DNA of 64,000 nucleotides from Levilinea sp. (GTDB taxonomy: Bacteria; Chloroflexota; Anaerolineae; Anaerolineales; Anaerolineaceae). The notes under the pieces were generated by a model that saw only the letters and a list, made by a program, of their open reading frames with translations, was not told the DNA's origin and made no database searches. Numbering within the stretch: position 1 is the stretch's first letter; the number at the start of each line of letters is the position of its first letter. Below, in pieces: positions 1 through 64,000 of this stretch. Location of the stretch: positions 1 to 64,000 of the forward strand of contig JARKPO010000061.1 in assembly GCA_029975215.1 (NCBI GenBank). The letters are read 5' to 3'. The translations under genes and the position numbers were made by a program.

Positions 1-2326
1 GTGTTCCTCCAGAAAAACCGTGCGTTTGATCGTGAATTTCGTTGTCCCCACACACGTGGGGGTGTTCCGTTTTCGAACAGACGTTCAATCCGGTCTTAGT
101 TGTTGTCCCCACACACGTGGGGGTGTTCCTCAAACAACTGACCAGACAAACGGAGGAACGAAGTTGTCCCCACACACGTGGGGGTGTTCCTCGGCCAGTG
201 CGGTGATCAAGTACGGGCTGGAAGTTGTCCCCACACACGTGGGGGTGTTCCTATATACCCATCAAACGCAACCAGGGAGCCTATAGTTGTCCCCACACAC
301 GTGGGGGTGTTCCGCCGGCACGCTGGCCGATCAACTGCAGAGAATGGTTGTCCCCACACACGTGGGGGTGTTCCTCTAGTGTAGTGGTGGGTGTGGTCGC
401 GCGCGACGTTGTCCCCACACACGTGGGGGTGTTCCGGGCGCGCTCGCCGGTCAGACCGCCAGCGTGACCGTTGTCCCCACACACGTGGGGGTGTTCCGCT
501 GCTCTTCGCCGAGGACCTGGCTAAGAACGCGTTGTCCCCACACACGTGGGGGTGTTCCGTCACCGGAGCAGATGGCGGGCCGATTGATGTGGTTGTCCCC
601 ACACACGTGGGGGTGTTCCGCAAACACAGCACCAGAACTCACCCGCCTCGATGTTGTCCCCACACACGTGGGGGTGTTCCGGCCCTGGTCATCTCGCGCA
701 CCGAGCAGGTACGGTTGTCCCCACACACGTGGGGGTGTTCCTGTCGCAGTACCACCAAAAAGCACTTGGATAAAGTTGTCCCCACACACGTGGGGGTGTT
801 CCGACGCGCACACCCGTCTGACGCGGGGCACGACGTTGTCCCCACACACGTGGGGGTGTTCCGCGCACCGCGCACCGGCGATTCACTCGCCGCGCAGTTG
901 TCCCCACACACGTGGGGGTGTTCCTCTGCGATTCACCCACACCCAGGTCAAGGGTGCGTTGTCCCCACACACGTGGGGGTGTTCCTACCTTGCCCGCTTC
1001 CGCCGTTGGTTCCGGTGGGTTGTCCCCACACACGTGGGGGTGTTCCTGCTACGGGCTATTATCAGACCATCATCCCAGAGTTGTCCCCACACACGTGGGG
1101 GTGTTCCGATATCACCAATTGGCGCGGGCAGGTGCTGGTTGTTGTCCCCACACACGTGGGGGTGTTCCTTCATAATCGTCACGCGCGGGGCGTTTCGCCG
1201 CGTTGTCCCCACACACGTGGGGGTGTTCCGCACCACCCCGCCATCAGCGGCGCGGATAGGTGGTTGTCCCCACACACGTGGGGGTGTTCCGATTATCGGG
1301 GTGACAGGGATACCCAGCATCCCGTTGTCCCCACACACGTGGGGGTGTTCCGTTGTTGCTGATTTCTTGTATTCTTTCATTACAGTTGTCCCCACACACG
1401 TGGGGGTGTTCCGATGCTTTGCAGGCGCGGATTGATGCTCTGGAAGTTGTCCCCACACACGTGGGGGTGTTCCGTGTTCCCTGACCGCGCGGCCTGTTTG
1501 GCGGACGTTGTCCCCACACACGTGGGGGTGTTCCTGAGATCAAAGGACAACCTAGATCGGCGCATGAGTTGTCCCCACACACGTGGGGGTGTTCCTTCGA
1601 TTGCGGAGGTTATATGAACGAAAAATTAGTTGTCCCCACACACGTGGGGGTGTTCCGTTTTGACCGGATGCCGACGGTGCTGGAGAACGTTGTCCCCACA
1701 CACGTGGGGGTGTTCCGCTGATTCGCGCCGCAAAGCCGCTCATCGATTAGTTGTCCCCACACACGTGGGGGTGTTCCGTTTCCACCGCCTTGAGCGTTTC
1801 GATAAAATAAGTTGTCCCCACACACGTGGGGGTGTTCCTATTGCGAAGCAGTTTGAAGCGCTCCATCCAGTGTTGTCCCCACACACGTGGGGGTGTTCCT
1901 ACGCCTTTACCCTCAGATATCGTGATCCCTTCGTTGTCCCCACACACGTGGGGGTGTTCCTATAAACACCATTAGCGCACCCGCTCACCACCCGTTGTCC
2001 CCACACACGTGGGGGTGTTCCGTATGTGGCGCAGCGACGGGAGCCACGGCGGACGTTGTCCCCACACACGTGGGGGTGTTCCTGCCCTTCGCCTTCCAGG
2101 ATATCCTCCGATCTTGTTGTCCCCACACACGTGGGGGTGTTCCTTACCTGAAAATTGGAACGTTGGCTTGATAGTAGTTGTCCCCACACACGTGGGGGTG
2201 TTCCGGGAAATCCGGAACGCAAGTAGAAGATGCCGTGGTTGTCCCCACACACGTGGGGGTGTTCCGCCTCCTGTAGATCAAGCCATAAACTCACCTCAGT
2301 TGTCCCCACACACGTGGGGGTGTTCC
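1..2326 (+). CRISPR. Type I-E-like CRISPR array, main block, open at left edge
   Basis: There are 38 complete 28-bp repeats (the first at 41-68, the last at 2299-2326) plus the last 7 bases of another at 1-7. Almost all start 61 bp apart, leaving 33-bp spacers with a few of 32 or 34. The repeat begins GTTGTCCCC, ends GTGGGGGTGTTCC, and folds on CCCCAC/GTGGGG, giving a Cas6e-style 5' handle of the I-E kind. All 38 spacers begin with G or T after base 28, which fits a PAM-derived first base and supports reading the array on the plus strand with the leader left of the window. No cas gene lies in the window, so the subtype rests on repeat form and spacing alone. Confidence 0.97.
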
Positions 2327-2818
2327 TGGCACTTTGGCATCGTTGAGTTTCTTGACGGCGGCGCGCACAGTGGACGCTGAAATATCCGTGCCGCTCGTCC
2401 CAACCGACTGCGAAAGCCCGGAATACAGCGCGAACAAATCGCCTTCAATCGCTTCGGCAATCGCCGGAACAGCCGCCGAAATGTAGCGGGCGAGAATATC
2501 CTGATTCGCCTGCGCACGCGCCGTATCTTCCACGATAAACGAAACTTCTTTGTGCTTGTTCAGCGCAACCTGAACATCAGTTCCACCCAATGGGGTCTGG
2601 ATGGTCACTGTAGCATCAGCTGCTTTGTCATTGGCAGTGAAAGTACCTGGATACGGGATGTGAAGAACATCTCCCATCTGGAACGAGGCCACGTCAGAAT
2701 CTTTCGCCACAACACCGGCCAGTCTGATCTGGCTGCGCAGCACTTCCAGCGCCATATTCGCCCAGATTTCCGGCACAAACCCGGCGGTATCCGCCATTGA
2801 TTTCGTAATATTAGCCAT
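2327..2818 (-). pseudogene. Phage major capsid protein, N-terminal fragment (164 codons)
   Basis: The gene reads MANITKSMADTAGFVPEIWA at its start and resembles the N-terminal part of coat proteins that begin with an FVPE[IV]W stretch. An ATG at 2818 follows the scaffold-like gene by 11 bases. After codon 164 the frame runs straight into a CRISPR repeat and stops a few codons later, so roughly half of a normal coat protein of about 300 residues is missing. It cannot encode a functional capsid. The exact coat family is inferred from overall pattern, not from a database match. Confidence 0.75.
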
Positions 2819-2829
2819 GTTTCACCTCA

Positions 2830-3429
2830 TCAATCTTCTTGAATGCGCCCCTCCCGCATCGCCTGCATGATGGCCTCGCGGTTGGCAGCAAAGAATTGTG
2901 GATCGCGCAACTGCGAACGAGTAAACACCTGCTGACCGGAAACACGCCCTTGCGCCGGGTTGGTCGGCGAGATCTGCCCGCCTCCTCCCGCCAGGTATGG
3001 TTTTGCGGCAATCAACGCCCGCAGCGCCTTCTCAATATTCGCGGGTTTACCGTCCTCATCAAATTCAACTTGTTTCATGTCCAGCAGACGATACGCCGCT
3101 TCCGGGTCAACCACCCCCAGCCGCGCCGCGTGGAGTTTAACTTCATACTCCAACGTTCGCGTCTGTATGGTCTGCTGATACTCGGTTGATTGGCGCTCCA
3201 GTTCCGCAAGCCGCTTCTGCAGGCGCTCCTGCTCGGTCATCTTGGCTTCCTCTTCTGCCTTGACCTTGCCTTCCAGCTCCCGCAGCCGCTTGCGGTAATC
3301 AGCCGCTTCCGCACGTAGTTTGCGCACATACTCAGTATCAAAACGTTCTTCCTCCGCCGCCTGGGCTTCGGTTTGCTGTGCAACCTCCTGGGTTGCGCCT
3401 TCTATGACCACCTGGGTCGTTTCTTCCAT
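2830..3429 (-). CDS. Phage scaffold-like protein
   Basis: A complete 199-residue gene. It has an acidic Glu/Gln-rich N-terminus, then a long charged coiled coil (about residues 30-100), then a short Gly-rich linker near residue 150 and a basic/acidic tail. This architecture is typical of phage head scaffold proteins (DUF4355-like), which are encoded just upstream of the capsid gene, as here. It is the only head-assembly gene in the insert that is intact. With the capsid gene truncated it probably has no role in the present host. Scaffold identity is inferred from composition and position; no conserved catalytic motif exists to confirm it. Confidence 0.7.
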   Translation of the reverse strand: MEETTQVVIEGATQEVAQQTEAQAAEEERFDTEYVRKLRAEAADYRKRLRELEGKVKAEEEAKMTEQERLQKRLAELERQSTEYQQTIQTRTLEYEVKLHAARLGVVDPEAAYRLLDMKQVEFDEDGKPANIEKALRALIAAKPYLAGGGGQISPTNPAQGRVSGQQVFTRSQLRDPQFFAANREAIMQAMREGRIQED

Positions 3430-3453
3430 CGTTTCACCTCGTCAAATTTGCCA

Positions 3454-3498
3454 AAACAAAAAACCCGGATGCAATACCTTTCGGCATTGCTCCGGGTT
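3454..3498 (-). terminator. Rho-independent terminator inside phage segment
   Basis: On the minus strand a GC-rich stem (ACCCGGA at 3463-3469 pairing with TCCGGGT at 3491-3497, extended by GCAAT/ATTGC) is followed by a T-rich tract (A-rich on plus, 3454-3462). It lies between the small gene and the scaffold-like gene, so it would end transcription of the MuF/small-gene pair. In the plus direction, which would be array transcription, no T run follows the stem. Confidence 0.7.
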
Positions 3499-3545
3499 CT
3501 ATGCCTCGGTCGAGCAATCAGTTATTCAGATTATAGCACAAATTT

Positions 3546-3815
3546 TCAAATCAGATTCAACTTTTCAGCGATTGGCTTGACTTTTTCTAACTCGTCAAGT
3601 AAATCATCAAACCGCTTTTTTTGTTCCGGTGTCAGATGCTGATTATTTTTCAGTGCTTCAACCATGCTCATGGTTTCCTGCCAATCCGTAGCCAAAGCAT
3701 AAAAACCAGTTTCATCACTCAAATTATAAAGTTCTTGCTTAAGTGTTTCAATCTGACCAGCAATTGTTCGTAAAAAAATATCTGCCCGATTTATTTCATC
3801 TTGCGTAGCCACCAT
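3546..3815 (-). CDS. Small acidic helical protein, candidate immunity partner of the MuF toxin-like tail
   Basis: An 89-residue, mostly helical, acidic protein without a membrane segment. Its ATG at 3815 lies 25 bases inside the 3' end of the MuF-like gene, so the two are translationally coupled, and a terminator follows it. In phage MuF polymorphic toxin systems a small immunity gene directly follows the MuF gene whose C-terminus is the toxin. Position, size and charge fit that role here, but the sequence itself is not recognised. Alternatives are a head-completion or other small phage protein. Confidence 0.5.
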   Translation of the reverse strand: MVATQDEINRADIFLRTIAGQIETLKQELYNLSDETGFYALATDWQETMSMVEALKNNQHLTPEQKKRFDDLLDELEKVKPIAEKLNLI

Positions 3816-4819
3816 ATATCACTCCGATGAACATGCAGTTGCTTTTGTAAATCAACTGGCTGAAAACCTGTTATCCAGAAACCATAACCATCCCGGTATT
3901 CAACCAAAATAAAATCACTACCACCGACTCCGCGCCACCGACCGCTCTCTGCAATAAAAGCAATTTGCCAATAAATACCCTGATATCTTGAAACCATTAT
4001 ACTACTTTCAGGATTTCGAATAACAGCGCGCAAACTTTCTAGATATTCATCCAGTGACGTCCCTTCTGGCCATTCCTGTCTTGCTAAAACGTGCTTGACA
4101 AAATGCCATTCATCCGCCGGTAAACGTTCTCCAACCTCCAGTGGTTTCCCCTTCCAAACAAGCCCAGCCATTTCTGGTTTTACTAAACTGGTATGTTCTC
4201 GATTGAATCCTGCCTTTGCAACCTTTTCAACGATTTTTCGCAACTCATCATCGCTCAACTCACGCAATCCCAATCCAGCCACTCGAATCAAATCCGATAC
4301 TGAGTATTGACCGGCATTCCTCGCCGCACCCATCAGCGCCAGGCGCGTGTACCCTTTGGCTTTTTCCGCTCCTAACAATTGCACAAGGCTTTTCTCATAC
4401 CGGTGCGTTCCCCATATTGTTGACTCTGTTTGCCCAACAAGGTCACTCAACGTAAATTGACCATCCTTCCACGCCGCCCACTTCGCTAGTCCCAAAATTT
4501 TGATCTGCTTCTCCGCCGGCAATTTATCAAACAGCAGCACGCCTGGTTCAATTTCCGGATTTGTGTCTGGCACATTAGACAGGTCAATTCCATACTGCTT
4601 CCCAATATCAGCCCAGGTCTTTGTCTTCGGCACCATCGCACAGCGCCCATTGGGATGGTCATCCAGAATCTCATCCAGCCGGTGCTCCGTTCCGTGCATT
4701 GCCCAGCACGCCGTGCACGTCCGTTCATCCGCCGCGCTGTGCCAGATCCAGCCCTTCACGATGTCGCTGTTAGCCTGATAACTGGCGCGGGTGGCTTCAC
4801 GGTGCGCCCGCAACGTTTC
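3791..4819 (-). pseudogene. MuF/SPP1 gp7-like minor head protein with C-terminal toxin-like domain, 5'-truncated
   Basis: The surviving 342 codons start at ETLRAHREATR, just after where the conserved RTE motif of the family would be. They continue into the DERTCTACWAMHG Cys motif typical of Mu F/SPP1 gp7 head morphogenesis proteins. The rest is unusually long for this family. Its last 130 or so residues (REHTSLVKPEM onward, with KHVLARQEWPEG and a Trp/Gly-rich end) look like an added C-terminal nuclease-type domain, as in phage MuF polymorphic toxins of the BECR kind. The 5' part is missing: upstream codons come from CRISPR repeat and spacers, and no start of its own remains. Head protein identity is fairly sure; the toxin reading is inference. 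Confidence 0.7.
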
Positions 4820-5091
4820 GTTGTCCCCACACACGTGGGGGTGTTCCAAGAGTTTATCGAGTTCGTTGTGAGCGAAGCGCGTTGTCCCCACACACGTGGG
4901 GGTGTTCCCCCAGGTTGCTGGTCGGCGTGGAGCCGTACATAGTTGTCCCCCCACACGTGGGGGTGTTCCTGGAACCTACTTGGATCGAAACAGCAGTTGA
5001 CAGTTGTCCCCACACACGTGGGGGTGTTCCTTTGAGCTCGAATATCCCGTAGTTGCAGTTCAAGTTGTCCCCACACACGTGGGGGTGTTCC
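4820..5091 (+). CRISPR. Trailer end of the CRISPR array, five repeats
   Basis: Repeats start at 4820, 4881, 4942, 5003 and 5064 and carry four 33-bp spacers. The repeat is identical to that of the main block except at 4951, where A has become C. Repeat decay of this sort is expected at the old, leader-distal end and agrees with the plus orientation. Two of the four spacers begin with A or C (4848 and 4909), unlike all 38 in the main block. After 5091 no further repeat is seen, so this is the array end. These spacers are now separated from the main block by the 2.5-kb phage DNA. Confidence 0.96.
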
Positions 5092-5130
5092 CTACGGCGG
5101 CGGGCGCGGCCGGCGGCTTCCGCGAGGGGA

Positions 5131-5164
5131 AAAGAAAAAAGCCCCGCTGGTTGTGCAGCGGGGC
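5131..5164 (-). terminator. Rho-independent terminator of the OsmC/regulator operon
   Basis: GCCCCGCTG (5141-5149) pairs with CAGCGGGGC (5156-5164). On the minus strand the stem is followed by a T-rich tract (A-rich on plus at 5131-5140). It lies 19 bases past the stop of the fused regulator gene and separates it from the CRISPR trailer. Confidence 0.85.
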
Positions 5165-5182
5165 CTTGGTTGGGTGGTGCTT

Positions 5183-6235
5183 CTAGTGCAGCAGTTCAGT
5201 GTGGTCTATCAATTTGCCGTCGATGAAGGCCTGAACGGCGGTGTCAATGTCGCTCTGGTCGGTGACCAGCGGCTGGATGTTTAATCGGCGCATGCTCTCA
5301 TAAGCACCCATGCCCATGCCGCCGCACAGCAGCACCTTGCAGTCGGCGATGGCTTCGGCCATGCTGGCGTGTTTATTGTGCGAGGCGGCGTCCGTGCCGT
5401 GTTCGGGGCCGTGCTGGTGATCTTCGACGTGAGCCTCGGCGCTGAACTGGTTGTGGCCCAATTTGCTGCGCATTTCGCGCGATACGATCTGCCCGCCTTC
5501 GATGGTGAGCACCAGGTAGTAGGGGGCGCGGCCAAAATGCTGGCTGATGGTTTTGCCATCATCGGTAATGACAGCGATTTTCATGAACAACTCCTTCTTC
5601 ATGGTTTCGGGTGAAAAATGCCGCCCGCCCACTTCTTCGCGCTCATCGGCGGGGTAGAGGATGAGCAGAAGCTGGGCGGTTTCGCCGCCGGTGTTTTCCC
5701 AGCAGTGGGGCAGATGGGCTTCAAACACCAGGCTGTCGCCGCTGTGCAAAAGGTAGTCTTCGCCGTCAATGCGATAATGGATGCTGCCGGACAGACAGAA
5801 GACAAATTCATGCCCGGTGTGGACAATCATACGGTCGCCGCTGCCTGTGCCGGCGGAGAGCGTGACCAGGAACGGCTGAACGGCGTGCCCCGCCAGGTCT
5901 TTGCCCAGGTTCTGCATCTGCGTGCGGCCAAATTCGGCCTGGGGGCGCTGGCTGGCGGGGGTAAAGACCACGCGCTTTTCGGTGGGTTCATCTTCAAAGA
6001 AGGCGGTGATGGGCACCGCCAGCGCGCGGGCAAGCTGCTGCAAGGTGCTGACCGAGGCGGAGGTTTTGCCGTTCTCGATCAGGCTGAGGGTGTTAATGTT
6101 CAGCCCGCTGCGGTCGGCCAGGGCGCGCAGTGAATAGCCGCGCTGCGTGCGCAGTTCGCGAAGGCGCTTCCCGACCAGGAATTCAGCCGGGGTGAGGGAG
6201 GAGGGGGAGGGCCGGTCAGCCGCAGCGGGGGACAT
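5183..6235 (-). CDS. XRE-cupin regulator fused to a dinitrogenase FeMo-cofactor-type (NifX/NifB-like) domain
   Basis: A 350-residue protein. Residues about 20-78 form an XRE helix-turn-helix (RGYSLRALADRSGLNINTLS), and about 110-205 form a cupin-2 barrel (HTGHEFVFCLSG, then LPHCWENTG). A NifX/FeMo-co biosynthesis-type domain begins at MKIAVITDDGKTISQHFGRA and carries a His-rich loop and GGMGMGAYE. The first two parts make a common sensor-repressor. Fusion to the third, normally a separate protein of about 120-130 residues binding metal clusters, is unusual. A strong ribosome site sits in front of the internal ATG at 5584, so the third domain is probably also made alone. The gene starts 4 bases after the OsmC stop, so the two form an operon. 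The regulated function is unknown. Confidence 0.8.
   Translation of the reverse strand: MSPAAADRPSPSSLTPAEFLVGKRLRELRTQRGYSLRALADRSGLNINTLSLIENGKTSASVSTLQQLARALAVPITAFFEDEPTEKRVVFTPASQRPQAEFGRTQMQNLGKDLAGHAVQPFLVTLSAGTGSGDRMIVHTGHEFVFCLSGSIHYRIDGEDYLLHSGDSLVFEAHLPHCWENTGGETAQLLLILYPADEREEVGGRHFSPETMKKELFMKIAVITDDGKTISQHFGRAPYYLVLTIEGGQIVSREMRSKLGHNQFSAEAHVEDHQHGPEHGTDAASHNKHASMAEAIADCKVLLCGGMGMGAYESMRRLNIQPLVTDQSDIDTAVQAFIDGKLIDHTELLH
5582..5599 (-). promoter_or_regulatory. Internal ribosome binding site and ATG for the FeMo-cofactor-type domain
   Basis: On the minus strand GAAGGAG precedes an ATG at 5584-5582 with about 6 bases between. This is the exact place where free-standing proteins of this family begin (MKIAVITDD). 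Translation from here would give a separate 133-residue protein in the same frame as the fusion. Confidence 0.6.
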
Positions 6236-6239
6236 GCAT

Positions 6240-6674
6240 TTACTCCGCGATCAGTTCGATGGGGGTGGTGTTGAAAACGTTGTCCGAAATCGGGCAGCGC
6301 GCGTCAATTTCATGCAGGAAGGCTTCTTTTTCCTGCTGGGTCATGTCGGCGTCAATTTTGGCGACCACGCGCACACCGCTAAAACCGGCGCGGACTTCGG
6401 TACTCTTGCCCATCAACACATCCGTATCCAGCTCGCCTTCGACATGCGCTTCAATCTTGCGCACGGGCAGGTGGCGCTGCCTGGCGATGATGGTGCCGAT
6501 GGTGACCACGCAGCCCGCCAGGGAGATGAACAGATATTCCAGGGGGGTGGGGCCGGCGTCGCTGCCGCCGCCCGCGGGGGGCTGATCTACGATGGCGACG
6601 TGTTGGCGAGCGCGGGTTTCGATCTTATAATTTTCAACCTGTACGGCGTCTACTGAGACCAATTTTTTAGGCAT
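6240..6674 (-). CDS. OsmC family protein (peroxide-reducing or thiol redox protein)
   Basis: A 144-residue protein of normal OsmC/Ohr family length. It contains the central SLAGCVVTIGTIIARQR helix with the family cysteine, and a second Cys in ARCPISDNVF, the usual position of the second catalytic thiol. Such proteins reduce organic hydroperoxides in the cytoplasm using thiol donors. AAGGAG lies just before the ATG at 6674. It is the first gene of a two-gene operon with the fused regulator. Whether the substrate is hydroperoxide or another thiol-reactive compound (YhfA-like) cannot be decided here. Confidence 0.88.
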   Translation of the reverse strand: MPKKLVSVDAVQVENYKIETRARQHVAIVDQPPAGGGSDAGPTPLEYLFISLAGCVVTIGTIIARQRHLPVRKIEAHVEGELDTDVLMGKSTEVRAGFSGVRVVAKIDADMTQQEKEAFLHEIDARCPISDNVFNTTPIELIAE

Positions 6675-6704
6675 TGCGAAGCTCCTTTGAAGTGATTTAC
6701 CAAT

Positions 6705-6733
6705 ATTATAGTATTGATTGGGGCAAATGCCAC
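6705..6733 (-). promoter_or_regulatory. Probable promoter of the OsmC operon
   Basis: On the minus strand there is a perfect TATAAT (6705-6710) with a weak GTGGCA -35 17 bases upstream (6728-6733). It lies 30 bases before the osmC start. Confidence 0.5.
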
Positions 6734-6816
6734 TAATTTATACCAATTGATGATGAATGTCAGTTCAAACCTGCCTGAGTGTAATGTTGGATTGAGGAAA
6801 AGGGTTAATAGATGAG

Positions 6817-6845
6817 TTGACTTAATTTTTATACCATGCTATACT
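6817..6845 (+). promoter_or_regulatory. Sigma70-type promoter of the fructoselysine operon
   Basis: TTGACT (6817-6822) and TATACT (6840-6845) are separated by exactly 17 bases, about 60 bases upstream of the first gene at 6906. It is the best promoter between the divergent OsmC and frl operons. Confidence 0.75.
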
Positions 6846-6905
6846 TGGATTATCTCGATTACAACAAACATCACGACTTATCTATGGATCTGCGCGAGGC
6901 TGAAA

Positions 6906-7775
6906 ATGATCCCCCTTTCGATGGATAACATCTCGGTGATGAGCGTTCAATACTGGCATACCTCGTTTGAGTATTTTTTATCCTCGATGGAGCGCTGTCA
7001 GTTGAAGAACATCGAGCTTTGGGCTGGCGCGCCGCATTACAGCTACGACTGTTTTGAGACGAGAGCCGAAGCCGAGGCGCACATCCGCGCCATGCGCCGC
7101 CAGATCGAGGCGCGCGGGATGCAGGTGGTGATGCTGACGCCAGAGCAGTTGAATTATCCCATCAATATCGCCGGGCGCGAGGCGGGCTACCGTAAAAAGT
7201 CGCTGGATTACTTTACCCGTGCGATGGAAGATGCACTCTTGTTCGGCGCCGACCGGGTGTTCATCACCTCAGGCTGGGGCCTGTTGGACGAGCCGCGCGA
7301 AGATGCCTGGCGGCGTTCGGTGGATTCGTTGGGGGAATTGTGCGCGCGGGCTGAGAAAATGGGCGTTTCCCTGGTGATTGAACAGCTTCAACCGTATGAA
7401 TCCAATTTGCTGACCACCTGCGACGATATGGTGCGGATGCTCAATGAAGTGTCTTCGCCAGCTCTCCAATGCTGTGTGGACCTGGTGGCGATGGCGGTGG
7501 TGGGGGATGAGTTGCAGGATTTCTTTGACCGCCTGCCCGGCAAAGTGCGGCATATTCACTTTGCGGATGGAAACCCCTCGGGGCATTTTATCTGCGGTGA
7601 CGGCAACCTGCCCCTGCGCGGTTACCTGGCCACCCTGGAAGCCAACCAGTACAGCGGCTATTTGACGCTGGAGATCAACGACTCAATCTATTGGGATGAC
7701 CCCCACACCTCGATTGCCCGCAGCGCAGAGTTTTTACGCCGCTGGCTGCCGGAAACGGTTGAGAAAGCCGCATGA
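6906..7775 (+). CDS. FrlC-like sugar-phosphate isomerase/epimerase (TIM barrel)
   Basis: A 289-residue TIM-barrel protein of the AP-endonuclease-2-like sugar isomerase/epimerase family. It has the metal/substrate acids in the LVIEQLQPYESNL stretch (about residue 155), CCVDLVAM, VRHIHFADGNPSGH and a final LTLEIN strand. It is a divergent paralogue of the FrlC orthologue at 13642. FrlC interconverts psicoselysine and fructoselysine, and this copy may epimerise another Amadori compound. It is the first gene of the operon, and its stop overlaps the ATG of the following regulator (ATGA at 7772). Exact substrate is unknown. Confidence 0.8.
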   Translation: MIPLSMDNISVMSVQYWHTSFEYFLSSMERCQLKNIELWAGAPHYSYDCFETRAEAEAHIRAMRRQIEARGMQVVMLTPEQLNYPINIAGREAGYRKKSLDYFTRAMEDALLFGADRVFITSGWGLLDEPREDAWRRSVDSLGELCARAEKMGVSLVIEQLQPYESNLLTTCDDMVRMLNEVSSPALQCCVDLVAMAVVGDELQDFFDRLPGKVRHIHFADGNPSGHFICGDGNLPLRGYLATLEANQYSGYLTLEINDSIYWDDPHTSIARSAEFLRRWLPETVEKAA

Positions 7776-8497
7776 CCCCGGTAAAGATTTTCCACAGCCG
7801 CCCGCGGGACGAGATCGTTGAACGCATTGAGTGTTTGATGATTGAGCAGCAGTTAAAACCCGGCGACCGTTTGCCTGGGGAGCGGGAGCTGTGTGAGGCG
7901 TGGAACTGCAACCGCATGACCTTCCGGGCGGCGGTAAAGCGGCTCATCGCGGAAGGCAGGCTGGTGAACGTGCCTTCGGTGGGCAATTTTGTGGCCCCAA
8001 CCCGGCTGGAGCGGTATTTACAAGACCTGACCTCCTTTTCCGACTTTGTGATGCTGCAAGGGCGCAAGATTCAAAACCGGCTGGTCAGCCAGGGGCTGCT
8101 GCCGGCGGCGGCGCGCATTGCCGAAAAACTACAAGTTAAAGAAGGCAGCGATATCTTTCAGTTGGTGCGCTTGCGGGTGGTGGACGATACCCCGGTGTCT
8201 TTAGAATCGGCCGTACTGCCCTGCCAACGTTTCCCTGGCATTCACCGCTACAACTTTGAGCGCCTCAGCCTGTATGGGGTGTTGGAACGCAAGTACGGTG
8301 TGGTTTTTTGCAGCGGCGAGGAAGAGATCAGCCTCACCTATGCGGATTCAAATGAAGCGGAACTCCTGGGCGTGCAGGAAGGCGAGGCCCTGTTCTATTT
8401 GAAGGGCATCACCTGGGATGAGCAGCACAGCCCGATTGAATTGATCAAATCAGTCTCGCGAGTGGATCAAATTCGCTTCGCGGGGATCCTTCAATAA
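7772..8497 (+). CDS. GntR/HutC-type regulator with UTRA domain (first copy)
   Basis: A 241-residue protein. The N-terminal winged helix-turn-helix (residues about 10-75) contains LKPGDRLPGERELCEAWNCN, and a UTRA ligand-binding domain fills residues 95-240. Such regulators bind phosphorylated sugars or related metabolites and repress the nearby catabolic genes, so the likely ligand is fructoselysine or its 6-phosphate. It overlaps the upstream epimerase gene by 4 bases and is 20 bases from the kinase gene. A second GntR/UTRA gene lies three genes on, so this operon carries two regulators of the same family, which is unusual. Confidence 0.88.
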   Translation: MTPVKIFHSRPRDEIVERIECLMIEQQLKPGDRLPGERELCEAWNCNRMTFRAAVKRLIAEGRLVNVPSVGNFVAPTRLERYLQDLTSFSDFVMLQGRKIQNRLVSQGLLPAAARIAEKLQVKEGSDIFQLVRLRVVDDTPVSLESAVLPCQRFPGIHRYNFERLSLYGVLERKYGVVFCSGEEEISLTYADSNEAELLGVQEGEALFYLKGITWDEQHSPIELIKSVSRVDQIRFAGILQ

Positions 8498-8517
8498 GTG
8501 AAATGGGAGGGTGGGCG

Positions 8518-10119
8518 ATGCGTGTGGCAGCCGTGGGTGACAATTGTGTAGATGCGTATGCTCATTTAGGTAAATCCTACCCGGGGGGTAACCCGGTGAA
8601 CGTGGCCGTGTATTTGCGGCGGTTGGGCATGGATGCCTCGTACACAGGTGTGGTTGGGAATGACGCCTACGGCTATCTCATGAAAAACGCCCTGCACGCC
8701 AAGGGTGTGGATATCTCTCATTTGCACACTCGCCACGGGCGCACGGCGGTGACTCAGGTGGAGCTGGTGGGGGGAGAACGGGTTTTTGGCGACTACGATG
8801 AAGGTGTGATGGCAGACTTCCAGCTCACCGAGGCGGATATTGAATTCTTGTGCCGCCATGACCTGATTCACACCGGTATTTGGGGAAAGATCGAACACGA
8901 TTTGGGCAGGCTTCAGCAGCAGGGGATGCGGATCTCTTTTGACTTCGCCGATAAGCTGGATCACGAGGTGGTGGGAATCGCCCTGCCGCATGTGGATTAC
9001 GCCTTTTTCTCCTACACTCACGAGGACGAATTTATCCGCAGCTACCTGCAACAGGCGCAGCAGGCCGGCCCGCGGGTGGCTGTGGCCACATTGGGCGAAA
9101 ACGGCAGCCTGGCCTATGATGGACACACTTTCACGCGGTTTGGAATTGTACCGGTGGACGTGGTGGATACAATGGGGGCGGGGGATTCCTTCATCGCTGG
9201 GTTCCTGCAGGCAGTGCTTAGCAGCAAGCCGTTGGGCGACTGCCTGAAAGCTGGGGCGGAGAACGCATCCGTGACCCTACAATATATGGGCGCCTGGGAA
9301 CTGGAACCGGATACCAAGCAGGTGCTGGACGCAGCGGCCATCGGCGATAACTGCATGGATGTTTACCCTGCTCTGGGGACGGCTTACCCGACCGGAAATG
9401 TGGTGGATTTTGCCATCCATCTGCGTCAGTTGGGCGTGCCTGTGTCGGTGATCAGCACCACGGGGGAGGATGACTACGGCCGGCAGATGGTGGATGCGCT
9501 GCGGGGTGAGGATTTGGACCTTTCGCATTTTCACACGGCGCCTGGCCTCACCGCGGTGACGTATATGGAATTGGACGGGAACGAGCGCATCCACGGTGAG
9601 TATGCCGAGGGGGTGCTGGAGACGATGGCTTTCTCCAAAGAAGACCTGGACTTTGCCGCGCGCCACACACTGGTGCACAGCGCCTTTTGGGGCAAGGCGC
9701 ATGAACATTTGGCTGACCTACATGCTCACGGGGCGGTGGTCAGCTTTGACTACGCCACCAAGATGGATGACGCATTGGTGCCCCAAACCATGCCCTGGGT
9801 GGATTACGCCTTCTTCTCCTTGCGCTGTACGCCGGAAGAGGCACAGGCTCCCCTGCGCCGGCTGCATGGGATGGGGGCTGCGGTGGTGGTGGCCACCCTG
9901 GGTGAGCAAGGCAGCACGGCTTTTGACGGCAAGGAGTTTTACACGTTTGGAATTTATCCGGCGGAGGTGGTGAATACGGTGGGCGCCGGAGACGCCTTTA
10001 TCGCCGGGTTTATGGCCGGGGTGCTGCGCGGCGAATCCTTGACGGATTGTTTAAAATCCGGTGCAAAAACGGCCGCTTCGATTTTGGGGATTTTTGAACC
10101 ATGGCGAAAAACGAGCTGA
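8518..10119 (+). CDS. frlD: Tandem fructoselysine 6-kinase (two FrlD-type PfkB domains)
   Basis: A 533-residue protein, about twice the length of E. coli FrlD. Domain 1 (1-262) closely follows FrlD: VAAVGDNCVDAY, GGNPVNVAVYLRR, VFGDYDEGVMADF and DTMGAGDSFIAGF with the catalytic Asp. Domain 2 (about 275-533) repeats the fold with AAIGDNCMDVYP, NTVGAGDAFIAGF and an intact catalytic Asp. There, however, the substrate-side motif is TGNVVDFAIH in place of GGN-VNVAV. FrlD phosphorylates fructoselysine on O6. The second half may have a different substrate or a structural role. Start 8518 is chosen because GGGAGGG lies 7 bases upstream; an ATG at 8503 would place that site inside the gene. Confidence 0.9.
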   Translation: MRVAAVGDNCVDAYAHLGKSYPGGNPVNVAVYLRRLGMDASYTGVVGNDAYGYLMKNALHAKGVDISHLHTRHGRTAVTQVELVGGERVFGDYDEGVMADFQLTEADIEFLCRHDLIHTGIWGKIEHDLGRLQQQGMRISFDFADKLDHEVVGIALPHVDYAFFSYTHEDEFIRSYLQQAQQAGPRVAVATLGENGSLAYDGHTFTRFGIVPVDVVDTMGAGDSFIAGFLQAVLSSKPLGDCLKAGAENASVTLQYMGAWELEPDTKQVLDAAAIGDNCMDVYPALGTAYPTGNVVDFAIHLRQLGVPVSVISTTGEDDYGRQMVDALRGEDLDLSHFHTAPGLTAVTYMELDGNERIHGEYAEGVLETMAFSKEDLDFAARHTLVHSAFWGKAHEHLADLHAHGAVVSFDYATKMDDALVPQTMPWVDYAFFSLRCTPEEAQAPLRRLHGMGAAVVVATLGEQGSTAFDGKEFYTFGIYPAEVVNTVGAGDAFIAGFMAGVLRGESLTDCLKSGAKTAASILGIFEPWRKTS

Positions 10120-10850
10120 GCACTCCCCACAAGAACCCCATCTACATGCAGCTGCGCGAGATTTTGCGTGCGCGCATGGATGATGGTGAGTATATCCCCG
10201 GAGCGGCCATCCCATCCGAGAGCGAGCTGGCCCAGGAATTCGGCGTGCACCGCCTGACCGTGCGCAGCGCCATCACCGCCCTGGTGCATGAGGGCTTGCT
10301 GAAGCCTGTGCAGGGTAAGGGTGTGTTTGTGATGGGGAAGAAGCTGGGGCGCGATTTGGAACGCCTGACCGGGTTTCGCCAGACGATGCGTGAACGGAAT
10401 GTGATTCCAGACACGCGGGTGATGTTCATGACACGCAGACCGGCGGGGCTAAAGTACGGTCAAATTTTGGAGATGGATCCCGAAGCGGAAGTGTATTATA
10501 TCCGGCGGCTGTGTTTGGCCAATGATGACCCTGTTTCGTTTGAAGATATTTTTATCCCGTGTTCTCTGTTGAGCGACCTGGAATCGGTGGATTTGAACGT
10601 TTTTTCTCTGTTCGATATTTATAAGTTCAACGGGATTCAGGTGACCCGGGCCTGGCAAACGCTGTCGGTGACTCAACTGGACGCCAAGGATTCGCGTATC
10701 TTGCAGATCAAACCGGGGACCGTGGTGCTGATGTTTGACTGCATCAGCCGCGATGCGGCCGGCCGGGTGGTGGAATACAGCCGTTCTTGGGCGCGCAGCG
10801 ATAAGGCCAGCTTTACCGTGCATTACCAGCGCGAACCGAAGCAAAATTGA
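10101..10850 (+). CDS. GntR/HutC-type regulator with UTRA domain (second copy, FrlR-like)
   Basis: A 249-residue protein. Its winged helix-turn-helix (about 12-78) contains GAAIPSESELAQEFGVHRLT, and a UTRA domain fills 95-245 (LTGFRQTMRERN is its usual start). The ATG at 10101 lies 19 bases inside the kinase gene, so translation is coupled. It resembles FrlR regulators that control fructoselysine operons, and a long structured leader follows before frlA. Compared with the copy at 7772 the ligand domain differs throughout, suggesting a different effector. Confidence 0.88.
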   Translation: MAKNELSTPHKNPIYMQLREILRARMDDGEYIPGAAIPSESELAQEFGVHRLTVRSAITALVHEGLLKPVQGKGVFVMGKKLGRDLERLTGFRQTMRERNVIPDTRVMFMTRRPAGLKYGQILEMDPEAEVYYIRRLCLANDDPVSFEDIFIPCSLLSDLESVDLNVFSLFDIYKFNGIQVTRAWQTLSVTQLDAKDSRILQIKPGTVVLMFDCISRDAAGRVVEYSRSWARSDKASFTVHYQREPKQN

Positions 10851-12525
<1,675 letters not shown>

Positions 12526-12599
12526 GTCGGTCCTCCTCTTCAGCCGGTGCGGTTGCCTTAAAAAACAGCCGCACCGGAAGTTCAAAAAGATAGGCGTCT

Positions 12600-13622
12600 A
12601 TGTTGATCATTGATAAGAATACGGTAGATTTTTTGGTGACCGCCCACATGGTGGAAGAGGTGCAGCAGATTTTGGAACGCGATTTTCCCAAAATTGCCGC
12701 CATTGTGGAGGAAGTCCTGAGCGGCGGCCTGGACAAGGTGTATTTTGTGGCCTGCGGTTCGCCTTTGAGCGCAGCGGAAACGGCCAAGGCCTTGTTTGAC
12801 CAGTACAGCACCATCCCGTGTGAGGCCTACAGCGGCTGGGATTTTTGCCACGCGACGCCCAAAAAGCTGGATTCGCGCTGTTTGGTGATTGGTATTTCCC
12901 ACTATGGGAAAACGGAAGAAGTGATCCGCGCGTTGGAAATTGCTGCCCAGCACCAGGCTGTGGTGGCCTGTGTGACCAACAAGGCCGATAACCCTCTGGC
13001 GGCGGTAGGCAAATACGTGATTGATTACCACGCGGAGAGCATTTGGGAAGCGCACACGTTGATCAGCTATGCCTTTGCGCTGAATATCATTTCGCGCCGC
13101 GAGCCTCACCCTGAAGTGGATGCCATCCTGGCGCAGATTCCGCACCTACCGGATATTTTAGGACGGCTGATCATCTCGTATGAAGAGACCGGGCGGGCTT
13201 TGGGCGAGCGGGCTTCCAAATGGCCGTTTATTTATACCGTGGCAGGCGGTATTTTGAAGCCCCTGGCGTATAAAGAGGGGATTGTGACCCTCATGGAATT
13301 TACCTGGACTCACGGCTCGGTTTTAAACAGCGCCGAATTTCGCCACGGGCCTTTGGAAGTTGTGGAAGAAGGGGTTCCATTTATCTTTCTGCTGGGGACT
13401 GACCCCAACCGCGAGATCACGGAACGCACCTTGAATTTCGTAAAACGCTACACCTCCGATGTGATCACCTTTGATTATGCAGAATTGGGTGAGGGGCTGC
13501 ACCCGATGTTGGCTCCGATGATCCTGTTTGTACCGATGGAGTGGTTCAGTTATTACCTTTCGATCTATAAGGATCATAACCCCGACGATCGCCGCTATTA
13601 CGGCGGGCTGGTGGAGTATTAG
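12600..13622 (+). CDS. frlB: Fructoselysine 6-phosphate deglycase (SIS-domain)
   Basis: A 340-residue protein, the same length as E. coli FrlB, and alike from the first residues to the last ([20 protein letters not shown]). It has two SIS sugar-isomerase domains ([17 protein letters not shown] near residue 45; [18 protein letters not shown] near 220) and the catalytic-region stretch [13 protein letters not shown]. It splits fructoselysine 6-phosphate into glucose 6-phosphate and lysine in the cytoplasm. It lies 74 bases after frlA and 19 bases before frlC. Confidence 0.94.
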
Positions 13623-13641
13623 GCTGGAGTTTGAGGACATC

Positions 13642-14463
13642 ATGAAAATTGGAATGTTCACCATGGGTTACATGCGCTACCCGCTGGAGCGGGCCTTCAT
13701 GGACGCGGCGCGCTTTGGTTACGACGGCATTGAGTTGTGGGGCGGACGGCCGCACGCTTTTCCGCCCGATCTGGCGGCGGGTGCGTTGGAAGATGTGATG
13801 CGGCTTTCGGTGCAGTACGATGTGCCCATCATCGGCTTCACCCCCGAAACGAACATGTACCCGTACAATATGATGATCGGGACAGAGGCTATGCGGCGCG
13901 AGAGCCTGGACTACATCAAGCTCTCGATGGATATGGCCAAGAAGATGGATGCAGGCTTTACGCTGATCTCGGCGGCGCACGCTGGCTATGATACCCCGCG
14001 CAAGGAGTATTGGGCGCGCCTGATCCGCAATTTGAAAGAACTGGCGGCACATGCTGAGGCGATCGAAATGGATCTGCTGTTGGAGCCGCTGACTCAATAC
14101 GAAAGCAACGTGGTGGTCACTTGCAACGATCTGGTGGAGGCTTTGGACGAAATTCATTCGCCGCGTCTGCTGGGCATGTGCGATATCTGCCCGCCGTTCT
14201 GCAACCAGGAACCCATCATGAGCTATTTCCACAAGCTGGGCGACCGCTTGCGCCATTTGCACATCATTGACAGCGACGGTCGTTCGGATATGCACCTGGT
14301 GCCTGGGGAAGGCAGCATCCCGCTGCGCCAGTTGTTCCGCGAGATCGAAGCCACAAACTACCGCGGTTTCTGCACGATTGAATTGGTGGCGGCGTACATG
14401 AATGAGCCTTCTTTGTACAGTTCACTGGCCATTGAGCGCGTGAACGACCTTTTGGATGATTAA
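13642..14463 (+). CDS. frlC: Fructoselysine 3-epimerase
   Basis: A 273-residue TIM-barrel epimerase matching E. coli FrlC through its length: [63 protein letters not shown] and [13 protein letters not shown]. The divalent-metal acids are in LLEP, CDIC, HIID and TIEL. It interconverts psicoselysine and fructoselysine, feeding the kinase. ATG at 13642 was chosen because the homologous protein begins here; longer reading frames overlap frlB. It lies directly behind frlB and ahead of two genes not found in the E. coli operon. Confidence 0.93.
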
Positions 14464-14480
14464 GTCGAAAGCCGCAGCTG

Positions 14481-15329
14481 ATGAGCCTGGTGATTGATAT
14501 TCACACCCACCCCGCTTTCTTTGAGGCCATCAACGCCGACGAAGAAAAGCTCCATTTGCGCCAGACCTGCCTGGGGCTGTACAAGACCGGTACAGCCCCG
14601 CTGGCGCATATTTTTAACCAGATGAAATATGCCGGTATTGACCGCCTGGGACTGCTGCCTTTGGACCTTACCACCACTCACGGGGCGGAGCTGGTGAGCA
14701 ACGCCGAAATTCACCATCTGGTTTCACTTGCGCCGGAAAAATTTATCGGCTTTGCCAGCGTGGATCCCCGCCGCAAAGACGCGGTGGAGGTGTTGGAATA
14801 TGCCTTTGGGGAGTTAAAGTTGAGCGGGCTGAAGCTGCACCCCGCCAAGCAGAAGTTTTACCCGATGGATGCGGAGTTGAACGCCGTGTATGCCTGCTGC
14901 CTGCGGCACAATAAGCCCGTGCTGTTTCATGCGGGCATCAGCCTGCAGCCGGATGCGCCCTCACAGTATGCGCGCCCAGAACATTTTGAGGCGGTGGCCT
15001 TGCGTTACCCACGGCTGCGCATGTGCCTGGGGCATTTTGGCTGGCCGTGGGTGATGGAGACGGCCGCGCTGCTGCTGAAATATCCCAATGTGTATGCGGA
15101 CACGGGGCTGCTGTATTTTGACAGCGCCCGCGAATTTTACCAACATGTGTTCACGCGGACCCTGGGCCAGCACTGGGTGGACCGCAGCCTGCGGCACCAG
15201 GTCTTGTTTGGCTCCAACAATCCGCGCTTTGAGCAGATTCGCATGGTGGAAGCTCTGCACACTCTGGGGTGGCGCAGCAGCACCCTTGAATTGGTATTGG
15301 GGGGCAACGCCTTGGAATTTTTGGGATAA
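14481..15329 (+). CDS. TIM-barrel amidohydrolase (amidohydrolase-2 type)
   Basis: A 282-residue metal-dependent hydrolase. It begins with the DIHTHPAFF metal motif (residues about 6-14), followed by GLKLHPAKQKFYP, PVLFHAGISLQPD, CLGHFGWPW and VLFGSNNPRF, the ordered metal-ligand positions of the amidohydrolase-2 family. Enzymes of this family hydrolyse or decarboxylate small cyclic compounds. Placement between frlC and yjbQ suggests action on an Amadori-derived by-product, but no substrate can be read from the sequence. Confidence 0.8.
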   Translation: MSLVIDIHTHPAFFEAINADEEKLHLRQTCLGLYKTGTAPLAHIFNQMKYAGIDRLGLLPLDLTTTHGAELVSNAEIHHLVSLAPEKFIGFASVDPRRKDAVEVLEYAFGELKLSGLKLHPAKQKFYPMDAELNAVYACCLRHNKPVLFHAGISLQPDAPSQYARPEHFEAVALRYPRLRMCLGHFGWPWVMETAALLLKYPNVYADTGLLYFDSAREFYQHVFTRTLGQHWVDRSLRHQVLFGSNNPRFEQIRMVEALHTLGWRSSTLELVLGGNALEFLG

Positions 15330-15343
15330 AGGATGGGAAGCCC

Positions 15344-15772
15344 GTGTACACTCTGGAGAAAATCACCTTTTTAACCGAGCAGTACAATCAGCTGATCCCC
15401 ATCACCCAGGCCGTGCGGGACGCGGCAGCGCGCTCTCAAATTCGCAATGGGTGGGTGGGGGTGGTGACTTTGCACACCACCACCGGGATCCTGGTGAATG
15501 AGCGCATGGAATGTCTGGAAGTGGATATTCAGGAAGCGCTGGAGCGGCTGGTGCCAGAGGATCATCCCTATATGCACGCGCGGATTCTGCCCTCCTACGG
15601 CAGCACGGCGGGCAACCCCACCGGCCACCTGAAATCCATGCTGACGGGCAACCACTGCCTTTTCCCGCTGTACGAGGGAAAAATGGTCATGGGGGAGGCG
15701 CAGGAGATTTACTTTTGTGAATTTGACGGCCCGGCTCGCCGCACGGTGGCGATCAGCGTTTTGGGCGAGTAA
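15344..15772 (+). CDS. YjbQ/UPF0047 family protein
   Basis: A 142-residue protein of the usual family length, with the conserved VVTLHTTTGILVNE stretch (residues about 38-51) and SMLTGNHCLFPLYEGKMVMG near the end. E. coli YjbQ has weak thiamin phosphate synthase activity in vitro, but the physiological role is unsettled. A GTG start at 15344 is preceded by an AAGGA-like site. It is the last gene of the operon and ends 9 bases before a convergent gene. Confidence 0.85.
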   Translation: MYTLEKITFLTEQYNQLIPITQAVRDAAARSQIRNGWVGVVTLHTTTGILVNERMECLEVDIQEALERLVPEDHPYMHARILPSYGSTAGNPTGHLKSMLTGNHCLFPLYEGKMVMGEAQEIYFCEFDGPARRTVAISVLGE

Positions 15773-15781
15773 GAGAGGGTA

Positions 15782-16720
15782 TTAAAGCTTGTTGGCCAGG
15801 TCGGAAATTTCTTGTTGGCGCTGGAATTTTTGGCCGTTCTCGTTGCTCACCTTGCGGCCGTCCCACAGCCAGCAATCCACCACCACGGCGGCTTCCAGGG
15901 CGGCGGGCAAAGGCGCCGGGCGGCCTTTTTCGCCCGTGGGGGCGGGGTCATCCCAGCGGCAGCGGCGGAAATTGACGTTCTGCAGCACAGCCCCGCGCCA
16001 ATAGGTGCCGCGCAGATCCGCGCCTTCCAGATGGGCGTCTTGCAATTGGGCTTTTTTGAAATCGCAGCCGCTCAGGTCGGCTTCCCGCAGGTCGGCGTGG
16101 ATGCAGCGGGCCTGGGTGAGGTTGGCCCCCGCCAGGCGGGCGCCGGGCAGATGGGCGTGATGAAAGCGCGCCTGGGTCAGGTTGAGGCCTTCCAGGTGAA
16201 TGTGCGCGGCGTGGGTGCGGTCGAAATAGGCGCCCTGAAAATCTAAATCGGTGTTTTGCAAGGAAAGATGTGGCAGCCACCCCATCTCGTGCAGCAGACC
16301 GAGCAGGCCGCCTTTGCCGCGGGGATCCAGGCTTTCCAGCGCGCCGCGCAGCGTTTGCAGCGCCTGAGGGGAGTCGTGGGGGGCGGGGGGCAAGGCTTGG
16401 CGCACAGCGCGCAGGGCCTGTTCGCGTTGGGCGGCCAGGGCCTGCACTTTTTCCATGTGTTCCTGGCGGTTCTTTTGGGCCAGGTCATCTTGATCTTCCA
16501 ACCAGGCGGCAGCCCACACGGCAAATAGGGCGGCTGCGGCAAATTCGATCCCTTTAACCAGCGTAAACGCGGCGTAACCGCTCCAGGCCAGGCTTTCCAC
16601 CGTGCCCAATTGGCGCAGAACGGCAGCGGTCAGAGTCCACAGCAGGACGAGGGCCAGGGCAGCCAGGCCGGCCAGGCGGGCCCAGCCCCAGGGGTTCAGC
16701 GGGGGTTTGATCCAGCGCAT
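15782..16720 (-). CDS. Membrane-anchored pentapeptide-repeat protein
   Basis: A 312-residue protein. It has a Pro/Trp-rich start, two hydrophobic segments (residues about 15-40 and 50-75), a coiled coil (about 78-115), and a right-handed beta-helix of A(D/N)LXX pentapeptide repeats from about 160 to 255 (LTQARFHHAHLPGARLAGAN). Such proteins are usually protein-binding scaffolds; substrate or partner is unknown. Start 16720 (MRWIKPP) was preferred to a TTG at 16789, since neither has a strong ribosome site. It is convergent with yjbQ. Confidence 0.8.
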   Translation of the reverse strand: MRWIKPPLNPWGWARLAGLAALALVLLWTLTAAVLRQLGTVESLAWSGYAAFTLVKGIEFAAAALFAVWAAAWLEDQDDLAQKNRQEHMEKVQALAAQREQALRAVRQALPPAPHDSPQALQTLRGALESLDPRGKGGLLGLLHEMGWLPHLSLQNTDLDFQGAYFDRTHAAHIHLEGLNLTQARFHHAHLPGARLAGANLTQARCIHADLREADLSGCDFKKAQLQDAHLEGADLRGTYWRGAVLQNVNFRRCRWDDPAPTGEKGRPAPLPAALEAAVVVDCWLWDGRKVSNENGQKFQRQQEISDLANKL

Positions 16721-16869
16721 GCGGTGAGAGGTCTCCAATCCACAGGGATGTGCTCTGATTGTATCGCGTTTGTTCCGGTAGGTCAGCAAAAGGTTCGACA
16801 GATTTTTGCGCTTTGGAACCCTGCGCGGTATGATGAACGCGTATAATTTAGGGATACAATCTAAAAATT

Positions 16870-16890
16870 ATCCAATTCAAACGATTGGAT
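16870..16890 (+). promoter_or_regulatory. Inverted repeat upstream of the SDR gene, possible operator
   Basis: ATCCAAT (16870-16876) and ATTGGAT (16884-16890) are perfect inverted copies around a 7-base centre, ending 19 bases before the SDR start. A TATAAT lies at 16842-16847 without a good -35. Function is inferred. Confidence 0.35.
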
Positions 16891-16909
16891 CTTGAAAGCG
16901 GAGGGAAGT

Positions 16910-17716
16910 ATGAAAGTGGAAGGCAAGGTTTTTGTGGTCACCGGCGGGGGCAGCGGCATTGGCCGTGCGCTGACCCTGGCGCTGTTGGCGCGCGGGGCGC
17001 GGGTGGCTGCGGCGGATATTAACCTGAAGACGTTGGAGGAAACCGCGGCGTTGGCGGGCAGCCCAGGGGAACGCCTGTCGCTGCACGCGCTCAATATCGC
17101 CGATCGGGCGGCGGTGGAGGCGTTTCCGGCGGCGGTGATCGCGGCGCACGGCGCGGTGGACGCGGTGGTGAACAACGCCGGGGTCATTCAGAAATTTGTG
17201 CGCTTCAAAGATTTGCCTTTTGAAGAAGTGTTCCGCATGGTGGACGTGAACTTCTACGGCACGGTGTACATGACCAAGGCCTTTTTGCCGCATCTTTTAC
17301 AGCGGCCGGAGGGCTTTGTGGTGAATGTGTCCAGCATGGGCGGCTTTTTGCCTGTGCCGGGGCAAACGATGTACGGGGCTTCGAAGGCGGCGGTGAAGCT
17401 GTTTACCGAAGGACTGTATTCAGAACTGATCGGAACGCGCGTGCACGCGATGGTGGTGTTCCCAGGGGCGATCGAGACCAACATCGCCAGCAATTCTGGC
17501 GCTTTGCCGAAGATGGATGGGGCTATGCCGGAAAAGCGCATGAAAACCACCCCTGCCAGGGTGGCTGCAGAGGAGATTATCAAGGGCATTGAAGGGAACC
17601 GCTTCCGTGTGCTGATTGGCCCGGACGCGAAATTGATGGACTTCCTCAGCCGGGTGGCTCCGCATCAGGCGGCAAAATTTATCTTCAAGCAAATGGGTAA
17701 TTTGCTGGCGGAATAG
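16910..17716 (+). CDS. Short-chain dehydrogenase/reductase (classical SDR)
   Basis: A 268-residue NAD(P)-dependent oxidoreductase. It has the cofactor motif VTGGGSGIG near residue 12, NNAGV near 88, the catalytic Ser in NVSSMGGF near 140, and YGASK (Tyr/Lys) near 155. AGGAGG-like sequence before the ATG at 16910 favours this start over an upstream TTG. It stands alone between a divergent and a convergent gene. The substrate cannot be predicted; the C-terminal extension (ARVAAEEIIKGIEGNRFRVL) is common in uncharacterised members acting on lipids or alcohols. Confidence 0.9.
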   Translation: MKVEGKVFVVTGGGSGIGRALTLALLARGARVAAADINLKTLEETAALAGSPGERLSLHALNIADRAAVEAFPAAVIAAHGAVDAVVNNAGVIQKFVRFKDLPFEEVFRMVDVNFYGTVYMTKAFLPHLLQRPEGFVVNVSSMGGFLPVPGQTMYGASKAAVKLFTEGLYSELIGTRVHAMVVFPGAIETNIASNSGALPKMDGAMPEKRMKTTPARVAAEEIIKGIEGNRFRVLIGPDAKLMDFLSRVAPHQAAKFIFKQMGNLLAE

Positions 17717-17746
17717 ACGGTACAGCGAAACAGCAGACTTCAATGA

Positions 17747-17779
17747 CTGCGCCCTCCCTGTGTATCGTGGAGGGCGCAG
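17747..17779. terminator. Bidirectional terminator between SDR and ferritin-like genes
   Basis: CTGCGCCCTCC (17747-17757) pairs perfectly with GGAGGGCGCAG (17769-17779), an 11-bp stem between two convergent genes. T runs are weak on both sides. Confidence 0.65.
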
Positions 17780-17795
17780 GTTCGATTCTAATCAG

Positions 17796-18293
17796 TTACT
17801 TGCGCATCATCATCGAGTCGAGGTCTTCATCCAGCGACTGCAGATCTTCCTCATGTTCCACCTCTTGCTGCAGGATGGTGAGGACGATGTTGTAGGTGAC
17901 GGGGTCTTTGTCTTTGACCAGACCCAGGAGGCGCTGGTAGACATCAATGGCACACTGCTCACCCTTGATGTTCTGGGCCAGGATCTCTTTGACAAAAGGA
18001 TCGGTGGGGGCGTCGTAGCCGCAGTGGGTGTGTTTGAGCCACTCTTCGGGGCTGATGAGGGGGGTGCCGCCCAGTTGGATGATGCGCAGGGCCAGCATAT
18101 CGGCGTGGGCCAGTTCTTCGGTGGCGTGCAGCAGCAGCTCAGAGGCAACGGCGTCTTTCATGGGGCCTTTGACGATTTTCGCGCCCAGCCAATATTGATA
18201 GTAGGCCAGCCATTCGTCCGCGAACGCCTGGTTGAGCAGGCGCAGCAGTTCATCCACGTCCATGCCAACAATCTGACGACCTTTAGTTCCCAT
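17796..18293 (-). CDS. Ferritin-like / Dps-like iron storage protein
   Basis: A 165-residue four-helix protein of the ferritin superfamily. Metal-ligand sites are visible in the expected order: NQAFADEWLAYYQYW, LHATEELAHADML (ExxH), GEQCAIDVY, and LQQEVEHEEDL (ExxH). The paired ExxH motifs and two cysteines (HTHCGYD and GEQC) recall the DPS-like proteins of archaea and some bacteria, which use peroxide to oxidise iron and carry a thiol pair. A cytoplasmic role in iron storage and peroxide protection is likely. GGAG is present upstream of the ATG. Confidence 0.8.
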   Translation of the reverse strand: MGTKGRQIVGMDVDELLRLLNQAFADEWLAYYQYWLGAKIVKGPMKDAVASELLLHATEELAHADMLALRIIQLGGTPLISPEEWLKHTHCGYDAPTDPFVKEILAQNIKGEQCAIDVYQRLLGLVKDKDPVTYNIVLTILQQEVEHEEDLQSLDEDLDSMMMRK

Positions 18294-18393
18294 GGTTTTC
18301 TCCTATCGTTTGGGGTAGGTTGCTTTCTGTTTTTATTCTAGCACAGCTTGCGGGCACGTATCCACTGGGGTGGATAGATTTTTGGCAGACGGC

Positions 18394-18438
18394 TTGACTC
18401 TGGGGACAGAATCCGCTATAGTTATGTAAACGTTTACA
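18394..18438 (+). promoter_or_regulatory. Promoter with LacI-type operator of the LacI/GH3 operon
   Basis: TTGACT (18394-18399) and TATAGT (18417-18422) are 17 bases apart. Immediately after lies the perfect palindrome TGTAAACGTTTACA (18425-18438), a classical LacI/CcpA-family operator at the transcription start. This arrangement implies autorepression by the following LacI-type gene. Confidence 0.8.
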
Positions 18439-18573
18439 CGAATGTTAAAGACCAAAACAGCGCGTTCTTCCGCTGGTTTCGTGATTGTATGATGACTAAC
18501 TCCCTGATACAGCGGTTGTAGACAGGATTAAAGTGAACGAACCGTGTGAACTCTCGAATTTGATCGAAATGGA

Positions 18574-18587
18574 TGTAAACGCTTCCA
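18574..18587 (+). promoter_or_regulatory. Second LacI-type operator, overlapping the lacI-type start
   Basis: TGTAAACGCTTCCA resembles the upstream palindrome in its first half and has the CG centre of LacI-family sites. It ends 2 bases before the ATG at 18589. Two sites about 150 bases apart would allow looping repression. Confidence 0.55.
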
Positions 18588-18588
18588 A

Positions 18589-19620
18589 ATGAGCACGGCC
18601 AACCGCAAGGTCACCATTGTGGAGGTCGCGGCGGCGGCGGGGGTGTCTTTTGGCACGGTCTCGCGCGTCATCAACGGCGATGCGCATGTGCGGCCCGAAA
18701 CCCGCCAGCGCGTTTTGGAGGCCATGCGCGCCCTGCATTTTACCGCTAACCGTCAGGCGCGCCGTCTGGCGGGGGGGCGCTCTAACAATGTGGGCGTGCT
18801 GGTTCCCGATTTGGGCACCGGTTACATCGGCGAGATTGTGCGCGGCATTGATGCCGAGCTGAGCCTGAGCGGCTATGACCTGATTCTGTACACCACCCAC
18901 CGCGCCCCGGCCAAAGAGGCGGAATACGTGGCCAACCTGGTGCAGGATATGGTGGACGGGCTGCTGCTGGTGCTGCCGCGCAGCCCCACAGATTACCTTT
19001 CCACCCTGGCGCAGCGCAGCTTTCCCTTTGTGCTGATTGACCACCAGGGCACGGGGGCAGACTGCGCGGCGGTGGGGGCTGCCAACTGGCAGGGGGCTTA
19101 TAACGCCGCGGATACGCTGATCCGCATGGGCCACCGGCGCATCGGCTTTATCACCGGCGCGCTGGATTTGGGCGCGGCCGTAGACCGCCTGGAAGGTTTC
19201 CAAACCGCGCTGCGTGCCCACCATATCCCCTATGAAGCGGAACTGATTTACCAGGGAACCTTTCACCAGACGGACGGCTACACCGGCGCCTGCCATTTTT
19301 TAAACCTGTCGCAGCCGCCTACCTTAATCTTCGCCTCGAACGATGTCATGGCGATGGCGGCCATGGACGCCGTGCGCGAGCGCGGGCTGCGCGTGCCGGA
19401 GGATATTTCGGTGGTGGGCTTTGACGATATCCCTCAGGCATCTCTGGTGCGGCCTGCCTTAAGCACTGTGCGCCAACCCCTGGAGCAGATGGGGCGAATG
19501 GCGGTGCAGATGCTGATGGAAATCTTTCGCGACCCGGCGGTTTCCCCCCGGCGGATTGAACTTCCCACGGAACTGATCCTGCGCGATTCAACCGCGCCTC
19601 CTAAGACACAGAAACCCTGA
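18589..19620 (+). CDS. LacI-family transcriptional regulator
   Basis: A 343-residue protein. The N-terminal LacI helix-turn-helix (residues about 7-60) has [20 protein letters not shown] and the hinge-helix [19 protein letters not shown] periplasmic-binding-like sensor domain follows (about 65-335) with [19 protein letters not shown] and [11 protein letters not shown]. It probably represses itself and the GH3 gene 61 bases downstream, and is released by a sugar freed from a beta-glycoside. Two matching operators lie upstream. Confidence 0.92.
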
Positions 19621-19681
19621 GGGAGCGGTGTATGCGCAAGGCCATTTTTGGAACCTACCTATTTTGATCGGAGTGAAACGG

Positions 19682-22015
19682 ATGAACCCACGCAGTCAAT
19701 CTTCTATCGCGGCCAGTAAAGCGGCTGAACTCTTGGGGCGCATGACCCTGATTGAAAAAATTGCCCAATTGAATTCCTGCTGGATTCAGGAATTGCAGAC
19801 CGAAGGCCATTTCCACCCGCAAAAAATCCTTGCGCGGTTGCAGAATGGTATCGGGCAAATCACCCGCCTGTCTGGCGGTACAACCCTCGATCCACAGGCC
19901 GCAGCCAAGATGGCCAACACCATCCAGCACCAACTGGTGGAACACACCCGCCTGGGCATCCCCGCCATTTTCCACGAAGAGTGCTGCGCAGGGAGCATGA
20001 CCCTGGGAGCAACGGCCTATCCGCAGATGCTAGGGTTGGCCTCAAGCTTTGAGCCGCAGCTGGCCGAGCGCATGACCGCTGAGATCCGCAAGCAGCTGCG
20101 CGCTTTGGGCGCGCATCAGGGCCTGGCACCGGTGCTGGATGTGGCCCGCGACCCGCGTTGGGGGCGGGTGGAAGAGACCTTTGGCGAAGATCCGCTGTTG
20201 GTGAGCCAGTTTGGAGTGCATTACATTCGCGGCCTGCAAAGTGACGATCTGCGTCAGGGGGTTATGGCCACCGGCAAGCACTTTGTGGGTCACAGCCTTT
20301 CGCAAGGCGGGTTGAACTGCGCGCCGGTGCAGTTGGGTTGGCGCACGCTGTGGGAGGTGTATTTGATGCCCTTCCAGGCGGCCATCCGTGAGGCAGGTTT
20401 GGCTTCAATGATGAATGCTTATCCGGAACTGGACGGTGAGGTGGTGGCGGCCTCGCGCCGTATTTTGACCGACCTGCTGCGCGGTCAGCTGGGCTTTGAC
20501 GGTGTGGTGGTCTCGGATTACGAAGCGCTGATGATGATCCACACCTATCACCACATGGCGCCGGATCTGCAAAGCGCGGCGGCTTTGGGGCTGCGCGCGG
20601 GGATTGACGTGGAACTGCCCACAGCACAGTGCTATAACGACTCCCTGGTAGATTTGGTGGAATCCGGCAAAATTCCGCTGGAGTGGGTGGATCAGGCTGT
20701 GCAGCGGCACTTGCAGATGAAATTTGAATTGGGCCTGTTTGAAAATCCCTATGTACCCGAAGAAGGCGTTTTGGATGTGTTCGAGACGGCAGAACAGCGT
20801 GCTCTGGCCCTGGAGATTGCTCGCAAGAGCCTGGTGCTGCTCAGTAATCGGGGCGTGCTGCCGCTGGCCAAGAACGTGAAGTCTCTGGCGGTCATCGGCC
20901 CGAACGCAGACGACCCCCGCAACCTGCTGGGTGATTATTCCTATGCGGCGGTGGTGGATCTGCTGGACTTCCAGAAACCCGCCGATTCGGCTTTTGAAAA
21001 GCTGGACCGCTCTGTGCTGAAACCCCACGAGGTGCGTGTGGTGACGGTGCGCTCAGCCCTGGAGCGCCGACTGCCGAAAACGCAGATTCTGTATGCCAAG
21101 GGCTGCGATGTGTTCTCCGAAGACCGCACTGGTTTTGAGGCGGCGGTGCGTGCTGCGCAGCAGGCCGAGGCTGTGGTGCTGGTGTTAGGCGACAAGCCCG
21201 GTCTGACCCCGGACTGCACCTGCGGCGAAACGCGCGACAGCGCTGATCTGCGGCTGCCGGGTGTGCAAGAAGAGCTGGCCCGCGCGGTTTTGGCTGTTGG
21301 CAAGCCGGTGGTGGTGGTGCTAATCAACGGCCGCCCGCTGGCCATCCCAGAGCTGGTGGACGCGGCCGGGGCAGTCTTGGAAGCCTGGATCCCCGGCGAA
21401 GAGGGCGGTACGGCTGTGGCAGAAGCTCTGGTGGGCGACTTCAACCCCGGCGGCAAGCTGACCATGACCTTCCCGCGCTCGGTGGGGCAGCTTCCGATGT
21501 TTTACAACAACAAACCTGCAGGGCTGAAATCCAACTGGTATGTGAATTATGTGGCCGAGAGCATCCGCCCACTCTTCCCCTTTGGTCATGGGCTGAGTTA
21601 CACCACGTTTGAGTATTCCAACGCCTCGATTTATCCGGCGCAGGCGCAGGCGGGTGAGATGGTGGAAGTGCGCTGCACGGTGAAGAACACCGGTGCTGTG
21701 GCGGGAGATGAGGTGGTGCAGCTGTACTGCCACGACCTTTACGGCAGCACCCCGCGGCCGGTGAAAGAGCTGAAGGGCTTTGCGCGCGTCTCCTTGCAGC
21801 CAGGAGAGAGCCGCCAGGTGAGCTTCCACCTGCCGGTGAACCTGCTGGCGTTCTATGATGAGAATCTGGATCTGGTGGTGGAGGCCGGCCCGGTGGAGGT
21901 GATGCTGGGCAGTTCGTCGGAAGACATTCGTTACACGGGCAGCCTGGAGATCACCGGCGCGGCCAAGACCCCCATCGCGCAGCGTCTGTTCGGCTGCGAG
22001 GTGCAGGTGAGCTAA
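19682..22015 (+). CDS. Glycoside hydrolase family 3 (beta-glucosidase/xylosidase type)
   Basis: A 777-residue enzyme with no signal peptide, so probably cytoplasmic. It has an N-terminal barrel with LAPVLDVARDPRWGRVEE, GKHFVGHSLSQGG and the nucleophile Asp in DGVVVSDYEAL (residue about 279). The C-terminal sandwich has SLVLLSNRGVLPL, and it ends in a fibronectin III-like domain (EVRCTVKNTGAVAGDEVVQL). This domain order is that of bacterial GH3 beta-glucosidases and beta-xylosidases. Start 19682 was chosen because family proteins start near here and because the upstream GTG at 19628 would add an unrelated tail. It is controlled with the adjacent LacI regulator. Sugar specificity is unproven, though xylose genes follow. 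Confidence 0.9.
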   Translation: MNPRSQSSIAASKAAELLGRMTLIEKIAQLNSCWIQELQTEGHFHPQKILARLQNGIGQITRLSGGTTLDPQAAAKMANTIQHQLVEHTRLGIPAIFHEECCAGSMTLGATAYPQMLGLASSFEPQLAERMTAEIRKQLRALGAHQGLAPVLDVARDPRWGRVEETFGEDPLLVSQFGVHYIRGLQSDDLRQGVMATGKHFVGHSLSQGGLNCAPVQLGWRTLWEVYLMPFQAAIREAGLASMMNAYPELDGEVVAASRRILTDLLRGQLGFDGVVVSDYEALMMIHTYHHMAPDLQSAAALGLRAGIDVELPTAQCYNDSLVDLVESGKIPLEWVDQAVQRHLQMKFELGLFENPYVPEEGVLDVFETAEQRALALEIARKSLVLLSNRGVLPLAKNVKSLAVIGPNADDPRNLLGDYSYAAVVDLLDFQKPADSAFEKLDRSVLKPHEVRVVTVRSALERRLPKTQILYAKGCDVFSEDRTGFEAAVRAAQQAEAVVLVLGDKPGLTPDCTCGETRDSADLRLPGVQEELARAVLAVGKPVVVVLINGRPLAIPELVDAAGAVLEAWIPGEEGGTAVAEALVGDFNPGGKLTMTFPRSVGQLPMFYNNKPAGLKSNWYVNYVAESIRPLFPFGHGLSYTTFEYSNASIYPAQAQAGEMVEVRCTVKNTGAVAGDEVVQLYCHDLYGSTPRPVKELKGFARVSLQPGESRQVSFHLPVNLLAFYDENLDLVVEAGPVEVMLGSSSEDIRYTGSLEITGAAKTPIAQRLFGCEVQVS

Positions 22016-22040
22016 ACACTGCTGCGAACGCAGATAAACA

Positions 22041-22080
22041 AAAAACCCCCCCTGAGGTGTTCGAAGCCCTCAGGGGGGTA
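22041..22080. terminator. Terminator between GH3 and xylB
   Basis: A C-rich arm ending CCTGAGG (22046-22057) pairs with CCTCAGGGGGG (22068-22078). The minus strand gives a T run after the stem, so it mainly serves xylB, while the plus strand has only a weak T tract. Confidence 0.8.
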
Positions 22081-22099
22081 ATTCTTTGCGGCATGTGGT

Positions 22100-23602
22100 T
22101 TATCGGGAACTCATGCGCGCAAAAGCGGATTTTAAACTGGGGTAGAGCGATCCAAACACCGCGTAGGATTCACGGTAGGCGGCAAAATGCGCCGGGTTGG
22201 GGGGCGTGCGGCGGGTGAGTTGGATGGTGGCATCGCAGGCGGCCTGCACATCTGGCCAGAAGCCCGCGCCTACCCCTGCCAACAGGGCCGCGCCAAAGGC
22301 ACCGCCCTCACTGGTGTTGACTTCCACCAGTTCGGTTTCCAGCACATCGGCCAGGATCTGCCGCCAGAGCGCACCCTTGGTTCCGCCGCCAGAGGCGCGC
22401 ACCTGGTGAATCTGGCCCAGGCCTGCGGCGCGGATCAGCCCGAAGCTGTCCTTCAACCCAAAAGCTACGCCTTCCAGTACAGCGCGGGTCAGATGGCCGC
22501 GGGTGTGGCGCAGGGTCATGCCGATGAAGGCACCACGCGCCAGGGGGTCGGGGTGAGGGGTGCGTTCGCCGCTGAGGTAGGGCGGGAATTGCAGACCTTC
22601 GCTGCCCGCGGGGACGGCGGCGGCTTCTTCCAGCAGGGCTTCGAAGCTCATGCTGGGGGCCAGGGTGTCGTGATACCACTGCAAAGACCCGGCGGCGCTG
22701 AGCATGACGCCCATGAGGTGCCACAGGCCAGGTGCGGCGTGGCAGAAGGCATGTAGACGGCCCTGCGGCTCGACCCAGGCCTGGGGTGTGGCGGCAAACA
22801 CCACGCCAGAGGTGCCCACGGTGAGGGCGATGACCCCCGGCTGTACTGCACCAACGCCTACCGCCTGGGCGGCCTGATCCCCACCGCCTGCGGCGACCGG
22901 CGTTCCGGCGCGCAGGCCGGTAAGCGCAGCCGCTTCGGGGGTGACGCGTCCTGTGAATTCGGGGCCTTCAAAGGTGGGCGGGAACCATTCGGCGGGCAGC
23001 CCCAGAGCCGTCAGAACCTCAGACGACCATTGGCGGGCCTTGAGATCAAATAAGATGGTGCCGCTGCCGTCGGCTTTGTCCATGGCGAACTCACCCGTCA
23101 GCCGGTAGCGGATGTAATCTTTGGGAAGTAGCACATGGCGGGCCTGGGCAAAGACCTCAGGCTCATGGTTCTGCACCCACAGGATCTTGGGCGCAGTGAA
23201 GCCGGTGAGGGCGTCGTTTCCGGTGATTTGGATGAGGCGCTCTTTGCCAATGCGCTCGCGGATCTGATTGCACTCGGCGGCGGTGCGCTGATCGTTCCAC
23301 AGGATGGCCGGGCGCAGCGCCTGGCCATCGGCGCCCAAAAGCACCAGTCCGTGCATTTGGCCGGTAAGGCCGACCGCGGCGATGAGCACAGGGTCGACAC
23401 CGGTTTCTTCCAACACCTGACGGATGCTGGCAGCGGCTCCCTGCCACCACTCCTGGGGATCCTGCTCCGACCACAAGGGGCGGGGGGTGGAGAGGTTGAG
23501 GCGGGTGGAGCCCACCCCTAAAACGTGTCCTGCGGTGTCCGTCAGCAGGGCTTTGGCGGTGGTGGTGGATAGATCAATGCCCAGCAAATAGGATTCAGTC
23601 AT
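22100..23602 (-). CDS. xylB: Xylulokinase
   Basis: A 500-residue FGGY-family kinase. It carries the N-terminal phosphate-binding LGIDLSTTTAKALL, the LTGQMHGLVLLG and ILWNDQRTAAE stretches typical of xylulokinases, and the C-terminal GGTKGALWRQILADV with GGAFGAALLAG. It phosphorylates xylulose to xylulose 5-phosphate. ATG at 23602 was chosen because GAGGA lies a few bases before it. It follows xylA on the minus strand by 21 bases, and both are probably expressed from the repressor-controlled promoter near 26090. Confidence 0.93.
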   Translation of the reverse strand: MTESYLLGIDLSTTTAKALLTDTAGHVLGVGSTRLNLSTPRPLWSEQDPQEWWQGAAASIRQVLEETGVDPVLIAAVGLTGQMHGLVLLGADGQALRPAILWNDQRTAAECNQIRERIGKERLIQITGNDALTGFTAPKILWVQNHEPEVFAQARHVLLPKDYIRYRLTGEFAMDKADGSGTILFDLKARQWSSEVLTALGLPAEWFPPTFEGPEFTGRVTPEAAALTGLRAGTPVAAGGGDQAAQAVGVGAVQPGVIALTVGTSGVVFAATPQAWVEPQGRLHAFCHAAPGLWHLMGVMLSAAGSLQWYHDTLAPSMSFEALLEEAAAVPAGSEGLQFPPYLSGERTPHPDPLARGAFIGMTLRHTRGHLTRAVLEGVAFGLKDSFGLIRAAGLGQIHQVRASGGGTKGALWRQILADVLETELVEVNTSEGGAFGAALLAGVGAGFWPDVQAACDATIQLTRRTPPNPAHFAAYRESYAVFGSLYPSLKSAFARMSSR

Positions 23603-23623
23603 GGGCGTCCTCATCCAATGGGG

Positions 23624-24790
23624 TTAGCGCACACCGAGGAGCAGGTCCACCACCAACTGGTCGAGGGCTTCGTAATGGAGGCCACGGCTGCTGATGGCGG
23701 TGCGGTCGAAGGTATGGGCTTTGAGCGCAGCGGCTTTTTCGGGGCTAAACTTGCCCAGGAAGGCGTTCATCTGGGGGTCTTCGGCGTTGATTTCCGCCAG
23801 CAGCGCCTGAATTTCGGGATCCTGGTTGAAGCGTTGGGCTTTTTCTTTGAGGATCGCGTACGTGCGCATGCAACCGCGGGCAAAGTCGCGGACACCCTGA
23901 TAATCCTCGGTGCGGAAGGCGTGCGCGTCAAAGTGGCGGCTGCCGTCGTAGCCCACATCTTCCAGGAACTTGACCAGGAAGAAGGACTGCTTGATGCTCT
24001 GCATGCCAAAGCGCCAGTCCTGATCGAAGCGGGCGTAGTTCTGATCATTGAGATCAATGTGGAAGAGCTTGCCAGCGTCCCAGGCCTGGGCCACAGCGTG
24101 AACAAAGTTCAGCCCGGCCATGTGCTCGTGGGCCATCTCGGGGTTCACGCCGACCATTTCAGGGTGATCCAGGGTGGCGATGAAGCCCAGCATGGCGCCG
24201 GTGGTGGGCAGGTAGATGTCGCCGCGGGGTTCATTGGGCTTGGCTTCCAGGGCGAACTTATAGCCGTAATTCTGTGCAATGTTGTACTCGCACAGGTAAT
24301 TGAGAGCTTCGCGGAAGCGTTTGTAGCCGTCGGTGGGTTGGCGGCAGGCATCAATCTCCACACCTTCACGCCCGCCCCAGAATACGTAGACCTTGGCACC
24401 AAATTCTGCGCCCAAATCCATGGCGCGCATGGTCTTCTGCAGGGCGTAGGCGCGCACCTTGGGATCGTTGGCGGTGAAAGCGCCGTCTTTGAAGATGGGA
24501 TCACCGAACAGGTTGGTGGTGGCCATGGGCACCACCAGGCCAGTTTCGGCCAGGGCCTGTTTAAAGGACTTCACGATCTGATCGCGCTCGGCGGGGGTAG
24601 CGTCAATTGGAACCAGATCATTATCATGGAAATTGACACCGTAGGCGCCCACTTCGGCCAGCAGATGGACCAGCTCGACGGGGGAGAGGGCATCGCGGAC
24701 GGGGGAGCCAAAGGGGTCGCGCCCGGTGGAGCCGACGGTCCACAGGCCAAATGTAAATTTGTCTTCGGGTTTGGGTAAGTAGTTGGACAT
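23624..24790 (-). CDS. xylA: Xylose isomerase
   Basis: A 388-residue protein of the shorter, actinobacterial-like class. It begins [20 protein letters not shown], with the catalytic His in [10 protein letters not shown], the metal ligands in [12 protein letters not shown], and [15 protein letters not shown]. It converts xylose to xylulose with two divalent metals. The frame is open for 68 further codons upstream, but ATG 24790 is right: it has AAGGAAA in front and starts where the family does. It is the middle gene of xylR-xylA-xylB. Confidence 0.94.
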
Positions 24791-24848
24791 GTGTTTCCTT
24801 TTCCTTTTGATAGATTCACCCAGACGGGTGGCTGGTGAGAAAAGCGGG

Positions 24849-26069
24849 TTAACTGATGGCAGCTTCGCGCAGAATATCATCCAATACGATGGCAACCGCC
24901 CCAAAAATGCAAGCGTCTTTGCCGCGTTCTGAGAAAGTAACTTTGGTTTGAGAGACAGACGGAGAAAGGGACTGTTCTCGGACGGTTTTTTCAATTTCGG
25001 GCAGCATCAGATGGCGAGCCAGACTGAGCGGGCCGCCGATGATGACCATATCAGGGTTGAAAACGTTGACCAGATCGGCGATACCTGCACCAAGGTGGTA
25101 GGCCACTTCCTGCAGGGCCGCCAGACAGGCTGGGTCTCCGGCGTCGGCGGCATTGACGATCATTTCAAAGGTCAGCTGTGATAAATTCGCAGGGAAGCCC
25201 ACTGGAAGCTGGGATGTGGGGGTTTCAGCCAGGTTTTTTTGCAGGCGCCGCAGCACAGCGCGCGGGCCGACCTGGGTTTCCCAGCATCCGCGCCGCCCGC
25301 AGCTGCACCAATCTCCTTGAGGGTCGCGCTGGATATGGCCAATTTCTCCAGCAAAGCCGTGGCCGCCGCGGAATAGCTTTCCGGCGATGAGCACACCGCC
25401 GCCCAGGCCGATGCCGGAGCTAAGGTAGATGAAATTTTCCACCTTATGGGCTTGCCCGAAGTAATATTCGCCCAGGGCGGCCAGGTTGGCTTCATTTTCA
25501 ATGTAGATGGGCAGTTGAAAGCGCTGGCTCCAGCGCTGCTGCAGGGGCAGGTTGCGCCACCCCAGGTTGGGGGCGTAGATCAATTCGCCCAGGTTGACGT
25601 TTACCAGGCCGGGGAGGCCGACGCCGACGCCGATGACGTTTAGACCGCGTTCATTTGCAGCGCGTACGGCTTGCTCAATCACCGCCTCGGCCTGGGCAAG
25701 AATTTCGGCCTGGGGAGAGAGCGGTGAGATGGTCTGGGTGATCTGCCAGATGGGTTGAGCTACAAAATCAGCGGCGACCACGGAGATGAAATCTACGCCA
25801 ATCTCTACGCCGATGATGGCCCCGCCCAGGGGGTTCAGCACCAGGGCGATCGACGGCCGCCCGACGGCAAAGCTGGGCACGGGCTGTTCCAACACCAAAT
25901 TCTCGTCCAGCAAAGCGTTGACAATGTGCGTGACAGTGCTGCGGTTCAGGCCGGTCAGCTTGGCGATAGCCGCGCGTGAGATGGGGGCATGCAGGCGCAG
26001 GGTGTTGAGCACCAGAGATTTATTGACTTTTCGAACCAGATCCTGGTCAGCCGAGCGCGGAGGGGTCAT
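24849..26069 (-). CDS. xylR: ROK-family repressor of the xylose operon (XylR-like)
   Basis: A 406-residue protein. The N-terminal winged helix-turn-helix (residues about 12-65, [19 protein letters not shown]) is followed by a ROK sugar-kinase-like domain with [32 protein letters not shown] and the zinc motif GEIGHIQ...[13 protein letters not shown] repressors of this type bind xylose and release the operator of xylAB. An inverted repeat of the XylR kind lies directly upstream. A TTG at 26081 is an alternative start. The gene symbol rests on operon context and family, not on a direct match. Confidence 0.85.
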
Positions 26070-26081
26070 GGGGGAGTCCAA

Positions 26082-26106
26082 TTAATTGATCGTCGCAACA
26101 AATTAA
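26082..26106 (-). promoter_or_regulatory. Inverted-repeat operator upstream of the ROK repressor
   Basis: TTAATT (26082-26087) and AATTAA (26101-26106) are inverted copies around 13 bases, AT-rich in a GC-rich region. The layout fits ROK/XylR operators. It overlaps the probable start region of the repressor gene, so autoregulation is likely. Confidence 0.55.
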
Positions 26107-26174
26107 TTATAGCGGACTTTTACAAAAAATCAATGGGGGCAATCAAATCGAAGGGATGAGTTTTTCACGTACAG

Positions 26175-26209
26175 AAAAATTCCCCCTGGTGGGTGCCAGG
26201 GGGAAAAAT
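26175..26209 (-). terminator. katA terminator
   Basis: TTCCCCCTGG pairs with CCAGGGGGAA around a short loop. On the minus strand a T-rich tract follows. It lies about 15 bases past the katA stop. Confidence 0.85.
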
Positions 26210-26222
26210 CGGAAAGGGAGGA

Positions 26223-27689
26223 TCAGGCGGGGACTTCGCTGAGCGGGATGCCGAGCGCGTCGGCAACGCCTTTGCCGTAGGCCGGATCGGCCTTGAGGCA
26301 GTTGCCGATGTGGCGAATTTTAATGAAGCGCGGGGCATCGCCCATGGCGCGGGCGGTGTTTTCAAACAGTACCTGCTGTTGGGCCTTGCTCATCAGGCGG
26401 AAGAGCTTTCCCGGCTGGGTGTAGTAATCGGAATCGTCCTCACGGAAATTCCAGTGGTCGGCGGCCCCGAACAGATCCAGGGCAGGGTCGCGGTATTCGG
26501 GCTGTTCCTGCCATTCGCCAAAGCTGTTTGGCTCGTAGCCAATGCGCGCTCCGGCGTTGCCGTCCACACGCATCAAACCGTCGCGATGCGAGGGATTCGC
26601 GGGGGCATTGTGGGGATGGTTGACCGGAATCTGGTGGTGGTTGACTCCCAGGCGGTAGCGCTGGGCGTCGCCGTAAGAGAACAGGCGGCCTTGCAGCATT
26701 TTATCCGGCGAGAAGCTGATGCCAGGGACGACCGCGGCGGGGTTGAAAGCGGCCTGTTCCACGTCCTGGAAGTAGTTTTCGGGGTTGCGGTTCAGCTCCA
26801 GCACACCCACCTCAATGAGGGGGAAGTCCTTCTTGTACCACACTTTGGTCAGGTCGAAAGGATTGTAGGGCATATGGCGCGCCTGCTCTTCGGTCATCAC
26901 CTGGATATACATTGTCCAGCGGGGGAATTCGCCGCGGGCGATGCTGTCGAACAGGTCGCGTTGATGGCTTTCGCGGTCTTTGGCAATGATCGCTTCGGCC
27001 TCGGCATCGGTGAGGTTCTGAATGCCCTGCTGGGTGTGCAGGTGAAACTTGACCCATACACGCTCATTGTTGGCATTGATCATGCTGAAGGTGTGGCTGC
27101 CGAAACCGTGCATATGGCGGTAGGAGCGGGGGATGCCGCGCTCGCTCATGGTGATGGTCACCTGGTGCAGGGCTTCGGGCAGGCTGGTCCAGAAATCCCA
27201 GTTGTTGGTGGCTGAGCGCAGGTTGGTCTGCGGGTCGCGTTTGACAGCGCGGTTGAGATCGGGGAATTTATGCGGATCGCGCAGGAAGAAGACGGGGGTA
27301 TTGTTGCCCACCAGATCCCAGTTGCCCTCTTCAGTGTAGAACTTCATCGCAAAACCGCGGATGTCGCGTTCCGCGTCCGCCGCGCCGCGTTCACCAGCCA
27401 CGGTGGAGAAGCGCACAAAAACCTCGGTTTCTTTGCCCACGGCAGAGAAGATTTTGGCCTTGGTGTAACGAGTGATGTCATGGGTGACGGTAAATTTGCC
27501 AAATGCGCCGGAGCCTTTGGCGTGCATGCGCCGTTCGGGAATGACTTCGCGGTCAAAATGGGCCAGTTTTTCGAGATACCACACATCTTGCAGCAGCATG
27601 GGGCCGCGCGGGCCGGCCGTCATGGCGTTTTGATTATCTGGAACAGGCGCTCCAGCGGCAGTGGTTAGACCTTTCTTTTTGTTCGTCAT
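26223..27689 (-). CDS. katA: Monofunctional haem catalase
   Basis: A 488-residue clade-3-sized catalase. It shows the distal-side stretch [32 protein letters not shown], and the proximal haem ligand region [20 protein letters not shown] with the Tyr. It degrades hydrogen peroxide in the cytoplasm. It begins at ATG 27689 with an AAGGA site, is followed by a strong terminator, and lies downstream of a PerR-like gene with a Per-box-like site between. In an anaerobe this suits transient oxygen exposure. Confidence 0.95.
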
Positions 27690-27797
27690 GGCTTATCCTT
27701 TCCCTTTTATAGGTATTGAGAGAGATGATCCAGCAGGGGTGGTTTGAAGTCATATCAGCTGGTTTGAATTGAGATTAATTCTTATTAGAAAATAATT

Positions 27798-27812
27798 TTC
27801 CAATAATGATAA
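27798..27812 (-). promoter_or_regulatory. Per-box-like site upstream of katA
   Basis: On the minus strand TTATCATTATTGGAA matches the Per-box consensus TTATAATNATTATAA at 11 of 14 fixed positions. It lies about 110 bases before the katA start. It is weaker than the site in front of the regulator itself. Confidence 0.45.
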
Positions 27813-27820
27813 AAAAATAA

Positions 27821-28270
27821 CTATGTGCTGCTTTCGGACTGCAAGCAGTTTTGGCATACGCCGTAGAAAACCAACTGGTAGCGTGAGATGTGGAAGCCGT
27901 AGGTTTGTTCAATCTCCTGGTTGAGGGCCGTCAGGCTGTGAACGGAGTCGCCGTCGAGGATGGCGCGGCAGCGGCTGCAAATCAGGTGGGGATGGGGGTA
28001 GGGTTTGTTGCCGTCGTAGTGGCTGTCGCTGTGCAGGTCAATTTCCAGCACTTCGCCCTCTTCTTTTAAGAGGGTCAGGGTCTTGTAGATGGTTGCCAGG
28101 CTGATGGTGGGGAACTGTGGGCGCAAGGTTTCGTACAGTTGGGCCGCGTTGGGGTGACCCTCGGAGACGGAGAGCAGGCGCGCCAAAGCCAGGCGGTGCG
28201 AGGTGAGGCGGCAGCCGCGCTGCTGCATTTTTCGTACGAGGGACTGGTAACGGATTTCGGGGTCAGTCAT
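27821..28270 (-). CDS. perR: Fur-family regulator, probable PerR
   Basis: A 149-residue protein. It has a Fur winged helix (RGCRLTSHRLALARLL, then ISLATIYKTLTLLKEEG) and a metal domain. GHPNAAQLY supplies the first His. SHYDGNKPYPHPHLIC supplies the Asp and two His typical of PerR rather than Fur. CSRC and CQNC supply the structural zinc cysteines. PerR senses peroxide by iron-catalysed histidine oxidation and releases katA. ATG at 28270 was chosen; the frame is open further upstream, but that part would contain the Per box. Confidence in the family is high; in the PerR subtype it is moderate. Confidence 0.88.
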   Translation of the reverse strand: MTDPEIRYQSLVRKMQQRGCRLTSHRLALARLLSVSEGHPNAAQLYETLRPQFPTISLATIYKTLTLLKEEGEVLEIDLHSDSHYDGNKPYPHPHLICSRCRAILDGDSVHSLTALNQEIEQTYGFHISRYQLVFYGVCQNCLQSESST

Positions 28271-28274
28271 GATT

Positions 28275-28289
28275 TTATAATTATTATCC
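28275..28289 (-). promoter_or_regulatory. Per box upstream of the PerR-like gene
   Basis: TTATAATTATTATCC matches TTATAATNATTATAA except for the last two bases. It sits 4 bases upstream of the regulator start, so binding would block translation initiation or transcription and give autorepression. Confidence 0.65.
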
Positions 28290-28403
28290 AAAAAGAATAG
28301 TTTTCTATAGTATAACGTTTCCCCGCCCAAGAATCCAATACGGAATCCTTAAATTTTCGGGTGCAATAACGAATCAACCGCCGCGACGGGCGGGGACTAG
28401 GCT

Positions 28404-28432
28404 TTGACAAACCAGGAATTGCATGTTAAACT
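28404..28432 (+). promoter_or_regulatory. Sigma70-type promoter of the mtnA-kinase-ahcY operon
   Basis: Perfect TTGACA (28404-28409) and TAAACT (28427-28432) with a 17-base spacer. Transcription would start near 28439, only about 54 bases before the mtnA start. Confidence 0.75.
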
Positions 28433-28449
28433 AACAGAGGCGATCTTCG

Positions 28450-28474
28450 ACGCTCTCAGCCGAGGGCGTTTTTT
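28450..28474 (+). terminator. Terminator-like hairpin in the short mtnA leader
   Basis: ACGCTCT (28450-28456) pairs with AGGGCGT (28463-28469), followed directly by six T. It lies between the promoter and the mtnA start. It could act as an attenuator, or it could be the terminator of an upstream RNA. Confidence 0.6.
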
Positions 28475-28492
28475 AGTGTAAGGTGTGAAAGC

Positions 28493-29542
28493 ATGCGAAC
28501 CTTAGAGTGGAATGCTGAATCTGGCGAATTGATCATGATTGATCAACGCATTTTACCGGCCCGCTTCGAGCGGGTCATTTGCCGTACTGCCGAGGACACC
28601 GCTGAGGCCATTCGCAATATGACTGTGCGCGGCGCTCCGGCGATTGGCGTTTCGGCGGCCTACGGCATGGCGCTGGCCCTGCTGCGGGCGCGCACCGACA
28701 GCGCAGACGCGCTGTGGGCCGAGCTGGAACGGGCTGGGGCGCTTCTGACTGCAGCTCGTCCCACGGCCGTGAACCTGGCCTGGGCGGTGCAGCGTGTGCT
28801 GGCCGAATGTCAGCCGGTGCGCGGCTCGGCGGCTGCCCTGCGTGAGAAGGTGGTGGCCGTGGCAGAGCGCATGGCGGATGAGGATGTGGAAGTCAACCGG
28901 CGCATTTCGGCCTTTGGGGCGGAACTGATTCAGGACGGCGACACGATCATTCATCACTGCAACACCGGCGCGTTGGCGACTGTGGATTGGGGCACAGCCC
29001 TGGGGGTGATCCGCATGGCTCATGAGCAGGGCAAGCGCGTGCATGTGCTGGTGGATGAGACCCGCCCGCGCCTGCAAGGGGCGCGGCTGACTGCCTGGGA
29101 GCTGAGCCAGTACCGCATTCCTTACGAAATCATCAGCGATAACATGGCAGGCTATTTCCTGCGCAGCGGTCAGGTGCAGAAGGTGTTCTTCGGCGCAGAT
29201 CGGGTGACCGCCAACGGCGATGTGGCCAACAAGATCGGCAGCTACATGCTGGCGCTGGCAGCCCACAGCAACCATGTGCCGGTATATTCGGTCTTCCCCA
29301 CTTCTACTGTGGATTTGAGCCTGGCGCACGGGGATTTGATCCCCATTGAAGAACGCGACCCGATGGAAGTCTTGGGCCTGGAATTTGAGGGCCAGCGGGT
29401 GACGCCGGCGGATGCGCAGGCGCGCAACCCCGCTTTTGATGTGACCCCCAATCATTTGCTGACTGGCCTGGTAACCGAAAACGGCGTGGTGTACCCGCCG
29501 TTTGTGGAGCACCTGCCGCGTTTTGTGCGGCCTGCCGCATAA
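28493..29542 (+). CDS. mtnA: Methylthioribose-1-phosphate isomerase
   Basis: A 349-residue protein of the eIF2B-related aldose-ketose isomerase family. It has MTVRGAPAIGVSAAYGMAL near residue 43, HHCNTGALATVDWGTALGV near 155 with the catalytic Cys, DETRPRLQGARLTAWEL, and the catalytic Asp region KVFFGADRVTANGDVANKIG near 240. It converts methylthioribose 1-phosphate (and in some organisms deoxyribose 1-phosphate) to the ketose. It heads an operon with a PfkB kinase and ahcY, and so recycles SAM by-products. Confidence 0.94.
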   Translation: MRTLEWNAESGELIMIDQRILPARFERVICRTAEDTAEAIRNMTVRGAPAIGVSAAYGMALALLRARTDSADALWAELERAGALLTAARPTAVNLAWAVQRVLAECQPVRGSAAALREKVVAVAERMADEDVEVNRRISAFGAELIQDGDTIIHHCNTGALATVDWGTALGVIRMAHEQGKRVHVLVDETRPRLQGARLTAWELSQYRIPYEIISDNMAGYFLRSGQVQKVFFGADRVTANGDVANKIGSYMLALAAHSNHVPVYSVFPTSTVDLSLAHGDLIPIEERDPMEVLGLEFEGQRVTPADAQARNPAFDVTPNHLLTGLVTENGVVYPPFVEHLPRFVRPAA

Positions 29543-29569
29543 TTTTTGGATAAAAAACGGAACAGTCCT

Positions 29570-30523
29570 ATGAGCATTTTATGTACCGGCTCCATCGCCT
29601 ATGATTATTTGATGACGTTCCCCGGCTATTTTCGGGAACATATCTTACCCGACCGCTTAGACACCATCAGTCTGTCTTTTCTGGTGGATTCGATGGTGCG
29701 GCAGCGCGGAGGCGTGGCCCCCAATATCGCCTATACCCTGGCGCTGTTGGGCGAACGGCCGCAGATCATGGCGACGGCCGGGATTGACTTTGAGGAATAC
29801 CGCGCCTGGTTGGAGGCGCAGAACATTGATACCAGCCTGATCAAGATCATCCCCGATAAATACACCGCTTCTTTCTTCGCCAATACCGATAAGGTCAACA
29901 ACCAGATCGCCAGCTTTTACACCGGCGCCATGGCCAACGCCAGCGAACTGTCGCTGCGAGATGTGCCCAACAAGCCTGAACTGGTGGTGATTTCGCCCAA
30001 CGACCCCCGGGCGATGGAGGTATTGGTGGATGAATGTGTGTCGTTGGGCATCCCCTACCTCTACGATCCCAGCCAGCAGATTGTGCGTGTGAGCGGCGAG
30101 TCGCTGCGCAAGGGCGTGGAGGGGGCCTATTCGGTGTTTGTTAACGAGTACGAATTTGAGCTGATCCAAAAGCACACCGGCATGAGCGCGGCAGAGATCC
30201 GCAAGCAGGTGCAGCTTTTGGTGGTGACGCTGGGAGAGCGCGGCGCGCGGATTTACGCCGAGGGGGAGACCTATGACATCCCCGCGGTGGCGCCCGTGAC
30301 CACGGCTGACCCGACCGGCGTGGGGGATGCCTTCCGCGGCGGCTTCCTGCGCGGGCTGCGGCTGGGGCTGGGCTGGGAGTTGGCTGGCAAGGTGGGCGCG
30401 CTGGCGGCTACCTACTGCCTGGAGCAGGCCGGAACCCAGAATCACCGTTACACCCGCTCCGAGTTTGTGACGCGGTTTCGCACCTATTTTGATGATCAAG
30501 GCGCCTTAGACGTCTTGTTATAA
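29570..30523 (+). CDS. PfkB-family kinase, probable adenosine/nucleoside kinase
   Basis: A 317-residue ribokinase-type kinase. It has the GGVAPNIAYTLALLG substrate motif near residue 45, LLVVTLGERGARIYAE near 225, and the catalytic TADPTGVGDAFRGGFLRG near 250. ATG at 29570 was chosen over an upstream TTG. Between mtnA and ahcY it most probably phosphorylates adenosine released by AhcY, preventing product inhibition. Methylthioribose or another nucleoside is an alternative substrate. Confidence 0.8.
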   Translation: MSILCTGSIAYDYLMTFPGYFREHILPDRLDTISLSFLVDSMVRQRGGVAPNIAYTLALLGERPQIMATAGIDFEEYRAWLEAQNIDTSLIKIIPDKYTASFFANTDKVNNQIASFYTGAMANASELSLRDVPNKPELVVISPNDPRAMEVLVDECVSLGIPYLYDPSQQIVRVSGESLRKGVEGAYSVFVNEYEFELIQKHTGMSAAEIRKQVQLLVVTLGERGARIYAEGETYDIPAVAPVTTADPTGVGDAFRGGFLRGLRLGLGWELAGKVGALAATYCLEQAGTQNHRYTRSEFVTRFRTYFDDQGALDVLL

Positions 30524-30563
30524 GATCCACTTAGTTTTGGGCTGCGGCCCTGGAGGAACCTGA

Positions 30564-31823
<1,260 letters not shown>

Positions 31824-31857
31824 ACCGTCGGGGTTTACAGGTTGTGCTGCAATCATC

Positions 31858-31887
31858 AGGGGCTGCCCGCTGTTTTGGGCAGCCCCT
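31858..31887. terminator. Terminator between ahcY and the alpha-2-macroglobulin gene
   Basis: AGGGGCTGCCC (31858-31868) and GGGCAGCCCCT (31877-31887) form a perfect 11-bp stem with an 8-base loop, between convergent genes. T tracts are short on both strands. Confidence 0.75.
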
Positions 31888-31910
31888 GTGCGTTTAAGGG
31901 GGAGCAGGAT

Positions 31911-34900
31911 TTACTGCACGGTGACGCGGTCACTGGCGCTGCGCCCGAAGACCTCGGGGGAGTACATTTCTTCGGCCTTGGCAGGCGGAACCACGAACTG
32001 GCCGGGGGTGGTGGCGCGGGCGATGTAGCTGTAGGTATAGACACCGTCCCACAGCAAACTGGTGAAGGCCTCGACGCGTTCATCGCGCAGGTTCTGGTGT
32101 TCGTACCAGGGGCCCCACCACCAACTGCGCCGCTGGGTTATCTGGCTGGCGGGGTCGAGCGCGCTGTCGGCGGTGACAGCCAGGGCCGGGTTCAAAATCT
32201 CCAGACCCGCCGGAAGAGGATCTACCAGGGCCACGTGATAGCGGCGGTTATCGGCCACCAGGGTGATGCGCACGCGCACTTTGGCTCCGGCGCGGATGAC
32301 CCAGGAGCCGTCTGGCTGCTGGCGCACGTCTGCGGGATCGTCCACGGCTTCATACACCCTCTGCACCACAAAACCCTGATCGGCGGCGGGCAGGTTCAGA
32401 TCGGTAGGGGCGTAGCGCAGCCCCAGGCGGTAATACAGGCGTCCCTCGCCTTCTTTGCTCAGCACCAGATTTTGCAGGCTGCCCGCAGCAGCGTCTGTCA
32501 GGTACTGCATGGGGATGGTGGTCTCCTGGCGTTCGGTGGTGCGCCCGCGGTATTCGTGGCTGCCGGCGTAGCCGTCGCCCAGCCAGATGCGCGCCACGAA
32601 GTCGGGGGTTTGGGCTTCGTAGGTGTTAAAGTAACGGTCGAGGGCCAGCAGCACAAAGACATTTTCCTGGGTGCTACCCCAGCGTCCGGCGGTGCGGTGG
32701 CTCAGCAGACCGTTGACCACTTTGGGAATCAGATCCGATTGGGGTGTGTCGCGGATGAGGGCGTCTAGCAGGATGGCATCGGTGCGCCGGTCGGAGGCCA
32801 GCAGCAGGTAAGTCTGATCGTCATAAGCGGTGGTGAAATTGGCTGCCCCGGCGGTTTCGACCACGCGGTTATTGACCTCGCGGCGGATTGTTTCCAACTG
32901 GCTGGCTGCCTGAGGGTCGCCCGCCAGGGTTCCCCAGATCCAGCCCAGGGTGTCCAGATTCATCTTCTCGGCGGCGGTCTGGTCGAGCAGCTTGAGGGCC
33001 TTGGGGGTGTCGCGGTCGCCCATGAGTGTGCGCACGTACAGGGCGTAGGCCGAGAGGGTCTGGCGGGTCTGCTCGCCGTACCAGTACGGGTAGTAGTTCT
33101 CGATCTGCTGCAAATACATCAGGGCCGCGGCCTGCATTTCGGGCGGGACGGTGAAGCCCTTATCTTTAGCCCGCTGCAGGGCATGGGCGGCGTGGATGGT
33201 GTTGAAGGGGATGGATTCCTGCCCGTGTCGCCAGTAGGGGAAGCCTCCGTCGCCGTTCTGCATACCTTTCAGGCGGTCAATATCGCGCTGTACGGCTGCT
33301 TCCAACTCGGCTGGGGCGGGAAGCCCTTCGGCTTTGAAGGCGGTGAGCACGTCGCGCAGGGCGGCGATGCCGAGGACGCGCGAGGCGAGCTGTTCGCTGC
33401 ATTCGAAGGGATAGGACGACAGGTAGAGGACGGCGTCGGTGAGGGCCTGCAGGGCGGTGGAAGAGGTGTTAATCTCCAGGCCGCCGAACTGGGGGAAGAC
33501 GCCGCGCGGGGTTTCCAGCGGTTGGAAGACGGCCCCCTGATCTACCACGCCGTAGGTGGCAAAGGCCTCGGTGGTGGCGGGGGTGTAGACGGGGAACTGA
33601 CCTTCAGCGGCGTCGCTGTAGGTTCCGGCGGCGGCCACCACCTGGAAGCGGGCTGTGCCCGCCTGCACGGCGGCGGCGGGGAAGCGCACCTCCACCCGGT
33701 TGCGGGCGGGAACGGTCAGGCGGTATCCGGCGCTGCCGGTGAGGGACAGGTTGGCGGCGCGCAGGGCCACATCCACGCTCAGATCGCTGTCGGTCTGATT
33801 TTGCAGTACCACAGGCAGTTCAAAGCGGTCGCCGAAGTTGAGGAAGCGCGGAGCCGAGGGGCGCACCATCAGCGGTAGTCGGGCGGTGAGGTTGGCTTCG
33901 CCTGTGCCAAAATTGCGCCCGTCCTCCACTGCCACGGCCATGATGCGGTAGCGGGTGAGGTTGTCAGGCAGGGTAAAGGGCACGCGCGCCTGCCCGTTGG
34001 CGTCGGTCTGCACTGTGGGGGCAAAGACCGCCAGAGGGTTGAAATCCACGCGGATGCGCACGGGTTGGGCGGCATTGCCTCCCTCGAAAGCCATGTCCTG
34101 CGGGGCGGCTTCGGCCACCATGGTGGCCATAGGGGCCGCCGCGGGCAGGGGAGCCCCTGCGGCGAATTTCATCTCCCGCTCAGCCTGGGCTTGCTGCGCC
34201 AGGGCGCGGGGGTCAATCAGCAGCACGCTGGCGCGGGTGTAGTAGCTTTCGGTATCGCTGGAGCGGTGGCTGTAGAACAGACTGAGGGGGTCCTGGAGGG
34301 TGTATTGGTTGAGGGCCAAAACGGCCTCATCCACCACAAACACGGCCACTTCCGCGTCTTTCACTGGCTGCCCCTGGGCGCTGCGCACGGTGATTGACAC
34401 GGCGGTTTGTGCGCCCGGTTCAATCTCGGCTTGTTCGGGCTGGGCTTCCACCGTCAGCGTGCGTTGGACGGGGGGGATATCCAGGGTCAATTCGCCACGG
34501 GCATAGGCCGGGCGGGCGGGGATATCGGGAATGGGTTCGCCGCGCTCATCTGTGCGCGGGGCGGACCCGGTCAAATCTACCTGCAAGTTCAGGTTAGGGA
34601 TGTGCTCATCGTTGATGGGAATGCGCAGGACGGCGGTTCCGTCGGTGATGGAAAACGATTCGGTGTAGAGGATGCCGGAGCGGCTGACGGTGAGCAGGCC
34701 CTGAGCGGGGCTGAAGGGCGACTGCACCAACACTTCGGCGGTGTCGCCGGGCTGGTAGGTGTTTTGGTTGGGGATGAGGGTGACGCTTTCCTGCTCCACG
34801 CGGTTGGCGGCGGGGCGTTTTTCGCCGCTGACCCAGCGGGTAATCTGCGTCTGGTTCAGCCGGCCCGCTTCATCGCTGATCTGCGCAGTGATTTGGTAGG

Positions 34901-37900
34901 ATCCGCCCAGCGGGGTCTCAAAGGTGCAGCGCACGGCTTCGCTGGCGGAGCCGACCCGGCAGGTCTGGACGTCCGTTTCCTGCTGACGCCAGCTGCCGCT
35001 GCTGAATTTCCATTCCAGGCGGGCGGCGCGCACTTCCACGGGGCGGTCCGCCACCGGTTTGCCGTCCAGATCGGTGACGATGATGTCCACATCCAGGGGG
35101 ACGCCGCGCTTGACAAAGTAGCTGAGGGTGCGCAGACCGACATAGAGACTGGCCGGGTGCACCAGCAGGGAGGTCTGGCTGGTCCAGGCCTGGCGGTTGA
35201 CATCCATGACTGTGGCCTGCGCGGTGAAAGTGCGCGGGCGGGGCGGATCACCGAAGCCAAAATCCAACTTGAGGAAATGGCTGCCGGTGGCGTCGGTTTG
35301 GCCGGTGAAGGTTTGCGTCTGGTCGTAATCGGGGCCGTTGTAGCCGTAGAGGCCGCCCTCGCTGTAATACCACCAGGGCGTCCAGCTGCCGAAGGTGAAA
35401 TCGGGCCAGTTGGGCGGGCTGTAGCTGCCGGGGGTGCTGCTGACCTGCCAGACGACTTCTGCGTTGGGCAAAGCGCCTCCGGCGTAGTATTTGGCTTCCA
35501 CGGCGACCACGGCGCTCTCTCCGGCGAAGTAAGGGGCCGGGCTTTCGCTGCGGGCGGTGACTTCAAATTCGGGGCGGCGGAATTCTTGAATTTGGAAGCC
35601 GTGCCCGAAAGCAGTGTTGCTGAGATTACCCAGGCCGCCCTGAGCCTGCAGATTGATATAAGCCTGGCCTAGGTTGGCAGTCTGGGGGATGGTGAAGGTG
35701 AAATCAAAGCCGCCCAGCGCGTTGACATCCGCCTGACCCGCACCAATTTGGTTGCCCTGCGGCTCGGTGATGGTGAAGGTGACGGCGCTGACTGCATCAC
35801 CCGGCAGGCTGACATCTCCGTTCTGTTTGCCGCCGATGCGGCGCAGCCAGCCTTTAATATGGACTTCCTCGCCAGGGCGGTACATTTGGCGGTCATCAAA
35901 CACGTACCAGCGCAATTCATCCAACACCGGCCGTGCAGCCCAGGTGCTTTCATCCCAATAGTAGCCGGAGCGGGTCAGGATGGCCTGATCGCTGCCCTGG
36001 CTGGCCACCAGGTAGGCGGCGCCGTCGGGGATGGGGAAGGAGGCCACCCCATCGTTGCCGGTGGTGGCCACGACCGCCCCAGGCCCTGCGCTGATCTTGA
36101 CCCCTGCCAGAGGGGAGCCGTCTTTCAGCGCGGTGGCCCAGGCGACCATCTGGGAGTGATCCACCACCGCGTCCAGACCGATCTGGGTGATCTGCACCCA
36201 GGACTGCACCGTTTCCCAGTAGTTGCGGGGGCTGAAGAGGGTTTTATGAGGCTGGACGATGACGATAAAGTGGCCGAATTCGCCGTCCATGTACGGTTTC
36301 AGGTCAATATCCATCTGGGTGAGCGCATCTGTAGCGGCTTCCACATTGACGGCTTTGTCGAACACGCGTCTGCCGGGAGGAACGGCTTTGCCTTCATTTT
36401 GATTGAATTCACGCTGGTAAGTCAGGTAGGCGGGCCAATCGTTGGGCTGCACGGCGTAGATCTGCACGTCCAACTGGCGCATGTTGATGGTGTATACCGT
36501 GAAGACCGGCTTGCTGGCGACGGGGTCGAGGGTGATGAAGTTCTGGTGCGAGCCGATCAGGATGGGTGAAGCCTTGCCAACCTTGATTTTCAAGCTGGCG
36601 TCTTTCCCCAGGGTCTGCCCAAACACATCCTGGATCTGGCCGGAGAGGGTGAGGGTGTAGGTGGTCTGGCCGCGGGTGTCGCCCTGAATTTGCAGGGTGT
36701 CGCCGTAGATGTTGGCCGAAACTCCGGCCAGTTCGGGGGAGATACTGAGAAAGCCGTCCTGGAAGGCGCTGCTGTCCAGCGGGTTGTTGAAGCGCACAAA
36801 GAAAGGCGTCAGCGGGCGGCATTCTTCTTCGTAAGAACTGCAGCCGTGATCCAAGATTTTCAGCGGAGCGTAAGTGCTGAACTGATAGGACTGATCCTCG
36901 GTGGTGCGCAGGGGACCTTCGGCAGAGGGCGTGCCCGCAGGGATGGTGACACTGACGGTGCTGTCAAGGGGCAGGGGTTCCTGGGCCTGAAAAGCCAGCC
37001 AGCGGCCTTCGGGGGTATTTTTCAGGAGGGGCGCGGTTTGGGGATTAGCGCGCACCGCGTCTTCACCGGCCAGCTTAATGCCCACGCTGCGGCCGCCGGC
37101 CTGCACCTTGAGCCGGGCCAGCACCTGCTGGGGGTCAATGCGTTGGTCAAATGCGATGAAGAAGAGCGGATCGGCGGGTTGGGGGACGCCGGAGGGGTAG
37201 CTGGTGATCAGCCTGGGCGGGGGTGTGGAAAAGGTCCAGGTGACAGCCTGAGCCAACTGCCCCCCCAGCGCCGAGCGCGTCCCAGCGGGGACGGTGGCGC
37301 GGTATTGGGTGGCTTTGGGAAGGCGGTCGATCTGATCCGATTCGTATTCAAAGGTGAGAGTCTTGGTGCCGACCCAGCGCCAGATGCCAGGCAGGGGCGG
37401 TTCCAGGCGGACGGGAACCTCTTTTTCGGAGAGCTGTTCCAGGGTGCTCAGAGCCACCATCGGCTGGTTAAAGGTGATGCTGAGGAAGGGGGCAACGGAA
37501 ATTTCCCCTTCGGGTGAATACCGTAAGACTTCCAGCGGGCCAGCCTCGGCCGTGGGAGCGGTCTGGGGGGCAGTGCTGGGGGGAAAGGGCTGGGCGGTGG
37601 TCTCACCGCTGCGGGGCGGCGGCAGCGGCCCCTGGGCCAGACGGAAATCCTGGGTGTCTTCCGATTCCGAAACGAGGGCTGGCAGACGCCCTAAGAGCGC
37701 CTGCACGTCTGCTGCTTCCAGGGGCTGGCTTTCCACCATCACGGCCGTGGGTGTGGGTTGGGGTTGGGGCTGCCCTTCGCTCACCTGAAACGGCTCTGGG
37801 CTGGGGGACTGAGTGGTCAACGCTTCACCTCCAGAATATTTTGACCCGTTGGATTCAATGGGGATGCGTTGGGGGGCGGCGGGGACAGCCGGCATGGCGC

Positions 37901-37997
37901 AGCTGACCATCAAAGAGACCCCCACGGCGGCCAGAAGAAGGACTTTTACCGCGGGGAAAAAGGTTCGATTTAAGAAGCGGCGGGGAGTCGAGTGCAT
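31911..37997 (-). CDS. Bacterial alpha-2-macroglobulin lipoprotein
   Basis: A 2028-residue lipoprotein. The signal peptide ends in a lipobox (SLMVSC, Cys about residue 33), so it is membrane-anchored on the outer face. Macroglobulin domains fill the first 1200 residues, with a Pro/Gln-rich segment after the anchor and a bait-type region. The thioester motif YPFECSEQ lies at about residue 1530, then the alpha/alpha toroid and receptor-like end. It traps proteases that attack the cell envelope. The CxEQ motif is intact, so it should form the reactive thioester. No pbpC partner gene is adjacent, unlike in many proteobacteria. Start 37997 has an AGGTGG site; a GTG at 38036 would lengthen the signal. 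Confidence 0.88.
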   Translation of the reverse strand: MHSTPRRFLNRTFFPAVKVLLLAAVGVSLMVSCAMPAVPAAPQRIPIESNGSKYSGGEALTTQSPSPEPFQVSEGQPQPQPTPTAVMVESQPLEAADVQALLGRLPALVSESEDTQDFRLAQGPLPPPRSGETTAQPFPPSTAPQTAPTAEAGPLEVLRYSPEGEISVAPFLSITFNQPMVALSTLEQLSEKEVPVRLEPPLPGIWRWVGTKTLTFEYESDQIDRLPKATQYRATVPAGTRSALGGQLAQAVTWTFSTPPPRLITSYPSGVPQPADPLFFIAFDQRIDPQQVLARLKVQAGGRSVGIKLAGEDAVRANPQTAPLLKNTPEGRWLAFQAQEPLPLDSTVSVTIPAGTPSAEGPLRTTEDQSYQFSTYAPLKILDHGCSSYEEECRPLTPFFVRFNNPLDSSAFQDGFLSISPELAGVSANIYGDTLQIQGDTRGQTTYTLTLSGQIQDVFGQTLGKDASLKIKVGKASPILIGSHQNFITLDPVASKPVFTVYTINMRQLDVQIYAVQPNDWPAYLTYQREFNQNEGKAVPPGRRVFDKAVNVEAATDALTQMDIDLKPYMDGEFGHFIVIVQPHKTLFSPRNYWETVQSWVQITQIGLDAVVDHSQMVAWATALKDGSPLAGVKISAGPGAVVATTGNDGVASFPIPDGAAYLVASQGSDQAILTRSGYYWDESTWAARPVLDELRWYVFDDRQMYRPGEEVHIKGWLRRIGGKQNGDVSLPGDAVSAVTFTITEPQGNQIGAGQADVNALGGFDFTFTIPQTANLGQAYINLQAQGGLGNLSNTAFGHGFQIQEFRRPEFEVTARSESPAPYFAGESAVVAVEAKYYAGGALPNAEVVWQVSSTPGSYSPPNWPDFTFGSWTPWWYYSEGGLYGYNGPDYDQTQTFTGQTDATGSHFLKLDFGFGDPPRPRTFTAQATVMDVNRQAWTSQTSLLVHPASLYVGLRTLSYFVKRGVPLDVDIIVTDLDGKPVADRPVEVRAARLEWKFSSGSWRQQETDVQTCRVGSASEAVRCTFETPLGGSYQITAQISDEAGRLNQTQITRWVSGEKRPAANRVEQESVTLIPNQNTYQPGDTAEVLVQSPFSPAQGLLTVSRSGILYTESFSITDGTAVLRIPINDEHIPNLNLQVDLTGSAPRTDERGEPIPDIPARPAYARGELTLDIPPVQRTLTVEAQPEQAEIEPGAQTAVSITVRSAQGQPVKDAEVAVFVVDEAVLALNQYTLQDPLSLFYSHRSSDTESYYTRASVLLIDPRALAQQAQAEREMKFAAGAPLPAAAPMATMVAEAAPQDMAFEGGNAAQPVRIRVDFNPLAVFAPTVQTDANGQARVPFTLPDNLTRYRIMAVAVEDGRNFGTGEANLTARLPLMVRPSAPRFLNFGDRFELPVVLQNQTDSDLSVDVALRAANLSLTGSAGYRLTVPARNRVEVRFPAAAVQAGTARFQVVAAAGTYSDAAEGQFPVYTPATTEAFATYGVVDQGAVFQPLETPRGVFPQFGGLEINTSSTALQALTDAVLYLSSYPFECSEQLASRVLGIAALRDVLTAFKAEGLPAPAELEAAVQRDIDRLKGMQNGDGGFPYWRHGQESIPFNTIHAAHALQRAKDKGFTVPPEMQAAALMYLQQIENYYPYWYGEQTRQTLSAYALYVRTLMGDRDTPKALKLLDQTAAEKMNLDTLGWIWGTLAGDPQAASQLETIRREVNNRVVETAGAANFTTAYDDQTYLLLASDRRTDAILLDALIRDTPQSDLIPKVVNGLLSHRTAGRWGSTQENVFVLLALDRYFNTYEAQTPDFVARIWLGDGYAGSHEYRGRTTERQETTIPMQYLTDAAAGSLQNLVLSKEGEGRLYYRLGLRYAPTDLNLPAADQGFVVQRVYEAVDDPADVRQQPDGSWVIRAGAKVRVRITLVADNRRYHVALVDPLPAGLEILNPALAVTADSALDPASQITQRRSWWWGPWYEHQNLRDERVEAFTSLLWDGVYTYSYIARATTPGQFVVPPAKAEEMYSPEVFGRSASDRVTVQ

Positions 37998-38181
37998 GGG
38001 GAACCACCTTTCCAACACAGCCTGAACAGGATTCACACAATGCGCCGCGGATGCGGAGGGCAGCGCTTTCGATGGGTTCTACCCTATAAGACGCGCAGAC
38101 GGCCGCAAACGTTCCATCAGCGGTTAAAACGCGGCTCCCAAAATGGGTTTTGCCCGCTTGGGAGGCCGTGATCGAAGCGGT

Positions 38182-39291
38182 TTAACGGTAAAAACGCGGG
38201 ACACGTGCAGTGATGCCGCATACCACCTCGTAATTGGTGGTGTTCCAGGCTTTGGCGACCTCTTCGGCGGGGATTTCGGCCTGTTCCTGGCGGCCGATGA
38301 GCACAGCTTCGTCGCCTACGCGCGCCTCGGGCAGCTCCTGCAGACTGATGATGCACTGATCTGCGCACATGCCGCCCAGCACATTGACGCGCTTACCGCC
38401 CAGCAGGGCAAAATTGCCCGTGCGGCGGCGGAAACCGTCGCCGTAGCCGGCAGCAATGACGCCCACGCGCTCTTCGCTCTGGGTCGTGTAGCGGTAGTTG
38501 TATCCCACGCCCTGACCGGCGGGCAGGGTTTTGACCGACACCAGACGAGCTTTCCAGGTGAGGGCGGGGCGGAAATCGCCCGGCAAGCGGGCGTCGTCGG
38601 AACACTGCAAACCGTAGACGGCGATGCCGGGACGCACCATGTCAAAATGCGCCTGGGGCATGAAGAGGGTCGCCGCCGAGGCGCAGCAGTGCACCGTGGG
38701 CGGGCGCAGGTTGGCTGCATTCAGGGCGCTGATCAGGGTTTGGAAACGTTCCAACTGCTTGAAATTGGCAGGATGATCTTTGTCGTCTCCGCGGGCGAAA
38801 TGGGTAAACAGGCCGGTGACCTTCAGCCCGGGGAGGGAATGCAGCAGACGCAGGAACTCTACCCCATCTTCTGCCATGATGCCCAGGCGGCTCATGCCGG
38901 TATCCACCTTGGCGTGCACAGACACAGTGACGCCCAGGGCGTGGGCCTGGGCCGAAAGCTGGCGGGCCAGATCGGGGTCGTAGACAGCCAGGGTGATTTG
39001 GTCGGCGGCGGCTTCCCCGGCGCGGGAAGGGTGGGTGTAGGTCATGGCCATGATGGGGCCGCGGACGCCGCCTGCGCGAAGCTGCTGGGCTTCTTCCAGG
39101 CGGGCCACGCCCAGCCAGGCGGCCCCGCCCTCCAGGGCGGCCTGCCCAACCGGAACCAGACCGTGGCCGTAGGCATTGCCTTTGACAATGGCCATTACTT
39201 TGGCGCTGGTGAGGCGGGTGAGGGCGCGCACATTGCTGCGAATCGCGGCTAAATCAACTTCTACCCAGGTGGATGCAGTGGTTGTGTCCAT
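38182..39291 (-). CDS. alr: Alanine racemase
   Basis: A 369-residue PLP enzyme. The catalytic Lys is in MAIVKGNAYGHG near residue 38 (Gly where Ala is usual), KVDTGMSRLGI is near 130, and the second catalytic base Tyr is in GVGYNYRYTT near 260. It makes D-alanine for peptidoglycan. ATG at 39291 was chosen. It lies 38 bases after the UvrA-like gene on the same strand and may be cotranscribed. Family and function are firm. Confidence 0.93.
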   Translation of the reverse strand: MDTTTASTWVEVDLAAIRSNVRALTRLTSAKVMAIVKGNAYGHGLVPVGQAALEGGAAWLGVARLEEAQQLRAGGVRGPIMAMTYTHPSRAGEAAADQITLAVYDPDLARQLSAQAHALGVTVSVHAKVDTGMSRLGIMAEDGVEFLRLLHSLPGLKVTGLFTHFARGDDKDHPANFKQLERFQTLISALNAANLRPPTVHCCASAATLFMPQAHFDMVRPGIAVYGLQCSDDARLPGDFRPALTWKARLVSVKTLPAGQGVGYNYRYTTQSEERVGVIAAGYGDGFRRRTGNFALLGGKRVNVLGGMCADQCIISLQELPEARVGDEAVLIGRQEQAEIPAEEVAKAWNTTNYEVVCGITARVPRFYR

Positions 39292-39329
39292 GTGATCCAG
39301 TATACAGCCGAATGGGGGGATAGGGGGGT

Positions 39330-41879
39330 TTAAGAAGTTTTATCTAGCAGCGGGCGCAGGGCCTGACCGGTGTAGGAACCGGGGGTCTGGGCCACCTGTT
39401 CGGGCGTGCCCTGGGCCACGATCTGCCCGCCCGCTGCGCCGCCTTCGGGGCCGAGATCAATCACCCAGTCGGCGGTTTTGATCAGATCCAGGTTGTGCTC
39501 GATGACAATGACTGTGCTGCCCGCGTCCACCAAACGGTGGAGGATGCGCAGCAGGCGGTGGGTATCGGCCAGATGCAGGCCGGTGGTGGGTTCATCCAGC
39601 AAATAGAGAGTGTGGGCGGAAGGGCGGCGCTTGAGTTCTTTAGCCAGTTTCAGGCGTTGAGCCTCTCCGCCGGAGAGGGTGGGGGCCGGCTGGGCCAGCT
39701 GCAAATAGCCCAGGCCAATATCCGCCAGGGCCTGCAGGCGGCTGTACACGGCGGGCAGGTTTTGGAAAAGAGGCAGGGCCTCATCCACGGTCATTTCCAG
39801 TACCTGGGCGATGTTCAGCTGGTTGTATTCCACCGAGAGCACCTGGGGGGTGAAGCGCCGTCCGCGGCAGGCCGGGCAAAGCACGTTAACGTCGGGCAGG
39901 AAATGCATGGAAATGGGCAGGAAACCCGCCCCCTGACAGTGTTCGCAGCGCCCGCCGGGGAGATTAAAAGAGAAGTGGCGCGGGGTGAGGCCTAAACGGC
40001 GTGCCTGGGGGGTGGAGGCAAAGGCCACCCGCAGGGGGGAGAGCAGATCGGTGTAGGTGGCCGGGTTGGAACGAGGGTCGCGGCTGAGGGGGGAGGAATC
40101 GAGGGTGATGACTTTTTGAACCTGCTCGGCGCCCTCAATGGATTGGTGCGCGCCGGGGGGTGGGGCGGTGGGAGATGCCGAGGGACGCAAGGCCCGGTCA
40201 AGGATATCTATCACCAGGGTGGACTTGCCGGAACCGGAAACGCCTGTGACGGCGATGAACAGGCCCAGAGGGAAGGAGACCGTCAGGTTTTTCAAGTTGT
40301 TGGCGCACGCGCCGCGCACGGTGAGGACGGCATCGGTGGGTGCGCGGCGGTGGGCGGGCACAGGGATGGCGGCGCGGCGCGAAAGGTAGGCGGCGGTGAG
40401 TGAGGTGGGGTGCGAAAGGACGTTGGAAGGCGGCCCGGAGACCACCACCTGCCCGCCGTGCTTGCCCGCTCCGGGGCCGAGGTCAATGATGTGGTCGGCC
40501 GCGGCGATGAACTGGGGGTCGTGTTCAATTACCAGCACGGTGTTGCCCAAATCCCGCAGGCGGCGCAGTAACGAGAGCAGAGGCAGGGTGTCGCGCGGGT
40601 GCAGTCCCAGGGTGGGCTCATCAAAGACGTAAAGCACACCGGTGAGCGGCGATCCCAAGAGCGAGGCCAGCCGCAGCCGCTGAGCTTCGCCCGCGGAGAG
40701 GGAAGGGGAGGTGCGTTCAAGAGTCAGGTAAGATACACCCACTTCCAACAGGTGTTCCAGACGGGTTTGCAAATCGGCCAGCAGGGGTGCGGCGACCTGA
40801 CTTTCGGCTGCAGTGAGGTGCACGCTGAGCTGGCGCAGCCAGACGGCCAACTGGCTGAGGGGCAGGCGCGACAGGGAGATGATGGTTTCGTTATGCAGCA
40901 CTACAGCGCGGCTTTCGGGCCGCAGGCGGCTGCCCTCACACTCTGGGCAGGTCTGGATGGTGAGCAGACCGGAGAGCTTTTGCAGGTAGCGGGGGTCGTG
41001 AATGTGCTGGGCGTAGCGGCGCAGCAGTGCGGTGGCCAGGCCCTCAAAGCGCCCCTGACGCACTGTGCGCGGGGGCGGCGTTTGGGGAAAGTGTCGGCTG
41101 AACTGAGGGCTTTCGACGCCGAAGAAAAGCAGATCGTGCAGGGCAGGGGGAAAATCCTGAATGGGCAGTGAAGGGTCCAGCGGAATGGCATAGTGAGCGG
41201 CGGCGGCACGCAGGATGGACAGGTGATATTGGGTGTGGAAGGCGTCCCAATCCTCAACCGCTCCCTCCAACAAGCTGCGCCGGGGGTCGGCCAGACGCTC
41301 CAGGTTGGGCAGCAGCAGGGTTCCCAATCCGGTGCAGGCGGGGCATGCGCCCTCGGGTTTATTAAATGAAAAGGCTGCCATGCTCAGTTCAGGAACGGAC
41401 GCTCCGCAGGTTGGGCAGGGAAAGCTCTGCACGGGCTGAGCCTCGGCAGGCTCGTCGCTGGGTTCTTCGGTGTCGGGGAAGAATGAGAAGGGGTCGAGGG
41501 GTGGGGCCGAGCGCGCACCGCAGGCCGGGCAGGGACGGCGTCCCAGGCGGGCGTACAGCGCCCGCAGGTAGGTGTAAACCCTCGTGACGGTTCCCACCGT
41601 GGAACGCGGGCTTTGGTGGGTGAGGTATTGATCCAGGCTGACGGCGGGCGACAGGCCGGTGATGGATTCGACCGGCGGGGTTGAATAACCGTAGGGCAAA
41701 ATTCCCAGAGATTCCAGGTATTGGCGTTGACCCTCTTTCAGCAGCAGATCCAGCCCCAGGGTGGATTTTCCGGAGCCGGACAGGCCGGTGAGCACCACCA
41801 ATTGGTTCTTGGGGACGGACACGGACAGATTCTTGAGGTTATGAAGCCGTGCGCCGCGGATGAGGATGGAATCAGCCAT
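39330..41879 (-). CDS. UvrA paralogue lacking the UvrB-binding domain (UvrA2/DrrC type)
   Basis: An 849-residue ABC ATPase of the UvrA family. Two nucleotide-binding modules are visible: Walker A TGLSGSGKSTLGLD with SLSAGEAQRLRLASLLG, and TGVSGSGKSTLVID with TLSGGEAQRLKLAKELK. Zinc-finger cysteine pairs are at CPACG, CPTCG and CEHCQG. After the first pair the sequence passes directly to the second, so the roughly 120-residue UvrB-binding domain of true UvrA is absent. Such UvrA2 proteins are linked to DNA-damaging drug resistance. It lies just downstream of an ABC-2 exporter on the same strand. ATG 41879 marks the usual family start. Confidence 0.9.
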   Translation of the reverse strand: MADSILIRGARLHNLKNLSVSVPKNQLVVLTGLSGSGKSTLGLDLLLKEGQRQYLESLGILPYGYSTPPVESITGLSPAVSLDQYLTHQSPRSTVGTVTRVYTYLRALYARLGRRPCPACGARSAPPLDPFSFFPDTEEPSDEPAEAQPVQSFPCPTCGASVPELSMAAFSFNKPEGACPACTGLGTLLLPNLERLADPRRSLLEGAVEDWDAFHTQYHLSILRAAAAHYAIPLDPSLPIQDFPPALHDLLFFGVESPQFSRHFPQTPPPRTVRQGRFEGLATALLRRYAQHIHDPRYLQKLSGLLTIQTCPECEGSRLRPESRAVVLHNETIISLSRLPLSQLAVWLRQLSVHLTAAESQVAAPLLADLQTRLEHLLEVGVSYLTLERTSPSLSAGEAQRLRLASLLGSPLTGVLYVFDEPTLGLHPRDTLPLLSLLRRLRDLGNTVLVIEHDPQFIAAADHIIDLGPGAGKHGGQVVVSGPPSNVLSHPTSLTAAYLSRRAAIPVPAHRRAPTDAVLTVRGACANNLKNLTVSFPLGLFIAVTGVSGSGKSTLVIDILDRALRPSASPTAPPPGAHQSIEGAEQVQKVITLDSSPLSRDPRSNPATYTDLLSPLRVAFASTPQARRLGLTPRHFSFNLPGGRCEHCQGAGFLPISMHFLPDVNVLCPACRGRRFTPQVLSVEYNQLNIAQVLEMTVDEALPLFQNLPAVYSRLQALADIGLGYLQLAQPAPTLSGGEAQRLKLAKELKRRPSAHTLYLLDEPTTGLHLADTHRLLRILHRLVDAGSTVIVIEHNLDLIKTADWVIDLGPEGGAAGGQIVAQGTPEQVAQTPGSYTGQALRPLLDKTS

Positions 41880-41898
41880 ACGTGTCCTGGAAGGAAGG

Positions 41899-43140
41899 CT
41901 AATCTTCGAAGCGGAAGCGCCAGACAGCCAGCCCAAAACACAGCAGGGCCATGCCGGTGAGCACCGCCGCGGGCAGCAGCGCCCCTGATAGCCCCATCTG
42001 ACGGGTGATGATGTTTTGGAAGCCGCGGATGGCCCAGAAGTGCGGGGTCAGCCACTGCAGGCCGGGGATAGCAATATTGGGGGACATGGCCCCAGAAGCG
42101 ATCGCCAGGATCAACACGATGAGGATGGTCAGACCGCTGGATTGACCGGTGGTGCGGGCCAGGGCAGCGATGAGGATGCCCAGGGCGGCGATGACGGCGG
42201 CGGTGGGCAGGATGACAGCGGCCAGGACCAGGGGGGAAGACCCCAGAGAGAAATCAAAAAACAGGCTGCTGACAAAGAACACAAACAAGATTTGCAGGCT
42301 GGCCACTACCGCATAGGGGAAGAATTTTCCCGCCAGGATGGCGGCTTTGCTGGCCGGGGTGGACAGCAGGCGGCGCAGAGTACCTTCGGCGCGCTCCTGC
42401 ACGATGGTGGTAGCCAGTTGGCTGACCAAAAAGAAGGCGAACATGAGGGTGTAACCCGGCACCAGGGATTCCATCAAGGAAGGCAGACTCTCAGAAGACG
42501 GGCCTTCTCCGACGGGCTGTAAATTCAATGAGACCAGCGGGTCTTCGACGGCTGACCGCACCTGCGAGGCCACCACGCCCTGGAAGGCGGCGGTGAGGAA
42601 CTCCTGCAATACGCCGGTGTCCATACCCGCCAGGTTCCCCTGCGAGGTGAGCAGCGAAGCGATGCCGCGCTTCACGCTGCGGGCCACTTCGGCATCCACC
42701 AATTGGGGGGCCAGGGCAGCGTTGACCAGACCCGTGACGATGGAGGCGCGCTCACTGCGCGCGGGATCCACAATCAGCTCCAGGGCCGCGCCGGAATCGG
42801 TGAGCACGGCTTCAGAAAAGCCCGCCGGAATAACCACGGCGGCCATGTGCTCCCCCTGTCCCACGCGTCGGTCCGCTTCGGCGCGGCTGGTGAGCAGCTG
42901 CACTTCCAAATTGGGAGAATCCTGGAGGGCGGTGAGGACGCGGGCTGCGTTGGCGCTGGAGTCGAGGTTGACGGCGAAGACCGCCACCGTGGGCATCCCC
43001 GATGAACCGAAGACGGCCCCCATGATCCAAATGAACAGAAAGGGAACCAGCAGGATGACCACCAGGTTGGCGGGCTGCTGCAGCCACAGGCGAAGCTCTT
43101 TGCGGGCGATGACCCAAATTTGCGCGAGCATAGGCGTCAA
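41899..43140 (-). CDS. ABC-2 type transporter permease (second subunit)
   Basis: A 413-residue membrane protein of the ABC-2 family. It has one N-terminal helix (residues 20-45), a large outside domain (about 50-220), and then five helices in the second half with the family stretch QERAEGTLRRLLSTPASKAAIL near residue 250. It pairs with the next permease and the ATPase to export a hydrophobic compound or drug. The start is only 4 bases after the stop of the upstream permease. Substrate is unknown. Confidence 0.88.
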   Translation of the reverse strand: MTPMLAQIWVIARKELRLWLQQPANLVVILLVPFLFIWIMGAVFGSSGMPTVAVFAVNLDSSANAARVLTALQDSPNLEVQLLTSRAEADRRVGQGEHMAAVVIPAGFSEAVLTDSGAALELIVDPARSERASIVTGLVNAALAPQLVDAEVARSVKRGIASLLTSQGNLAGMDTGVLQEFLTAAFQGVVASQVRSAVEDPLVSLNLQPVGEGPSSESLPSLMESLVPGYTLMFAFFLVSQLATTIVQERAEGTLRRLLSTPASKAAILAGKFFPYAVVASLQILFVFFVSSLFFDFSLGSSPLVLAAVILPTAAVIAALGILIAALARTTGQSSGLTILIVLILAIASGAMSPNIAIPGLQWLTPHFWAIRGFQNIITRQMGLSGALLPAAVLTGMALLCFGLAVWRFRFED

Positions 43141-43143
43141 TCC

Positions 43144-44415
43144 TCAGTCTTCGAAATCAAAGCGGCGCACGGCCAGGAAAAAGAACCCAGCGGCGAAGGC
43201 CAGCAGCACGCCGATTTGCGGCAGAACCGCGGACAGCCCCTGACCGCGCACGATCAGCGCGAGGAAACCCTCCAGCGCCCAGCTGTGGGGAACCAGATGG
43301 CTGAGGGTGCGCAGGAAGGGAGGCATGAGGTCAATGGGGAACATGCATCCGCCCAGCAGGGCGGCGATGATGAGCATGGGCACCAGCCCCGACGACAGCC
43401 CGGGCACCGTGGCGGCGGCCAGGCCGATGGCGGTGGCGGCGCACACCAGGGCGGCGGTGAGCAGGAAGAGGGCAAAGTACTGCGTGCCCAGGTTCATGCC
43501 AAACACCGCTGCGCCAATGGCGAACATGACCAGCACCTGCAGCATGCCGATGACGAAAGCCGCCAGAAGCTTGCCGCCCAGCAGAGAGGCTGGACGAACG
43601 GGCATGGAGAGCAGGCGTTTGAAGGTGCCGTTGCGCTTTTCATCGCGGACGGCGCCGGAGAGGTAGTCCACCAGGAAAAAGACATACATCACCGTGTAGC
43701 CGGGGATGGTTTGCTGGAAGGTGTCGGGCAGTTTTTTGAGGGTGTAGTTGGCGGGCTGCACGGTTTCCAGGCGAATGGCGGGCTGCTGATCTTTGGTGGG
43801 CTGCGCGTTGAGGCCGTTCTCTAACTCGGATTGCGTCTCTTGGGGGGCCACAGCCGAAAGGCTTTTTAACTGGTCGAACCCGGCGTTGACGGAATGGGTG
43901 ACGGAAAGTTTGACCGCCGCGCCTTTGAGGACGCTCTCGATCTGCATCAGGCGGGTGGAATCGCCGCCAGGGTCGTAGATGAGGGTGATTTCGGTTTTTT
44001 GGCCGTCGGCGATGCGCTGCGAAAAATCGGCGGGGATGACGACCAGGGCGGCGCGCCGCTGCTGACCGACCATGTAGCGTGCGGTGCGCTCATAACAGGC
44101 CGGGCCGGGGGTCTGGCAGTCGGGGTCGGCAGCCAATCCGGCGGCTTCGATCTGCTGGGCGGTGAACCAGTTCTCAACCATGAAGCTTTCTTCCAACAAG
44201 GCGCGCAGTCCTTCGGCCGATGCACCGCTGTCGTAGCTGACCAGCGGCAGCGAGATGCGGCGGTTATCCGCTTGCAGCCCATAGCCGTCGCCGCCCCCCA
44301 GGGCAAAGCCGATGGGCAGGATGAAGGCCAACGGCATGAGGAAGAGAACAGCCAGCTGGGGGATATCGCGGGTGAGCTGGCGTAAATCGTTTTTGAGGAT
44401 AACAAAAAGGTTCAT
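43144..44415 (-). CDS. ABC-2 type transporter permease (first subunit)
   Basis: A 423-residue ABC-2 permease with the same plan as its neighbour: one N-terminal helix, a large extracytoplasmic domain, and a C-terminal helix bundle with DEKRNGTFKRLLSMPVRPASL. The two permeases are paralogues and probably form a heterodimer. The ATPase gene ends 9 bases upstream of it, so all three genes form one operon. Confidence 0.88.
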   Translation of the reverse strand: MNLFVILKNDLRQLTRDIPQLAVLFLMPLAFILPIGFALGGGDGYGLQADNRRISLPLVSYDSGASAEGLRALLEESFMVENWFTAQQIEAAGLAADPDCQTPGPACYERTARYMVGQQRRAALVVIPADFSQRIADGQKTEITLIYDPGGDSTRLMQIESVLKGAAVKLSVTHSVNAGFDQLKSLSAVAPQETQSELENGLNAQPTKDQQPAIRLETVQPANYTLKKLPDTFQQTIPGYTVMYVFFLVDYLSGAVRDEKRNGTFKRLLSMPVRPASLLGGKLLAAFVIGMLQVLVMFAIGAAVFGMNLGTQYFALFLLTAALVCAATAIGLAAATVPGLSSGLVPMLIIAALLGGCMFPIDLMPPFLRTLSHLVPHSWALEGFLALIVRGQGLSAVLPQIGVLLAFAAGFFFLAVRRFDFED

Positions 44416-44424
44416 GCCGCGTCC

Positions 44425-45384
44425 CTAAGCGCGAAGCGATTTGCCCGTGAGGTGCAGGAATACACTTTCCAGGTTGGGTTCCAGGGTTTCCATGGAAAGG
44501 ATCTCCAGCCCCTGCTGGTTAAACAATTGGATAATTTCCAGCAGGGCCGGGTTGGCGCTGCGCGTTTCCACTTTAAGAATAGCCTTGTGCGCGGCGCCGT
44601 CGGCCTCAAAAACGGCCGAGCGCACCTGCGAAAGGGCCTGGACAGACTGGGCAACCGCGGGGTCGGCCTGAGGGAGGCCGATGCGCAGGATGCCGCCGCC
44701 CAGCATGGCGATCAGCTCGCGGGGGGTGTTGAGGGCGATGATTTCTCCGCGGTCCATGATGGCCACGCGTTGGCAGAGGCGCTCGGCCTCTTCCATGTAA
44801 TGCGTGGTGTAGAGGATGGTCATGCCCTCTTCACGGTTGAGGCGTTCCACGCTCTCAAAGATGTGATTGCGGCTCTGCGGGTCTACCCCCACGGTGGGTT
44901 CATCGAGAAAGAGGACGCGCGGGGAATGGATTAGCCCGACGGCCAGGTTGATGCGGCGCTTCATACCGCCGGAGTAGGATTTGATGGGGTCGTTGGCGCG
45001 CTCGGTCATGCCCACATATTCCAGCACGCTTTCCACCCGATCGCGCAGGGATTTGCCGCGCAGGCCAAACAATTCGCCAAAGAAGCGCAGGTTTTCACGG
45101 GCTGAGAGGGTGGGGTAGAGGGCCAGGTCCTGGGGAACAACGCCGATGAGCCGTTTGACTTCGGCAGCGGAACTGGCTACATCCATACCGGCGATGACAG
45201 CCGAACCCGAGGTGGGCGGCAGCAGGCAGGTGAGCATGGAGATGGTGGTGGATTTACCCGCTCCGTTGGGGCCGAGCAGACCAAAGACCTCGCCGGGGTC
45301 AATGTGGAAGTTGAGGTCTTTTACGGCCAGGAAATCGCCGTAGCGGTAGGTCAGGTTGCGGGTTTCCACGATGGGAGTGGGCAT
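44425..45384 (-). CDS. ABC exporter ATPase (DrrA/ABC-2 type)
   Basis: A 319-residue ATP-binding subunit. Walker A is [17 protein letters not shown] near residue 35, the signature is [15 protein letters not shown] near 135, and Walker B is [13 protein letters not shown]. The C-terminal extension from about residue 225 is typical of drug- and antibiotic-exporting DrrA-like ATPases. It is the first gene of the exporter operon. ATG 45384 is the family start. Confidence 0.92.
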
Positions 45385-45480
45385 AGGGCAGGGTTCCTTT
45401 GCACAGGCGGTAAATGCAAGGCAGCAGGTCTTGAGGGATACGGGATGCGGTTGGACCTGGCTGGAAGCGGCAGACGGTGA

Positions 45481-46230
45481 TCAGCGGATCTTGAGCAGCT
45501 CGCGCAGTTGGGCTTCGTTGAAATCGACAACGATGCGGCCGTCAATATCAAAGGTGGGGGTAGTCTGGTTGCCGTTGGCCCACTGCCGCACCTGTGCCGC
45601 GGCTTTGGGGTTTGCGTCAATATCCACCTCGGTATAGGGGATGTTGTGAGAGCGCAGCCAGGCGCGGGCGCGTTTGCAGTCGGGGCACCAGGCGGTGCAG
45701 TACATGACCACCCCACCGTGAGGCAGGGGCTCATCTGAGCTGGGTTCGGCCTGCAGGGCAGCGGCGATGGCCGGGTCGCATTTGGCCAGCTCTTTAAAGA
45801 GCACCTCATTGCTGGGCTGTTCGCCGATATCATGCACATCGATGTAGCGGAGGATGCCCTGGGCATCCATGATGAAGATGGCGCGTTCCGAGAACCCGTC
45901 TGGGCGCAGAACGCCGTATTTTTCAGCAACGGCGCCGTGCGGCCAAAAATCGCTGAGCAGGGGATAGGTAATGCCGCCCAGACTTTTTGCCCAAGCCTGT
46001 AAACAGGGGACATGATCTACGCTGATGCCCAGAACCTGGACATTTAATCCCGTGAACTTGGCCAAATTGGCCTCGTACGACGGGATCTGGCTCGTTCATA
46101 TCGGTGTCCAGGCCAGGGGGAAGAACGCCAAAACCACGTTTTTCCCGCGCAGCTCACACAGGCTGATATCTGTCCCCAAATGACTGGGGAGAGTGAAATC
46201 GGGTGCTTTTTGGCCAACAGCAAGTTGCAT
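45481..46230 (-). CDS. Peroxiredoxin-glutaredoxin fusion with in-frame TGA, probable selenoprotein
   Basis: A 250-codon frame interrupted only by TGA at codon 45. Before it: MQLAVGQKAPDFTLPS and VVLAFFPLAWTPI. After it, in the same frame: TSQIPSYEANLAKF. In peroxiredoxins of this type the sequence is AWTPxCT, so the TGA stands exactly at the peroxidatic Cys and should encode selenocysteine. The second half (from about residue 175) is a glutaredoxin with MYCTAWCPDCKRAR and TTPTFDIDG, a likely reducing partner. The promoter and GGAGGA site before 46230 support the full-length start. Without recoding only a 44-residue peptide or a TTG-initiated remnant would be made. A nonsense mutation or sequencing error is the alternative. 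SelA/B/C were not seen in the window. Confidence 0.75.
46047..46098 (-). promoter_or_regulatory. Candidate bacterial SECIS stem-loop after the TGA
   Basis: On the minus strand, downstream of the TGA (46098-46096), ATCCCGT (46086-46080) pairs perfectly with ACGGGAT (46053-46047). Inside, GGCC (46072-46069) pairs with GGCC (46063-46060) around a 5-base loop. The apical loop lies about 28 bases after the TGA, within the spacing of bacterial SECIS elements. It lacks an obvious G at the start of the loop. Confidence 0.45.
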
Positions 46231-46263
46231 GGGGATCCTCCCAGGAGAATGCTGACTTGATCT

Positions 46264-46292
46264 ATAATATTCTTATCGGGGCTGTCTGTCAA
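46264..46292 (-). promoter_or_regulatory. Promoter of the peroxiredoxin-glutaredoxin gene
   Basis: On the minus strand, TTGACA (46292-46287) and TATTAT (46269-46264) with a 17-base spacer. Transcription would start about 25-30 bases before ATG 46230. Confidence 0.7.
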
Positions 46293-46384
46293 CCGCGGAT
46301 AGCGAAAGAAATGATCTTCCGGGCTTACCGGCTAAAACTGCGCTTTGCTTCGGGCGAGGTGGGGTTTTGGGAGGGATGATACGC

Positions 46385-48406
46385 ATGACCAATCGTCGTT
46401 TGATAACCGCTGAGGACCTGTACCGTTTTCAGGTGATCACCAGCAGCGAAATTTCTCCGGATGGAGAACGGGTGGTGTTTGGTGTGCAGCGGGTGGAACG
46501 CAAAACGGAAAAGAAATATACCAATTTATGGATGCTGCGTCTGGAAACCGGCGCTGCCGTGCCCTTTACAGTGGGGGATCATGTGGACGGCAAGGCGCAC
46601 TGGTCGCCGGACGGGGGGCAGCTGGCGTTCACATCCAACCGCCTGGACGAAAAGCAAACTCAGTTATTTGTGATGCCGGCTGACGGGGGCGAGGCCCGGC
46701 CGTTGACGCGGCTGCAGGGCGAATTTGGCGAGTTTGCCTGGTCGCCCAAGGGGACGCAGATTGTGTGTGAGTTCCGCAAAAAAGACGCCGAAGTGGTGGA
46801 ACGTGAACAGGACGAGCAAAAAAAGAAGTTGGGGGTGGTTTCGCGGCGCTACACGCGCGTCTTTTACAAGCTGGACAACTACGGCTATTTGCCGCAGGAG
46901 CGCACGCACCTGTGGCTGATGGATGCGCGCACGGGGCGGGTGCGTCAGCTGACCGACAGCGCCGTTTATGATGAAACTGGGCCGGTCTGGTCGCCGGATG
47001 GGAAGGAAGTGGCCTTTTTCTCCAACCGCCAGCCCGACCCTGATTTTGATCCTGATAGGGTGGATCTGTGGGTGTTGGAGGTGCGCAGCGGCGCCGTTCG
47101 GAAGGTGGAGACGCCCACTGGCCCCAAAGGACAGGCCAGCTGGTCGCCGGATGGAAAATGGATTGCCTATATCGGCCGCGAAGGGCTGAACGAATCCTGG
47201 AAGCCGGATCGGCTGTGGGTGGTTCCAGCGGACGGCAGCGGCCCGGCCCGCTGCGTGAGCGCGGCGCAGGATGTGTTTATTTCCGCATCCACCATTAATG
47301 ACGTGGGTGGAACCCGGCAGATGGCACCGGTGTGGTCGCCGGACAGCAGCCGGCTGTATGTGCAGGCGGCTTATCACGGGCGCACGGCGCTGTGGGCTTT
47401 TGACGCGGCGGACGGCACGAAGGAAGCCGTGGTGGACGTGCCGGGGGTGGTGGTGGATTTCAGCCTGGATGAGCGCCACCGGCGGCTGGCTTATACCCTG
47501 GGGACGCTGCAGGATCCGTGTCAGGTTTGGGTGCGGGAGATGGACGGCAGCCGCCCAGAGCGAGCGGTGACTCACCTGAACCAGGAGTGGTTAAAGGAAA
47601 TAGACCTGAGCACGGTGGAGGATTTCTGGTTTCAGGGGCCGGACGGCAACGATTTACAGGGCTGGATTGTGCAGCCGCCTGGGATGGAAGCCGGACGCAA
47701 ATACCCCTGCCTGGTGGAAATTCACGGCGGACCGGTAACGCAGTACGGCTTTTTCTTCATGCACGAGTTCTATTATCTGGCAGCGCAAGGCTATGTGGTG
47801 GCGTTCAGCAATCCGCGCGGCGGCAGCGGATATGGCGAAAAGCACGCCGAAGCTATCAGCAAGGGCCGCTGGGGGACGGCGGATTATGCGGATGTGATGG
47901 CCTTCGGCGATTTACTGGCGCAGAAAGAGTATGTGGACAGCCAGTGCATGGGCGTTTTGGGCGGCAGCTATGGGGGTTATATGACCAACTGGATCATCGG
48001 CCACACCCAGCGCTTCGCTGCCGCGGTGAGCATGCGCTCTGTGAGCAATTTCGTTTCTATGTGGGGCTCCAGCGATTTCAACTGGTGGTTCCAAACGGAG
48101 CTGGATGGGCGCGCACCCTATGAGAGCATTGAGGTGGCCTGGGACCGTTCGCCGGTGAAATATTTGGGTAACGCGCGTACGCCCACCCTGGTGATCCATA
48201 ATGAAATGGACATGCGCTGTGATCCCGAACAGGGCGAACAGGTGTATGTGGCCTTGAAGAAACTGGGCGTGGATACGGAATTGGTGCTCTTTCCGGAGGA
48301 GCCGCACGGCTTATCACGTACGGGGCGCACCGACCGCAAAATTGTGCGCCTGAAGAGTATCAGCGGATGGTTTGACCGCTACTTGAAAGGCAAAGACGGC
48401 AGATAA
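46385..48406 (+). CDS. S9-family prolyl oligopeptidase-type peptidase
   Basis: A 673-residue serine peptidase, probably cytoplasmic (no signal peptide). The first 400 residues form a beta-propeller with repeated WSPDG blades. The catalytic alpha/beta-hydrolase domain follows, with Ser in GGSYGGYMTNW (about residue 528), Asp in HNEMDMRCDPEQ and His in EPHGLSRTG. It cleaves short peptides and resembles acylaminoacyl peptidases (DAP-type). Start 46385 gives a 9-base gap to GGGAGGG; ATG 46376 would touch that site. Confidence 0.92.
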   Translation: MTNRRLITAEDLYRFQVITSSEISPDGERVVFGVQRVERKTEKKYTNLWMLRLETGAAVPFTVGDHVDGKAHWSPDGGQLAFTSNRLDEKQTQLFVMPADGGEARPLTRLQGEFGEFAWSPKGTQIVCEFRKKDAEVVEREQDEQKKKLGVVSRRYTRVFYKLDNYGYLPQERTHLWLMDARTGRVRQLTDSAVYDETGPVWSPDGKEVAFFSNRQPDPDFDPDRVDLWVLEVRSGAVRKVETPTGPKGQASWSPDGKWIAYIGREGLNESWKPDRLWVVPADGSGPARCVSAAQDVFISASTINDVGGTRQMAPVWSPDSSRLYVQAAYHGRTALWAFDAADGTKEAVVDVPGVVVDFSLDERHRRLAYTLGTLQDPCQVWVREMDGSRPERAVTHLNQEWLKEIDLSTVEDFWFQGPDGNDLQGWIVQPPGMEAGRKYPCLVEIHGGPVTQYGFFFMHEFYYLAAQGYVVAFSNPRGGSGYGEKHAEAISKGRWGTADYADVMAFGDLLAQKEYVDSQCMGVLGGSYGGYMTNWIIGHTQRFAAAVSMRSVSNFVSMWGSSDFNWWFQTELDGRAPYESIEVAWDRSPVKYLGNARTPTLVIHNEMDMRCDPEQGEQVYVALKKLGVDTELVLFPEEPHGLSRTGRTDRKIVRLKSISGWFDRYLKGKDGR

Positions 48407-48410
48407 TTGG

Positions 48411-48440
48411 CACCCCCCCTGGCCATCCCCAGGGGGGGTG
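48411..48440 (+). terminator. Terminator after the S9 peptidase gene
   Basis: A strong hairpin with CACCCCCCCTGG paired to CCAGGGGGGGTG lies just after the stop. No T run follows, so it may work with Rho or as a stabiliser. Confidence 0.6.
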
Positions 48441-48548
48441 CATTGAATCGGACAAAGACCGGCCAATTGCCCAGGCGCGGGCAGGATGGTTTTAGGGTAC
48501 AATCATCCCAATCCAATGGACATATCTTTGAAACGAAGAGGGTGACGT

Positions 48549-50045
48549 ATGAACGCGAAGCTGGACCAATTGAAAGACCTTTTGGGAGAAATCTACGACC
48601 TGAATCACGCGCAGGCAGTTTTGGGATGGGATCAGCAGGTGAACATGCCCGTAAAGGGAGCCGAAGACCGCGGCGATCAACTGGCCACACTGGCGCGGCT
48701 GGCGCATCAGCGGGCAACCTCGGAGGAACTGGGACGATTATTGGATGATCTGCGCGGGTTGGATGCCGCCCCGGATTCGTTTGAGGCGCGCTTGGTTAAG
48801 GTGGCACGGCGCGATTATGAAAAGCACACGCGGGTTTCGGCGGCCTGGGTGTCGGAATTTGCGCGGGCCACCACCGTGGCGCAAAGTGCCTGGGAAAAGG
48901 CCAAGGCCAACAACGAATTTAGCGTGTTTCGCCCGCATCTGGAAAAAATTCTGGAGCTGAACCGCCAGTACGCCGCGTTCTTTGCACCCTACACGCATGT
49001 ATACGACCCCCTGCTGGATATTTACGAACCGGGACTGAAGACTGCGGAGGTTCAGGCCATTTTTGCCACCCTGCGCCCGCAGCAGGTGAAACTGATTCAA
49101 GCCATCCGTGAGAAGCCTGAGGTGGACGACCGCCTGCTTTTCCAGGCTTTCGATGAGCAGGACCAATGGGACTTTGGGATGGAGGTGATTCAGCGCTTTG
49201 GGTATGACTTTGAGCGCGGCCGTCAGGACCGCTCGGTGCATCCCTTTACCACCAGCTTTGGGCTGGATGATGTGCGCATCACCACGCGTTTTGATCCTAA
49301 GTTCTTGAACCCGGCGCTGTTTGGAACCATGCATGAATGCGGGCACGCGCTATATGAACTGGGCATTGCCCACTCGCTGCGGCGGACGCCGCTGGCGGAT
49401 GGTGCTTCGATGGCGGTGCATGAGTCGCAGTCGCGCATGTGGGAAAATTTGGTGGGGCGTTCGAAGGCGTTTTGGGTGTTCTTCTACCCCCGCCTGCAGC
49501 GTGCTTTCCCTGCGCAGTTTGGCAATGTGAGCCTGGACACCTTCTACCGCGCGATCAACAAAGTAGCCCCTTCGCTCATTCGCGTGGAAGCGGACGAAGC
49601 CACCTACAACCTGCACATTATGCTGCGCCTGGAGCTGGAAATTGCTATGCTGGAAGGCGCGCTGGCGGTGAAGGATCTGCCGGAGGCCTGGAACCAGCGT
49701 ATGCGCGATTATTTGGGCATCACCCCACCCAATGACAGCCTGGGTGTGCTGCAGGACGTGCATTGGTCCGGCGGGATGATGGGTTATTTCCCCACCTACG
49801 CCCTGGGCAACCTGGTTTCGGTGCAGATTTGGGAAAAGATTCAGCAAGACATCCCCGATCTGGAGGAGCAGATGATGCGCGGCGAGTTCGCGGCCCTGTT
49901 GGGCTGGCTGCGTGAGCATGTGCACCAGTATGGGGCCATGTTTGAGCCGCAGGAATTGATTCAGAAAGTGACTGGGTCGAAGATTGACCCGCAGCCGTAT
50001 CTGCGCTATCTGCAAGGCAAGTTCGGCGAACTGTACGGGCTGTAG
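48549..50045 (+). CDS. M32 carboxypeptidase (thermostable carboxypeptidase 1/Taq type)
   Basis: A 498-residue all-helical metallopeptidase. The zinc site HECGH (about residue 262) lies in MHECGHALYELGI, with the downstream Glu in HESQSRMWENL. Length and motifs match the M32 family. It removes C-terminal residues from peptides and may work with the adjacent S9 enzyme in peptide use. It starts at ATG with a GAGGG site and ends 15 bases before the next gene. Confidence 0.93.
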   Translation: MNAKLDQLKDLLGEIYDLNHAQAVLGWDQQVNMPVKGAEDRGDQLATLARLAHQRATSEELGRLLDDLRGLDAAPDSFEARLVKVARRDYEKHTRVSAAWVSEFARATTVAQSAWEKAKANNEFSVFRPHLEKILELNRQYAAFFAPYTHVYDPLLDIYEPGLKTAEVQAIFATLRPQQVKLIQAIREKPEVDDRLLFQAFDEQDQWDFGMEVIQRFGYDFERGRQDRSVHPFTTSFGLDDVRITTRFDPKFLNPALFGTMHECGHALYELGIAHSLRRTPLADGASMAVHESQSRMWENLVGRSKAFWVFFYPRLQRAFPAQFGNVSLDTFYRAINKVAPSLIRVEADEATYNLHIMLRLELEIAMLEGALAVKDLPEAWNQRMRDYLGITPPNDSLGVLQDVHWSGGMMGYFPTYALGNLVSVQIWEKIQQDIPDLEEQMMRGEFAALLGWLREHVHQYGAMFEPQELIQKVTGSKIDPQPYLRYLQGKFGELYGL

Positions 50046-50060
50046 ACAAACGGAGTCCGG

Positions 50061-50918
50061 ATGAAATTTGGCGTGATTTTGCCCTCCTTTGGCAACGGCG
50101 CGACGCGCCTGGGCATGGTGGACTGTCTGCTGGCAGCGGAGCGGCTGGGGTTCGATTCAGCCTGGCTGACGGACCACCTGGCGCTGCCGCAGGCTGACGC
50201 GGAGCGCTTTGGCCATTTGTTTGAGGCGGTGAGCAGCCTGGGCTATCTGGCGGCGCTGACCGCGCGCATCCGTTTGGGAATTTCCTCGCTGGTGCTGCCG
50301 CAGCGCAACCCGGTGGAGGTGGCCAAGGCGCTGGCTACGTTGGATGTGCTTTCGGGCGGTCGGATCCTGCTGGCGGTGGGAGTGGGCTGGTCTGAAGGCG
50401 AGTTCCGCAACCTGGGCGTCAATTTTAAAGACCGCGGCAAGCGCATGGACGAAGCCGTGCAAGTGCTGCGCAGCCTGTGGCGAGGGGGGCGGGTGGTGCA
50501 GTACGCCGGTCAGTACTATCAATTTGAAGATTTGGTGTTCTCCCCCTCACCGGTACAAGCCGGGGGCCCGCCGCTGTGGGTGGCGGGGGATGCACCGGCG
50601 GCTTTGAAGCGCGCCCTACGCCTGGGGGATGGGTGGCACCCCAACGCTCGCCCGCCCGAAGAGCTGGCCAGAGCGCTGCAGCCTTACCGTGCCATGCTGG
50701 CGCGGCGGCCGTTCACGGTGTGCCTGCGGCTGCGTTTGAATTTCGAGCGGTCTGAGGCGTCTTTGCACGGCGCGCCGGAAGAGGTGGCCGAGCAGCTGCG
50801 CGCTTATGAAAGCGCGGGCATGAACTACGCGCTGATCCATTTTGAAGCGGAAACCCACGCCGAGCGCGAACGCGCCATGCGGCGCTTTGCGCAGGAAGTC
50901 GTTCCGGCGCTGGCTTAG
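50061..50918 (+). CDS. Luciferase-like flavin/F420-dependent oxidoreductase
   Basis: A 285-residue TIM-barrel protein of the bacterial luciferase (LLM) family. It has AERLGFDSAWLTDHL near residue 30, the ARIRLGISSLVLPQRNPVEV strand near 70, GRILLAVGVGWSEGEFRNLG near 98, and PLWVAGDAPAALKRALRLGDGW near 170. Members reduce or oxidise varied substrates with F420 or FMN. The cofactor choice cannot be made here; F420 is plausible in Chloroflexota. It lies between the M32 peptidase and a lipoprotein gene. Confidence 0.87.
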   Translation: MKFGVILPSFGNGATRLGMVDCLLAAERLGFDSAWLTDHLALPQADAERFGHLFEAVSSLGYLAALTARIRLGISSLVLPQRNPVEVAKALATLDVLSGGRILLAVGVGWSEGEFRNLGVNFKDRGKRMDEAVQVLRSLWRGGRVVQYAGQYYQFEDLVFSPSPVQAGGPPLWVAGDAPAALKRALRLGDGWHPNARPPEELARALQPYRAMLARRPFTVCLRLRLNFERSEASLHGAPEEVAEQLRAYESAGMNYALIHFEAETHAERERAMRRFAQEVVPALA

Positions 50919-50934
50919 ACGGAAGAAGGACGCG

Positions 50935-52017
50935 ATGCATCTGCGGCGGACGGTTGGACGGTGGGCGGCGATGGCCTTGCTCCTGGGGACGGTGGTGCTG
51001 GGAGGCTGCGCGCCCGCCCAGGAACTGCTGGCGTACATCATCTCGCCCACCCCCACGGTGACGGTGACGGCCACGGTGACGGAGACGGCCACCCCCACGG
51101 TCACGCCTTCACTTATGCCCACGGATACGCCTGTGCCGCCCACGGACACCCCCATCCCGACCGATACGCTCACCCCTTCGCCGCAGCCCAGCGAGACGGT
51201 GACGGTGACGGACGGGCCTTCGCCCACCCCCACGCGCTCGCCGACCTTCACACGCACGGCCACGCGCACGCGCTGGCCCACGCTGACCAAGGCGCCCACA
51301 CGCACGCGCACTATCACCAAGACGCCCACGGTCACCTTTACCCCCACGCCGCCCTATGAGACTCTGCGCATCACCCGCCCCGGCCTGTTTTCCAAAGTGT
51401 CTTCCCCGTTTCGGGTGGAAGCCATGATTAAGCCGGGGGACGACGGCTATGTGAACCTGCGTCTGATTGGCGAAGATTCGCGCACAATCAGCGAAGCGGT
51501 GTTGGATTACCGCGCGCTGATTAACCGGCGCTTTTGGCTTTCACACATGATGACGTTTGACATCAGCGCGGCGGCCGAGACAGCGCGGCTGGAGATGCGC
51601 ATCAATGACACCTTTGGGCGCGCCATCTCCATCTCTTCGGTGGATTTAATTTTGCTGAAAGTGGGCGACAACGAGATCACTCCCTCAGTGTTGGATCTGG
51701 AGCCGTATTTGATCCGATACCCGTATCGGGATCAGGAAATCAAAGGGGGGACGCTGTTGGTATTGGGTCTGGCGCGGCCGGTGAACGCCAAGCCCGTGAT
51801 CCTGGAGCTGATTGACGAAAGCGGCCGCGTGGTAGGCTCGAAAGAGATCACGGTGGAAGCCCCCACAGGCGATTTGAGCCACACACCTTTTCAGGCGGAT
51901 ATCCCCTATCAGGTGGACGGACGCACGCCGGTGCGCCTGACCATCCGGCAGGAAAGCGACCAGCGCATCCCCGGCACGGTGGCGCTGTCTTCGATGCTGA
52001 TTGTGCTGGAACCCTAA
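50935..52017 (+). CDS. Surface lipoprotein with long Thr/Pro-rich linker
   Basis: A 360-residue protein. The signal peptide ends with lipobox VVLGGC (Cys about residue 24). Residues about 35-138 are almost pure Thr/Pro (PTPTVTVTATVTETATPTVT), a stiff linker through the cell wall. The C-terminal part has two beta-rich domains. Nothing catalytic is recognised; it is probably a surface binding protein. ATG 50935 has GAAGGA before it. The frame is open upstream inside the neighbouring gene, but only this start gives a signal peptide. Confidence 0.8.
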   Translation: MHLRRTVGRWAAMALLLGTVVLGGCAPAQELLAYIISPTPTVTVTATVTETATPTVTPSLMPTDTPVPPTDTPIPTDTLTPSPQPSETVTVTDGPSPTPTRSPTFTRTATRTRWPTLTKAPTRTRTITKTPTVTFTPTPPYETLRITRPGLFSKVSSPFRVEAMIKPGDDGYVNLRLIGEDSRTISEAVLDYRALINRRFWLSHMMTFDISAAAETARLEMRINDTFGRAISISSVDLILLKVGDNEITPSVLDLEPYLIRYPYRDQEIKGGTLLVLGLARPVNAKPVILELIDESGRVVGSKEITVEAPTGDLSHTPFQADIPYQVDGRTPVRLTIRQESDQRIPGTVALSSMLIVLEP

Positions 52018-52035
52018 AGCGCGAACCTGAACGGA

Positions 52036-52077
52036 AAAACACCCCGGATGCGGCCAAGGCTTCCGGGGTGTTTTTTT
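52036..52077. terminator. Bidirectional terminator between lipoprotein and L,D-transpeptidase
   Basis: AACACCCCGGA pairs with TCCGGGGTGTT. A run of T follows on the plus strand and a run of A precedes, giving a T run on the minus strand. It ends both convergent genes. Confidence 0.9.
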
Positions 52078-52094
52078 GCGTGGGGAAAACAGAA

Positions 52095-53285
52095 TCAGGC
52101 TCCGCCCTGGGTGTAGAATTTGGGGTCGGTGGGGGTTTGGCCGGAGGGATCCCAGACGTAGACGTAATCGCCTTCCTGGGCCCAGTCATAAACCCAGCGA
52201 GCGTCGCCAATCGAAAGGTTGACGCAGCCGTGCGACTGGGGCATGCCAAACCAGGCGCGCCAATAAGCACCGTGGATGGCGCGGGCTTCATCAAAGTACA
52301 TTGTCCAGGGCACATCGGCCAGATAGTAATAATCGGATTTGTCCGAGGCGAAGGCGCCCGACATATTTTCGGTGGCTTTCTTCTTGTACACCTTAAAGAG
52401 GCCGGGGCGGGTGAAATAGGGGTCAGCGCCGGTGGCGATGAGGGTGGCAAAGACCAGGCGGTTGTCTTCGTAGACCGCCATGGTTTGTTCGTACAGATTA
52501 ACCTCGATCCAGCGGCCGTTCTCTACGCCTTCGGGCGGGGTGGTTTTGAGGTTAAATTGGCGGATGTAGCGCCGTTCAACCCACTGACCCAGGCCGACCA
52601 TGTACCACTGGGTGTTTTCGGCCTCAACCACTTTGTAAATGGGCACCACCTGTTCTTTGACCAGGGGCTGGCCGTTCTCGGGAGCCAGGGTGCTGGGGCT
52701 GCTCTTGGGAGTGGTGTTGTCGAAAATCCAGCCGAAAGAAGAAGTGGGGTTGCGGCGAAAAACCAGACCCTGGAAGGTGGATAGAATCGCTGCGGGAGAA
52801 GCGCGCATCCATTCACCGCTGGGCAGCAGCACATAGTGGCCGCCGTTTTGGTCCGCGCGCTGCGTGTAGGATACGTAGCGCAGCCCGTCTCCGCCGGGCA
52901 GGTAGCGGACGGGGTTGGTTCCGGCGACGGCATCCTGTAATGAAGAGAACATGGGTGCCGGCTCGTAGGGTTCCAGGTTGATTTTGGCATAGTTGATATT
53001 CACCTGGCTCAGCTCGCTGCTGGGGTGAGAGGCGGGCAGGGGCAGGCTGGGGTAGGTGATGCCCTGGCGGGCCAGGTCAGTCAGGAAGGCAGCCGGCCCC
53101 AGAGCCAGGCAATCGCCTGGATCGGCTAAATAGGTATCGGGCAGGCATAGCGGCGCGCCAGAATAAGGCTCATTCCCGGGGGGTGTTTGGGCGACAGGGG
53201 CCGCCTGGACAGGCGCGGGGATGAGCAGTGCGGAAAGCAGAATGGCAAAAGCCGCCACCGATAAGCAGGTTCGTTGCATGGACAT
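52095..53285 (-). CDS. L,D-transpeptidase (YkuD) with signal peptide
   Basis: A 396-residue exported protein. The signal peptide ends near VQAAPVAQ (residue about 29). A Pro-rich region with FxFxxW-type wall-associated sequence follows, and then the YkuD catalytic domain with the Cys in QSHGCVNLSIGDARW (about residue 353). It forms 3-3 crosslinks in peptidoglycan or attaches proteins to it. ATG 53285 has GAGGA in front. It fits with alr in wall synthesis. Confidence 0.9.
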   Translation of the reverse strand: MSMQRTCLSVAAFAILLSALLIPAPVQAAPVAQTPPGNEPYSGAPLCLPDTYLADPGDCLALGPAAFLTDLARQGITYPSLPLPASHPSSELSQVNINYAKINLEPYEPAPMFSSLQDAVAGTNPVRYLPGGDGLRYVSYTQRADQNGGHYVLLPSGEWMRASPAAILSTFQGLVFRRNPTSSFGWIFDNTTPKSSPSTLAPENGQPLVKEQVVPIYKVVEAENTQWYMVGLGQWVERRYIRQFNLKTTPPEGVENGRWIEVNLYEQTMAVYEDNRLVFATLIATGADPYFTRPGLFKVYKKKATENMSGAFASDKSDYYYLADVPWTMYFDEARAIHGAYWRAWFGMPQSHGCVNLSIGDARWVYDWAQEGDYVYVWDPSGQTPTDPKFYTQGGA

Positions 53286-53452
53286 AAGGTTTCCTCGTTG
53301 TGGCGGGCGGTGGAAAAAGAGCCGCCCGCAGCGAAGTCTATTTTAACCCATTTTTGGGCGGAAAACCGCGGACATGGGATTCGGGGCAGATTGAGGCGTA
53401 GATATATCGTATAACAAAATTGTTAGGTGGCTCTTGGGCGCGCCAGGTTTGC

Positions 53453-53481
53453 TTGACACAACTTAAAGCCTGTGCTAAATT
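53453..53481 (+). promoter_or_regulatory. Promoter of the roadblock/V4R/response regulator operon
   Basis: TTGACA (53453-53458) and TAAATT (53476-53481) are 17 bases apart, 60 bases before the first gene. Confidence 0.7.
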
Positions 53482-53541
53482 ATGTTGAGTAACTTGCAAT
53501 CCCTGAATCAGTAATTCGAGATTTTAAGAAGGAGTGCAGCC

Positions 53542-53913
53542 TTGGCCATGTCACGCACCCAAATGATGGTCGAACGCCTACGAGAGCTTCAGGCGTCATC
53601 TCCAGATATTGAGGCATCCGCAATTGTCAGTGCGGACGGCCTGACGATTGCATCGGCACTCCCCCAAGGTGTAGAAGAGGACCGTGTTTCAGCGATGTCG
53701 GCGGCAATGCTCTCTTTGGGCGAGCGCATTGCAAAAGAGTTGGGCCGCGGCTCGCTGGAGCAGGTGTACATCAAAGGGCAAAAAGGGTATGTGGTGTTGA
53801 TGTCTGTCGGCGAGGAAGCGGTTTTGACGGCCCTGGCCCGCGAACAGGCGAAGCTGGGCCTTATTTTCCTCGACATGCGCCGCGCAGCCGAGGACTTGGT
53901 TAAACTGATCTAA
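53542..53913 (+). CDS. Roadblock/LC7-domain protein
   Basis: A 123-residue single-domain roadblock/LC7 protein (SADGLTIASALPQGVEEDRVSA, then GYVVLMSVGEEAVLTALA). Such proteins regulate small GTPases or sense ligands by dimerising. AAGGAG at 53529-53534 lies 7 bases before a TTG at 53542, so TTG is preferred over ATG 53548. It is the first gene of the cluster, followed after 12 bases by a V4R protein, a pairing often seen in signalling. Confidence 0.85.
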   Translation: MAMSRTQMMVERLRELQASSPDIEASAIVSADGLTIASALPQGVEEDRVSAMSAAMLSLGERIAKELGRGSLEQVYIKGQKGYVVLMSVGEEAVLTALAREQAKLGLIFLDMRRAAEDLVKLI

Positions 53914-53925
53914 CACGGGGACGCC

Positions 53926-54558
53926 ATGGAGCCCATTCCGAAGAGCGGTTTGTATTACCCGAATAAAATTGCCCGAATCGCCATCCTTTCCCTGGAAGAT
54001 GTGATGGGAAAGAACGGGCTGAACGCCATTTTAAACCTTGCGGGGTTATCTTCGATCATTGATAATTTGCCGCCAGACAATTTGGACCGGCAGTTTGACT
54101 TTGCCGATTTCTCGGCGATTTGGGCGGCCTTGGAAGAGCTGTATGGGCCGCGGGGGGGGCGCGGTTTGGCCCAACGCGCTGGACGAGCGACCTTCAACGA
54201 TGCGCTGCGCAACTTTGGCGCGCTGGCCGGGGTAGGGGACATGGCTTTCAAGGTGCTGCCGTTGGGTGCCAAGATTCGCATCGGCCTGGCGGCCATGGCC
54301 AAAATCTTCTCGCAGACCAGCGACCAACTGAGCACGGTGGCCGAGCAGGAAGATCACTACGTCTACACCATTCACCGCTGCCCGGTGTGTTGGGGGCGCA
54401 CGACGGATAAGCCCGCTTGCTTTATCGCCACGGGTTTGTTGCAGGAAAGCTTGAAATGGGTGTCGGGCGGCAGTGAGTTCCGCGTGACACAGACCACGGC
54501 AAAATCGGTGGGAGACGCGACCTGCGATTTTATTATCCCCAAAGAACCGATAGGCTGA
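53926..54558 (+). CDS. V4R-domain sensor protein
   Basis: A 210-residue protein. The C-terminal half has CPVCWGRTTDKPACFIATG, then WVSGGSEFRVTQTTAKSVGDATCDFIIP, the pattern of V4R (4-vinyl reductase-type) domains that bind small hydrophobic molecules or haem. The N-terminal half is helical and unrecognised. Probably a cytoplasmic sensor working with the roadblock protein and the response regulator in the same operon. Confidence 0.75.
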   Translation: MEPIPKSGLYYPNKIARIAILSLEDVMGKNGLNAILNLAGLSSIIDNLPPDNLDRQFDFADFSAIWAALEELYGPRGGRGLAQRAGRATFNDALRNFGALAGVGDMAFKVLPLGAKIRIGLAAMAKIFSQTSDQLSTVAEQEDHYVYTIHRCPVCWGRTTDKPACFIATGLLQESLKWVSGGSEFRVTQTTAKSVGDATCDFIIPKEPIG

Positions 54559-54562
54559 GAAC

Positions 54563-55417
54563 GTGGACGAACCCCGGGCTTCACTGTTAATTGTTGAAGA
54601 TGACCTGGACATCGCGGACATGCTGAACGCGTACTTTCGCGTTCAGGGGTACGAGGTTTCTGTGGTGCATTGGGGGGAAGACGGTGTGGAGATGTGTCAG
54701 AAGCAGGCGCCCGACCTGGTGATCCTGGATATTCGTCTGCCGGATATTGACGGTTTTGAGGTTGCCCGGCGGCTGCGCACCAACCGGCGTACGCGAGACA
54801 TTCCCATCATCTTTTTAACCGAAAAACGTGAGCGACTGGACCGCCTGAAGGGGCTGGAACTGCACGCGGAAGATTACATCACCAAGCCGTTTGATATTCA
54901 GGAACTGCGTCTGCGCGTGCGCAACACCCTGCAGCGGGCGCGGCGCGGGTCTTTGACCAACCCGGTGACGGGGCTGCCAGAGGGCGGGCTGGTGGATGAG
55001 CAATTGGGCAAGTTCCTGGCCGAGAAAGATTGGAAGCTGCTGCTGATTTCTCTGGGCCATCTGGACGCATTCCGCGAGCTGTACGGCTTTGTGGCTTCAG
55101 ATGACCTGCTGCGGGCGGTGGCTTTGATGATTCAAGATTCGCTTCAACAGGCGGGCGGCGAGGGCTTTGTGGGCCATTGGACGGCCACCGATTTTGTGCT
55201 GCTCACCCGTCAGGGTGCCACTGCGGAAATGCAGGAGCGCCTCAAGCGCCGTTTGGTGCAGTCCTTTGATTATTTTTACCGTCATCAAGACCGCGAAGTA
55301 AACCGGCTGGAAGGTCGGCGTCTGACTGTGGCGGTGACGGCAATTTCGAAAGAATCTGGCGCGTTGACAAGCCTGGAAGAGTTGAAAACGGAGCTGGAAA
55401 AACACACCGGCAGGTAA
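54563..55417 (+). CDS. Response regulator with degenerate GGDEF-like output
   Basis: A 284-residue protein with a GTG start. Residues about 8-122 form a receiver domain (LLIVEDDLDIADML, phospho-Asp in VILDIRLPDIDG, Thr in IFLTE, Lys in YITKPFD). Residues about 135-280 have the fold and length of a GGDEF domain, including a PVTGLPEGGLVDEQL start. However, the GGDEF active-site turn is replaced by HWTATDFVLL, so diguanylate cyclase activity is unlikely. It starts 4 bases after the V4R gene. No kinase gene is nearby. Confidence 0.85.
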   Translation: MDEPRASLLIVEDDLDIADMLNAYFRVQGYEVSVVHWGEDGVEMCQKQAPDLVILDIRLPDIDGFEVARRLRTNRRTRDIPIIFLTEKRERLDRLKGLELHAEDYITKPFDIQELRLRVRNTLQRARRGSLTNPVTGLPEGGLVDEQLGKFLAEKDWKLLLISLGHLDAFRELYGFVASDDLLRAVALMIQDSLQQAGGEGFVGHWTATDFVLLTRQGATAEMQERLKRRLVQSFDYFYRHQDREVNRLEGRRLTVAVTAISKESGALTSLEELKTELEKHTGR

Positions 55418-55421
55418 GCCT

Positions 55422-56159
55422 TTGAAAACAACCATTGTTATACCCACCTACAACGAAGCTGAGAATTTACCGAAGCTTACGGCGGCTTTATTTGCGCTGC
55501 CGCTGGATGATTTAAACCTTTTGATTGTGGACGACAACAGCCCAGACGGAACCGGACAGTTGGCCGAAGACCTGGCGAGGGAACATCCCGGCCGCATGTC
55601 GGTGATGCACCGCCAGGGGAAATTGGGCCTGGGCACGGCCTATATTCAGGGGTTTCAGCACGCCATCGCAGACGGCGCCGAGGCCGTGGGACAGATGGAT
55701 GCGGATTTCTCGCATCCGGTGGAAAAAGTGGTCGAACTGGTGAAAACGCTGGAAAGTACCGATCTGGTAATCGGTTCGCGGTATGTGCCCGGCGGCAGCC
55801 TGGATGAGCGTTGGCCGTTATGGCGCAAGGCTCTTTCCGGCTTTGGAAATTTTTATGCGCGCACCATCCTGGGTATGAAAGTGCGGGATGTAACCGGTGG
55901 CTTTCGCCTGTGGCGCCGTAAGACTTTGCAGGGTATGCCGCTGGAACGCGTGCGCTCCAATGGGTATATCTTCCAGGTGGAAATGGCTTATGTGGCCACA
56001 CGCCTGGGGTACGGGTTTAAAGAAATCCCCATTTACTTCGCCGATCGGCGCTGGGGACAATCCAAGATGTCATTCCGCATTCAAATTGAGGCGGCGGTGC
56101 GCGTTTGGCAGCTGCCGGGGCTGTACCGCGACCTGCACAAGGTGCCTTTGCAGGGCTAG
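55422..56159 (+). CDS. Polyprenol-phosphate mannosyltransferase, DPM1-like GT2
   Basis: A 245-residue GT-A glycosyltransferase. It has KTTIVIPTYNEAENLPKLTA at the start, LLIVDDNSPDGTG near residue 30, the DxD site in GQMDADFSHP near 90, and the C-terminal RWGQSKMSFRIQIEAA near 205, all as in polyprenol monophosphomannose synthases. It moves mannose from GDP-mannose to a lipid carrier at the membrane. A TTG start, 4 bases after the previous gene, is followed by a clear terminator. Confidence 0.88.
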   Translation: MKTTIVIPTYNEAENLPKLTAALFALPLDDLNLLIVDDNSPDGTGQLAEDLAREHPGRMSVMHRQGKLGLGTAYIQGFQHAIADGAEAVGQMDADFSHPVEKVVELVKTLESTDLVIGSRYVPGGSLDERWPLWRKALSGFGNFYARTILGMKVRDVTGGFRLWRRKTLQGMPLERVRSNGYIFQVEMAYVATRLGYGFKEIPIYFADRRWGQSKMSFRIQIEAAVRVWQLPGLYRDLHKVPLQG

Positions 56160-56193
56160 GTTTGATTGCTTTACATCAAAACGTGTGGATGCC

Positions 56194-56221
56194 AGCGGCC
56201 GTTCAAAGAACGGCCGCTTTT
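56194..56221 (+). terminator. Terminator of the signalling/GT2 operon
   Basis: AGCGGCCGTTC pairs with GAACGGCCGCT around a 3-base loop, followed by TTTT. Confidence 0.9.
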
Positions 56222-56238
56222 GATTGGGCGGGGATACA

Positions 56239-56267
56239 TTGACAATAGATCATTTGTTCTATACAAT
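56239..56267 (+). promoter_or_regulatory. Promoter of the LuxR-type gene, giving a leaderless message
   Basis: TTGACA (56239-56244) and TACAAT (56262-56267) are 17 bases apart. The expected start point falls at or next to the GTG at 56274. Confidence 0.75.
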
Positions 56268-56273
56268 AAAACT

Positions 56274-56675
56274 GTGAACGCTTTGGACATCGTATGGCGG
56301 GGCGTGCGGAATTGGCTGCGGCGCAGGCGGACGTTTGCGCTGGACGTGGAATCCTATGAGCTGTTGGAGCGCATGGCAGAGCGCCAGCAGCGCACCCCTC
56401 AGGAGGTGGCCGCGGAGCTGTTGGAACAGGCGGCTCAGGCCCAGGAGCGACAATCCTGGGTGCTGACCTGTTGGGGGCAGCTTTCGCCGCGCCAGCAGCA
56501 GATCACCGCATATGTGTGCCGGGGGGATTCCACGCGGCAGATTGCGGCGCAGCTGCACATTGCGCCCACGACGGTTAAATCACACATTGAAATTGTGCTG
56601 CGCAAATTTGGGGTGAACAGCCGCGCGGCTCTGCGCCAGCACTTGGCTCCCTGGGATCTGAGCGAATACCTGTAG
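56274..56675 (+). CDS. LuxR-type helix-turn-helix protein, probably leaderless
   Basis: A 133-residue protein with a basic start, a helical coiled segment (residues about 28-65), and a C-terminal LuxR/NarL helix-turn-helix (LSPRQQQITAYVCRGDSTRQ, then IAPTTVKSHIEIVLRKFGV). It lacks a receiver or ligand domain. GTG 56274 lies 7 bases after the -10, with no ribosome site, so the message is probably leaderless. Longer frames upstream cross a terminator and are rejected. The 127 bases after it are GC-rich with several hairpins and no gene. Confidence 0.75.
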   Translation: MNALDIVWRGVRNWLRRRRTFALDVESYELLERMAERQQRTPQEVAAELLEQAAQAQERQSWVLTCWGQLSPRQQQITAYVCRGDSTRQIAAQLHIAPTTVKSHIEIVLRKFGVNSRAALRQHLAPWDLSEYL

Positions 56676-56802
56676 GGGTGGGGGTAGGACCCCCCTATGC
56701 CCCCCAGGGATGCATCCTCCCGAGGGAGGCTCCCCAGCAACCCTCCGCCAATCCTCCGGCGGGGGGATTTACAGCCTGGGGGAATTTTGCGATGATGGCG
56801 GC

Positions 56803-57354
56803 ATGGACGCTATTCGCCTGCCAACTTCCAATCAACTGTATGTGATCGCGGGCGGGTCGGGCGCGCTGCAGCGTATGCTGATTTTGACGGCGCGGCTGGC
56901 GCTGCGCGGCAGGGTATGGGTTTTGGACTGCGGCAACCGCGCCAACCCGCTGCCGGTGGTGCGCGAGCTGCGGCGACTGACGATGGACCCCGTGCGGGCG
57001 TTGGCGAATATTCAAACCGCACGAGCTTTCACCTGTTACCAGGTGCTGGCCCTGTTGGAGCAGACCTGCGCGCGCCAGGTGCGGGAGCCGGTGGTGATTT
57101 TTGACCTGCTGGCATCTTTTTACGACGAAAGCGTGCGCTATGACGAGGGGCAGCGGCTGTTGGCGGCGGCTTTAGGGCATGTGCGCGGGCTTTTGGCCGG
57201 GGCTCCGGTGATGGTGAGCGTGCGCCCGCCCCCGTCCGACTTCCCAGAGCGCGCGGCCTTCGTGCAGCGGGTCTGCGCGCAGGCGGATCAGTGCTGGGTG
57301 GAAGAATTGCCGCCCGCAATGGGCGTCTACCGGCAGGGTTCTTTGTGGAAATAG
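56803..57354 (+). CDS. Degenerate RecA-like ATPase (ImuA/RadA-paralogue type)
   Basis: A 183-residue RecA-like core. The Walker A position has IAGGSGALQRMLI (residues about 17-29), lacking the GKT/S end, so ATP hydrolysis is doubtful. A Walker B-like strand EPVVIFDLLASFYDE follows near residue 105. It is the first gene of a three-gene cassette with a 90-residue helical protein and a B-family polymerase. Inactivated RecA/RadA paralogues next to altered PolB2 polymerases, and ImuA next to ImuB/DnaE2, are known translesion cassettes. The identity is inferred from fold pattern and context. Confidence 0.6.
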   Translation: MDAIRLPTSNQLYVIAGGSGALQRMLILTARLALRGRVWVLDCGNRANPLPVVRELRRLTMDPVRALANIQTARAFTCYQVLALLEQTCARQVREPVVIFDLLASFYDESVRYDEGQRLLAAALGHVRGLLAGAPVMVSVRPPPSDFPERAAFVQRVCAQADQCWVEELPPAMGVYRQGSLWK

Positions 57355-57363
57355 AGGTGAAAC

Positions 57364-57636
57364 ATGGGCCGTACTTTACCGTCCATTACCCAATCGCTGA
57401 ACGAGGAACAGGCTGCTTTTGGCCGTTTCCGGCGGGCGCTGCGCCGTTCGGATCAGATGGCGCTGGATGAACTTTTCACCGCGGCTCGCCAGCACCTGGC
57501 AGCGGCGGCCTACGCCGCCAATTTGCTGCCGATGGAGACGTTTTTGCTGGCCATGCTGCTGGAAGAGCACAAGGAGGTCTCTCGCCTGCGGGCGCAGGTG
57601 GAGACGCTTCAGAGTCGGCTGCTGGATGACGCATGA
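57364..57636 (+). CDS. Small helical protein of the polymerase cassette
   Basis: A 90-residue, all-helical protein with a central hydrophobic helix (MALDELFTAARQHLAAAAYA, then LLPMETFLLAMLLEEHKEV) and a C-terminal coiled coil. No family motif is recognised. It starts 9 bases after the RecA-like gene and overlaps the polymerase gene by 11 bases, so it is translationally coupled. A role as adaptor between the other two is plausible. Confidence 0.65.
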   Translation: MGRTLPSITQSLNEEQAAFGRFRRALRRSDQMALDELFTAARQHLAAAAYAANLLPMETFLLAMLLEEHKEVSRLRAQVETLQSRLLDDA

Positions 57637-59821
57637 GGGCTGGCTGTTGGACCTGTATGCGGACGGCCCGCGAGGGGTGGCGCTGTGGCTGGTGACCGCT
57701 GACGACCGGCGGGTGCGGCTGTGTCAGCGCTTTCCGGTGCGTTTTTTTGCGGCGGGGCCGGGACCGCGGCTGCGGGCGCTGTGGCGTTGGCTGCGGGGGC
57801 GGGAACCTGCGCCCGGGCTGGCGCGCGAAGAGCGACGCGACCTGTTTTTGGCGGAGCGTTTGCCGGTTTTGGCGGTGGAGACGGCCGACCCGGCTGGGCT
57901 GCCGCCTTTGTTTGCGGAAGTGGAACGCGAATTCCCCGATCTGACCTATTACGATGCAGACGTGCCGTTGACCGTGCGGCATGCAGCGGCCTTTGGCTCG
58001 TTTCCGCTGGCGCGCTGCCGGGCTGAGGCGGACGAGCAGGGCAACGTGCACGCGTTTGAGGTGTTGGATTCTCCCTGGGCGTTGGACCCAGCCCCGCCGC
58101 CTTTGCGCATTTTGGAAATCAATTTGCCGGAGGGCGACCCCCAGCGTACCCCGCCCACCCGCCTGGAGCTGCGCTTTCGCGCCTGGAAGCAGACCTACCC
58201 CTGGGTGGCGGGCAGCGCACCGGCGGCCTGGCTGCGCTCGGCTTTGCAGAAATTGGATCCAGATATTGTGCTGACCGATTACGGGGATACCTGGCTGCTG
58301 CCGGAACTGCTGCGGCGGGGGCAGGCCCCGCTGAGCCGCGACCCGGCCTACCCGCTGCGCACGGTGGAAGAGCACACCTATTTTTCCTATGGACAGATCG
58401 TGTACCGCGGCCAGCAGGTGCACCTGTATGGACGTGTGCATATTGACCGCCAAAACGCCATGCTGTGGCGCGACTACGGGCTGGAGGGCATTTTGGAGAA
58501 CGCACGGGTGACGGCATTGCCCATTCAAACCGCAGCGCGCATTTCTCCGGGCACGGGGATTTCCTGCATGCAGATGCAGACCGCGCTGCGGGATGGGGTA
58601 CTGGTTCCCTGGCACAAGCAGCAGGTGGAGCAGCCGCGCAGTATGCTGAGCCTGATTCAATCCGATTTTGGTGGGCTGGTGTACCAGCCGCGCATGGGGC
58701 TGCATTTCGAAGTGGGGGCGATTGATTTTGTGTCGCTGTATCCGGCGGTGATGGTGCGCTGCAATATTTCGCCGGAGACGCAGTCGCGCCCGCTCTCACA
58801 GCCGCCCGCGCCCAACCCCGGTCTGATCCCGCGCACGCTGGCCCCGCTGCTGCATAAACGCGTGGCGCTCAAAACCTGGGCGGCCAAACTGCCTGCCTGG
58901 GACCCGCGCCGCAAAAGCATTCGGGCACGCACGGCGGCACAAAAATGGCTGCTGGTGGTGTGTTTTGGCTATTTGGGCTATAAAAACGCGCGCTTTGGGC
59001 GGATTGGGGCGCACGAGGCCGTGACCGCCGGGGGGCGCGAGGCGCTGCTGCGCGCCAAAGAGGCCGCAGAAGACCTGGGTTTTGCGGTGCTGCATTTGTA
59101 TGTGGACGGTCTGTGGGTGCAGCGGGCCGGCTGCCGCACCGCGGAGGATTTTGAGCCGCTGCTGGCCGAGGTGACGCGGCGCACGGGACTGCCCATCGCT
59201 CTGGATGGGGTGTACCGCTGGGTGGCCTTTCTGCCCTCGCGCGGCAACCCGCGTGTGCCGGTGGGCAACCGTTACTTTGGCGTGTTTACGGACGGCAGCC
59301 TGAAGGTGCGCGGCCTGGATGCGCGGCGGCGCGATACCCCGCCCTGGGTGACGGCGGTGCAGATGGGGCTGTTGGAGTGTTTGGCGCAGGCTGTCAACGC
59401 CGAAGATCTGAAACCGGCAGTGGCAGAGGCTTTGGGGCGGCTGCGGTGGGAATTAGCGCGGCTGCGCGAGGGTAAGGTGCCGCTGGAGGAACTGCTCTGC
59501 GCCCAAAAGCTGAGCCGTCCGCTGGAAAAATACACCCATCCTTCGCCCGCGGCACGCGCCGCTGGGCAGCTGCTGGCGGCGGGCAAGTGCACAGTGGCAG
59601 GACAGCGGGTGCGGTTTTTATATGTGCGCGGGGAGGAACGAGTGCGGGCCTGGGATTTGCCGCAGGACTTTGACCGGCGCTGTTTGGACGTGGGCATGTA
59701 CCGCAAGCTGGCGCTGCGGGCGGCAGCCGACGTGTTTCAGCCGTTTGGAATCGAACTGGAGGAGTTATATGCGCTTATGCACAACGCGGCCAGGGTGCCT
59801 TTGTTTCCGCTGCCGGTTTAG
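57626..59821 (+). CDS. B-family DNA polymerase with altered catalytic motif (PolB2-like)
   Basis: A 731-residue polymerase. Motif A is IDFVSLYPAVMVRCN near residue 366 (Asp kept). Motif B is KWLLVVCFGYLGYKNARFG near 440. Motif C is LYVDGLWV near 492, where YGDTDS is usual, so one catalytic Asp is lost. The exonuclease I strand reads LRILEINL with its Asp missing, so proofreading is probably absent. These changes match the bacterial/archaeal PolB2 group associated with damage tolerance. ATG 57626 was chosen: it lies where the small upstream gene ends, and residues before it are an out-of-frame artefact of that gene. Confidence 0.8.
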   Translation: MTHEGWLLDLYADGPRGVALWLVTADDRRVRLCQRFPVRFFAAGPGPRLRALWRWLRGREPAPGLAREERRDLFLAERLPVLAVETADPAGLPPLFAEVEREFPDLTYYDADVPLTVRHAAAFGSFPLARCRAEADEQGNVHAFEVLDSPWALDPAPPPLRILEINLPEGDPQRTPPTRLELRFRAWKQTYPWVAGSAPAAWLRSALQKLDPDIVLTDYGDTWLLPELLRRGQAPLSRDPAYPLRTVEEHTYFSYGQIVYRGQQVHLYGRVHIDRQNAMLWRDYGLEGILENARVTALPIQTAARISPGTGISCMQMQTALRDGVLVPWHKQQVEQPRSMLSLIQSDFGGLVYQPRMGLHFEVGAIDFVSLYPAVMVRCNISPETQSRPLSQPPAPNPGLIPRTLAPLLHKRVALKTWAAKLPAWDPRRKSIRARTAAQKWLLVVCFGYLGYKNARFGRIGAHEAVTAGGREALLRAKEAAEDLGFAVLHLYVDGLWVQRAGCRTAEDFEPLLAEVTRRTGLPIALDGVYRWVAFLPSRGNPRVPVGNRYFGVFTDGSLKVRGLDARRRDTPPWVTAVQMGLLECLAQAVNAEDLKPAVAEALGRLRWELARLREGKVPLEELLCAQKLSRPLEKYTHPSPAARAAGQLLAAGKCTVAGQRVRFLYVRGEERVRAWDLPQDFDRRCLDVGMYRKLALRAAADVFQPFGIELEELYALMHNAARVPLFPLPV

Positions 59822-59844
59822 GGGCCGTGCGCAGCGAGGGCGGG

Positions 59845-61131
59845 CTAGCCGTCCAGCAAAATTTCGTCTGCGCCTGCGTTCGCGGAGGCCTGGGCCTGCT
59901 GATCCAAAATGCTGCGGTCTTTGCCGATGGCGGCGTCTTCCAGGGCCTGTTCCACCTGCTGCTTGAGGGTTTGCTGGTTGGGGCGGTCCTTCTTGCCCAG
60001 GTTCTTCAGGCGGCCCAGCAGCGATTGGGTCACGGCGGCGGTGAGCTTTTTGAGGCTCTCGTTGGAGAGGCGCTCGCCCTTTTCAAACCAGATGGCGGCG
60101 GCGTAGCCCATGACCACCGTGGTAGAGGAAGCGATGGCGGCGGCCAGCAGCCAGCCGGGCAGCCCGCCCAGTTTGCTCAACTGGGCAAACAGGCTGCGAC
60201 CCAAAAAGCCCAGGCCAAAGGTGACCGCCAGCTCGCGCGCGCGGGCGGCGGTGATCCTGTAATTGTAAATGCGGGCAATACCCAGCACCATCATGGATTG
60301 GGTGACCAGCAGGGGGCCGAAATCCAGAATGGGGAGGGGGATGAGGGCGATGGCGGCGGCGATGGAGGCGGCGGACACGATGGAACGCCAGGCCAGCCGC
60401 CAGCGGTACTGCGGCAGGGCGGCCCCCAGGGCGGCCACAATCCCCGGCTCGGTGGCGGCGATGGACAGCAGAACTTTATCCAGATTTTCGCCGGTGCGGG
60501 CCACGATGGGAATGACCTGTTCGGGGTTCAGCTCTAAATGCTGGGCGGCCAGCTGCAGGACGCGCTGGGTTTCTTTGCGCACCAGATCAATTTTGTTGAG
60601 GACCACGATGTAGGGCTTGCCGTAGCCAAGCAGGGTCTGGTACAGATCCAGCTCGGTCTGCTTGATACCCTGGATGGCGTCGAAGACGATGATCAGAAAA
60701 TCGGCCTCGCGGGCGGCCTGCAGGGCCTGTTCTTGTTCCAATGCCCCCACATAGCCGACGGCATCTGCACCGGGGGTATCCACAACGTTGAACAGGCCGG
60801 CATCGGCGCTCTGGTTGGTGCGGGTGGTACCGGGCAGGGGGCTGACCTCAGCGCGGTCGTGCTTGTCTTGGATGAGCAGGTTGTAGAGGGTAGATTTGCC
60901 TACGTTGGCCGGGCCTACGATGGCCACGCGGTGTTTGGAGCCAAACGTCATCTTGATTTGATCCGCCGAGAGCTTGACCAGCACGCGCAGCATGGCGGAA
61001 TCGGAGGGAAAGCCGGTGATGAGGGTTTTCAGGCTGCGCTGATCGGCAGGGGCTAACGAATCCCAGATGGCGTTAAACACCTCGCGCGATTTGGGAGGGA
61101 GCTGGCGGATGAGGGGGTTTTCGCTGCTCAT
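59845..61131 (-). CDS. Era-like GTPase with C-terminal membrane-associated domain (DUF697-type)
   Basis: A 428-residue protein. The GTPase domain (residues about 65-215) has G1 VGPANVGKSTLYN, G2 around PGTTRT, G3 DTPGA and G4 NKID. The C-terminal part has two or three hydrophobic helices (about 245-320) like DUF697/EcsC-type GTPases, then a charged tail. Probably a membrane-linked regulator. It overlaps no gene and shares its strand with the next protein. ATG 61131 has GAGGTG in front. Confidence 0.85.
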   Translation of the reverse strand: MSSENPLIRQLPPKSREVFNAIWDSLAPADQRSLKTLITGFPSDSAMLRVLVKLSADQIKMTFGSKHRVAIVGPANVGKSTLYNLLIQDKHDRAEVSPLPGTTRTNQSADAGLFNVVDTPGADAVGYVGALEQEQALQAAREADFLIIVFDAIQGIKQTELDLYQTLLGYGKPYIVVLNKIDLVRKETQRVLQLAAQHLELNPEQVIPIVARTGENLDKVLLSIAATEPGIVAALGAALPQYRWRLAWRSIVSAASIAAAIALIPLPILDFGPLLVTQSMMVLGIARIYNYRITAARARELAVTFGLGFLGRSLFAQLSKLGGLPGWLLAAAIASSTTVVMGYAAAIWFEKGERLSNESLKKLTAAVTQSLLGRLKNLGKKDRPNQQTLKQQVEQALEDAAIGKDRSILDQQAQASANAGADEILLDG

Positions 61132-61154
61132 AGACACCTCTGCCGGGGGGCAAG

Positions 61155-62441
61155 TTACTCGGCGCGGACGATGGCCACCGCATCCAGGGCGATATCACCG
61201 GTGGCGTTGGCGGGGATGGCGATTTGAATGTTGATGGGCACGGGCTTTTCGTAGATGCGCGGCGTGGTGAACTGGCCCAAAGAGACCCACTGCCCGCCGC
61301 GGAACTCGGATTGGTTGACGGCGATGTTGGCGCTTTCCAGCCCGTCGGGGGTGACATCTTCATTGTTAATCTGGACGCGGTACGAGACCTGACCGGTGGC
61401 GTGAGAGGCGGGCAGCCAGACGAAGATCTCATATTTGGCCGCGGCGACCGGTTCGTAGGTTTCCCAGGTGGCGGTGATCTCGGTTTCGGGGTTGATGACG
61501 TATTGGTATTGGTCTTTCCACGACAGAGCGTCCGACTCGGAATAGATCACCTGATTGGATTCAATCCGCGCAGCCAGGTCGTCAATGAAGACGGTTTGCT
61601 GAGCGCGGCGCGGCAGGCGTTCCAACATGGCCTGGGCCGTGGCGGGGTAGGGCACAATCAGCACGCGGTCCACCGCCACGATGGAATTTTCGTCTCGGTT
61701 CTGCCAGCTGGCAGCAATTGTCAGCAGGTCGGGGCGGTCGAGGTTGTAGAGGCCGATGCTGCGCCACAAATCTTGAATTTGAGGCGGGTTGCCGCGCGAG
61801 GATTGGTACTGCAGCGAGGCGGAGCCGAAGATGGGGCTGAGGGCTTGTCCGCCGAGGGATACGGTGAAGTCCAGGCTGCCGCCTGAGCTGAAAACGGTGT
61901 CGAGGACGTACACTTCATAGAGGCCGGGGCTGAGGGGTTTATCCGTTTGCCATTGGATGGAGGCCGCACCGAAGGTGGCGTAATAGCGTTCGGTGAGCTC
62001 CTTGCCCAACTGCTGGGCGATGGTGTCCGAAGAAATCCACTGGGGATTGTCAAAGGGCGGGTTAACCTGGGCCTGATCCTCGTTCATCACCACGGCCGTG
62101 CCTCGCAGGCCGGGCAGAACCGGGTCCAACAGGGAGGCATCGGGAATTTGATAGGCCGACGGTGGATAGGGGGTCAGCGTGGCGGTGGGTTCGATGGTGG
62201 GGGTGGAGGTGATGGTGGGGGTGCGTGAAGGCCGCGGTGTGGGGGTCAGGGTGGGGGGGGCCGGGGTGGGGGTGTAAATGCCGCGGGCCAGTTGGTCGAG
62301 GGTGGGGAAATTTAGCCAGAGGAGCAGCGCCAGGGTTAAGACGGCGGCGATCCAGCTCAGGAAGGCCCAGCGGCGGACGGGATCTGCGGCAGGGGATTCC
62401 GGAGCGGAAGGTGGGGTGGCGTTGTCGGGGTTGAATGTCAT
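61155..62441 (-). CDS. Membrane-anchored beta-rich protein with Thr/Pro linker
   Basis: A 428-residue protein. It has a short cytoplasmic Pro-rich start, one transmembrane helix (residues about 28-48), a Thr/Pro linker (about 55-90, TPTPRPSRTPTITSTPTIEP), then two beta-rich domains that resemble carbohydrate-binding golvesin-like modules (WQTDKPLSPGLYEVYVLDT, and TATWETYEPVAAAKYEIFVW). Probably exposed on the cell surface. The GTPase gene starts 24 bases downstream, so they may be cotranscribed. Confidence 0.7.
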   Translation of the reverse strand: MTFNPDNATPPSAPESPAADPVRRWAFLSWIAAVLTLALLLWLNFPTLDQLARGIYTPTPAPPTLTPTPRPSRTPTITSTPTIEPTATLTPYPPSAYQIPDASLLDPVLPGLRGTAVVMNEDQAQVNPPFDNPQWISSDTIAQQLGKELTERYYATFGAASIQWQTDKPLSPGLYEVYVLDTVFSSGGSLDFTVSLGGQALSPIFGSASLQYQSSRGNPPQIQDLWRSIGLYNLDRPDLLTIAASWQNRDENSIVAVDRVLIVPYPATAQAMLERLPRRAQQTVFIDDLAARIESNQVIYSESDALSWKDQYQYVINPETEITATWETYEPVAAAKYEIFVWLPASHATGQVSYRVQINNEDVTPDGLESANIAVNQSEFRGGQWVSLGQFTTPRIYEKPVPINIQIAIPANATGDIALDAVAIVRAE

Positions 62442-62537
62442 ACGAATCAAATCCTATTGTGATTAGACTGCTGAAACCCAATGATACTATATTTTCGGCA
62501 ATTCCCCTCAGAGGATTTGCGCCTGAGCGCAGCGGGT

Positions 62538-62573
62538 AAAAAAACCGTCGAGGGCTGGTTTGGCCCCCGACGG
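62538..62573 (-). terminator. Terminator of the symporter gene
   Basis: On the minus strand CCGTCGGGGGC pairs with GCCCTCGACGG (one mismatch) and seven T follow. Confidence 0.85.
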
Positions 62574-62601
62574 GTGAAAGAATGACTGTACATGGGCGGG
62601 T

Positions 62602-64000
62602 TTAGGTGCGGTCTTCCTCGCCTGGCTTGAGCTTACGCAGGGCATCCCACAGCGGGTTGATGCCCAGACGGTTGGAAAATTCGATGATGTTGCCGTCTAC
62701 ATCGCGCAGGGGTAGAGGCGGGTTGGATTTTTGGGTGACGAGCGAGCCGACAACCATGCCGATAACGGAGACGATGAGCGCAGGCACCGAGCCAATGTAG
62801 GCCGCGTCCCAAATCGCCACTTCGTAATCTCCTTCGCAGACCGCCAGGGTGATGGGCAGCAGCACCACCAGGGTGAGGATCAGCCAGGTAGAGAACCCGG
62901 CCACAAAAGCGGTGACAGCCCCCACCAGGTTGGCGCGCTTCCAGTACATGCCGAAGGCGAAGGAGGTGAACACACCTACCAGCAGCACCGTCCAGGAGAA
63001 GGTGGCCAGCTTGTAAATGGTTTCGGCGTAGAGTGCCAGCAGCAGGCTGATTACCCCCATGCCGATCACACCGATGCGCGTCCACAGCAGTTGGGTTTTG
63101 CCGTCCATTTTTTTGCTTCTAAAGAACGGCAGGATGTTTTCGGAGAGGATGGAGGCACCCGCCAGGATGGAGGTGTCGGAGGTGCTCATGAGGGCAGAAG
63201 CCAGGGCAGCGATGAAGACCGAGGTCAGGATGGGCGTGAGGTATTTCATGGCCGCGGAGACCAGCACGAATTCCGTCTGGTCCACGGTGAGGTTGGGGTT
63301 GAGCACGAACATGCCGATGCCGATCAGGGGGGAGAGCACGCCGAAGCCGATGTAGAGGGCGGAGGCTAAGTAGGTGCCCCACACCGAGGTGGCCTCGTTG
63401 CGGGCCGACATGGAGCGCTGCATCAGGTCCTGGGCGGCAATGGAGCCCAGACCGACTGCCATCCAGGCCGCCAGCCAATAGGTCCAGCCCAGCAGTCCGT
63501 CGTAACCCAGGTAGCCTTCACCGGGGATGGGCAGCAAGGTGAAGGGCTTGGAGGTGAACATGGAACCAGCATTGGCCACCAGCACATCCCAACCGCCGAC
63601 GGCGCGCACCACTGCCGAGAAGACCAGGGTGATGCCGCCTGCGGTGAGGAACATTTGCATGAAGTCCAGAAGGGTGTCGGCCCACATCCCGCCCATGAGG
63701 GTGTAGACGGTGACGATGGTGGCCACCAGGATCATGCCCGCGGCCACCGGCCAGCCGAAGAGGGCGTGGACGATGTTGCCGCCCGCCACAATTTGAGCGG
63801 CCGTCCAGCCGAAGTAGGTGACAAGCTGCACCAGGGAGATGAGAAAGCCCATGGTGCGGCCGTAGCGGTGTTCAAAAAAGTCAATGAGGGTCAGGTAGCG
63901 CGCACGGCGCATGAGGCGGATGAAGAAGAAGCCGGAAATCAGCAGGCACAGGCCCGCGCCAAAGGGGTCAAACACCACCCCCTGGAAGCCGTATTGGTAG
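62602..64000 (-). CDS. Sodium:solute symporter (SSS family), 5' end beyond window
   Basis: The 466 codons inside the window are the middle and end of a symporter of about 11-13 helices. The frame is still open at 64000 (upstream codons read YQYGFQGVVFDPFGAGLC), so the start lies outside. Family features are IDFFEHRYGRTMGFLISLVQ, GMWADTLLDFMQMFL and the Ser/Thr-rich sodium site helix ALASALMSTSDTSILAGASI. Substrate could be proline, a sugar or an organic acid. A GTG at 63978 is unlikely to be the true start because it would remove the first conserved helices. Confidence 0.88.
   Translation of the reverse strand, partial: YQYGFQGVVFDPFGAGLCLLISGFFFIRLMRRARYLTLIDFFEHRYGRTMGFLISLVQLVTYFGWTAAQIVAGGNIVHALFGWPVAAGMILVATIVTVYTLMGGMWADTLLDFMQMFLTAGGITLVFSAVVRAVGGWDVLVANAGSMFTSKPFTLLPIPGEGYLGYDGLLGWTYWLAAWMAVGLGSIAAQDLMQRSMSARNEATSVWGTYLASALYIGFGVLSPLIGIGMFVLNPNLTVDQTEFVLVSAAMKYLTPILTSVFIAALASALMSTSDTSILAGASILSENILPFFRSKKMDGKTQLLWTRIGVIGMGVISLLLALYAETIYKLATFSWTVLLVGVFTSFAFGMYWKRANLVGAVTAFVAGFSTWLILTLVVLLPITLAVCEGDYEVAIWDAAYIGSVPALIVSVIGMVVGSLVTQKSNPPLPLRDVDGNIIEFSNRLGINPLWDALRKLKPGEEDRT

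Follow-up and report, generated by a model that had tools for sequence, protein, structure and literature searches.

Positions 56803-59821 of a 64,000 nt stretch of Levilinea sp. DNA (contig JARKPO010000061.1; hereafter called the window) encode a RecA-like ATPase, a small protein and a B-family DNA polymerase, two of which have lost residues typical of their families. Is this a functional unit for DNA synthesis across damage, and how would it be controlled? A first-pass annotation, made from the sequence alone, had read the genes as a PolB2-type cassette consisting of an inactive ATPase, a helical linker and an altered polymerase. Judged by their sequences, the three genes are iRadA, PPB2 and PolB2 and form a bacterial “PolB2 mutasome”, a type of system already reported for bacteria in PMC4104785 and PMC11791011. 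Motifs, gene order, phylogeny and the fold of iRadA all agree with the PolB2-type reading. The genes lie on the same strand, with a gap of 9 nt between iRadA and PPB2 and an overlap of 11 nt between PPB2 and PolB2, which confirms the tight spacing noticed before. Ordinary chromosomal genes flank the cassette. The features discussed below are listed in Table 1.

Table 1 Features of the PolB2 locus and its upstream region, in window coordinates.
Feature	Position	Strand	Description
Intrinsic-terminator-like hairpin	56194..56222	+	AGCGGCCGTTC-AAA-GAACGGCCGCT-TTTT, after the preceding glycosyltransferase gene; read from sequence
Promoter	56239..56267	+	TTGACA (56239-56244), 17 bp, TACAAT (56262-56267)
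LexA-box-like operator	56248..56259	.	GATCATTTGTTC, 1 mismatch to GAAC-N4-GTTC, within the promoter spacer
LuxR/GerE-type HTH protein	56274..56675	+	133 aa, GTG start; GerE E 1.4e-15; conserved upstream of iRadA
iRadA	56803..57354	+	183 aa; RadA/Rad51 fold without Walker A Lys; putative variant beta-clamp motif at the C-terminus (YRQGSLWK)
PPB2 (arCOG07300-like)	57364..57636	+	90 aa, small protein, N-terminal MGRT
PolB2	57626..59821	+	731 aa; B-family polymerase, YVD replacing DTD, decayed exonuclease; C-terminus RVPLFPLPV

At the Walker A position, the iRadA protein of the window reads GGSGALQR and lacks a GKT/S motif. Searched as a single sequence, its best Pfam match was Rad51, below the threshold (E 0.003); a family profile of 43 relatives matched RadA at 5e-12. 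The AlphaFold2 (AF2) model, with a mean pLDDT of 94, gave high scores against RadA, Rad51 and RAD51D (Foldseek E 2e-8; VIA Z about 17, rmsd about 3 Å, about 166 residues). The traits of the mutasome iRadA are all present: a RadA fold, the absence of the N-terminal helical domain and the loss of ATPase residues. The protein previously described as a helical linker does exist and can be specified further as PPB2, a named partner protein, whose length and start match the mutasome trait of about 90 aa beginning with MGRT. Of 110 PolB2 loci, 82 had a PPB2 of the MGRT type close to the polymerase gene; several of the other loci were truncated.

The polymerase matched the Pfam family PF00136 (E 1.7e-21) and the NCBIfam type B polymerase (E 4e-107). 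We aligned its motifs with those of archaeal DTD polymerases, taken from genomes in which PolB2 is present as well. In motif C, DTD is replaced by YVD, with the first Asp lost and the second (D494) kept, exactly the PolB2 substitution described in PMC11791011. The exonuclease acidic residues are lost as well, with ILEI at Exo I where the DTD outgroup has FDIE. The first-pass annotation had therefore been right about all three missing residues, the Walker A Lys, one motif C Asp and the exonuclease Asp. The motif A Asp (D367, in DFVSLYP) is retained, and both D367 and D494 are invariant in a 19-member alignment. The D(K/R) motif in the loop before the palm reads HIDRQN in the window; its Asp is kept in nearly all relatives, with variation in the second position. 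The structure model of PolB2 has a pLDDT of 88, and its nearest folds are archaeal B-family polymerases.

Motifs resembling those for binding the beta clamp occur in two of the proteins. Among the Chloroflexota iRadA tails, 42 of 53 match a loose beta-clamp motif, e.g., QPSLF or QLPLF. The window has near-motifs, namely QGSLW(K) at the end of iRadA, non-canonical in the window genus, and VPLF close to the end of PolB2. Because both tails carry only near-motifs, the clamp binder may be either iRadA or PolB2.

To place the polymerase, we calculated a maximum-likelihood tree of 106 sequences with archaeal DTD polymerases as outgroup, leaving out E. coli Pol II; the quick method and the long archaeal branches restrict its fine detail. 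All 73 bacterial PolB2 rows form a single branch (support 100), inside which the Chloroflexota sequences form a single branch of their own (support 98). The archaeal PolB2 proteins lie outside the bacterial branch, and the DTD polymerases are set apart with a support of 100. The window polymerase thus falls with PolB2 and not with the DTD polymerases, and its nearest named neighbours are from Anaerolineae, e.g., Leptolinea tardivitalis. This topology agrees with the published single transfer of PolB2 from archaea to bacteria.

The order iRadA-PPB2-PolB2 recurs in 25 of 29 relatives, which had been fetched by polymerase similarity, and judged from these sequences the recurrence far exceeds chance. 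Of the genomes sampled from the window's family, 72 of 101 carry PolB2 according to a profile search, and the gene is therefore ordinary there. A bacterial copy had been flagged as being of interest; the copy is real, but it is no rarity, as bacterial copies have been published and are common in this lineage. In a comparison of the window with a congener (G418), approximate dN/dS values were 0.04 for the HTH gene, 0.11 for iRadA, 0.14 for PPB2 and 0.05 for PolB2; all four genes are thus under purifying selection and maintained.

The region upstream points to a link with the SOS response. The stem of the terminator-like hairpin is kept in the congener, the promoter is conserved there too, and most relatives have the same layout. 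In the own genome, the boxes in the lexA and recA promoters are GAACGGATGTTC and GAACAAATGTAC, respectively, and GAAC-N4-GTTC is perfect in 26 of the 29 lexA promoters of the window's family. We counted this box within at most 200 bp of the first gene of 60 Chloroflexota PolB2 operons, whose sequences are related and do not represent 60 independent events. A perfect box was present in 35 of these 60 promoters, compared to 0.17 expected from first-order shuffles, and a box with at most one mismatch in 51, compared to 4.3 expected. The density of the box was 2.59 per kb in the operon promoters, as opposed to 0.032 per kb in the remaining sequence of these loci. The box mostly lies between TTGACA (-35) and TATAAT (-10), and it has been kept even where the polymerase shares no more than about 40-55% identity with the window PolB2. 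LexA control of the PolB2 operon across the Chloroflexota lineage is well supported as a prediction from these promoters. Because the operator has one mismatch in the window and two in the congener (GTTTATTTGTTC), LexA control of the copies in this genus is likely but weakened, and may be partial. When the own genome was scanned with a strict LexA-plus-promoter pattern, the lexA promoter was the only match, as would be expected if the operator at the cassette is degenerate. A second LexA-like gene (L115) lies at a contig edge in genome G000 (contig 30, 7-156); it may represent contamination, the bin being 7.4% contaminated, or a real paralogue.

Gene identity, motifs, operon structure, selection and the lineage-wide LexA operator, that is, sequence, comparative and structure evidence, support the mutasome explanation. 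Very probably, the locus encodes a polymerase for damage bypass, which would extend primers ending in a mispair or at a lesion and would do so without proofreading. DNA damage would activate RecA and lead to cleavage of LexA, which would allow transcription of the HTH-iRadA-PPB2-PolB2 operon. The iRadA, PPB2 and PolB2 proteins would then assemble, in published models as one iRadA, three PPB2 and one PolB2. Within this complex, iRadA might substitute for a RadA/RecA protomer and a C-terminal clamp motif might take the complex to the beta clamp, where PolB2 would extend past the lesion at the price of mutations. SOS-type translesion extension is the most likely function by homology to Dpo2 of Sulfolobus, a single archaeal genus. 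Dpo2 is active, works without proofreading and extends mispaired ends (PMC8764526); in Sulfolobus, it is the chief source of damage-induced mutation (PMC7390963).

An older view of PolB2, given in PMC4104785, would make the polymerase catalytically dead and the complex purely structural or regulatory, e.g., at stalled forks. The loss of the first motif C Asp and of the exonuclease acidic residues fits this interpretation, but the invariance of D367 and D494 is what a retained active site would show, and Sulfolobus Dpo2 is robustly active without the same Asp (PMC8764526). By this analogy, an altered polymerase need not be an inactive one, and we regard a dead enzyme as improbable. B-family polymerases are also common in mobile elements, and the cassette polymerase could in principle have entered the chromosome from a phage, a plasmid or another mobile element. 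In one close relative (L210, genome G427), iRadA and PPB2 indeed lie apart, with about 1.7 kb of additional sequence between them, while PPB2 and PolB2 are still adjacent. We nevertheless rejected a mobile origin, which appears extremely improbable given the wide distribution in the family, the single Chloroflexota branch, the chromosomal flanks and the closest relationship to cellular archaeal and bacterial PolB2.

How does the proposed mutasome compare with known systems? ImuA-ImuB-DnaE2, which the first-pass annotation had named as its analogue, serves SOS mutagenesis and includes a RecA-like protein, as is proposed for the PolB2 cassette. It relies, however, on a C-family polymerase and an inactive Y-family protein, whereas the window polymerase belongs to family B. 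The closest published analogue is rather E. coli Pol V (UmuD'2C-RecA), whose polymerase is linked to SOS and also pairs with a member of the RecA family and a small oligomeric protein; according to PMC11791011, Pol V and the PolB2 mutasome work alike. Pol V differs in its Y-family catalytic subunit, its active RecA and its unrelated small subunit. The own genome has one RecA, and the sole Y-family polymerase found in it is DinB-like, a 407-aa open frame on another contig. Sulfolobus islandicus Dpo2 (PMC7390963, PMC8764526) shares with the window the PolB2 family, a substituted motif C, the partner genes and, as predicted for the window, damage-linked regulation, but is archaeal, is not regulated via LexA and has IID in motif C in place of YVD.

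The bacterial PolB2 operons presented in PMC4104785 and PMC11791011, among them LFML04_0990-0993 of Leptospirillum ferriphilum, have the same gene content and order as the window. They also share the MGRT start of PPB2, the D(K/R) motif, the lost first DxD Asp, the decayed exonuclease, the inactive RadA and, as near-motifs in the window, the clamp-like C-terminal motifs. In contrast to them, the window has no adjoining lexA, but a putative LexA operator within its promoter and a GerE-type HTH gene as the probable first gene. The cassette itself is of a known type and common in the lineage; what the present analysis adds is the LexA operator together with the HTH gene. Neither the LexA box in the Chloroflexota operon promoter nor the frequent first position of the HTH gene is part of the published main texts. 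Models of bacterial PolB2 complexes exist in the literature, and our literature search found no experimental study of one. The lineage-wide operator would tie a polymerase of archaeal descent directly to the SOS response of bacteria. Leptolinea tardivitalis, which has the cassette and a perfect LexA box, offers a testable host, and the HTH gene provides a specific new candidate partner.

The HTH gene is probably the first gene of the operon, so that the transcription unit would start upstream of iRadA. The -10 box ends 6 nt before its GTG start codon, and a comparably short distance to the ATG is seen in many relatives, which suggests that the mRNA of the operon's first gene is leaderless. The HTH protein has a WDFxxW-like tail, which is WDLSEY in the window. 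A profile of this family gave strong matches in 34 family genomes (E at most 2e-37), with a clear gap to other LuxR proteins (E at least 2e-18). In the main text of PMC11791011, the HTH gene is not mentioned.

We tentatively consider it possible that the Chloroflexota mutasome is a four-gene, LexA-controlled SOS operon, in which the HTH protein would be a dedicated fourth component, either as a second timing regulator or as a DNA-binding accessory subunit. Among the 34 HTH-bearing family genomes, 33 have PolB2, and in 26 the HTH gene immediately precedes the cassette, on the same strand. Moreover, the LexA box precedes the HTH gene if it is present and iRadA if it is absent. Both observations speak against the HTH gene being an unrelated neighbour of a cassette with its own promoter immediately before iRadA. 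We find such an arrangement doubtful, even if 127 bp separate the two genes, some HTH copies lie elsewhere and about half of the family's PolB2 genomes lack the gene. From this last count, the HTH protein is not essential to the mutasome.

The intergenic region between the HTH gene and iRadA (56676-56802) is G+C-rich and almost identical in the congener, even though the two differ at synonymous sites. A conserved RNA or attenuator was rejected here: no fold signal was found in this region (z -0.43), and it is single-copy in the own genome. Outside of PolB2 operons, three HTH copies (L206-L208) lie just downstream of recO-like genes. Two further stand-alone copies (L203, L204) each have a TTGAC..TATAAT-type promoter that contains a perfect LexA box.
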